A stretch of 33,280 nucleotides of DNA, from positions 1 through 33,280 of the forward strand of contig SWDR01000008.1 in the NCBI GenBank assembly GCA_005116815.1, read 5' to 3'. Numbering within the stretch: position 1 is the first letter of the stretch; the number at the start of each line of letters is the position of its first letter. A program made the translations under genes and the position numbers. Origin of the DNA: Nitrospira sp. GTDB taxonomy: Bacteria > Nitrospirota > Nitrospiria > Nitrospirales > Nitrospiraceae. The notes under the pieces were generated by a model, which did no database searches, had not been told where the DNA came from, and saw only the letters and a program-made list of their open reading frames with translations. Shown one piece after another: positions 1 through 33,280 of this stretch.

Positions 1-154
1 CTTCAATCTGGTCGATGCTCCTCAGTGGAATCGGCATCCCTGGATGGGATGGCTCTTGGGTGGTATTGCCTTCTTCTTCGTCTGCTACTTCCTCTGGTGT
101 GCGGTGCAGGGTTGGCGTGTCACTCCGTCGAACCAAGCCGAGCCGAAACCATAA
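1..154 (+). CDS. C-terminal end of a membrane protein (partial)
   Basis: An open frame enters from the left edge (codon phase begins at base 2) and ends at a TAA at 152-154, giving the last 50 residues of a protein. The visible part has one clear hydrophobic span, rich in Trp and Phe (about residues 15-37 of the fragment), followed by a short polar tail ending in EPKP. This looks like the last transmembrane helix and cytoplasmic tail of an integral membrane protein. Too little remains to name a family. Another frame here is open from 15 to 227 but its composition is Ser/Arg-rich and it is probably a shadow. Confidence 0.55.
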   Translation, partial: FNLVDAPQWNRHPWMGWLLGGIAFFFVCYFLWCAVQGWRVTPSNQAEPKP

Positions 155-226
155 CGAGCCCCCTCCAAAGGTAGGATATCGCTCACCCACTGTGTCTGGG
201 TACAATCCGCCATCACGGAGACTCTG

Positions 227-607
227 ATGGCGCCACCTCATTATTCCAGGACCTATCATCGATTCCCGCTCCACTTTCCTGTCATCTTCGGCGGAGCCCC
301 GTTCGTTGCCGAAGGCATCCTGACCAACCTGTCGCTAATGGGGTGCTCCGTCATGAGCGATCGAGAGGTCCTCTGCGGCAGTGATGTCCGTGTGAGTGTG
401 CTGCTCCCCAATCATCCGCAGGCCTTATCTGTTGAGCTTGGCAAGATTAAATGGGTCAAGGGTCATGAGTTCGGGGTGGAGTTCCTTCGTCTGCCCCTAG
501 AGGCCCGGCAACGTCTCAATAGCACGCTCCGAGTCGAGCTCATCCAGTTTCTGAAGGCCCGTTCCGGAAAGAGCGAATTCCAGGAACTCCTCCATCCGAA
601 CATCTAG
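227..607 (+). CDS. PilZ-domain protein (putative c-di-GMP receptor)
   Basis: A 126-residue single-domain protein. It carries both halves of the PilZ c-di-GMP-binding signature: an RxxxR motif at R8-R12 and an N/DxSxxG motif at N34-S36-G39. These are followed by alternating beta-strand-like segments and the expected 'GVEF' strand near residue 82. There is no signal peptide or membrane segment, so it is cytoplasmic. PilZ proteins of this size usually bind cyclic di-GMP and act on motility, polysaccharide or surface functions through a partner. The ATG follows a GGAG about 8 bases upstream. The gene stands alone, so its target cannot be inferred; proximity to a flagellar cluster is suggestive only. 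Confidence 0.85.
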   Translation: MAPPHYSRTYHRFPLHFPVIFGGAPFVAEGILTNLSLMGCSVMSDREVLCGSDVRVSVLLPNHPQALSVELGKIKWVKGHEFGVEFLRLPLEARQRLNSTLRVELIQFLKARSGKSEFQELLHPNI

Positions 608-616
608 CCGGTATAT

Positions 617-766
617 TCAGGTTGATTGTGCCGCGCCGTTCATATCTCGTCTGAATACCAGCACGTAGCGCGTATGGCCGATGGTGTGTTCATGCATCAG
701 CTCAGGATTGTCTTTGTCTCTGCGATAGGCTATGAGTGAGCAGCCTCTGGCGCCATCATCGGCCAT
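617..766 (-). CDS. Possible small protein, 49 residues
   Basis: On the reverse strand an ATG at 766-764 opens a 49-codon frame ending in TGA at 619-617. A GAGG-type ribosome site lies about 10 bases upstream (plus-strand CCTC near 777-780). The product is polar, charged and His-rich, without a membrane segment (central motif HEHTIGHTRYVLVF). It exactly fills the gap between the PilZ gene and the epimerase gene, which otherwise has no feature. I do not recognise a family. The strand-like stretch and balanced composition look coding, but at this length chance cannot be excluded. Confidence 0.4.
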   Translation of the reverse strand: MADDGARGCSLIAYRRDKDNPELMHEHTIGHTRYVLVFRRDMNGAAQST

Positions 767-835
767 GCGTTCTTTTCCTCAACAAGATATGCGTTAGGCT
801 CCATATTTCACGGGTATCCGGGATAGCGTGCAATA

Positions 836-1783
836 TTGACCATCGATCCTACTCCTGACAGCGAGATTTCCCTGTCTTTCGACAACCAGCGAGCGGTGGT
901 GTCGCCCTGGGGTGCGTCATTGCGGCGGTACTTTCTGGTGGAAGCCGACGGGGGCGAGACCGACATTCTTTGGGGCTATTCGGGCGGTGGGAACAAGAAG
1001 GGTGGTCAGGGAGATGTACTAATCCCATTTCCTGGGCGCGTCGCTGAGGGACGCTACTCCTTCGACGGACAGGCGTTGCAACTCGATAGGAACGACAAAG
1101 AAGGGCCGAATGCGATCCACGGGTTTGTCCGGACCCTGCCCTGGACGATACTGCAGGCCGATGGGCATTGCGCCTCGCTTGAGGTTCGCCTGGATGCTGA
1201 GTCCTATAGCCCTCGAGGGTATCCCTTTTCACTTGCCACTCGCGTCACCTACAGCCTCGATCGTCAGGGTTTGTCTTGTGCGTTTGCCTTGCAGAACGTC
1301 GGGCGTCAGGCGGCGCCGGTCGGGGTGGGGTTTCACCCCTATTTTACGGTAGGCACGATGTGTATCGATCAGGCTGAAGCGAAGATTCCTGGTGCGGGGT
1401 ATCTGGAATTCAATGAACGGCTCGCACCGACCGGCACCATCGTTTCTGTGGCGGGAACGGACTGGGATTATCGTAACTATCGCCTGATCGGCAATCGCCG
1501 GTTCAATCACTGTTATGTCCACCTTGAACGCGATGCGGAGGGAATGGCCACGGCCTCCCTGCGCCATGGGGAAAACGGTCGGGTCATTGAGATCGTCATG
1601 GATCGTTCGTTTTCCGCTGTCGTCGTGTACACCGGCGATGCCATTGCCGAGGCTCCGCGGCGCGCCTTTGCCATCGAACCGATGACTTGTGCGACGGACG
1701 CCTTCAATCACCCGGAATGGGGCTTGAAGCGTCTGGCTCCGGACGAAACATTCTCAGGGCACTACAGGGTTAGATGCCGGTAG
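836..1783 (+). CDS. Aldose 1-epimerase (galactose mutarotase) family protein
   Basis: A 315-residue protein of the aldose 1-epimerase/mutarotase fold, which interconverts alpha and beta anomers of aldoses. Visible family landmarks are an IPFPGRV motif, the substrate-binding His in NAIHGF (H95), the catalytic His in GFHPYF (H167) and the general-base Glu in a FAIEPMT segment (about E281). The length is near the family norm. The start is uncertain: an in-frame TAG at 824-826 excludes longer forms and no ATG precedes the first conserved strand, so a TTG at 836 is the best choice. There is no signal peptide, so it is cytoplasmic. The sugar is unknown; it could act on glucose, galactose or a phosphorylated hexose. 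The gene is monocistronic. Confidence 0.85.
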   Translation: MTIDPTPDSEISLSFDNQRAVVSPWGASLRRYFLVEADGGETDILWGYSGGGNKKGGQGDVLIPFPGRVAEGRYSFDGQALQLDRNDKEGPNAIHGFVRTLPWTILQADGHCASLEVRLDAESYSPRGYPFSLATRVTYSLDRQGLSCAFALQNVGRQAAPVGVGFHPYFTVGTMCIDQAEAKIPGAGYLEFNERLAPTGTIVSVAGTDWDYRNYRLIGNRRFNHCYVHLERDAEGMATASLRHGENGRVIEIVMDRSFSAVVVYTGDAIAEAPRRAFAIEPMTCATDAFNHPEWGLKRLAPDETFSGHYRVRCR

Positions 1784-1820
1784 TATGCGGGGTTCTTTCA
1801 TCTAGACTGGATCTGTCTCC

Positions 1821-1867
1821 CTCACTAGATTCTCACGGTGCATCATTTCATGGTGAGCCATAGTGAG
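1821..1867. repeat. Interrupted inverted repeat downstream of the epimerase gene
   Basis: CTCACTA at 1821-1827 pairs with TAGTGAG at 1861-1867, and an inner CTCAC at 1832-1836 pairs with GTGAG at 1853-1857, leaving a loop of about 16 bases. No T-run follows, so this is not a canonical intrinsic terminator. It could be a weak terminator, an RNA stability hairpin or an operator for the next gene. Confidence 0.35.
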
Positions 1868-1963
1868 TCGACGTTGTGGCTGTATGTCGAGTCCGAATAG
1901 TATTGCGCGGGAAGTAACTGCGTAGTGCCGCTGTAGACCGTAAGGAGGTCTGGAGGTGAATCG

Positions 1964-2374
1964 ATGACCGAGGGCAAGAACAATTCAAGTCCTACTCAGT
2001 TGGCTGAATTGGTTGTGAGTGCTGAACGGCATCAACGGCTCCATGACATTGTGCTATACGTCAAGGCCCTCCATCATTGTATCGATCCGGAGATGTACCG
2101 CATTTCACTCAAGAAGTTGGAGGAGTTGGAGTGGTGTGTCGAAGGGGTCGAGTATGTGTCTGAGGGGTGTCACGAACATCTCGGGTTCACCATGAAGGTG
2201 TCCTGGGAGGATCTGTGGTTTCTGGAAACCGTCGTCAGCGCGGCGGACACCTATTCGCATAGAGCATCCACCGGCTGGCGGGTTGAGGGGATTACCGACC
2301 AGGGGTATGACGATTTGTTGAAGTGGCTGGCGCGATCGGAGGGCGAGTTGTTCCGATCGAAGCTCAAAACATGA
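1964..2374 (+). CDS. Hypothetical protein, 136 residues
   Basis: I do not recognise this protein. It is soluble and acidic, predicted mostly helical, with no signal peptide, membrane span or known metal- or nucleotide-binding motif. His and Cys residues occur in HHCID, EWCVEG and EGCHEH contexts, which could be coincidental. The start is well supported: two successive Shine-Dalgarno sequences (AAGGAGGT near 1942-1949 and GGAGGTG at 1952-1958) precede the ATG, the nearer one at 5-base spacing. The flanking gaps suggest it is transcribed alone. Confidence 0.7.
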   Translation: MTEGKNNSSPTQLAELVVSAERHQRLHDIVLYVKALHHCIDPEMYRISLKKLEELEWCVEGVEYVSEGCHEHLGFTMKVSWEDLWFLETVVSAADTYSHRASTGWRVEGITDQGYDDLLKWLARSEGELFRSKLKT

Positions 2375-2445
2375 TCGATCCCCTTTTCTTCTTCCCTGAA
2401 CTGAGGTAGTCTCCTGGGGCCCGTTAATGATCGAGGATGAATTCA

Positions 2446-3129
2446 ATGATGACACGATATGCTCACATCGGTCGTATGGCGCTCCTCATGGGTTCCGTAC
2501 TCTTTGTTGTCGGCTGTGCCGCTCCCTCAACTGCGCCGTCCGGCAGTCATGGCAAGCAGTTTACGACGATGTGGGAGGAGATTTACGGACGGCTCAAACC
2601 GGAAATCGACAGCGGCAATATTTCCGTCGAACGTGGTGAGGTCACCTTGGCGAACCCTTCTGTCACGAATGATCAGGCGAACACCAACTCCGATGGCATG
2701 GGGTTGCCTTCGTCTGCCGCAGCCGTTGGTACACCGGGACCAGGCGCAGCATCTCGTGAGTTTATCCGCATTCGATTGACCGATCGCGTGCTCTTCGACT
2801 CGGGAGAGGATCAGATCAAAGCTGACGGGGTCAATGTGCTGAGCAGGCTCGGCCGTATTTTAGCAGGGGAAAAGGGGCTCGAAATCGTCATCCAGGGCTA
2901 TACGGACAATGCATCAATCCGCGAGCGCCTTCGCTCAAAGTTTACCGACAACATGGCGCTCTCTCAGGCCAGAGCGGCGAACGCCGCGCAGATACTCCGG
3001 AACAACGGTGTGGCCTCTGAGAGCCTGCGGTTGGAGTGGTTTGGCGAGAGCCGTCCCATCAGCAGTAACGAGTCCGAAGAGGGGCGACGCCGAAACCGGC
3101 GCGTCGAAATCATGATTACCCCGAAGTAA
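2446..3129 (+). CDS. OmpA-family peptidoglycan-binding lipoprotein
   Basis: The N-terminus is a lipoprotein signal peptide: a short basic start, a hydrophobic core and a VVGC lipobox with Cys at about residue 24. A Thr/Ser/Pro-rich linker follows, and then a C-terminal OmpA/MotB domain (about the last 115 residues) that binds peptidoglycan. Typical OmpA-C features are visible: VLFDSGEDQIK, a GYTDN loop, LSQARAANAAQIL and a terminal GRRRNRRVEI motif. It probably tethers the outer membrane to the cell wall. ATG 2446 is preferred over ATG 2437 because GAGG at 2433-2436 is 9 bases upstream of 2446 but abuts 2437. The TPR gene follows 4 bases after the stop and is probably co-transcribed. Confidence 0.85.
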   Translation: MMTRYAHIGRMALLMGSVLFVVGCAAPSTAPSGSHGKQFTTMWEEIYGRLKPEIDSGNISVERGEVTLANPSVTNDQANTNSDGMGLPSSAAAVGTPGPGAASREFIRIRLTDRVLFDSGEDQIKADGVNVLSRLGRILAGEKGLEIVIQGYTDNASIRERLRSKFTDNMALSQARAANAAQILRNNGVASESLRLEWFGESRPISSNESEEGRRRNRRVEIMITPK

Positions 3130-3133
3130 GGGG

Positions 3134-4069
3134 ATGGGGCAGAGACCTTTGCAGTGGCGTTTCGCCTGGGTCTGTTTTCTTGGTGCCTCTGTGATGGTGG
3201 GACTCTCCTTTTCCTCCCTCGTCGATGCGCAAGACAAGAGGCTCTTTGTCGCGCAACCAGCGGCTCCGCTGAATACCCAACCGGTGCAAGATTCGATATC
3301 GTTGTGGCTTCGCAAGGGGCAGGCGTTGAGGGCCAGTGGTGATCTCCGCGCCGGGATCGAGGCATTTCGCCGGGCCATCGCGCTGCAGCCCCGTCATGCC
3401 GAGGCCCATTACCTTTTAGGGGTTGCTCTCGAAGAGGCCTACGATGTGGATGGGGCCCTGGCAGAATTCGAAACGGTCGCCGAACTGGCCCCGAACCATC
3501 TCAACGGTCAATTTCGGTTGGGTGTTCTCTACGGGCAACGCGGCGAACACGATGGTGCCATTCGTGCGTTCAGTGCGGTATTACGATCCAATCCTGACCA
3601 TCTGCTCGCTCGTTTCAATATCGCATTAGCGTTTCGCAAGACGGGCGATGACCTGTGGGCTAAGCGTCACCTGGAACTCGTTGTGAAACAGAACCCGCGC
3701 CATTGCGGCGCGCATATCAGTCTGGGAAATATTTATTACGCCAGTGGAGATATCGCGCAGGCCATCGCGGAGTATCGCGTCGCATTAGATAGCGAACCAG
3801 GCTATGTACGGGCCCGTCGAAACCTGGCTGTGGCGCTCAAACAACAAGGCGACCTGCTTGGAGCCATTGCCGAGTATCGAGCCGCGATTGGGTTGCAGAC
3901 AGCAGACCCGTCGTTGCATATCGAGTATGCCGACACCCTCCTTGCGAGCGGGGAAAAGGCCGCTGCGGCGACTGCCTATCGGGAGGCGCTGACCCTCTTA
4001 CCTCAGACCCGCGATCAGTCGGATCTTCGCAGCCGGATTACACTTCAACTGCAGCAACTGACCCCATAA
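3134..4069 (+). CDS. Secreted TPR-repeat protein
   Basis: A 311-residue protein. It begins with a basic segment, a hydrophobic core and a probable signal-peptidase site after VDA (about residue 32), predicting export to the periplasm. From about residue 55 to the end it consists of around seven tetratricopeptide repeats (34-residue helical pairs with the W/L-G-Y-A-F-A-P pattern, for example AEAHYLLGVAL and ALAEFETVAELAPN). TPR arrays are protein-interaction scaffolds. It starts 4 bases after the OmpA-like lipoprotein stop, so the two are likely one operon and may act together in envelope organisation. No catalytic domain is visible. Confidence 0.8.
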   Translation: MGQRPLQWRFAWVCFLGASVMVGLSFSSLVDAQDKRLFVAQPAAPLNTQPVQDSISLWLRKGQALRASGDLRAGIEAFRRAIALQPRHAEAHYLLGVALEEAYDVDGALAEFETVAELAPNHLNGQFRLGVLYGQRGEHDGAIRAFSAVLRSNPDHLLARFNIALAFRKTGDDLWAKRHLELVVKQNPRHCGAHISLGNIYYASGDIAQAIAEYRVALDSEPGYVRARRNLAVALKQQGDLLGAIAEYRAAIGLQTADPSLHIEYADTLLASGEKAAAATAYREALTLLPQTRDQSDLRSRITLQLQQLTP

Positions 4070-4129
4070 GTCATGACCTGGAGATCCTTCGTGCCAGACC
4101 GAGGGGTTCCGCCTGCATGGCCGGAGGTC

Positions 4130-5893
4130 TTACAATGGTGGGGCCGAGGCCACGATACGGAACCGTACTTCATCCACCAGGGTATCGGCGGTCGTCCGTT
4201 CTCCCGTGAATAAACCACAGTGGTAGAGGCCCGCGGTCCATCCTGTTTTTGGCGGGGGCAACATGAAATAGCCGGATTGGTCGTTCATGGTCGTCATGAC
4301 ACGGTCTTGTGCGAGGGCGCGTTGAGCTTCCGTCATCTCGGAGGTTTCTAGGACACAGCGTGCAGTGAGAGGCACGGCATCGAATGAAGCCGAGACCAGC
4401 CCAAACACCAGGTAGATGTCTTGTTGTGTGGTGGGAAAGCTATCGCCAGGGCTCAGCGGAATAAACTCATGCGCGCCGGTGGGAAAATCGTCCCGCACGA
4501 TTTTCCCGGCCGGGATGACGAAGCGAAACCAACTGAAGTCGGCGTCTCTCCCCATGAGCGACGCCCCGGTGTCCAGCGGTTGTTGCGGTTGAAATCGTGC
4601 GGCGGCTCTCGCATAGAGTTCTTCCTCTGGAGAGAGGGTGGAAGGTGCAGGCTCCACGGAGGCGACGCGGTCTGCAGCCTCGTGATCTGCCAGCTTGGCC
4701 AACTCAGGAACATGGGGCCGCACCTTCTCGAGCCATCGGGCGATTTTTTTCTTGTCGAGTACACGGGTGTCTGCCGGGAGCTGTACATTCTTGTTAGCCT
4801 GTTCAAACTCGATGGCTGCGTCGTAGAGAGTCTGAAAATGGACGAATGCATTTTCCCATTGCTCCAGCTCGACGAGACATTGGCCCATTCGAAAGACGGT
4901 ATCGACATAGTCCTCTTCGCTGGGATCGAGGTTGGAGACCTTCCCAAACACCGCCAGCGCATCTTTGCACCGGCCGAGCTGCATCAGAGTCAGTCCGAGC
5001 TGATGATTGGCCAAGGGGTCGTTAGGATTCAGGGCGAGCAGCCTTCGGTAGATCGGCTCGGCCTCCTGGAATTGGCCTGTTGAGAAGAGTCTCCAGGCCT
5101 CTGCGCGAATCGAAGCCCATTCCTTGCGCTGGGCGCCGGTCATGTCTTTGGTGAGCACCGGGTCGAAACGGCGGCCTCGATCGATGGAGGTGCCATGGAT
5201 TTGTGAGAGCAGATTCCTGGCCGGGAGTTCCAGCGGAGAACCGGGAGGGATCTTGTGCAGGACATAGTGCACGTCCGCCTCTGCGCCGTCATAGTCCAAT
5301 ACGTCAAACCGCGCGCGGGCCAACGTCAATCGCCAGCCAAGCATATCGGGAACGAGTGTCACGGCCCTCTTATACGATTCGAGCGAGTCCTCCAGGCGAT
5401 CCAGCTTCCGGAGTTCTTGTGCCAGCCTCAGATGGACCAACGGATTCTGCACATCGACTTCCGCAATGCGTGTTAATTCGGCGATGGATTTCTCGCTCTG
5501 CCCGGACCGCGTCAAGACGCTCCACTTGGCCCATCGGACATCCAAAGCGGTCGGCGCCTTGGCGAGGACGGTCTCATAGGCTTCAACCGCTTCCTGTGGG
5601 CCTCGCGATGTGGCGAGGATATCGCCGCGTAATGTTTGGAGCGTGAGTGCGGCAGGATGTTCGTGAATGCCCCGGTCGAGGATCTCGAGCGCCGCGCTTG
5701 CCGTGCCGCCTTCCCATACCGTTCTCGCATGTTCGGCGATCTGTTGTTCCGACGATGGCGGAAAATCCTCGGCGAACAACAATGAGCTCGTCGTCAATGC
5801 CAGCGCCAACGGCATTGCAAGGAATGTTGCGAAGGAGTGAGATCCTGGCTGGATGTCAGTCTTGTGCATGTGGGACGGCAACGATCTACTCAT
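4130..5893 (-). CDS. Exported TPR-repeat protein with unknown C-terminal domain
   Basis: A long reverse-strand gene, convergent with the preceding TPR gene. The open frame extends to 6007, but the first 38 codons look non-coding (Arg/Ser-rich). Starting at ATG 5893 gives a protein with a signal peptide that would be cleaved near LLFA-ED. Tetratricopeptide repeats fill about residues 50-390. A Pro/Glu linker is followed by a C-terminal domain of about 140 residues with beta-sandwich-like character (hydrophobic alternation, Cys pair, GWTAGLYHCGLF) that I do not recognise. It is probably a periplasmic scaffold or binding protein. ATG 5869 is an alternative start; neither has a strong Shine-Dalgarno. 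Confidence 0.75.
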   Translation of the reverse strand: MSRSLPSHMHKTDIQPGSHSFATFLAMPLALALTTSSLLFAEDFPPSSEQQIAEHARTVWEGGTASAALEILDRGIHEHPAALTLQTLRGDILATSRGPQEAVEAYETVLAKAPTALDVRWAKWSVLTRSGQSEKSIAELTRIAEVDVQNPLVHLRLAQELRKLDRLEDSLESYKRAVTLVPDMLGWRLTLARARFDVLDYDGAEADVHYVLHKIPPGSPLELPARNLLSQIHGTSIDRGRRFDPVLTKDMTGAQRKEWASIRAEAWRLFSTGQFQEAEPIYRRLLALNPNDPLANHQLGLTLMQLGRCKDALAVFGKVSNLDPSEEDYVDTVFRMGQCLVELEQWENAFVHFQTLYDAAIEFEQANKNVQLPADTRVLDKKKIARWLEKVRPHVPELAKLADHEAADRVASVEPAPSTLSPEEELYARAAARFQPQQPLDTGASLMGRDADFSWFRFVIPAGKIVRDDFPTGAHEFIPLSPGDSFPTTQQDIYLVFGLVSASFDAVPLTARCVLETSEMTEAQRALAQDRVMTTMNDQSGYFMLPPPKTGWTAGLYHCGLFTGERTTADTLVDEVRFRIVASAPPL

Positions 5894-6000
5894 GAATGTG
5901 GAGCGGTCTCTTAGTCGATCAGTACTATACCAAGAAAAAAATGAGGGTAAAAGAGACTGTGCCCTGGAGTCCGTCTTTCGGCGCTCAGTGATCCGGCATC

Positions 6001-6028
6001 GTGACAATCTCTGTGGCCGTGCTACACT
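6001..6028 (+). promoter_or_regulatory. Candidate sigma70 promoter for trmL
   Basis: GTGACA (6001-6006) and TACACT (6023-6028) are separated by 16 bases and resemble -35 and -10 elements. Transcription would begin around 6034-6037, at or next to the trmL ATG (6037), implying a leaderless or nearly leaderless mRNA. This fits the absence of a Shine-Dalgarno. Confidence 0.4.
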
Positions 6029-6036
6029 CTGGCCCC

Positions 6037-6507
6037 ATGTTTGATGTCATTCTCTATCAGCCTGAAATCCCCCCCAACACCGGCAATATCATCCGCCTCT
6101 GCGCGAATACGGGCGTGCGCCTCCATCTGGTGAAGCCGCTGGGGTTTTCACTGGACGATAAGCAACTGCTGCGCGCCGGACTGGACTATCACGAATTTGC
6201 CACGATCACGGTTCATGAAAGCTGGGCCGACTGTGCCGAGCGCTTCAATCATAGCCGCCTCTTTGCGGTGTCGACCAAGGGTACGCAGCAGTATGACTTG
6301 GTGACCTACCGTGCCGGCGATGCCTTTGTGTTCGGTCCGGAAAGTCGCGGGCTACCAACCGAGATTCTTGGGTCGGTGGCCGAGGATCAGCGCATCCGAG
6401 TGCCGATGGTGCCGGGTAATCGGAGCCTTAACCTCTCCAACGCCGTGGCGGTCGTGGTCTACGAAGCCTGGCGGCAGGTGGGATTTGGAATCGAGGCGAA
6501 GAGCTGA
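6037..6507 (+). CDS. trmL: tRNA (cytidine(34)-2'-O)-methyltransferase
   Basis: A 156-residue SPOUT-class methyltransferase of the TrmL type, which uses S-adenosylmethionine to 2'-O-methylate the wobble base of tRNA-Leu isoacceptors. Diagnostic segments are PEIPPNTGNI at residues 9-18, the RLCANTG motif, FGPESRGLP in the knotted SAM-binding region and a C-terminal IRVPMVPGNRSLNLSNA. The frame is open from a GTG at 6001, but homologues begin two or three residues before the 'ILYQPEIPPNTG' strand, so ATG 6037 is the start. No Shine-Dalgarno precedes it and a candidate promoter lies immediately upstream. The length matches the family. Confidence 0.93.
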   Translation: MFDVILYQPEIPPNTGNIIRLCANTGVRLHLVKPLGFSLDDKQLLRAGLDYHEFATITVHESWADCAERFNHSRLFAVSTKGTQQYDLVTYRAGDAFVFGPESRGLPTEILGSVAEDQRIRVPMVPGNRSLNLSNAVAVVVYEAWRQVGFGIEAKS

Positions 6508-6591
6508 TAGCGAATGGCGTATGGCTAATGGCAAAACAAAGAAAATTCTGCCTGTCTTGCACCGGCTATCGGCCATACGCCATATGCTTTG
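6506..6591. repeat. Imperfect inverted repeat after trmL
   Basis: Two 27-base arms (6506-6532 and 6565-6591) are inverted copies with about 20 of 27 positions pairing, including a perfect 12-bp core ATGGCGTATGGC. The spacer is 32 bases. Each arm is itself made of a reiterated short word (ATGGC-like). It lies between the convergent trmL and ERCC4-like genes and could act as a bidirectional terminator or be a repetitive palindromic element. Confidence 0.55.
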
Positions 6592-6609
6592 TGCTCTTCA
6601 ATCTCGCTC

Positions 6610-7038
6610 CTAGAGCTCCTCTTCCTTCAAGCACCGCCCGAATCCCTGCTGCTCGGCAAAATAATAGGCATAATGTGTGGCCGCAAGGTTGGCGATGCGT
6701 TCTTCCGCCTCATCGCGCGTGTCCGCGTAGATCACCTGGATGCCATATCTGGCGGTGAGGGCATCCAGGAAATCCATCAATCCAATCTTGTGATATTGGT
6801 TGAGCCGTCCTCCGGCTTTGCGATGCTGGAGCATGCCATCGATGATCAGAAAGCGGGCGGGGAAGGCAAGGACCTGTTCGAGTTCGCGGAGAAAGGGCGT
6901 GCGGTTGTGCGAAGGGTTTGAAAAGACCGTATAGAGTTCTTCGACGCCGATGCGTTTGATGCAGAGCAGTTCTGGGACTTCCGCAATGGCATAACCGCTG
7001 ACAGGCAACGTCTCTCGCATGGTGCCGGCGATGCGCAC
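6610..7038 (-). CDS. Degenerate ERCC4-like nuclease-domain protein
   Basis: The reverse-strand frame encodes a domain resembling ERCC4/XPF-type nucleases: ETLPVSGYAI, a CIKRIGVEELYTVF segment, FLRELEQVL, FLIIDGML, then a C-terminal alpha/beta region. The catalytic signature (GD ... ERKxxxD) is eroded: GD is SG, and ERK is replaced by IKR. The first start codon in frame is a GTG at 7038, but the frame stays open upstream to a TGA at 7155-7153. The unused part reads LYVDPREF, the usual first strand and VDxRE motif of the family. The gene therefore uses a non-standard start (CTG 7146, or ATT/CTG nearer), contains a frameshift, or is a decaying pseudogene. Confidence 0.55.
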   Translation of the reverse strand: MRIAGTMRETLPVSGYAIAEVPELLCIKRIGVEELYTVFSNPSHNRTPFLRELEQVLAFPARFLIIDGMLQHRKAGGRLNQYHKIGLMDFLDALTARYGIQVIYADTRDEAEERIANLAATHYAYYFAEQQGFGRCLKEEEL

Positions 7039-7177
7039 GAAGCCATGAAAGTCGTAGGGCTGGAACTCGCGTGGATCGACGTAGAGATGAATGGCCGGCA
7101 GGGTTGGCGTGTTGACGATTTGACGAGCGGCTCGATGGCGGAGCAGCCATCGTCAGTATTTCCCGCGCAGAATGAAT

Positions 7178-7191
7178 ATTTGTGCACAAAT
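7178..7191. promoter_or_regulatory. 14-bp perfect palindrome, putative operator
   Basis: ATTTGTGCACAAAT is a perfect palindrome. It ends 6 bases before the -24 element of the sigma54 promoter at 7198-7213, centred near -40. The position suits a repressor or other dimeric regulator acting on the TPR-kinase-activator operon, or on the divergent ERCC4-like gene. Confidence 0.45.
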
Positions 7192-7197
7192 TGCCTA

Positions 7198-7213
7198 GGG
7201 CACGGGAATTGCT
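7198..7213 (+). promoter_or_regulatory. Sigma54 (-24/-12) promoter of the regulatory operon
   Basis: GGGCACGGGAATTGCT fits the sigma54 consensus TGGCACG-N4-TTGCA/T, with the invariant GG (7199-7200) and GC (7211-7212) separated by exactly 10 bases. Predicted transcription start is near 7224, only a few bases before the ATG at 7231. Confidence 0.75.
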
Positions 7214-7230
7214 GAACAACTCATGTGTCT

Positions 7231-9381
7231 ATGAAAATCACAACATCTTGTCATTGGTTGCTAGCTTGCCTGCTTACGCAGAGTTTCCCGTTGGACGCCG
7301 CTGCTGCAGTTGAGAGCCAAGCTCCTTCCGCTTCGACGTTGCCTCTTCAGGCTGGAGCGGTTCAGGCGACTGCTCCGGCAGCGATCTCAAAACTCACGTT
7401 ACCCGATGAAGGGCCTCGCTACGATTATCTTGCAGAGGGATCGAACTCGCTGCAGTTTCAAGAGGCGATTGATTCATTTAAGCATGGGGAATATGCCCTG
7501 GCTCGCGAAGGATTTTCCGCACTCGTCAAGCAGGATCCTGACAGCCGGCTGATGCCGTCGATCAAGGCATTTTTGGCGGAGATCACGTTGCGTGAAGACC
7601 CGACAACTCGCGGGCGGTCCGAAGCCATTCTTCAATATCGAGCCCAGGTTCGTCAGTATCAGAAAGATCCGAATACCTCACGTGCGCTCTGGAGGATCGG
7701 GGATCTGTATGTCGAAATGGGATGGTTGCAGGAGGCCATTATCGCCTATGAATATGCCACCTCGCATATACAGCTTCGAGCCGATGCCGACCGATCCCTG
7801 TTGAGTTTGGGTGTCATCCTTGAATCACGCGAGCGCTGGGTGGAAGCGGAGCGGGCGTTCGAGTCGGTTCGGAAGCGCACGAGCGACGAACGAATCCTCA
7901 GGCGTTCGACATTGGGATTGGCCAATGCCCTGTACGCGCTCCAGCGCAAGCGAGAGGCCCAACCTCTCTACGACATGCTCTACCAGCGATGGCCGGATCT
8001 CCTCAAAAGCGAACCGCAGTACTTGCAGCAGTATGGTGATGTGCTCGTCGGCACGAACGAGCGGCAGCGGGCCCGTGCAATCGACATCCTGCTGTTTAAC
8101 CTGTATCCGTCGCACCAGTATGCCGGCGCGGCACTCGTGCGTCTCGGCGATAGTCACCGCCAGCAGAATCAGTCAACCCAAGCGGAGCTGTTCTACCACG
8201 TCGCGCAGGAGCGGTATGTGGGTATGCCGGCCGCTGTGCTTGCTCGTATGCGCCTGGCGCAGATGGAAGAGCGGCCTGTTCAATCCGGGAAGGGCTCGGC
8301 GACGAACAGCGACAAGGGGACGGCAAGCCAGGGCGACGAGTCTGTGAACGCATCCAAGGGTGTGAAGGTCTATCAGGAGATTGCCAAGACCTATCAGGGA
8401 GATGTCCTCGGGAGTGAAGCGCTCTTCCATCTGGCGGAACATTACGAGTTACGAGGCGATCCGTTACGGGCCATCCAGGTCTATCAAGACGTTGCAAGAC
8501 GGGCTGGAACCATCCAAGACGATCCATGGCCTCAGATGGCGGGGCGTCATCTGACCAGCATCTTGAAACCCCAATTGGAAGCCGCACTCAAGGCCGGGAA
8601 AGATGTGCTGGCGGTGGCCCTGTTCCACAACCACGGACATGCGCCTGAGCATCAATATGCCGGGACGAAGACATTGTTAGCCGTCGCCGACACCCATCGT
8701 CGGCTGGGCTTCTCCAGCCAAGCATCGCGCCTCTATCAATTGCTGGTGCGGGATCGGAAGGCAGCCGCGTTGCACGAAGCGGCGCTTATCGGTCTTGGCG
8801 AGAGTTACGTGGATCAGCGGATGTATGCCGCCGCTCGGAATGTGTTCGAGAACTTTCGACTGCAATACCCGCAGAGTCCACAGACGATGCCGGTGCTGCG
8901 ACAATTGACCACGGCGATGCTTGAGCAAGGCGACCGTCCTGGTGCGATTCGATTGATGAGGCAATGGCTGCGGACGCACCCGAAGGCGCAGGAGCGGGGG
9001 TGGATGCAACTGACCTTGGCGAGAACGCTGGCCGCCGATCATCAACCGGCCGAGGCCGTGGCGGCATTCGAAGAAGCCGCACGCCACAAATTCATGCAGT
9101 CGCAAGGGGATAGGCTCCTGTTAGCGGATCTCTTGACCTCCTTGAAAAAACATCAGCAGGCCGTCGATCTGTATCAGAAAATTCTGGCGTCGAACCCGGC
9201 GCCGGATCAGGCCGAATGGGCGCGTTTGCAGATCGTCAGAAATCTCGCCACGCAGAAGTTGCATGGTCCGGTGCGCGCGGTCCTGACACCAGGCGCTGGT
9301 ACTGGCGATCCGCTCTTGTATCGGGCAGCGGAAGCGATACAGGCCAGTATCCGCGTCACCACCGACAAAGAAGGAGGATGA
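7231..9381 (+). CDS. Large exported TPR protein, first gene of the sigma54 regulatory operon
   Basis: A protein of 716 residues from ATG 7231 (a GTG at 7225 would add two). It begins with a signal peptide ending in a DAAAA stretch. The rest is an array of helical tetratricopeptide-like repeats (for example ALAREGFSALVKQDPDS, AELFYHVAQERY, AIRLMRQWLRTHPKAQ), with a low-complexity Ser/Gly/Lys insertion around residues 350-375. Nothing catalytic is visible. It is probably periplasmic and is co-transcribed with a kinase and sigma54 activator whose Shine-Dalgarno overlaps its last codons. It may report envelope or flagellar assembly status, but this is inference from context. I recognise no named family. 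Confidence 0.8.
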   Translation: MKITTSCHWLLACLLTQSFPLDAAAAVESQAPSASTLPLQAGAVQATAPAAISKLTLPDEGPRYDYLAEGSNSLQFQEAIDSFKHGEYALAREGFSALVKQDPDSRLMPSIKAFLAEITLREDPTTRGRSEAILQYRAQVRQYQKDPNTSRALWRIGDLYVEMGWLQEAIIAYEYATSHIQLRADADRSLLSLGVILESRERWVEAERAFESVRKRTSDERILRRSTLGLANALYALQRKREAQPLYDMLYQRWPDLLKSEPQYLQQYGDVLVGTNERQRARAIDILLFNLYPSHQYAGAALVRLGDSHRQQNQSTQAELFYHVAQERYVGMPAAVLARMRLAQMEERPVQSGKGSATNSDKGTASQGDESVNASKGVKVYQEIAKTYQGDVLGSEALFHLAEHYELRGDPLRAIQVYQDVARRAGTIQDDPWPQMAGRHLTSILKPQLEAALKAGKDVLAVALFHNHGHAPEHQYAGTKTLLAVADTHRRLGFSSQASRLYQLLVRDRKAAALHEAALIGLGESYVDQRMYAAARNVFENFRLQYPQSPQTMPVLRQLTTAMLEQGDRPGAIRLMRQWLRTHPKAQERGWMQLTLARTLAADHQPAEAVAAFEEAARHKFMQSQGDRLLLADLLTSLKKHQQAVDLYQKILASNPAPDQAEWARLQIVRNLATQKLHGPVRAVLTPGAGTGDPLLYRAAEAIQASIRVTTDKEGG

Positions 9382-9385
9382 TGTG

Positions 9386-10690
9386 ATGAATGGACATCCG
9401 GTTCCCGCACAGATGGATAGCGATTTGCTGCACGAAGCCTTTCGAAGCTTCGACGATGCGGCGGCGACGCTCCAACAGTCCTACCAGACCTTGACGTCCC
9501 GGTTGGAGCAGCTGGATGTCGAACTCGCCGACCGCAATGAGGCGTTACGAAAGAATTTACGTGTCAATGAAGAGTTGCGCGAGCATTTGACGGCGATCGT
9601 GGAGTCCCTGTCGACCGGTCTGCTCGTCATGGATGAAGCCGGCACCATTACGCGCTGTAATCAAGCAGGCACACAATTGCTCGGATTGCCGCACGAACAG
9701 ATCATCGGCCGTTCTTTGGCCACTTGCCTCAAAGACGCGCATTTGGACGGTGATGTCTATCCTCTGACCACGCAACAGGGTGCCGCGGTGTCTCTCTCGC
9801 AACGAGCCTTGCAGACGAGCGATGGACGTCAGGCGGGGAGCCTGGCCTTGATTCAGGATGTGACGGCCATGCGAGAGCTGGAGGATCGGCTGCAACGCCG
9901 CAATCGTCTCGCGGCTATGGGCGAGATGGTCGGGCGGATCGCCCACGAAATTCGGAACCCGCTCGGCAGTATCGAACTGTTCGCGTCGATGCTGCGCCGC
10001 GACTTACACGATGCGCCGGCCATGCGAGGCTATGCCGAACACATCTCCTCGTCGGTCCACATGATGAATCGTCTACTCACGAATCTGCTGCTCTATACCA
10101 AGCCCGACTGTTCCCATAGAGAGCGGCATGAGACGGAAGTCTTGATGCTGAATGCTTTAACCCTCGCCGCCCATGCCGTCGCCGGCGCCAGAGTGGATAT
10201 TCGTCTGGATGTCAATCCATTAGCATCCCACATGTGGTGCGATGCCGGCCAGATGAAGCAAGTGCTCCTCAACTTGATCCTGAACAGTATCCACGCCATG
10301 CCGAACGGTGGAACTTTGACGTTGTCGGCGAGACCGACTGCGGAGGCGACATCCGGCGGAGCAGGTATCTGTCTTTCGGTGTCGGATACGGGTATCGGCA
10401 TCCCGGCTGCGCAACGTTCGAGGATCTTCGATCCCTTCTTCACCACCAGGGATGAAGGCACCGGGTTAGGTCTGGCTATCGTCCACGCGATTGTCGAAGG
10501 GCATCGTGGCCGAATCGACGTCGAGAGTGAAGATGGCCGCGGCACCACATTTACCATCGTGCTCCCGAATCATCATACGACGAGCCCTCTGCCGATACAG
10601 GCATCGCCTGATCTGTCGTTCTCGGAGGGGTACCCTGCGTCTGAGTTGATCGCTGAACGATTGCTTGTTGGAGAGGAGACATCGGCATGA
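9386..10690 (+). CDS. Cytoplasmic PAS-histidine kinase, FleS/FlgS/AtoS type
   Basis: A 434-residue sensor kinase from ATG 9386 (AAGGAGG 8 bases upstream; a GTG at 9383 is the alternative). It has an N-terminal coiled coil (about residues 15-60), a PAS domain (about 65-165), a HisKA dimerisation helix with phospho-acceptor His187 in IAHEIRNP, and a HATPase domain with N-box (about 290-310), DTGIGIP G1 box (about 334), FDPFFTT F-box and GTGLGLA G2 box. There is no membrane span, so it senses an internal signal, as flagellar FleS/FlgS kinases do. It sits just upstream of, and overlaps, the gene for its probable partner, the sigma54 activator. Confidence 0.92.
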   Translation: MNGHPVPAQMDSDLLHEAFRSFDDAAATLQQSYQTLTSRLEQLDVELADRNEALRKNLRVNEELREHLTAIVESLSTGLLVMDEAGTITRCNQAGTQLLGLPHEQIIGRSLATCLKDAHLDGDVYPLTTQQGAAVSLSQRALQTSDGRQAGSLALIQDVTAMRELEDRLQRRNRLAAMGEMVGRIAHEIRNPLGSIELFASMLRRDLHDAPAMRGYAEHISSSVHMMNRLLTNLLLYTKPDCSHRERHETEVLMLNALTLAAHAVAGARVDIRLDVNPLASHMWCDAGQMKQVLLNLILNSIHAMPNGGTLTLSARPTAEATSGGAGICLSVSDTGIGIPAAQRSRIFDPFFTTRDEGTGLGLAIVHAIVEGHRGRIDVESEDGRGTTFTIVLPNHHTTSPLPIQASPDLSFSEGYPASELIAERLLVGEETSA

Positions 10691-12093
10691 CCGACCACAA
10701 TACAGAATTTCCGGTGACGGATGTTCCCGCACAGGCTGAACGAATTTTGATCGTCGACGATGATCCCTCCATGCGGATGGCTTTAATGGAGTCTGTTCGC
10801 CGGCTGGGTTACGACGTACAGGGTGCGATGGACGGCGCCGACGCCGTCGAGCTGGTCAGCCGCTATAAACCCTGGTTAGTGGTCACCGATTTGAAAATGC
10901 CCAGGCTTGGCGGACTCGATTTGATCAAGGAGATCAAGAGCCGTTCGCCACAGACGTTGATGGTGCTGATGACCGCCTATGGGACCGTGGAAACCGCCGT
11001 AGAGGCAATGAAGTATGGAGCGAGCGATTACATTCTCAAGCCGTTCTCGACCGATTTGCTTGAGCGGGTCATTGCCAATCTCAAAGCCCGTGGCGCGGAT
11101 GCGTCGTTGTCACCGGCTGTGCCGATCGATCAGCGGTCGATCCTAACACAAGATCCTGGTATGGCTCGGCTCCTCAGCACCGTTGAAGGAGTCGCTGCAA
11201 GCCAAGCCACTGTCCTCATTCATGGGGAAAGCGGCACAGGAAAAGAACTGCTGGCGCGCTTTATTCACAGCCGAAGTCCACGTGCCCATCGCCCGTTTAT
11301 CGCCGTCAATTGCGCGGCATTACCGGACGGGCTTCTCGAGAGCGAACTATTCGGCCATGAGCGGGGCGCCTTTACCGGCGCCATTATGAAGAAACTCGGC
11401 AAGTTCGAGATGGCACATACCGGCACCTTGTTGCTGGATGAAATCAGCGAAATGAACATGGGCTTGCAGGCCAAGTTGCTGCGGGTGATTCAGGAGCGAG
11501 AGGTGGATCGAGTCGGAGGGCGTGAGCCGGTGTCCGTGAATATTCGTCTCATTGCGACGACGAACCGTTCGCTGTATCACGAAGTCGAGCAGGGACGGTT
11601 CCGAGAGGATTTGTATTACCGGCTAAATGTCTTCCCCATCACCGTACCTCCATTGCGGGAACGGCCTGCGGACATTCCGTTGCTCGTGAGGCATTTCGTG
11701 GCGGTCTCCGCGGCGCGCAACGGCCTTCCCCAACCGGCGGTGTCGGCGGCGGCCTATGCCGTTCTTCAAGACCGGCGATGGAAAGGGAATGTACGCGAGT
11801 TGGAGAATGTCATGGAGCGTGCCGTGCTTTTAGCAGGGAACGAGCCGATTCTCCCAAGCCATTTATTGCTGGAGGCCGGCGCCCAGCCAACCGCCTCGGT
11901 GCCAGTCCCCTCCGTACCCCAGTCTTCAGTGAACGGATCGTTGTGGGAAATGGAGCGCGAGCTGATTTTTCAAACCTTGGCTCGTGTGCATGAGAATCGG
12001 ACGCATGCGGCGAAAGAACTGGGCATCAGTATTCGAACCTTGCGAAACAAGCTGCGCGAGTACCGGGGGGAAACGTGCTCAGTCTCGGCTTGA
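10687..12093 (+). CDS. Sigma54-dependent response regulator, FleR/FlgR/NtrC type
   Basis: A 468-residue activator with a CheY-like receiver (about residues 18-135; phospho-acceptor Asp68 in VVTDLKMP), an AAA+ sigma54-interaction domain with Walker A GESGTGKE (about 180-187) and the sigma54-contacting GAFTGA loop (227-232), and a C-terminal Fis-type helix-turn-helix (THAAKELGISIRTLRNKL). All elements needed for phosphorylation, ATP hydrolysis and open-complex formation are intact. Its ATG overlaps the kinase stop in an ATGA, implying translational coupling. It is the obvious activator for the sigma54 promoters at 7198, 12217 and 21463; the first would be autoregulatory. Confidence 0.93.
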   Translation: MTDHNTEFPVTDVPAQAERILIVDDDPSMRMALMESVRRLGYDVQGAMDGADAVELVSRYKPWLVVTDLKMPRLGGLDLIKEIKSRSPQTLMVLMTAYGTVETAVEAMKYGASDYILKPFSTDLLERVIANLKARGADASLSPAVPIDQRSILTQDPGMARLLSTVEGVAASQATVLIHGESGTGKELLARFIHSRSPRAHRPFIAVNCAALPDGLLESELFGHERGAFTGAIMKKLGKFEMAHTGTLLLDEISEMNMGLQAKLLRVIQEREVDRVGGREPVSVNIRLIATTNRSLYHEVEQGRFREDLYYRLNVFPITVPPLRERPADIPLLVRHFVAVSAARNGLPQPAVSAAAYAVLQDRRWKGNVRELENVMERAVLLAGNEPILPSHLLLEAGAQPTASVPVPSVPQSSVNGSLWEMERELIFQTLARVHENRTHAAKELGISIRTLRNKLREYRGETCSVSA

Positions 12094-12135
12094 CCTATTG
12101 GTGTTGGCCGGAGTGGACCGTTCCCGCCGGGCAAC

Positions 12136-12210
12136 TTCTGCCGATCGGCAGGAAGCGTATTGGGCGAAACGATCCGGCAGGCTCTGTCGTTGCCGTCAGA
12201 TTCTGCCGAT
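12136..12210. promoter_or_regulatory. Cluster of CTGCCG/CGGCAG sites, putative activator-binding region
   Basis: A perfect 14-bp palindrome, CTGCCGATCGGCAG, lies at 12138-12151, about 100 bases upstream of the predicted flgB start of transcription. The 10-mer TTCTGCCGAT recurs at 12136-12145 and 12201-12210. Further half-sites are CGGCAG at 12175-12180 and TTGCCG at 12190-12195. Position and repetition suit an enhancer for the sigma54 activator encoded just upstream. Confidence 0.5.
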
Positions 12211-12216
12211 TGAAGA

Positions 12217-12232
12217 TGGCATCGCGTTTGCA
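12217..12232 (+). promoter_or_regulatory. Sigma54 promoter of the flgB operon
   Basis: TGGCATCGCGTTTGCA has GG (12218-12219) and GC (12230-12231) with 10-base spacing and near-consensus flanks. Transcription should start near 12243, about 40 bases before the flgB ATG. Confidence 0.75.
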
Positions 12233-12281
12233 ATAATGACGATGACGACATTTGCAAGAAGCAACTACGAGGAGGCGCATC

Positions 12282-12689
12282 ATGATGATCTTTGATCGCA
12301 CCATGCAATTGGTTCATCGCACCTTGGATTTGCGGCAAGCGAGGCAGCGTGTTATTGCCTCGAATATCGCGAACGAAGAAACCCCCGGTTACCGTGCCAC
12401 CGACTTCAATTTTCGCGACTCGCTCCAAGCGGCGCAGCGTGGGCAAGGGCCGGTGACGCTGGCGGTGACACAGGGCAAACACTTCGGCCCTCAGGGAGAA
12501 GGATTTCAGCGGGTTGTCGGCAAGCTCAGTGATGTGCCGGCAGGCGACCTTCCCTTGGACGCCAACTCGGTGAACATGGAGCTGGAAATGGCCAAGATGT
12601 CCGACAACGCGATGCAATACAACGGGGCTGCCGCGATCATGGCGATCCGCCTCCGTCAGTTGATGGGAGCGGTACGGGACGCGCGATAA
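12282..12689 (+). CDS. flgB: Flagellar basal-body proximal rod protein FlgB
   Basis: A 135-residue rod protein, typical length for FlgB. It forms the innermost part of the periplasmic rod, joined to the MS ring through FliE. The N-terminal rod/hook signature is visible (RQARQRVIASNIANEETPGY), as is the C-terminal amphipathic helix, which packs with it in the assembled rod. It is exported by the flagellar type III system without a cleaved signal. ATG 12282 has GAGGAGG at 12269-12275, 6 bases upstream; a TTG at 12252 in the same frame is rejected. First gene of the operon driven by the sigma54 promoter at 12217. Confidence 0.95.
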   Translation: MMIFDRTMQLVHRTLDLRQARQRVIASNIANEETPGYRATDFNFRDSLQAAQRGQGPVTLAVTQGKHFGPQGEGFQRVVGKLSDVPAGDLPLDANSVNMELEMAKMSDNAMQYNGAAAIMAIRLRQLMGAVRDAR

Positions 12690-12696
12690 CAAGAAT

Positions 12697-12771
12697 GGTG
12701 AGAGGCACGCGGCGAGAGGCAAGAGGAAAAGACTCATTCGACACCTTGCCTCTGGCCACTCGCCTCTCGCC
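12697..12771. repeat. Imperfect inverted repeat between flgB and flgC
   Basis: Arms 12697-12723 and 12745-12771 are inverted copies, 22 of 27 positions pairing, with a 21-base spacer. Each arm repeats a GAGAGGC-type word. The hairpin lies inside the operon, so it may attenuate or process the transcript, or be a mobile-type palindromic repeat. It ends just before the flgC Shine-Dalgarno. Confidence 0.6.
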
Positions 12772-12791
12772 CCTAACCAGGAGGAACGACC

Positions 12792-13241
12792 ATGGAAATG
12801 ACCGATAGCATGGCAGTGTCCGTCACGGCGTTAGATGCACAACGCCGTCGACTGAATGTGATCTCCAGTAATCTGGCGAATGCCCAGTCGACCCATACGC
12901 CTGGTGGAGGGCCCTATAAACGCCGGGATGTGGTCTTTCAGTCCACGCCCGTTACCAGCCCGTTTCAGCGCACATTCCGGCAAGTGGCGACGGGGCCTGG
13001 CGCCCATGCGCTCGACGGCGTGAAGGTGCTGCGTGTGCATGAAGATTCAAAGCCCGGTCAGGCGATTTATGATCCGCGCCATCCTGACGCCGATAAAAAA
13101 GGGTTCGTCAAGATGCCGAATGTCAATGTCATGGAAGAAATGGTGAACATGATCGGTGCGTCGCGTTCGTACGAAGCGAACGTGCAAGCGATTAATGCCA
13201 CTCGCACCATGATGAGTAAGGCTCTGGAGATCGGGAGGTAG
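12792..13241 (+). CDS. flgC: Flagellar basal-body rod protein FlgC
   Basis: A 149-residue proximal rod protein. The N-terminal rod motif is present (ALDAQRRRLNVISSNLANAQST), and the C-terminal FlgC signature is clear (YDPRHPDAD, then VNVMEEMVNMIGASRSYEAN). It assembles onto FlgB in the periplasmic rod after type III export. The start has AGGAGG about 7 bases upstream, directly after an intergenic inverted repeat. fliE follows after only 2 bases. Confidence 0.96.
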   Translation: MEMTDSMAVSVTALDAQRRRLNVISSNLANAQSTHTPGGGPYKRRDVVFQSTPVTSPFQRTFRQVATGPGAHALDGVKVLRVHEDSKPGQAIYDPRHPDADKKGFVKMPNVNVMEEMVNMIGASRSYEANVQAINATRTMMSKALEIGR

Positions 13242-13243
13242 TC

Positions 13244-13549
13244 ATGGATCAGATCAAACCGATTGCGATTCCGACACCGTCATTTGGGGAACTGGGCACG
13301 GCTGCTCAGGGCTCAGGTGGCACCCCAGCCACTGGATTTATGGATACGCTGCAGCATGCGATCAGTAAGGCCAATGATATTCAGCTGCAAGCCAGCCAGG
13401 CTACAGATGCACTGATGACCGGCCAGTCGCAGAACGTGCATGGGACGATGGTGGCGTTACAGGAGGCGGATATCTCCTTCCAGCTGATGATGCAGATCCG
13501 GAACAAGTTGGTGTCGGCCTATGATGAAATTCAACGGATGCAGATGTAA
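13244..13549 (+). CDS. fliE: Flagellar hook-basal body protein FliE
   Basis: A 101-residue protein of the usual FliE size. FliE joins the FliF MS ring to the rod and is the first exported substrate. The C-terminal half has the conserved helices: a SQNVHGTMVALQEADISFQL segment and MQIRNKLVSAYDEIQRMQM. The N-terminus is a polar, Gly/Pro-rich export region. It begins 2 bases after flgC with a GGGAGG overlapping the end of that gene, so the two are translationally linked. Confidence 0.95.
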   Translation: MDQIKPIAIPTPSFGELGTAAQGSGGTPATGFMDTLQHAISKANDIQLQASQATDALMTGQSQNVHGTMVALQEADISFQLMMQIRNKLVSAYDEIQRMQM

Positions 13550-13581
13550 GCCAGCCGTCGCGTAGCGAGGAGTAGGGCCCT

Positions 13582-15141
13582 ATGTTGTCAAAGTTTTCCA
13601 TCAATCAACGCTTGATCATTCTGGTTGCACTCGCCGGCTCGATTGCCGGACTGATTGCCGTGACCCTCTGGACACAGCAACCAGACATGCAGGTGTTATT
13701 CACCAACCTCAACCCTGAGGACGCATCCGGGATTGTGGATAAACTGAAAGAAACGAAGGTGCCGTACGAGACGACCGGCGGAGGGACGACCATCTTGGTC
13801 CCCAGCGCGCAAGTGCATGAATTGCGATTGCAGTTGGCCTCCCAGGGGCTCCCTCACGGGGGCGGTGTGGGATTTGAAATTTTCGATCGTTCGTCGATTG
13901 GGATGTCGGATTTCGTGCAGAAACTGAATTATCGCCGCGCCTTGCAAGGCGAATTGGCTCGAACCATTGCCCAAATGCCGGAGATCGAACGGGCTCGGGT
14001 GCATCTTGCGACCCCGGAACGGCGGCTCTTTGGAACCGAGGAAAACCGTGCGCGCGCGTCGATCGTGGTGTCGTTGCGGAATGGACAGGCTCTTGCCAAG
14101 ACGCAAGTCAACGGCATCGTCCACCTGGTGGCGAGCAGCGTCGAGGGCCTGCAAGTGAAGGATGTTACCGTGGTGGATGGCCATGGGCGGCTTCTCTCGT
14201 CGGCAGCCGGGAGCGATGACGCGGCAGGGCTCACCGGGTCGCAATTGGAGTACCAGCGGACAGTGGAGAAGGACATTGAAAGCCGCATCCAATCCATGTT
14301 GGAGCGAATCGTCGGACAGAATAAAGCGGTCGTGCGCGTCTCGAGTATCCTCGACTTTCGCAAAATCGAAACGACGGAAGAGCGGTACGATCCGAACGGT
14401 CAAGTCGTGCGGAGCGAACAGCGAGGACAGGAGAAGTCGAATGGCGTCAATGGTGTATCCGGTGGCGTCCCAGGCGTCCAATCGAATGTGCCGCCCGGGA
14501 CCGACCAGGAGCCGCCTCAAACCAGCTCGACCAGCAATCAGACCAAAAACGAGACGGTGAACTACGAAATCAGCCGGACCGTGTCCCGGATCGTGGAATC
14601 CAGCGGCAGCATCAAACAACTCTCTGTGGCGGTGCTCGTGGATGGTATCTACGAAGGGGCTAAGGCGACTGCTGACGGAAAGCCGGCAGCCGATCAGGCC
14701 AAGAAGTATGTCGCACGGTCTGAAGAAGACATGAAACGCATCGAGGAGATCGTGAAAAAAGCGATGGGGTATTCGGCGGAACGGCAGGATCAAGTACAGG
14801 TGACGAATGTGCAGTTCGATATTGCGACCGAAGAGCCGTCTACTCTGGGTGTCGAGGCCTCGGCCGATGCGACGAATCCCTTCATGCCGTATGTTCGGTA
14901 TGGGGTCGGCGGGCTGCTCTTTCTCCTGATTCTGTTCATGGTCGTGCGCCCGTTGTTGGGTATGTTGGGATCGACGGGGACCGCATTGGAGCAGAGCGTC
15001 ACCGCGTCATTGCCTGCTTCGGTCAGTCAGGTCGAAGCGGCGCTGGATGGGAAGCCGCGTTCACAACTCATCGATATGGCGCGCAGCAATCCTGAGGCGA
15101 CGGCTGTCATCGTGAAACAATGGTTGAAGACCGATCAGTAA
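13582..15141 (+). CDS. fliF: Flagellar MS-ring protein FliF
   Basis: A 519-residue inner-membrane ring protein that nucleates the basal body. It has an N-terminal transmembrane helix (about residues 10-30), the periplasmic YscJ-like ring-building motifs (LFTNLNPEDASGIVDKL, then a region with NYRRALQGELARTI), a Ser/Pro/Thr/Gln-rich periplasmic loop (about 285-320), a second transmembrane helix (about 440-463) and a cytoplasmic tail that binds FliG. The tail ends in a segment with LIDMARSNPEATAVIVKQWL, the FliG-binding helix. Length is slightly short but normal. A GGAG precedes the ATG; fliG follows after 15 bases. Confidence 0.97.
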   Translation: MLSKFSINQRLIILVALAGSIAGLIAVTLWTQQPDMQVLFTNLNPEDASGIVDKLKETKVPYETTGGGTTILVPSAQVHELRLQLASQGLPHGGGVGFEIFDRSSIGMSDFVQKLNYRRALQGELARTIAQMPEIERARVHLATPERRLFGTEENRARASIVVSLRNGQALAKTQVNGIVHLVASSVEGLQVKDVTVVDGHGRLLSSAAGSDDAAGLTGSQLEYQRTVEKDIESRIQSMLERIVGQNKAVVRVSSILDFRKIETTEERYDPNGQVVRSEQRGQEKSNGVNGVSGGVPGVQSNVPPGTDQEPPQTSSTSNQTKNETVNYEISRTVSRIVESSGSIKQLSVAVLVDGIYEGAKATADGKPAADQAKKYVARSEEDMKRIEEIVKKAMGYSAERQDQVQVTNVQFDIATEEPSTLGVEASADATNPFMPYVRYGVGGLLFLLILFMVVRPLLGMLGSTGTALEQSVTASLPASVSQVEAALDGKPRSQLIDMARSNPEATAVIVKQWLKTDQ

Positions 15142-15156
15142 CGAGGAATCGTCAGA

Positions 15157-16149
15157 ATGGCTACGCAATTAACCGGTGAGAAAAAAGCGGCGATCCTCCT
15201 CCGAGCGATCGGTGAAGATGCGGCGGCGCTGGTCATGAAGAACCTCGACCCCAAGGAAATCAGAAAATTGGGCACGTTCATGAACGATACCGCCAATATT
15301 TCGCAAGAAGAAGAGCAGACGGTGATGGGGGATTTTGAAAAAGCGAGCGCGTCCGGCGAGGTGTCCTTTAAAGGGAAGGAATACATCAAAACCATTTTGA
15401 CAAAGGCGCTCGGTCCTGAAAAAGCAGCCCGTCTTCTTGAGTCCATGAATAGCCGAGTCTATCCGGGACTCGATGCCTTGAAGTGGGTGGATGCCAAGGC
15501 CGTGTCTCAAATGCTGAAGATTGAGCATCCGCAAACCATCTCTCTCATCATGGCCCATATGGAGCCGGACCAGGCAGGACAGGTGCTCGTTGGCTTGCCA
15601 GCCGAGCTGCGGGCGGATGTGGCCCATCGGCTGGCCACGATGGAGGAAGTGCAGCCGGATGTGCTTGAGGAATTGAGTGGTGCGCTCCAAGATTTGCTGA
15701 TTGCCAGCTCCGGCGTCCAATCCCTGAGCATCGGTGGTTCTAAGGTGATCGCGGATATTCTCACTCGGGTGGATAAAGCGACCGAAGGCGGCATTATGGC
15801 GAAGATTGCCGAGCGGAATCAGGCCCTGGCCGATGCCATCCGTGCCTTGATGTTCGTGTTCGACGATTTGATCAAACTCGATGATCGCGGGATGCAAGAG
15901 CTGATGAAGGAAGTCAGCAAGGAAGATTTGCCTGTCGCGCTCCGTGGAGCCAGTCCTGACGTGAGAGATAAGTTCCTGAAGAACATGTCAAGCCGCGCGT
16001 CAGAAATGCTGAAAGAAGACATGGAGGCTCGAGGCCCGGCGAAGGTAGCGGATGTGGAGAAGGCCCAGCAGAATATTCTGAAAGTCTGCCGGAAGTTGGA
16101 AGAAGAGGGCCGTATTGTGATCTCAGGCGCAGGGGAGGCGCTGGTGTAA
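15157..16149 (+). CDS. fliG: Flagellar motor switch protein FliG
   Basis: A 330-residue C-ring protein that transmits torque between stators and rotor and sets rotation direction. It has the N-terminal FliF-binding domain (EKKAAILLRAIGEDAAALVMKNL at the start), the middle domain with the EHPQTI motif, and the C-terminal torque helix (DDLIKLDDRGMQELMKEV) carrying the charged residues that meet MotA. Length is canonical. The ATG has GAGGAA about 10 bases upstream. The next gene starts immediately after the stop codon with no gap. Confidence 0.97.
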   Translation: MATQLTGEKKAAILLRAIGEDAAALVMKNLDPKEIRKLGTFMNDTANISQEEEQTVMGDFEKASASGEVSFKGKEYIKTILTKALGPEKAARLLESMNSRVYPGLDALKWVDAKAVSQMLKIEHPQTISLIMAHMEPDQAGQVLVGLPAELRADVAHRLATMEEVQPDVLEELSGALQDLLIASSGVQSLSIGGSKVIADILTRVDKATEGGIMAKIAERNQALADAIRALMFVFDDLIKLDDRGMQELMKEVSKEDLPVALRGASPDVRDKFLKNMSSRASEMLKEDMEARGPAKVADVEKAQQNILKVCRKLEEEGRIVISGAGEALV

Positions 16150-17199
16150 ATGGCGAGTCCCCTGAGTCTGGAATCCACCATGTCGCAGCCCGCATCGCGT
16201 GCCACCTGGCAGCGCGATACGTCCATCTTGATCGTCGACGATGAGCTGTCGATCCAGAAGTTGTTGACCGTATTGCTCCAATCGGATGGGTACCGTATCC
16301 GTGCGGTTGGGTCGGCGCGTGAAGCGCTCGCGGCGCTCAAGATCGCACCGGCCTCGTTGATGATCACCGACATTAAGTTGCCGGACCAGGATGGCCTATC
16401 GCTGCTCCAGCAGGCCTCCAAGATCGATCCACGCATGATCGGGGTGGTGATGACGGGATATGCCACGGTCGATCTCGCCGTGCAAGCGATGAAGGCCGGT
16501 GCAACTGAATTTCTGATGAAACCCTTCGAGTGCGACATGGTGCTCCTGACGGTCAAACGGCTCCTCGAGCTTTATCGCCTGCGGGTTGAAAATGCCGTGT
16601 TGAAACAGGCGGTGGTGCGTGAGGGCGGCGTGCGGTTGGAGAATCCGTCATTAATCGATTTCGGGACCGGCCATCAGTTCGTCACGACCAGCGGCCCGTC
16701 CGACTACGACCGGGGGATTGCCGAGGGCGAACGTCGAGCGGCGGTGCGAGACGAAGTTTCGCAGCGGCGCGAGCAGACGCTGTTCGCGAATGCCGTGCAG
16801 CAGCTGGAGGAAGTCTGGAGATCGTTCGGCAGCACGATGGAGTCCGATGTCACTGCCTTGGCCTTCAGCTTAGTGAGCAGGATCTTACGGGGAACGATCG
16901 CAGAGCATCGGGATGTCGTGTTGGCGCAGCTGAAAGCCGCCTTGGCGACCATTCGTGAATCAGGCGTGGTGACGGTCCGCACCCACCCCTCCGATGTGTC
17001 GGTCCTTGAAGCGGCGAGGCCGGAAATGAGTCGCGATCGAGAGACAGCGTTAGTCCTGCACATTGAAGGTGATGCATCACTCTCACGAGGCAGTTGTGTC
17101 GTAGCCACGACGAATCGATTGGTCGATGCTTCCCTGGATGCACAGTTGCTGCGTCTTGGGGAGGTCTTACAGAAACGGGGGCGTGGTGGATCTCGCTGA
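16150..17199 (+). CDS. fliH: CheY-like receiver domain fused to FliH (flagellar ATPase regulator)
   Basis: A 349-residue two-part protein. Residues about 25-142 are a complete response-regulator receiver: acidic pair D30/D31, phospho-acceptor D74 in MITDIKLP, T102 in VVMTGYA and K124 in FLMKPF. After a helical linker, residues about 185-345 are FliH-like: a GxxxG (G189-G193) in a charged helix, then the domain related to V-ATPase subunit E with a VRTHPSDV motif, GSCVVAT, and VDASLDAQLLRLGEVL. FliH holds the ATPase FliI at the export gate; here it lies exactly between fliG and fliI, the normal fliH position. The fusion implies that export-ATPase docking could be controlled by phosphorylation. 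ATG 16150 has GGGGAGG about 11 bases upstream; ATG 16180 (residue 11) is possible. Confidence 0.88.
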   Translation: MASPLSLESTMSQPASRATWQRDTSILIVDDELSIQKLLTVLLQSDGYRIRAVGSAREALAALKIAPASLMITDIKLPDQDGLSLLQQASKIDPRMIGVVMTGYATVDLAVQAMKAGATEFLMKPFECDMVLLTVKRLLELYRLRVENAVLKQAVVREGGVRLENPSLIDFGTGHQFVTTSGPSDYDRGIAEGERRAAVRDEVSQRREQTLFANAVQQLEEVWRSFGSTMESDVTALAFSLVSRILRGTIAEHRDVVLAQLKAALATIRESGVVTVRTHPSDVSVLEAARPEMSRDRETALVLHIEGDASLSRGSCVVATTNRLVDASLDAQLLRLGEVLQKRGRGGSR

Positions 17200-18493
17200 A
17201 CTGATTGAACGGACAGATCCACTTGCCGTTTCCGGCCGTGTGGCGCAGGCGGTCGGGATTGTGATCGAGGGGTATGGCCCCATGACTTCTGTGGGAGAGC
17301 TCTGCGAGGTGACGCGCGAAGACGGAGAAGGAGCCGTGCTCGCCGAGGTCGTCGGATTTCGCGGTGACCGTGTACTGTTGATGCCGCTTGGGGAGATGCG
17401 AGGGATCGGTCCTGGGAGCCGGCTCTTGATGAAAGGGCATTGTGCGTCGGTGCCGGTTGGTCCGCAACTGCTCGGTCGGGTGCTGGATGGGCTTGGTGAA
17501 CCGCTCGATGGAAAGGGTCCTTTGGTGACCGAGCGTCAATATCCGCTCCATGCGGCCCCCCTCAATCCGCTTCAGCGCGCGCGCATTACCAAACCGCTCG
17601 ATCTCGGTGTCCGGGCGATCAATGCCTGTCTGACATGTGGCCTAGGCCAAAAAATCGGGATCTTTGCCAGTGCGGGTGTGGGCAAGAGCGTCTTGCTCGG
17701 CATGATGAGCCGCTACACCAGAGCCGACGTGAATGTGATTGCCTTGATCGGTGAACGAGGCAGAGAAGTGAACGAATTCCTCGAACGGGACCTCACGCCG
17801 GCCGCACTGCAACGGTCGGTCGTCATTGTGGCCACGTCGGATCAGCCTCCGCTGGTGCGGTTGCGGGGCGCATTGATCGCGACGGCGATTGCAGAGTATT
17901 TTCGCGATTGTGGAAAGCAGGTCCTTTTGATGATGGACTCGCTGACCCGTTTAGCCCATAGCCAGCGTGAAGTAGGGCTTGCCATCGGCGAACCACCGAC
18001 CACAAAGGGATATACGCCCTCGGTCTTTACGTTTCTTCCAAAGCTCTTGGAACGAGTCGGGACTGGTCCTGGATCCGGCACGATCACCGGACTCTATACG
18101 GTGTTGATGGACGGCGACGAGGTGTCAGACCCTATTGCTGAAACTGTGCGATCCATCCTCGATGGGCATATTGTGCTGTCACGGCAGATGGCCGCGCGCA
18201 ATCATTTCCCGGCGATCGACCTGCTGAATAGTACGAGCCGGGTCATGAAAGACATCGTGGGGCGCGAGCATTATTCGGCAGCCCGGTCCATGGTCGAACT
18301 CATGGCTCGCTACCAACAATCGGAAGATCTCATTCTATTGGGTGCCTATAAGGCGGGGACGAATAAGGCGCTGGACCGGGCCGTATCCGCACAAGATGGG
18401 ATCGATGCCTTTCTTCGACAGGAGATCGACCAACCGGCTGATCTTGGGGCATCGGTTCAGGATTTACTCACGCTGATGAAGAGCACCGCATGA
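17183..18493 (+). CDS. fliI: Flagellum-specific ATP synthase FliI
   Basis: The 436-residue ATPase of the flagellar type III export apparatus, related to F1-ATPase beta. It has Walker A at about residues 162-169 (ASAGVGKS), Walker B in QVLLMMDSLTRLAHSQREVGLA and a conserved GEPPTTKGYTPSVF segment. The frame is open from 17126, but the family starts close to the 'DLAELIERTDP' helix, so GTG 17183 (or GTG 17186) is chosen, with a GGGGG just upstream. It overlaps the end of the FliH-fusion gene by 17 bases and the fliJ start by 4, so all three are translationally coupled and probably made in fixed ratio. Confidence 0.95.
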   Translation: MVDLAELIERTDPLAVSGRVAQAVGIVIEGYGPMTSVGELCEVTREDGEGAVLAEVVGFRGDRVLLMPLGEMRGIGPGSRLLMKGHCASVPVGPQLLGRVLDGLGEPLDGKGPLVTERQYPLHAAPLNPLQRARITKPLDLGVRAINACLTCGLGQKIGIFASAGVGKSVLLGMMSRYTRADVNVIALIGERGREVNEFLERDLTPAALQRSVVIVATSDQPPLVRLRGALIATAIAEYFRDCGKQVLLMMDSLTRLAHSQREVGLAIGEPPTTKGYTPSVFTFLPKLLERVGTGPGSGTITGLYTVLMDGDEVSDPIAETVRSILDGHIVLSRQMAARNHFPAIDLLNSTSRVMKDIVGREHYSAARSMVELMARYQQSEDLILLGAYKAGTNKALDRAVSAQDGIDAFLRQEIDQPADLGASVQDLLTLMKSTA

Positions 18494-18930
18494 AACTCGA
18501 TGCGGTACGACGCTATCGTGCACAAGTGGAAGACCTGTTGCGTATGGACTTGCTTCACGCTCGCCAGAATCTTCAGGATGCTGAATCCGCCTATCAGGCC
18601 CTCGACGAACAGGCGCGGATGACGGCTGAGCGGTATGTAGCCAAGGCCAGCAGCGGGATCGTGTTGGAGGAGTTTCTTGAATGGCAGGTCACCTGTGACG
18701 CGGAAGCCGTCTTGCTGACGCAAGCCTGGCAGGCTGAATGCCGGTGCCGTGAAGAATGGCATCAGAAGCAGCAAGAGTTGCAGCTTGCGATGCAGGAGCG
18801 TCGGACACTCGACCGTCTTGCCGAGCGGTTACGTCAGCAGCAGCGAGTGATCCAGTATCGAGCCGAGCAATCGCAAATGGATGAGTCCGCGCGCCGTACG
18901 AGCGGAATATCTCGTTCGCATAATTCATGA
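18490..18930 (+). CDS. fliJ: Flagellar export protein FliJ
   Basis: A 146-residue, almost wholly helical, Gln/Glu/Arg-rich protein predicted to form an antiparallel coiled coil. FliJ is the stalk-like partner of the FliI ATPase, comparable to F1 gamma, and opens the export gate for proton-driven secretion. Sequence conservation is low in this family. The call rests on size, the pattern (VEDLLRMDLLHARQNLQDAE) and the position directly after fliI, with the ATG overlapping the fliI stop. Confidence 0.88.
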   Translation: MKLDAVRRYRAQVEDLLRMDLLHARQNLQDAESAYQALDEQARMTAERYVAKASSGIVLEEFLEWQVTCDAEAVLLTQAWQAECRCREEWHQKQQELQLAMQERRTLDRLAERLRQQQRVIQYRAEQSQMDESARRTSGISRSHNS

Positions 18931-19709
18931 TGAGCCATTATCAGTTGAACCAACAACGAGACCGGATTACGCTCTCACGCCGTCATGCGGAAGGACCTCG
19001 CCGTCCTCGCACGGGGTGGGGGAGACAGATCTGGTCTGTCTCGATCATGCTGGGTGTGATTATGGTCTTGTGCTGGACGGTTGTGCAACTCAACGATGCC
19101 TCATCCGCTCCTGCAACGGCTCCTACTGCCACTCGCAAGGCGCTTCCGAAGGGGAGTACTCCCGGTAAGTTGTCTTCGGGTTCCAAGCCGATAGAAGAGG
19201 CGAAGGCCCAGTCGGCTGAGTCCTCACCGGCAGAGGCGACACAAACGCAAGGCCCAGCGATCAATTTGCCGGAGGAAGTGGTGGCGATGTTCCAACAGCG
19301 GCAAGATGATTTGGAACGTCGGGAGAAAACGGTCAGGACATCGGAGGATCGGCTCACGAATCTCAGGGCTGAAATTGAGCAGATCTTGAGCAAAGTCGAG
19401 GCGGCAGAACAGCGCCGCCTCCGTGCGAAGGAACAACAAGAAAAGGCGGCTGCAGGGCAGAGCGCTGCACAGAGCGCGGCGCAGAAGAAACAAGCGGCCG
19501 ATGAGCACAGTCAACGATATGCACAGTTGACGAAGATTTATGAAAGTATGCCTGCCGAGGAAGCTGCCGCGCGTATTGAAAAGATGCCGGATCGAAAGGC
19601 CTTGGAGATTCTCCGTTTGGTAAAAGGCAAGACTGCCGGATCGATTCTCGCCCAGGTGAAAGTGGACCGAGCCGCAAAACTCACCGAACAATTGCTTTCC
19701 AATCCCTGA
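18927..19709 (+). CDS. MotE-like membrane-anchored coiled-coil protein
   Basis: A 260-residue protein with a basic N-terminus, one transmembrane helix (about residues 35-54), an Ala/Ser/Thr/Pro-rich periplasmic linker, a coiled coil (about 108-185, Glu/Gln/Arg/Ala) and a C-terminal helical domain of the MgtE-N type (YESMPAEEAAARIEKMPDRK and the following residues). This architecture matches MotE, a periplasmic chaperone for stator and motor-scaffold proteins, and related proteins encoded after fliJ. A structural or motor-assembly role is inferred. The ATG overlaps the fliJ stop (ATGATGA), so it belongs to the fliF-fliJ operon. Confidence 0.75.
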   Translation: MMSHYQLNQQRDRITLSRRHAEGPRRPRTGWGRQIWSVSIMLGVIMVLCWTVVQLNDASSAPATAPTATRKALPKGSTPGKLSSGSKPIEEAKAQSAESSPAEATQTQGPAINLPEEVVAMFQQRQDDLERREKTVRTSEDRLTNLRAEIEQILSKVEAAEQRRLRAKEQQEKAAAGQSAAQSAAQKKQAADEHSQRYAQLTKIYESMPAEEAAARIEKMPDRKALEILRLVKGKTAGSILAQVKVDRAAKLTEQLLSNP

Positions 19710-19841
19710 CCGATTCCTGTCTCCTGTGTGCTCCCGGTATTCTTTACCCCATCATCCGGCATCTTTTTCCGCAGTCGTGTTTCTTGCCGCGTTGATTTCA
19801 TCAAAGTGCACGCCAATCGATAGATATCTCGTTATTCTGTC

Positions 19842-19857
19842 TGGCATGAGCCTTGAA
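19842..19857 (+). promoter_or_regulatory. Sigma54-like promoter with imperfect -12 element
   Basis: TGGCATGAGCCTTGAA matches the -24 element well (TGGCA) and has the correct 10-base spacing, but the -12 doublet is GA instead of GC. It would start transcription near 19868, about 40 bases before the hook-like gene. The close likeness to the two TGGCAT promoters at 12217 and 21463 supports it; the missing C argues for a weak promoter. Confidence 0.4.
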
Positions 19858-19909
19858 AGATCCACAATCGACAATGTGCCCCCATTACCCATAAGGACAA
19901 CGAGGACCT

Positions 19910-21208
19910 ATGGACTTTCAACAACTCAGCCCACAGATCGGCACCGCACCGGCGAGCGGAGACCTCCAGCCATTCGCCGCTGGAAACTCGGTTAGCTCGG
20001 TTTCTCACGAGAAAGGATTCTCATCGGTCTTGAAGGCCGCGTCGCAGCGGGTCGAAGCCAGGAGAGAGGCGAAGTCGCGCACCTCTCAGACTGAGCGTGA
20101 AAGTCGATCATCCAGCACCACGCAGTCAACGCACCGTGGTCTCACATCCAAGACCGATGGCAGTCGAGGGCCAAAACCACGTGCCTCTCAGTCAGAGCGT
20201 GAATATCGACCATCCAGTACGACTCCGGTGGTTCACCGGAGTCAGGTGCAGAAGGCGACAGACAACTCGGACAGCAATAACACAGAGTCTCCTCTTCCTC
20301 AGACTGAGAACGGCGCCGACACGTTGGGCGCGAACCTCAATATGCTGGCTGGGACATCCACGACAGGCACGAACTTCAGTATTGCCGATCCGACAGGGAC
20401 CTCGAACTTTTCGACGTCGATGACCGTCTACGATTCTCTTGGAAACAGCCACCTCCTCACGACCTATTTCACCAAGGCCGGAAGTAATACCTGGAACTAC
20501 AATGTGACGGCCAACAGCAATGACGTGGTGACGGCCAACTATGCCTCGGCGAATATCGATGCCACACTCGGCATCACCAGGGTCGGGGCCGGGACCCTGA
20601 CCTTTGGCACGGACGGTACGCTCGACCGCGAGAGCGTGGCCATCCGGTTCGATACAGGGACGGCAGCCGGGACAGCCGGGACAGTACCGGGGCAAATGCA
20701 AATCGATTTTAACGGAGCGACACCCGATCAGTTGCTCACCTATAACTATGGCACCAGTGTCACGACGGAAGGTGGCAACGGATTAGACGGCACGACTCAG
20801 TTCGGTTCGCAATCCGCGGTGGTGCAGCTGACGCAGGATGGGTATGCGGCCGGTTCACTCCAGGCGTTCTCAGTCGATGGGAACGGGGTCATCAATGGAC
20901 GGTTCTCCAACGGTCAGTTGCGGGCGCTGGCGCAAGTGGTCTTGGCACGTTTTCCCGACCCCCTTGGTTTGACGCGAACCGGGAACAATACCTTTGCGGA
21001 ATCCGGCAACTCAGGGCAACCGGTGACTGGAGTTCCGGAGAGTGCGGGATTGGGGAAATTGAAGTCCAATACGTTGGAACTGTCCAATGTCGACTTGGGT
21101 GAAAGTTTTATCGATATGATCGCCGCCCAACGTGGTTTCCAAGCCAACTCTCGTGTCATCACGACATCCGACGAGATTCTCCAAGAACTCGTCAATCTCA
21201 AGCGGTAG
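19910..21208 (+). CDS. Hook protein FlgE C-terminal part fused to a FliK-like N-terminal segment
   Basis: A 432-residue protein. From about residue 138 to the end it is flagellar hook protein FlgE: MTVYDSLGN, a VQLTQDGYAAGSL segment, FSNGQLRALAQVVLARF, and the terminal signature with LELSNVDLG, FIDMIAAQRGFQANSRVITT and LQELVNLKR. The normal FlgE N-terminus (the SGL...NIANVNTVGFK helix) is absent. Residues 1-137 are instead hydrophilic and Ser/Thr/Gln/Arg-rich with a 34-residue tandem repeat, resembling the disordered N-terminus of a FliK-type hook-length protein. Hook assembly needs both terminal helices, so this is either a deletion joining fliK to flgE, an assembly artefact, or a genuinely altered hook or cap protein. 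The ATG follows an AAGGA-type site; the gene appears to be transcribed alone. Confidence 0.75.
   Translation: MDFQQLSPQIGTAPASGDLQPFAAGNSVSSVSHEKGFSSVLKAASQRVEARREAKSRTSQTERESRSSSTTQSTHRGLTSKTDGSRGPKPRASQSEREYRPSSTTPVVHRSQVQKATDNSDSNNTESPLPQTENGADTLGANLNMLAGTSTTGTNFSIADPTGTSNFSTSMTVYDSLGNSHLLTTYFTKAGSNTWNYNVTANSNDVVTANYASANIDATLGITRVGAGTLTFGTDGTLDRESVAIRFDTGTAAGTAGTVPGQMQIDFNGATPDQLLTYNYGTSVTTEGGNGLDGTTQFGSQSAVVQLTQDGYAAGSLQAFSVDGNGVINGRFSNGQLRALAQVVLARFPDPLGLTRTGNNTFAESGNSGQPVTGVPESAGLGKLKSNTLELSNVDLGESFIDMIAAQRGFQANSRVITTSDEILQELVNLKR
20072..20275 (+). repeat. Tandem 102-bp (34-codon) repeat inside the hook chimera gene
   Basis: Two units with a 102-bp period: CCTCTCAG at 20082 recurs as CCTCTCAG at 20184, and the following 40 or so bases are nearly identical. 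At protein level SRTSQTERESRSSST (residues 56-70) matches PRASQSEREYRPSST (90-104). Similarity fades in the second half of each unit. Confidence 0.75.
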
Positions 21209-21220
21209 TCCGCTGTGATG

Positions 21221-21254
21221 GGTGGGTCATGCTCCGCCGTGCGCGTGACCCACC
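21221..21254 (+). terminator. Hairpin after the hook chimera, possible terminator
   Basis: GGGTGGGTCA and TGACCCACCC form a perfect 10-bp GC-rich stem with a loop of about 14 bases, starting just after the stop codon at 21208. No clear T-run follows, so termination may be inefficient or factor-assisted. Confidence 0.5.
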
Positions 21255-21309
21255 CCACAGGAGCCATTCTTGCTTCCGTGATTCGATACCCTCGTCATTG
21301 ATCTGTGTT

Positions 21310-21419
21310 TCGACTGGCGTGACCTGTCAGGAATTTGACATCGTCAATCGACTGGCGTCCCGTCCTCTCTCCCTCCGTGCTTCCTTTCCTCTGTTTCGAC
21401 GAATCTATTCATCTGGCGT
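21310..21419. promoter_or_regulatory. CTGGCGT direct repeats upstream of the fliL promoter
   Basis: TCGACTGGCGT occurs exactly at 21310-21320 and 21348-21358, and CTGGCGT again at 21413-21419. They lie about 70-180 bases upstream of the predicted transcription start, the usual place for enhancer sites of sigma54 activators. Confidence 0.4.
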
Positions 21420-21462
21420 GAGCTTTCTTGCCTGACGCGCTTCGAACCGAGCGAAATTCTTG

Positions 21463-21478
21463 TGGCATACGCATTGCA
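21463..21478 (+). promoter_or_regulatory. Sigma54 promoter of the fliL operon
   Basis: TGGCATACGCATTGCA has GG (21464-21465) and GC (21476-21477) exactly 10 bases apart and matches the consensus on both sides. The start of transcription should be near 21489, about 30 bases before the fliL ATG. Confidence 0.78.
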
Positions 21479-21519
21479 AACTCCCTGTTCCTGTCACCGT
21501 TGGACTAGAGGAGGATCTT

Positions 21520-22083
21520 ATGTCAGATGCAGCAGCCGCTGAAGATGGGAAGGCTCCGGTCGCAGTTTCAGCCGGGATCCCCATGAAAATGGTCATCATC
21601 ATTGTTGTCGCGACTCTCTTGCTCGGCATTGGCGCGGCCTTCGCCATTTTCAAGATGACCTCGGGAGGGCATGGGGGCGACGAGGCGAAAACAGAGGCCG
21701 GCGAGCCGAAAGCCAGCGAACCGAAAGCTGAGAGTCATGGCGAGAGCGGGCATAAAGGAGAGGGGAAAGCCGGCGTGGCCAAGGGCGTCATGTTCGATGT
21801 GGACCCCTTCATTGTCAACTTGGCCGATGCACAAGATGTGAAGTACTTGAAGCTGACGGTGAAGCTGGAGATGGATAATCAGGAGGGGGCGGATGCCTTG
21901 ACCGAACGTATCCCGCAGGTACGCGATACGATTCTTGTGCTGTTGACCAGCAAAGAATCTTCGTCGATTCGTACGACCCAGGGAAAATTCCAGCTGCGCG
22001 ACGAAATTACGCAGCGGGTCAACAGTCTGCTCCCCAAGCCGGCGGTCCATACGGTGTATTTCACTGACTTCGTCGTGCAGTAG
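21520..22083 (+). CDS. fliL: Flagellar basal-body-associated protein FliL
   Basis: A 187-residue single-pass inner-membrane protein. It has a short cytoplasmic N-terminus, one transmembrane helix (about residues 22-46), a Glu/Lys/Gly-rich periplasmic linker, and the FliL domain (about 88-187; DPFIVNLAD, KLTVKLEMDN, then a region ending in VYFTDFVVQ). FliL encircles and supports stator units at the motor. GAGGAGG about 7 bases upstream marks the ATG at 21520; an earlier in-frame ATG at 21460 lies before the sigma54 promoter and cannot be used. First gene of the fliL operon; fliM follows after 21 bases. Confidence 0.94.
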   Translation: MSDAAAAEDGKAPVAVSAGIPMKMVIIIVVATLLLGIGAAFAIFKMTSGGHGGDEAKTEAGEPKASEPKAESHGESGHKGEGKAGVAKGVMFDVDPFIVNLADAQDVKYLKLTVKLEMDNQEGADALTERIPQVRDTILVLLTSKESSSIRTTQGKFQLRDEITQRVNSLLPKPAVHTVYFTDFVVQ

Positions 22084-22104
22084 CCACAAGGACGATCCGG
22101 ACCT

Positions 22105-23079
22105 ATGGAAAAAATCCTCTCCCAAGACGAAATCGATGCGCTCTTAAAGGGAGTCGATTCCGGTGCCGTCGAATCCAAACCGGCAGAGGAGCCGGCTGCT
22201 GCATCGGGGGCCAAGCAGTTCGATCTGTTCAACCAAGAGCGGATCATTCGTGGGCGGATGCCGACGCTCGAGTTGATCAACGATCGTTTCATTCGCCGGC
22301 AATCGATTTCGTGGGGAGCGGCGTTGCATGACACGATTGAATTCGCCGTCGTCGGCACCCAGATCACCAAGTTCGGCGAATTCCTCAAGAAGGTGCCGAT
22401 GCCGTCCTCGATGAACGTCTTTCATATGGAGCCGCTTCGCAGTAACGGGCTCTTTGTGATGGACGCGTTCCTGGTCTATCTGATTGTGGATTACTTTTTC
22501 GGAGGTAAAGGGCAGACACACGTCAAACCGGAAGGCCGCGATTTTACGCCGATCCAATTGCGCGTCATCAAAAAGCTGGTCCAGCAGGCCTTCCTCGATC
22601 TCGAGAAAGCCTGGGAGGCGCTGATGACGGTCAAGATCCAGCATGTGCGCTCGGAAAGTAATCCTCAATTTGCCATGGTGGTCTCCGCCTCCGAGATTGT
22701 GGCTGTGGTGACGTTGCAAGTGGTGATCGGCGAAACCGCCCGCGATATGTTTATCGTCTATCCCTACTCGATGCTCGAACCGATCAAAGAAAAACTCTAT
22801 TCAGGACTGGTCTCAGATCATGTCGAGCAAGACGGCGGGTGGGCGGGCCGGTTTCGGGAGCGATTGCAAGAATGCGAGCTCAATGTCGCCGTCAGGCTCG
22901 GGACCGCGTCCGTCAAGGTGCAAGACGTGCTCAACTTTACGGCGGGAGATGTCATCGTCTTGGATCAACGGCCGGGCGATCCTCTGGATTGTTTTGTCGA
23001 GGGATATCTGAAATTTCAAGGAAGCCCCGGTGTCTTCAAGGGAAACCATGCCTGTCGTGTATCGAAAGTGATTGCGTAA
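22105..23079 (+). CDS. fliM: Flagellar motor switch protein FliM
   Basis: A 324-residue C-ring protein that receives CheY-P and passes the signal to FliG. The N-terminal CheY-binding peptide is intact (ILSQDEIDALL, residues 4-14), followed by a short linker, the CheC-like middle domain (LELINDRFIRRQS..., ending near residue 235) and the C-terminal SpoA domain (VRLGTASVKVQDVL...). Length is typical. The intact CheY-binding motif implies that the motor is under chemotactic control, although no che genes are in this window. Confidence 0.96.
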   Translation: MEKILSQDEIDALLKGVDSGAVESKPAEEPAAASGAKQFDLFNQERIIRGRMPTLELINDRFIRRQSISWGAALHDTIEFAVVGTQITKFGEFLKKVPMPSSMNVFHMEPLRSNGLFVMDAFLVYLIVDYFFGGKGQTHVKPEGRDFTPIQLRVIKKLVQQAFLDLEKAWEALMTVKIQHVRSESNPQFAMVVSASEIVAVVTLQVVIGETARDMFIVYPYSMLEPIKEKLYSGLVSDHVEQDGGWAGRFRERLQECELNVAVRLGTASVKVQDVLNFTAGDVIVLDQRPGDPLDCFVEGYLKFQGSPGVFKGNHACRVSKVIA

Positions 23080-23108
23080 GCGAGCCCTGTTGTTGAGGAG
23101 ATCGATCT

Positions 23109-23465
23109 ATGGCTGATACCGACGTCACAAAACCTGAATCCGGTGCATCGTCCCCTCCGGTGGCTTCGTTTCCGCAGGTCGACAATGGCGGGGCGGTGCC
23201 GGCGCAGAAGAATTTGGATTTTATCCTCGATATTCCTATGCAGGTGACTGTGCAGGTGGGGTCGACCAAGATGGCGATTCGCGAATTATTGCAGCTCGGG
23301 CAGGGGTCGGTGGTCGAACTCGAAAAACTTGCGGGCGAAGCCATGGAAGTGCTGGTCAACAATAAGCTGATTGCGCGCGGTGAAGTGGTGGTGGTGAACG
23401 AGAAATACGGCATCCGATTGACCGATGTCATCAGCACGGTCGAACGGGTACAGCAACTCGGCTAG
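23109..23465 (+). CDS. fliN: Flagellar motor switch protein FliN
   Basis: A 118-residue SpoA-domain protein: a polar N-terminal extension (about 35 residues), then the core DFILDIPMQVTVQVG, ELLQLGQGSVVEL and NNKLIARGEVVVVNEKYGIR. FliN forms the base of the C ring and docks the FliH-FliI complex; here its FliH partner would be the receiver fusion. GAGGAG precedes the ATG. Confidence 0.96.
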   Translation: MADTDVTKPESGASSPPVASFPQVDNGGAVPAQKNLDFILDIPMQVTVQVGSTKMAIRELLQLGQGSVVELEKLAGEAMEVLVNNKLIARGEVVVVNEKYGIRLTDVISTVERVQQLG

Positions 23466-23487
23466 GACGAGGGGAGACGGAGACGGC

Positions 23488-23874
23488 ATGGTCGATTTCT
23501 GGGACAGCTTCTTACGGATGGCGGCGGCCCTTGCGCTGGTCCTGGCTCTAATCGCCGGGCTGGTTGCCCTGGTTCGGCGGTTTGGCGGCGCACGACTGTT
23601 CACACCTGTGACTGCGCCGATCGTGCAGGTGTTGGGGAGCGGTTACCTCGGTCCCCGCAAGACCATTTCGCTCGTGTCGGTGGCAGGAGAGTTTCTGATC
23701 GTCGGAGTCACGCCCACGGATCTGGTGTCGTTCGGGAGGATTACGGATCAGGAGCAGGTTCGGCAATTGTTGGCTAAGGCGGCAGCCGCTCAGTCAAAGA
23801 ATCATTCTGTGCCCTCACCGGGCCTATCAGCGCAGATGGAGACGGACATGAAAGGCGGCCATGCGATTGCGTAA
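23488..23874 (+). CDS. fliO: Flagellar biosynthesis protein FliO
   Basis: A 128-residue membrane protein with one N-terminal transmembrane helix (about residues 8-30) and a cytoplasmic FliO domain (VQVLGSGYLGPRKTISLVSV, EFLIVGVTP). FliO helps assemble the FliP ring of the export gate. The family is poorly conserved; position between fliN and fliP supports the call. ATG 23488 is chosen (GGGGAGACGG just upstream) because upstream codons in the frame overlap fliN and look non-coding. Its last 14 bases overlap the fliP start. Confidence 0.88.
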   Translation: MVDFWDSFLRMAAALALVLALIAGLVALVRRFGGARLFTPVTAPIVQVLGSGYLGPRKTISLVSVAGEFLIVGVTPTDLVSFGRITDQEQVRQLLAKAAAAQSKNHSVPSPGLSAQMETDMKGGHAIA

Positions 23875-24643
23875 CCGCCGGCTGGCGTTACCGGCTCTTT
23901 CGACCTGTCTTCTCTTGATCGCATTGACGTGCGGTCTCTCATTCGGTCTTGTGCAGGATGCCGTAGGAGGGACCAACCCTTCTGTCACCATCGATTTAGG
24001 ACAGACCGGTCCGAAACAAACCGCCGTCGTCTTTCAAATCCTCGCCCTGTTGACGGTGCTCTCGCTCGCGCCGGCTTTCTTTATCATGGTCACGTCCTTC
24101 ACCAGAATCGTCATCGTGCTCTCATTCCTCCGTCAGGCATTGGGCACACAGCAAGTGCCCCCGAACCAGGTGCTGATCAGCCTGGCCCTGTTCCTGACCG
24201 TTTTTGTCATGGCCCCAGTGGGGCAGACGGTGTACAGCCAGGCGATCGAGCCCTTGCTGGCTGAGAAAATTTCGTACGAGGAAGCCTGGACGAAAGGCAT
24301 TCAACCGATTCGTGGCTTCATGTTGAGACAGATCCGGGATAAGGATCTGGAGCTCTTCATCGACCTCGGCAAGATTCCAAAGCCGGAAACGGTGGATCAG
24401 GTTCCTCTGCATGTGGTGATTCCGGCCTTTATTCTCAGCGAATTGAGAGTCTCGTTTCAGATCGGGTTCTTGATCTATATCCCCTTTCTGATTATCGACA
24501 TGGTGGTGGCCAGCATTTTGATGGCCATGGGTATGATGATGTTGCCGCCGGTGATGATCTCTCTTCCGTTCAAACTGATTCTGTTTGTGTTGGCCGACGG
24601 CTGGTATCTCATCGTGGGATCGTTGGTGAAAAGCTTTCAGTGA
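23861..24643 (+). CDS. fliP: Flagellar export gate protein FliP
   Basis: A 260-residue export-gate subunit with a cleavable signal peptide (about residues 1-36), as is usual for FliP, then transmembrane helices containing the family motifs SFTRIVIVLSFLRQALGTQQ and PPNQVLISLALFLT, a polar periplasmic segment, and C-terminal helices with FQIGFLIYIPFLIIDMVVAS and GMMMLPPVMISLPFKL. Five FliP subunits form the core of the secretion channel with FliQ and FliR. Overlap with fliO indicates coupled translation. Confidence 0.96.
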   Translation: MRLRNRRLALPALSTCLLLIALTCGLSFGLVQDAVGGTNPSVTIDLGQTGPKQTAVVFQILALLTVLSLAPAFFIMVTSFTRIVIVLSFLRQALGTQQVPPNQVLISLALFLTVFVMAPVGQTVYSQAIEPLLAEKISYEEAWTKGIQPIRGFMLRQIRDKDLELFIDLGKIPKPETVDQVPLHVVIPAFILSELRVSFQIGFLIYIPFLIIDMVVASILMAMGMMMLPPVMISLPFKLILFVLADGWYLIVGSLVKSFQ

Positions 24644-24752
24644 ACAGTGAGGAGCGATCGGTGATGGATCAACAACAGAAATTCATCAAGGTTCTTTCAA
24701 TGTATTCGAGATCGCATCGCATCACACTTTACCCATTACACATCACGAGGTA
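24640..24752. repeat. Weak GTGA-rich inverted repeat between fliP and fliQ
   Basis: The gap holds a left segment of reiterated GTGA words (about 24640-24668) and a right segment of their complement (about 24712-24750); roughly 19 of 31 positions pair with one gap. No gene is present. It resembles in style the elements at 6506 and 12697 but is much more degraded. Confidence 0.25.
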
Positions 24753-24755
24753 TTC

Positions 24756-25025
24756 ATGACTCCTGAGATGGTGACAGAGTTAGGGCGTCAGGCATTAGAG
24801 ACCACGTTGCTCGTGTCCGCGCCTTTTCTGGGGCTCAGCCTCGTCGTCGGATTGGCGGTCAGCGCTTTGCAAGCCATGACGCAGTTGAATGAAGCCACCT
24901 TAACGTTTGTGCCCAAGGTCTTGACCATATTCGGCGCCATCGTCGTCTTTATGCCCTGGGTGTTGGGCGTGATGACGACATTCATGACGGAGCTCTTCAC
25001 GAACATTCCGAATTACGTCCATTGA
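24756..25025 (+). CDS. fliQ: Flagellar export gate protein FliQ
   Basis: An 89-residue protein with two transmembrane helices, typical of FliQ. Family landmarks are PFLGLSLVVGLAVSALQAMTQLNEATLTF (given here as overlapping short motifs: VGLAVSALQA and TQLNEATLTF) and VPKVLTIF. Four copies surround the FliP5-FliR1 core. ACGAGG lies about 8 bases before the ATG. A 112-base gap separates it from fliP, unlike the otherwise tight operon. Confidence 0.96.
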   Translation: MTPEMVTELGRQALETTLLVSAPFLGLSLVVGLAVSALQAMTQLNEATLTFVPKVLTIFGAIVVFMPWVLGVMTTFMTELFTNIPNYVH

Positions 25026-25044
25026 CGCCGATTTTCGAACGAAC

Positions 25045-25833
25045 ATGAACGTGACACAGCCACTCCATCTTTTGCTGCCTGAGTTTCAGTCTTTTCTCGT
25101 CGTGGCCTCCCGCATCGGGGGCATCGTGACGGCGATGCCGATGTTGAGCGGACGGACCGTCCCGCCTCGAATTAAATTGGCGCTCGTGCTGATGTTGTCC
25201 CTGGCCTTGGCGCCGGCGATGCATCTTCCGCCGGTTCCTCCGGACGCCCTCGCCATGACGGCAGGTCTTGTGAGTGAGTTGATGATCGGCTTCGTGATCG
25301 GCATGGCGGTGAGATTGCTCTTTTCCGCGCTTGAGGTGGCCGGAGAAATTGTCGGAAGCCAGATGGGGTTCAGTATCGCGCAGCTCCTGGATCCGATGAC
25401 CTCGCATTCTACCCCGATGGTTGGACAATTGTTCAGCGTCGTTGCTTCCCTGGTCTTTCTCTCACTGAATGCCCACATGATGGTCGTGGCGGCCATCGTC
25501 TCCAGTTATGACTCGATTCCACCGTTCGGCGCACACCTCTCGCCCGCCGTCGGCGAGGAAGTGCTGCACCTGTCGCAGCATATGTTTCAAGTGGCCGTGC
25601 AGTTGGCTGGACCGGTTCTTGTGGCGGTCGTCCTCATTAATATCCTGCTGGCCATGTTGGGGCGAGCCGTGACCCAGATCAACATTTTCGTGCTGAGTTT
25701 CCCCCTGACCATTGCCGCGGGGCTCGTGGTTTTGGGTTTGTCGTTACCGTTTATGGTCTCGATGCTCGAACGGGAATTCATCGGATTGCACGAGACGATC
25801 AATGGTCTATTGAGGATCATGGGACATGGCTGA
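25045..25833 (+). CDS. fliR: Flagellar export gate protein FliR
   Basis: A 262-residue polytopic membrane protein (about six hydrophobic spans), single copy in the export gate. Characteristic segments are RIGGIVTAMPMLSGRTVPPR near the N-terminus, ALEVAGEIVGSQMGFSIAQL in the middle and AVTQINIFVLSFPLTIAAGL near the end. Length is normal. Its last 8 bases overlap the flhB start, consistent with the close physical association of FliR and FlhB (in some bacteria they are a single fusion protein). Confidence 0.96.
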   Translation: MNVTQPLHLLLPEFQSFLVVASRIGGIVTAMPMLSGRTVPPRIKLALVLMLSLALAPAMHLPPVPPDALAMTAGLVSELMIGFVIGMAVRLLFSALEVAGEIVGSQMGFSIAQLLDPMTSHSTPMVGQLFSVVASLVFLSLNAHMMVVAAIVSSYDSIPPFGAHLSPAVGEEVLHLSQHMFQVAVQLAGPVLVAVVLINILLAMLGRAVTQINIFVLSFPLTIAAGLVVLGLSLPFMVSMLEREFIGLHETINGLLRIMGHG

Positions 25834-26914
25834 CGATAAAGATAACAAGACAGAGCCAGCGAGTGAGAAACGGAAAGCGGATGCCCGACTGGAGGGGAAC
25901 ATCCCGATGAGCCGTGATGTGACCACGGCGGCTATGCAGCTCGCAGGAGTTGGGCTGCTGTTTTTTCTGGTTCGTCCCGGCGTGCAACAGCTCACCGACG
26001 TCATTCGTCTGGGGTTGTCCAACTCGTTCGATCGCGGAATTCAGGCGAGTCTCACGATCGATCATATCCACTCCTTGGTCGTGCAGGTCTGTATGTCGAC
26101 CATCCTGTTGCTCCTTCCGGTCTTGGGCGGTCTTGCGGTCGTAGGGGCCGGCGCCTCGCTTGCGCAGACGGGATTCATGTGGAAAACCTCATTTCCGTTC
26201 GATGCGTCTCGGTTGAATCCCATGTCGGGGTTTTCCCGCCTCGTGTCGTTCCGTTCGCTCTCTGAGTTGATCAAAGCACTGCTTAAAATTTCGGTCATCG
26301 CTGCCATTGGTGTGTTCGTCCTCCGAGGGGAAATGGGGCGGCTCCCGGAACTCGTGGAATATGACATCTGGGGTCTGCTGACCGTCATGGGATGGCTGAC
26401 CTTGAAAGTCGCCGCCGCGGTGACCGGTGCGTTCATCGTCGTCGCAGGCGCCGACTATTTCTATCAGCGGTTCGAATGGGAACGCTCGCTGCGCATGTCC
26501 CATGCCGAGGTGAAGGAAGAACATCGCAGTTCGGAAGGCGACCCGCAGATCAAGAGCCGCGTGCGGAGTATGCAGCGGGAGATGATGAAGAAACGCATGA
26601 TGGCCGCAGTCCCGACCGCGGACGTCGTCGTGACCAATCCAACGCACTTGGCCGTCGCATTGAAATACGATACCGCGAGGCCTGGCGCTCCCATCGTTGT
26701 GGCTAAAGGCGCAGGCTTTCTCGCGGAGCGGATTCGAGAAGTGGCCAGGCAGCATGGCGTGTCGGTGATCGAGAACAAGTTTGTGGCCCGTACGCTCTAC
26801 AAGCTCGTCGAGGTCGGCAAGGAGATACCGGCCAATCTCTATCTGGCGGTCGCAGAAATTCTGGCATTTGTCTATCGCACTCGCGGATTCACCCCAAAAC
26901 AGGCGCCCAGGTAA
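25826..26914 (+). CDS. flhB: Flagellar export gate switch protein FlhB
   Basis: A 362-residue protein with a charged N-terminus (ERKADARLEGNIPMSRDV type), four transmembrane helices and a cytoplasmic C-terminal domain. The autocleavage motif NPTH is intact at residues 271-274. Cleavage there lets FlhB switch export from rod/hook to filament substrates once hook length is sensed, normally through FliK. The surrounding family sequence TADVVVTNPTHLAVALKYD is clear. Because no complete fliK is seen in this window, the partner for the switch must be elsewhere or altered. Confidence 0.97.
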   Translation: MADDKDNKTEPASEKRKADARLEGNIPMSRDVTTAAMQLAGVGLLFFLVRPGVQQLTDVIRLGLSNSFDRGIQASLTIDHIHSLVVQVCMSTILLLLPVLGGLAVVGAGASLAQTGFMWKTSFPFDASRLNPMSGFSRLVSFRSLSELIKALLKISVIAAIGVFVLRGEMGRLPELVEYDIWGLLTVMGWLTLKVAAAVTGAFIVVAGADYFYQRFEWERSLRMSHAEVKEEHRSSEGDPQIKSRVRSMQREMMKKRMMAAVPTADVVVTNPTHLAVALKYDTARPGAPIVVAKGAGFLAERIREVARQHGVSVIENKFVARTLYKLVEVGKEIPANLYLAVAEILAFVYRTRGFTPKQAPR

Positions 26915-26926
26915 GGTGTAATTTAT

Positions 26927-29047
26927 ATGGCTGCTCAGACGTCGATACAGGCAACAGCTCCGATCCTCTCACCGCAGTCGATCATCAAACACCCGGACAT
27001 TATGTTGTCCTTGGGAGTGGTGTCGGTGATCATGGTCATGCTGTTGCCGCTCCCGAGATTTCTGCTCGACCTCCTCTTGGCGTTCAACATTACCGTGTCG
27101 GTCATCATCCTGCTTGTGGGCTTGCAAGTGCGGCGGCCGATCGAATTCTCGGCATTTCCATCCGTGCTGCTGATGGTCACACTCCTGCGTCTCGCGCTGA
27201 ATATCGCTTCGACCCGTCTCATCCTGCTCCATGGCAACGAAGGGGCGGGAGCGGCGGGAGAGGTGATTCGGGCGTTCGGAAACTTCGTGGTCGGCGGAAA
27301 CTACACGGTCGGCCTCGTGATCTTCGCGATCTTGGTCATCATCAATTTTGTCGTCGTGACGAAAGGCGCCGGGCGCGTCGCCGAAGTGGCTGCTCGGTTC
27401 ACGTTGGACGCGATGCCTGGCAAGCAGATGAGCATCGATGCGGACTTGAATGCCGGGCTGATCAACGAGACGGAAGCGAGACGCCGACGCCGTGAAATCG
27501 CAGAAGAGGCCGATTTCTACGGATCCATGGACGGAGCCAGCAAGTTCGTGCGTGGCGATGCCACAGCGGCGGTCATCATCGTGTTCGTGAACATTTTGGG
27601 TGGATTGACGATCGGCGTCTTGCAACAGGGCATGAGCCCCGGTTTGGCCGCGCAGACGTATACCTTGTTGACGGTGGGTGAGGGACTGGTCGCACAGATC
27701 CCTGCGCTGATTGTGTCGACTGCAGCCGGTATCATTGTGACACGCGCCGCATCCGACGGCGACCTCGGCACCGATATTATCGGGCAAGTCCTGGTGTCGC
27801 CCAAAGCGGTGGGGACCGCTGCCGGTATTTTGCTGGCCCTCGGCCTGATTCCCGGCCTGCCTCACCTGGCATTTCTGGGCTTGGGCGGCGCTGCCGCCTA
27901 TTTGGCCTATCGGCTCTCGCAGCAGAACGAGCAAGCGACGACGTCAACGCCGGCTCCGGCTGCTGCTACGGCTGCAAAATCTGAAGAGGCGGCCTCTCAC
28001 GTCGCTCCCCTCGACTTGATGGAAGTCCAGGTGGGCTATGGCCTGATCGGTATGGTGGAAGGCACACATGGCACTGCGCTGCTGGAGCGTATCAAAGGTT
28101 TACGGAAACAGTTTGCCGAGACGATGGGCTTTCTCCTGCCGCCGATTCATATTCGCGACAATTTACAACTTCGCCCCAACGAGTATGCCGTCATGTTGAA
28201 GGGGGTGGAACTGTCTAAATCAGAGGTGCTGCCGTCGCACGTCCTGGCGATCGATCCAGGGACAGCGCAGCGTGGCGCCATCCAGGGTGTGGCGACCAAG
28301 GAGCCGGCGTTCGGGTTGCCCGCATTATGGGTGCCGGAGTCGATGCGTGAACAAGCGCAATTGGCCGGTTATACCGTCGTCGATGCCAGCTCAGCCATCG
28401 CGACCCATCTCTCTGAAATCATCAAGCGTCACGGACATGAATTGTTGGGACGGCAAGAGGTGCAGGCGTTGTTGGACGAGACCGCCAAGGCGCATCCCAG
28501 ACTCGTCGAGGAATTGATTCCCACGTTACTGCCGTTAGGCTCGGTGGTGCGCATTCTGGGGAACTTGCTGCGTGAAGGCATTCCGATCCGCGATCTGCGC
28601 TCCGTCCTTGAAGCGATTGCCGATCATGCCAGCTCGACGAAAGACCCTGAGTTGCTCACGGAAATTGCGCGGCAGGCTTTGTCACGGACCATTACGCGAC
28701 AGCATCAAGCACCGGACGGCACGTTGCCTGTCATCACGTTAGATCCGCGCTTGGATCGGTCGCTTAGTGAACAGGTTGCCGCGCTTCCGCAAGGGGGCAT
28801 GCTGAATCTGGATCCGAATACATCCCAGAAGTTATTGACGGCGTTGAAACAGGCGGCGGAACGGGTCGCGGCGCGCGGTCAGCAGCCGGTGGTGCTCTGT
28901 TCCCCGATGTTGCGGCGCCATATCCGCCGTTTGACCGATCGGATTCTTCGTACGGTGCCGGTGCTGGGTCTCAATGAAATCGATGCGATGGTCCAGCTGC
29001 AGTCGCTGGACACGATCAGGCTGGATGTCGAACTCCCACGATTGTGA
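26927..29047 (+). CDS. flhA: Flagellar export gate protein FlhA
   Basis: A 706-residue export-gate protein. The N-terminal half has about eight transmembrane helices; the conserved cytoplasmic FHIPEP loop is visible (RFTLDAMPGKQMSIDADLNA, then EEADFYGSMDGASKFVRGDA). After a Thr/Ala/Pro linker (about residues 340-365) comes the soluble C-terminal domain that forms a nonameric ring and receives substrates and chaperones. It ends in a typical segment VLGLNEID. Length is standard. flhF begins 8 bases after the stop. Confidence 0.97.
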   Translation: MAAQTSIQATAPILSPQSIIKHPDIMLSLGVVSVIMVMLLPLPRFLLDLLLAFNITVSVIILLVGLQVRRPIEFSAFPSVLLMVTLLRLALNIASTRLILLHGNEGAGAAGEVIRAFGNFVVGGNYTVGLVIFAILVIINFVVVTKGAGRVAEVAARFTLDAMPGKQMSIDADLNAGLINETEARRRRREIAEEADFYGSMDGASKFVRGDATAAVIIVFVNILGGLTIGVLQQGMSPGLAAQTYTLLTVGEGLVAQIPALIVSTAAGIIVTRAASDGDLGTDIIGQVLVSPKAVGTAAGILLALGLIPGLPHLAFLGLGGAAAYLAYRLSQQNEQATTSTPAPAAATAAKSEEAASHVAPLDLMEVQVGYGLIGMVEGTHGTALLERIKGLRKQFAETMGFLLPPIHIRDNLQLRPNEYAVMLKGVELSKSEVLPSHVLAIDPGTAQRGAIQGVATKEPAFGLPALWVPESMREQAQLAGYTVVDASSAIATHLSEIIKRHGHELLGRQEVQALLDETAKAHPRLVEELIPTLLPLGSVVRILGNLLREGIPIRDLRSVLEAIADHASSTKDPELLTEIARQALSRTITRQHQAPDGTLPVITLDPRLDRSLSEQVAALPQGGMLNLDPNTSQKLLTALKQAAERVAARGQQPVVLCSPMLRRHIRRLTDRILRTVPVLGLNEIDAMVQLQSLDTIRLDVELPRL

Positions 29048-29055
29048 GGTGAGCC

Positions 29056-30414
29056 ATGAAGGTGAAGTTATTTCATGCTGAGACCATGCACGAGGCCATC
29101 CGCGACATTAAGGCAGAGCTGGGGCCTGATGCCATCATTCTGTCGACCAAACGCGTGCGCCAGGGGAGCTTGCCCTTTGGACTCTTTGGCAAACCGTTGC
29201 TGGAAGTGACGGCGGCGACCGATCGCGACGCGAAAGAGTTCGCGCCGATTCCTCAGCCGACTGTTCCGGTACAACGGCAGGAAGCGCGGCCGTTGATGCC
29301 GACTCCTCCTGCGGCACCGGAGCCGGCTCCTCTGTTTCAGGACACCCTGAGCGCCTTACTTCGTCGTTCCGCCACGACCCAACCCACTGTCCCGTCGGCT
29401 CCTATGCCGTCACCGGTTGCGCCTCCACGCGTCAAGCCGACGGAACGAGTCCATCGGTTGAAGCAGGATCTCCAAGAGTTGCATCAACGCCTGACGACGT
29501 CGTTGCCCGATGCTGCGCCGACTGGCGGCGCAGGATTTCCCGCTCCCATCGCCCGGGCATGCCGTCAGTTGATCGCCCAAGGTCTGCGCCCGGCCAGCGC
29601 CGAGAACCTCTGTCTTGCGCTTCGCCGCCGGCTGGCGTCGCAGACGGCTCAGACCGATGGAGATATTCGGGAGACGCTGCATCGGATCCTTGAAGAGGGC
29701 ATTCGGGTCAGCGGGCCGCTCTTGAGCCCGGGAGACAATTACAATGTCGCCATGTTTGTCGGCCCGAGCGGAGTCGGCAAGACCACGGCGATCGTAAAAC
29801 TCGCGACGCATTACCGTCTGGAAGAGCACAAGTCGGTTGTGCTGATCACCTTGGATACCTGCCGGACGGCAGCGGTTGAACATCTCCGCATGTATGCCGA
29901 TGTGTTAGGCGTGACGCTCGAGACCGCGCAGACCACGGCCGACGTGATGGATGGCATCCGCCGTCATCGCGAGGCCAATCTTATACTGATCGATACCCCG
30001 GGGTTCGGCGCGAACGAAACGGCGCGGCTGGCTCATCTTGGCGGGCTCAAAGACTCGTACGGCCCGATCGAGACTCATCTCGTCCTCTCCGCCTGCACCA
30101 GGATGCAGGATCTCCGCCGCACGGTGGCGCGGTATGACGTCTGTGCGCCGACCCGGTTGCTCTTCACCAAGCTGGACGAGACAGCTGAATACGGCAATCT
30201 CTTCGAACTGGCCAGCCAGACGACCTTGCCTCTCTCGTATTGGGGGATCGGTCAACAAGTGCCGGAAGATCTCGAGCTGGCGCAACCGGGACGGTTGGCC
30301 GATCTATTGCTCGAACGCGGTTCTGTTCACGTCACATCACCAGGCCTCTCGTCACCCCGTGGATGCGACATGCTCGCATCCGTCGGCGGCACGACGCCAC
30401 AACACGCGCAGTAG
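29056..30414 (+). CDS. flhF: Flagellar placement GTPase FlhF
   Basis: A 452-residue SRP-type GTPase that sets flagellar number and position. Layout: N-terminal B domain (KVKLFHAETMHEAIRDIKAE), a Pro/Ala-rich linker (about residues 75-130), an N domain and the G domain. G1 is GPSGVGKTT at about 236-244, the CRTAAVEHLRMYA motif follows, G3 reads LIDTPGFGANE and G4 is FTKLDETAEYG. In most SRP GTPases G3 is DTAGR/DTAGxG, so DTPGF is a mild departure. Paired with the adjacent flhG, which should stimulate its hydrolysis. Confidence 0.95.
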   Translation: MKVKLFHAETMHEAIRDIKAELGPDAIILSTKRVRQGSLPFGLFGKPLLEVTAATDRDAKEFAPIPQPTVPVQRQEARPLMPTPPAAPEPAPLFQDTLSALLRRSATTQPTVPSAPMPSPVAPPRVKPTERVHRLKQDLQELHQRLTTSLPDAAPTGGAGFPAPIARACRQLIAQGLRPASAENLCLALRRRLASQTAQTDGDIRETLHRILEEGIRVSGPLLSPGDNYNVAMFVGPSGVGKTTAIVKLATHYRLEEHKSVVLITLDTCRTAAVEHLRMYADVLGVTLETAQTTADVMDGIRRHREANLILIDTPGFGANETARLAHLGGLKDSYGPIETHLVLSACTRMQDLRRTVARYDVCAPTRLLFTKLDETAEYGNLFELASQTTLPLSYWGIGQQVPEDLELAQPGRLADLLLERGSVHVTSPGLSSPRGCDMLASVGGTTPQHAQ

Positions 30415-30426
30415 GGAGGCTCCCGC

Positions 30427-31287
30427 ATGAAGTATATGCTGAGTACACAGGACACCGCGAAATCGATGACCGGGCATGAAAGTTCCTACACCCATGTGAT
30501 TACGGTCACGAGCGGAAAGGGTGGGGTCGGGAAGACCAATGTGGTCGCCAATCTTGCCGTGGCTTTGTCCCGAGCCGGCAAAGAAGTGCTGGTGCTGGAT
30601 GCGGATTTAGGATTGGGCAATATCGATGTGCTCTTGGGGCTGGTGCCCCGGTATACGTTGGAACATGTGCTGGCCGGCTCCCACCACTTGTCCGATATCG
30701 TCATTCCCGGTCCCGCCGGCATTCAGGTGTTGCCGGCAAGCTCCGGCATGCCACAACTCACATCCTTAAGCGATGCGCAGCAACTGCTGCTGCAAAGCGA
30801 GCTGGAAGAGGTGGCGAAAACGGTAGACGTGCTGTTGATCGACACCGGGGCAGGAATTTCCCCCAATGTGACCTATTTTGCCTCTGCGGCCCAGGAAACG
30901 GTCGTCGTGATTTCGCCTGAACCGACGTCCCTGACCGATGCCTATGCGCTCATCAAAATCTTGTGTCGGCAGCACCGGGAACGTCGATTTAAAGTATTGG
31001 TCAACATGGTGAAGAGTCAACGCGACGCAACGCAGACCTTCCGGAAGCTCGATGCGGCTGCGGATCGTTTCCTGCATATCAATTTGGAGTACATGGGATA
31101 TATCCCGTTCGACGATTATCTGCCGATGGCGGTTCTTCAGCAGAAGGCGGTGACAGAATGTTTCCCTCATTCGCCCTCCAGCCGAGCGTTTGTCCAGCTT
31201 GCAGGGCAGATCGCCGATTGGCCTGTGCCTCAACTGCCGAAGAGTACCGTGCAGTTCTTGTGGCGCCAATTGATCCACACGGCCTAG
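30427..31287 (+). CDS. flhG: MinD-like ATPase FlhG (FleN), flagellar number regulator
   Basis: A 286-residue MinD/ParA-type ATPase. The deviant Walker A is SGKGGVGKT (residues 29-37, signature Lys31), with a switch I/II region containing LDADLGLGNIDVLLG and DVLLIDTGAGI. The C-terminal part is a membrane-targeting/variable helix region. FlhG counts flagella by controlling FlhF and, in some bacteria, by restraining the sigma54 master activator. The N-terminus before Walker A (MLSTQDTAKSM) does not show the clear DQAxxLR FlhF-activating motif of characterised FlhG proteins. GGGAGG precedes the ATG. Confidence 0.94.
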   Translation: MKYMLSTQDTAKSMTGHESSYTHVITVTSGKGGVGKTNVVANLAVALSRAGKEVLVLDADLGLGNIDVLLGLVPRYTLEHVLAGSHHLSDIVIPGPAGIQVLPASSGMPQLTSLSDAQQLLLQSELEEVAKTVDVLLIDTGAGISPNVTYFASAAQETVVVISPEPTSLTDAYALIKILCRQHRERRFKVLVNMVKSQRDATQTFRKLDAAADRFLHINLEYMGYIPFDDYLPMAVLQQKAVTECFPHSPSSRAFVQLAGQIADWPVPQLPKSTVQFLWRQLIHTA

Positions 31288-31326
31288 CGATAGGCCCCTG
31301 GTGATACGAACACAGAAAGCATACCG

Positions 31327-32079
31327 ATGATGAACAATATTGCGACACAACCAAGCCCAGCGGTCGGCCCCGCGCTCGAAGCGCAACGCGAACGGATCAT
31401 TAAAGAGTTCGCGTATATCGTGAAAGCGATGGCCCATCGTCTGGCCTTCCGACTGCCTGCCTATATGGATGCGGAGGACCTCGTGTCGGTCGGCGTCATT
31501 GGCTTGATGGACGCGATGGACAAGTATGACCCCACTCGGGAAGCCAAGTTTAAAACCTATGCGGAGTTTCGCATCCGGGGAGCGATGCTGGATGAAATTC
31601 GTTCCATGGACTGGATCCCTCGTTCGGTGCATGAGCGGGTTTCGTTGTTACAGCGCACGCATACCGAGTTGATGAACAGGCTCGGCCGCCCCCCGACGGA
31701 TGAGGAAGTGGCGGCCGAGTTAAAGATGACGCAAGCCGAACTCGACGAGTTTCTGTCGCGCGCTCGCGGCGCGGTTCTGGTGAGCCTGGACGATATTCAG
31801 GTCAACGAGCCGAACGGACAGAAGATTCTCACGATGCTCGCTGATACGCACCAACCCGATGCGCTGGCGACGATTCTCGGTGAGCGGGAACGGACGGCGG
31901 TGACGAATGCGATTCAGCAATTGCCGGAAAAGGAACGTCTCGTGCTTACGCTGTACTACTACGAAGAATTGACGATGAAGGAAATCGGACGAGTTCTGAA
32001 AGTCACGGAATCTCGCGTCTGTCAGATCCATACCAAAGCGGTCTTGCACCTCAAGGGAAGCCTGCACGTGTTGCAATGA
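31327..32079 (+). CDS. fliA: Flagellar sigma factor FliA (sigma28)
   Basis: A 250-residue group 3 sigma factor directing late flagellar genes (flagellin, stators, chemotaxis). Region 2 is clear (MDAEDLVSVGVIGLMDAMDK, then KFKTYAEFRIRGAMLDEIR and a DWIPRSVH motif), region 3 follows (TELMNRLGRPPTDEEVAAEL) and region 4 carries the -35 recognition helix-turn-helix (LTMKEIGRVLKVTESRVCQI). Length matches the family. It follows flhG by 40 bases in the same operon. No flgM anti-sigma gene is visible in this window. Confidence 0.96.
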   Translation: MMNNIATQPSPAVGPALEAQRERIIKEFAYIVKAMAHRLAFRLPAYMDAEDLVSVGVIGLMDAMDKYDPTREAKFKTYAEFRIRGAMLDEIRSMDWIPRSVHERVSLLQRTHTELMNRLGRPPTDEEVAAELKMTQAELDEFLSRARGAVLVSLDDIQVNEPNGQKILTMLADTHQPDALATILGERERTAVTNAIQQLPEKERLVLTLYYYEELTMKEIGRVLKVTESRVCQIHTKAVLHLKGSLHVLQ

Positions 32080-32092
32080 TGCGCGGGAACCC

Positions 32093-32147
32093 GCTCCCCT
32101 GAGCCCGACCACAGGGATGTTCCTGTCGTGGCGGGGCGTGGGGGAGC
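32093..32147 (+). terminator. GC-rich stem-loop after fliA
   Basis: GCTCCCC (32093-32099) pairs with GGGGAGC (32141-32147), and an inner CCAC...GTGG stem lies between. Only a short GTTT follows, so it is at best a weak or factor-dependent terminator of the fliL-fliA operon. Confidence 0.3.
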
Positions 32148-32226
32148 CGTGGAGCTCGTTTGACGCTGCTGCTGCTCGTTGTTCTGTGTCACTCCATCCT
32201 CAAGTCCTTCCTGCCATCAACCGAAA

Positions 32227-32256
32227 CAGTCAGTGGTAAATCTCTCACATTGACTG
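32227..32256. promoter_or_regulatory. Inverted repeat upstream of the degenerate GGDEF gene
   Basis: CAGTCA (32227-32232) is mirrored by TGACTG (32251-32256), with an inner GTG/CAC pairing. It lies about 25 bases before the start codon, where an operator or RNA hairpin could act. No convincing -35/-10, sigma28 or sigma54 promoter is seen nearby. Confidence 0.3.
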
Positions 32257-32281
32257 GTTCCGGGAATCCGTAACGAACCTC

Positions 32282-33049
32282 ATGGTACATGAGCTTGCAT
32301 ACATTGGATCTTTCCCTATGGCCTTGAATGCCATGATGTCAGGCCTGGGAGAGGCCACGATGGCGCTGTCTCCTCTTCCGAGTCTCATTGCGCTCTGCCT
32401 GCTCGGTCTCCTGATCTTCGGAGGCCTGTGGTTCAGGAGACTGCGCCCGCATGGATTCCGTCGAAGTCGGTCCAGGGATAGTGTCCCTGAGGTGGCGGCC
32501 TACGATTACGTGACCGGGTTACCCACCAGGCGATTATTTGAAACCTTACTGGATCAAGCGGTCGGTCGCTCTGCCAAAACCGGTCGCCCCCTCACGGTGC
32601 TCGTGGTGGAGCTGGAACATTTCCGGATGGTGGCAGAGAGTCAAGGCCAGGCGAATAGTAATGCACTCGTGCGTGTGCAGGCGGCCAGAGTAAAGGGTGT
32701 TCTGCGCTCGATGGACACGGTCGCGCGGCTGACGCAGGACCAATTCGCCGTGATCGCCGACAATCTCACGTCCCATCACGAGGTGTCGGCGATTGTGGAA
32801 AAACTGCAGACGACAGTCGGGCTCCCTCTCACCTTGGACGGTCATGAGTTGTTCCTGACGTGCCGCATCGGCATCGCACGGTATCCGGATGATGCGACGG
32901 AACAGGAAGGCTTGCTTGCACAGGCCCTGCAGGCCGTGAAGCATGCCAAGTCCCATGGACAGGCCGTACGGTTTTCCTCGTCTGAGACCCATTCAACCGC
33001 TCATGAGCCTGCCCAGACAGCGACCTCGTTCGCCGATCTTCTTCCGTAA
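32282..33049 (+). CDS. Membrane-anchored degenerate GGDEF-domain protein
   Basis: A 255-residue protein with an N-terminal hydrophobic segment (about residues 35-57) and a GGDEF-type domain (about 78-235). The fold is recognisable: YDYVTGLPTRRLFETLL, LTVLVVELEHFRMV, ARLTQDQFAVIADN and a region ending GIARYPDDATEQEGLLAQA. The catalytic loop GGDEF is TQDQF, and the first metal-binding Asp is Glu (ELEHF for DLDHF), so diguanylate cyclase activity is unlikely. It may bind nucleotides, act as a scaffold, or be a c-di-GMP effector by another site. The start could be ATG 32282 or ATG 32318. It lies 200 bases after fliA in the same direction. Confidence 0.8.
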   Translation: MVHELAYIGSFPMALNAMMSGLGEATMALSPLPSLIALCLLGLLIFGGLWFRRLRPHGFRRSRSRDSVPEVAAYDYVTGLPTRRLFETLLDQAVGRSAKTGRPLTVLVVELEHFRMVAESQGQANSNALVRVQAARVKGVLRSMDTVARLTQDQFAVIADNLTSHHEVSAIVEKLQTTVGLPLTLDGHELFLTCRIGIARYPDDATEQEGLLAQALQAVKHAKSHGQAVRFSSSETHSTAHEPAQTATSFADLLP

Positions 33050-33062
33050 TCTTCTGAGTTTC

Positions 33063-33123
33063 AGATCGCCTCCCAACCTCAAGACTCAGCCCCCAGTACT
33101 CAGCACTCGACTCCCAGCACCTC
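33063..33123. repeat. ACTCAGC-type short direct repeats
   Basis: The word ACTCAGC/ACTC recurs several times between 33082 and 33120 (ACTCAGCC, ACTCAGCACTC, GACTCCCAGCACCTC). It looks like one arm of the reiterated-word elements seen at 6506 and 12697, but no convincing complementary arm was found. Confidence 0.3.
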
Positions 33124-33212
33124 ATTCTTGCTCTGATCGACCAGCAATATTTTTCCTACTCCGGCAACTTCTTCCTGGTCCGTTGTGCCCCTGCTCATTT
33201 TCCCCACTCGAT

Positions 33213-33237
33213 CACCGGTCGATAGATATGACCGGTG
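33213..33237. repeat. Perfect 8-bp stem hairpin near the right edge
   Basis: CACCGGTC (33213-33220) and GACCGGTG (33230-33237) form a perfect 8-bp stem with a 9-base loop GATAGATAT. No T-run follows. It may be an operator of a gene beyond the window; nothing else is supported between 33124 and 33280. Confidence 0.35.
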
Positions 33238-33280
33238 CAGCTCAGTTGCCTGCTGATCACAGCATTTTCACGTGGACGGT

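Follow-up and report, generated by a model that had tools for sequence, protein, structure and literature searches.

In Nitrospira, the flagellar export protein FliH carries a response-regulator receiver domain before its stalk. The fusion was found in the window (the whole stretch of 33,280 nucleotides analysed here), was confirmed as real, and is widespread in the Nitrospira family and under selection; its mode of action is inferred. FliH has a part in bringing the export ATPase to the flagellar base, and accounts of how export is controlled usually refer to assembly checkpoints and gene expression. From the fusion, it seems possible that flagellum assembly in Nitrospira is under the direct control of a two-component signal. 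In the favoured reading, to which we give about an even chance, the receiver was copied from the sigma-54 regulator that heads the same gene cluster, termed RR2, to the base-facing end of a flagellar FliH, and its phosphorylation would alter FliH2-FliI docking, switching export.

The fusion gene and its protein

The fusion gene (16150..17199, forward strand) is a single open frame of 349 aa with an ATG start and without an internal stop. It is directly preceded by the end of fliG (15157..16149; Pfam FliG_N, FliG_M and FliG_C) and followed by the export ATPase gene fliI (17126..18493; Pfam ATP-synt_ab and T3SS_ATPase_C), whose frame, taken from the first ATG (17126), overlaps the end of fliH, and by fliJ (18490..18930; Pfam FliJ, 6.9e-9), all on the same strand.

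The receiver spans residues 25-135 (16222..16554, forward; Pfam 1.3e-22), with PF00072 Response_reg matched at residues 26-130 at 80.5 bits against a cut-off of 30.2. The codon of the phospho-acceptor D74 lies at 16369-16371 (forward), and the other receiver residues are D30/D31, T102 and K124. Residues 136-157 (16555..16620, forward), judged by their kinship to be alpha-5 and the linker helix, close the part that can be aligned to RR2, and are followed by a junction, residues 158-185 (16621..16704, forward), with a near-invariant F171 (121/124). Residues 186-345 (16705..17184, forward) are the predicted FliH stalk and C-terminal FliI-binding domain, assigned by Pfam (2.9e-16; PF02108 FliH at residues 209-334, 60 bits against a cut-off of 24.1), by a profile of the post-receiver part, which matched the solved Salmonella FliH (PDB 5B0O) at 7.9e-9 through the C-terminal domain, and by conservation (G189xxxG193, H279, P280, D282, C316 and D326). 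Neither an AAA+ sigma-54 domain nor an HTH was found in the protein with Pfam, which sets it outside the NtrC-type regulators.

The original prediction of a receiver fused to FliH in one protein was thus upheld by the domain search, with both domains above their Pfam cut-offs. Its FliH-like part was borne out by the Pfam and 5B0O profile matches, and the residues it listed (D30, D31, D74, T102, K124, G189xxxG193, THPSDV at 278-283 and VDASLDAQLL at 325-334) were all in place. The N-terminal tail, residues 1-22, is variable among fusions. An internal P[LF]xxF in the junction ends at F171, and its alignment to the N-terminal motif of ancestral FliH is only suggestive; the junction is a possible remnant of that docking motif.

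The flagellar cluster

Apart from the genes named above, the cluster in the window includes a rod gene, fliE, fliF, a flgE-like gene, fliL, fliM, a fliN-like gene, fliO, fliP, fliQ, fliR, flhB, flhA and fliA, together with genes for an SRP54-type GTPase and a ParA-type ATPase, which are likely flhF and flhG. A GGDEF diguanylate-cyclase-like gene (32282-33049) follows fliA at the end of the cluster. Upstream lie a PAS-HisKA-HATPase kinase gene, FleS/FlrB-like by domains (Pfam) and place (9383..10690, forward), which encodes a candidate partner of the receiver, and a FleR-like NtrC-type response regulator gene (10687..12093, forward; Pfam Response_reg, Sigma54_activat and HTH_8). Among 61 family loci compared for gene order, this pair precedes the cluster in 54, the remaining 7 ending before that point. 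A TPR-repeat protein gene (7225-9381) stands directly before the kinase gene; it takes the same place in 54 of the 61 family loci (the rest end earlier) and was also seen in 10 of 20 loci outside the family.

Distribution of the fusion and FliH copy number

FliH was found in 129 of 175 genomes of the Nitrospira family, and the loci of all 129 were examined. The receiver was present in the FliH frame in 124 of them; the fusion is no isolated case. Full-length two-domain matches were obtained in the chromosomes of Candidatus Nitrospira defluvii (FP929003.1) and Nitrospira moscoviensis (NZ_CP011801.1). With the frame open across both domains in 124 of 129 genomes, these two chromosomes included, a sequencing error hiding a stop and start between the domains, or a chimera, was ruled out as the source of the fusion.

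Ordinary FliH had been expected to lack a receiver, and this held: five family genomes (G319, G320, G143, G060 and G324) have a FliH without one, and it was absent from all 41 FliH frames examined outside the family (35 genomes). Three outside loci (L033, L133 and L135) gave no FliH frame with the FliH of the window as query and are not among the 41. In a phylum sample of 198 genomes, no open frame with an above-cut-off FliH match from outside the family exceeded 294 aa, by estimate too short for the fusion, and FliH frames of at least 345 aa were found in 37 of 38 family cases; among these 37 is G143, a plain FliH whose frame merely extends upstream. A survey of the class gave the fusion in 91 of 196 genomes, all 91 within the same family.

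Searches of two other phyla gave weak negative results. A two-domain match was obtained in none of 297 genomes sampled from the phylum of Sulfidibacter (best seven candidates per genome scored, without a positive control), with receiver-only matches in 7 of the 297. None of 398 genomes sampled from the phylum of Pseudomonas luteola gave a match (best five candidates per genome scored, again without a positive control). We take these phyla to be Acidobacteriota and Pseudomonadota, respectively.

A separate complete fliH elsewhere would have refuted the original prediction. In the window's own genome (71.6% complete) one FliH match was above the cut-off and two weak ones were below it (E 0.067 and 0.147). 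A single match was found in 128 of the 129 family genomes and two in G214, where both FliH frames are 349 aa and the receiver was checked in one. A hidden extra plain fliH was rejected, none above the cut-off being seen in the window's own genome, as far as it is complete, or in the relatives, the second G214 frame aside.

The number of origins was addressed with a 65-row tree built from FliG+FliI, in which 40 genomes have the fusion, 5 are family members with a plain FliH and 20 come from outside the family. A single change of state suffices on it. Since the branch uniting the fusion rows is weak (57), and the divergent fusion genera G203, G292 and G317 were not resolved from plain genomes, a single gain would be the simplest reading; alternatively, the fusion may have been gained at the base of the family and lost in the plain genera.

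Origin of the receiver

In G055, G110 and G281 the nearest non-FliH receiver is that of RR2, encoded in the same cluster at a distance of some 10.5 to 10.7 kb upstream. G060 is without the fusion; there, the closest receiver to that of the window lies about 11 kb upstream of the plain fliH. RR2 frames are 482 to 508 aa long and match NtrC-type regulators over the whole length (one example tested); in all 14 rows counted, RR2 has the acceptor aspartate, T and K. From its place and a C-terminal motif, rather than from a family match, RR2 is presumed to be FleQ- or FlrA-like. The best solved matches of the fusion receiver were DctD/NtrC-type, with CheY proteins further down.

Alignment of the fusion receiver with RR2 by hhalign gave E 1.6e-46, extended to about residue 156 and had 39% identity over 134 columns; residues 136-157 alone gave E 5.8e-5 with a probability of 66%. 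As the similarity spans the linker helix and stops near residue 156, what was transplanted seems to be a receiver together with its signalling helix.

In a tree of 45 receivers, 15 FliH receivers formed one clade (100/99), grouped with RR2 at 98/98, and a larger quick tree with 36 FliH receivers agreed. The most divergent fusions (G203, G292 and G317), missing from the 15- and 36-receiver samples, were added in a 51-row tree; 20 FliH receivers again formed one clade, grouped with RR2 at 98/97, and support for the one group fell from 100/99 to 91/89. No CheY row was included in the receiver trees. Duplication of the FleR receiver was rejected as the source, a FliH+FleR clade having p-AU 0.014 (45 rows) and 0.0007 (51 rows). 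By these comparisons the fusion receiver and linker helix have their kin in RR2, as opposed to the FleR-like regulator. The trees favour, without significance, a position of the FliH receivers within the RR2 of the family rather than beside it; RR2 as a separate sister group was not rejected (p-AU 0.089 and 0.234 with 45 rows, 0.070 with 51), and for this reason the copying event may date back further than it seems from the tree.

The RR2-like frame of the window's own genome (L216:1902-2930, G000 contig C5) consists of a receiver and sigma-54 start followed by a kinase-like end, and is apparently chimeric, misassembled where two genes share a sigma-54 stretch; a whole RR2 regulator is present in L221, a close relative.

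Phosphorylation site and selection

Across the alignment of 124 fusions, D74, K124 and P125 are invariant, and R145 of the linker helix is likewise kept in all 124. One row is truncated ahead of positions 30 and 31. In the 123 fusions with these columns, position 30 has D in 121 and E in 2, and position 31 has D in 109, A in 10, H in 3 and G in 1; position 102 has T in 120 of the 124, S in 3 and A in 1. The strict five-residue set is complete in 106 of 124. The claim that every catalytic residue is kept is right for the window and these 106 fusions, and fails for the second acidic residue, D31 being replaced by A, H or G in 14. Thirteen of these losses are in genus g2 (L092, L094, L095, L100, L106, L149, L154, L162-L165, L168 and L184) and one (G127) is in g5. 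G247 is without both D31 and T102 (T102A). With D31 gone in 13 g2 fusions, and T102 also in G247, a stepwise loss of phosphorylation in part of genus g2 is possible.

Median pairwise dN/dS came to 0.139 in the receiver and 0.145 in FliH, with 0.147 and 0.165 in the linker helix and junction between them and 0.397 in the N-terminal tail (483 to 509 non-independent pairs per segment, dS of 0.1-1 kept, three cut-off rows dropped). The receiver value is as low as that of FliH, and purifying selection on the receiver is supported. Among the five segments compared, conservation is highest in the linker helix, with a mean top-residue frequency of 0.75 against 0.67 for the receiver.

These data bear on an alternative that we consider unlikely, namely that the receiver is a structural module for dimerisation or docking, in which phosphorylation no longer matters and the site is kept by inertia. 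The rank of the linker helix in conservation and the loss of D31 in 14 fusions, with T102 lost in one of these, would suit such a module; the invariance of D74 and K124 in all 124 fusions, and a receiver dN/dS as low as that of FliH, argue against it. The same losses (14 of the 123 fusions, G247 lacking T102 too) count against a phosphorylation switch, as does the conservation of the receiver in so far as it could reflect folding and dimerisation.

Candidate kinase partners

The kinase encoded at 9383 had been proposed as partner of the fusion receiver. This was not supported as stated: the gene directly adjoins the NtrC-type regulator gene at 10687, whose product is its presumed partner, and the clade of FliH and FleR receivers was rejected (above). 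The 9383 kinase may still serve the fusion receiver, since the conserved cluster contains both genes in 54 of the 61 family loci, the other 7 being too short to show it.

Nine receiver positions, which we take to be those of kinase contact, were compared in nine genomes, of which G203 was dropped and eight were usable. At these positions the fusion receiver matched RR2 better than FleR in seven of the eight genomes, with a tie in one. No clear partner kinase was found upstream of RR2 in N. defluvii among the seven frames scanned of 14 in 10.4 kb; a phage-type integrase adjoins RR2 there, and the far end holds a HATPase fragment and another NtrC-type regulator. The stretch just upstream of RR2 in this genome (L312:4178-10005), with the phage-type integrase and a replication-protein-like gene, is perhaps a mobile element beside the flagellar cluster.

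According to excerpts of two papers, kinases of the FlgS/FleS/FlrB type require the export apparatus as well as the MS ring and rotor (PMC7064773, PMC3930126); direct contact is reported for Campylobacter jejuni FlgS, and none was detected by the authors for FlrB or FleS (PMC7064773, excerpt). Given this dependence, a kinase near the flagellar base is plausible. The signal might run in reverse, with the receiver-bearing FliH acting as a phosphate sink or competing target. The flagellar kinase and its transcription regulators would in this way respond to how much FliH there is or to its docking, and gene expression would receive feedback from the state of assembly. The dependence of such kinases on the basal body would agree with this, as would the presence of kinase, FleR and fliH in one conserved cluster. 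The kinship of the FliH receiver to RR2 and not FleR, and the kinase-contact positions, speak against it only as far as sharing of the FleR kinase is concerned; we consider feedback of this kind improbable overall.

Proposed mechanism

The docking switch would date from an early forebear of the Nitrospira family or from a time inside the family itself. A copy of the RR2 segment for receiver and linker helix would have been joined to the beginning of fliH, and the fused gene would have replaced the plain fliH. This would place the receiver at the expected base-facing end of FliH. In Salmonella, FliH forms a dimeric stalk; it touches FliN and FlhA with its extreme N-terminus and grips FliI with its C-terminal domains, and these contacts help to place FliH2-FliI at the flagellar base (excerpts of PMC9114704 and PMC7911332).

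In regulators of the NtrC/DctD type, the receiver dimer and linker helix rearrange. D74 of the fusion would be phosphorylated by the histidine kinase serving RR2 or by the neighbouring 9383 kinase, upon which receiver dimer and linker helix would likewise rearrange, altering the docking of FliH2-FliI at FliN/FlhA. Export would thus be switched by the same signal as reaches the transcriptional regulator, its sign (on or off) not being predicted. The wider proposal, that one kinase signal sets flagellar transcription and also acts, independently of transcription, on how the export ATPase docks and how active it is, through a sigma-54 regulator's receiver on the stalk, we hold to be well conceivable, if short of probable. 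A point against the docking switch is the variable N-terminal tail of the fusion, as opposed to the extreme N-terminus with Trp-7 and Trp-10 by which Salmonella FliH docks (PMC9114704, excerpt).

A CheY-like receiver that binds FliM or FliN, replacing the usual FliH N-terminus by a phosphorylation-dependent dock on the C-ring, would fit the FliM of the window, which starts with MEKILSQDEIDALL, presumably the usual CheY-binding motif, and the docking of FliH on FliN (PMC9114704, excerpt), and is very unlikely given the DctD/NtrC-type structural matches ahead of CheY proteins and the RR2 kinship in trees that held no CheY row.

If the receiver-bearing FliH is controlled by phosphorylation as in the docking switch, the export machine itself would be a response-regulator output across most of one bacterial family. 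The evolutionary route would be the copying of a regulator's receiver and signalling helix onto a machine part of the same gene cluster. D74 offers a one-residue test in the complete chromosomes of N. moscoviensis and N. defluvii, and being directly testable the fusion is of solid interest.

Comparison with known systems

In line with the original prediction, which knew of no two-component signal acting directly on FliH, no description of a receiver on FliH was found in the open-licence literature among the matches listed, an absence that is no proof; in PMC2674601, on FliH glycine repeats, terms such as receiver or fusion do not occur. With the FliH/SctL(YscL) family of export-ATPase stalks the fusion shares the FliH C-terminal domain, the GxxxG and the place between fliG and fliI, and differs in having a receiver and linker helix before the stalk, which the plain FliH of relatives lacks. 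With NtrC/DctD-type regulators such as RR2 it shares the receiver and the alpha-5/linker helix, whereas its output is FliH and not a sigma-54 AAA+ and DNA-binding module. FleS/FleR, FlrB/FlrC and FlgS/FlgR are kinase-regulator pairs like that in the cluster of the fusion and depend on the basal body (PMC7064773, excerpt); in the excerpts their target is a transcription regulator, whereas here an extra receiver sits on the export machinery. CheY on the C-ring is a receiver acting directly on the flagellar machine (PMC7911332, excerpt), as the fusion may do, but CheY is a free protein acting on rotation, whereas the fusion receiver is joined to the stalk of the export ATPase.
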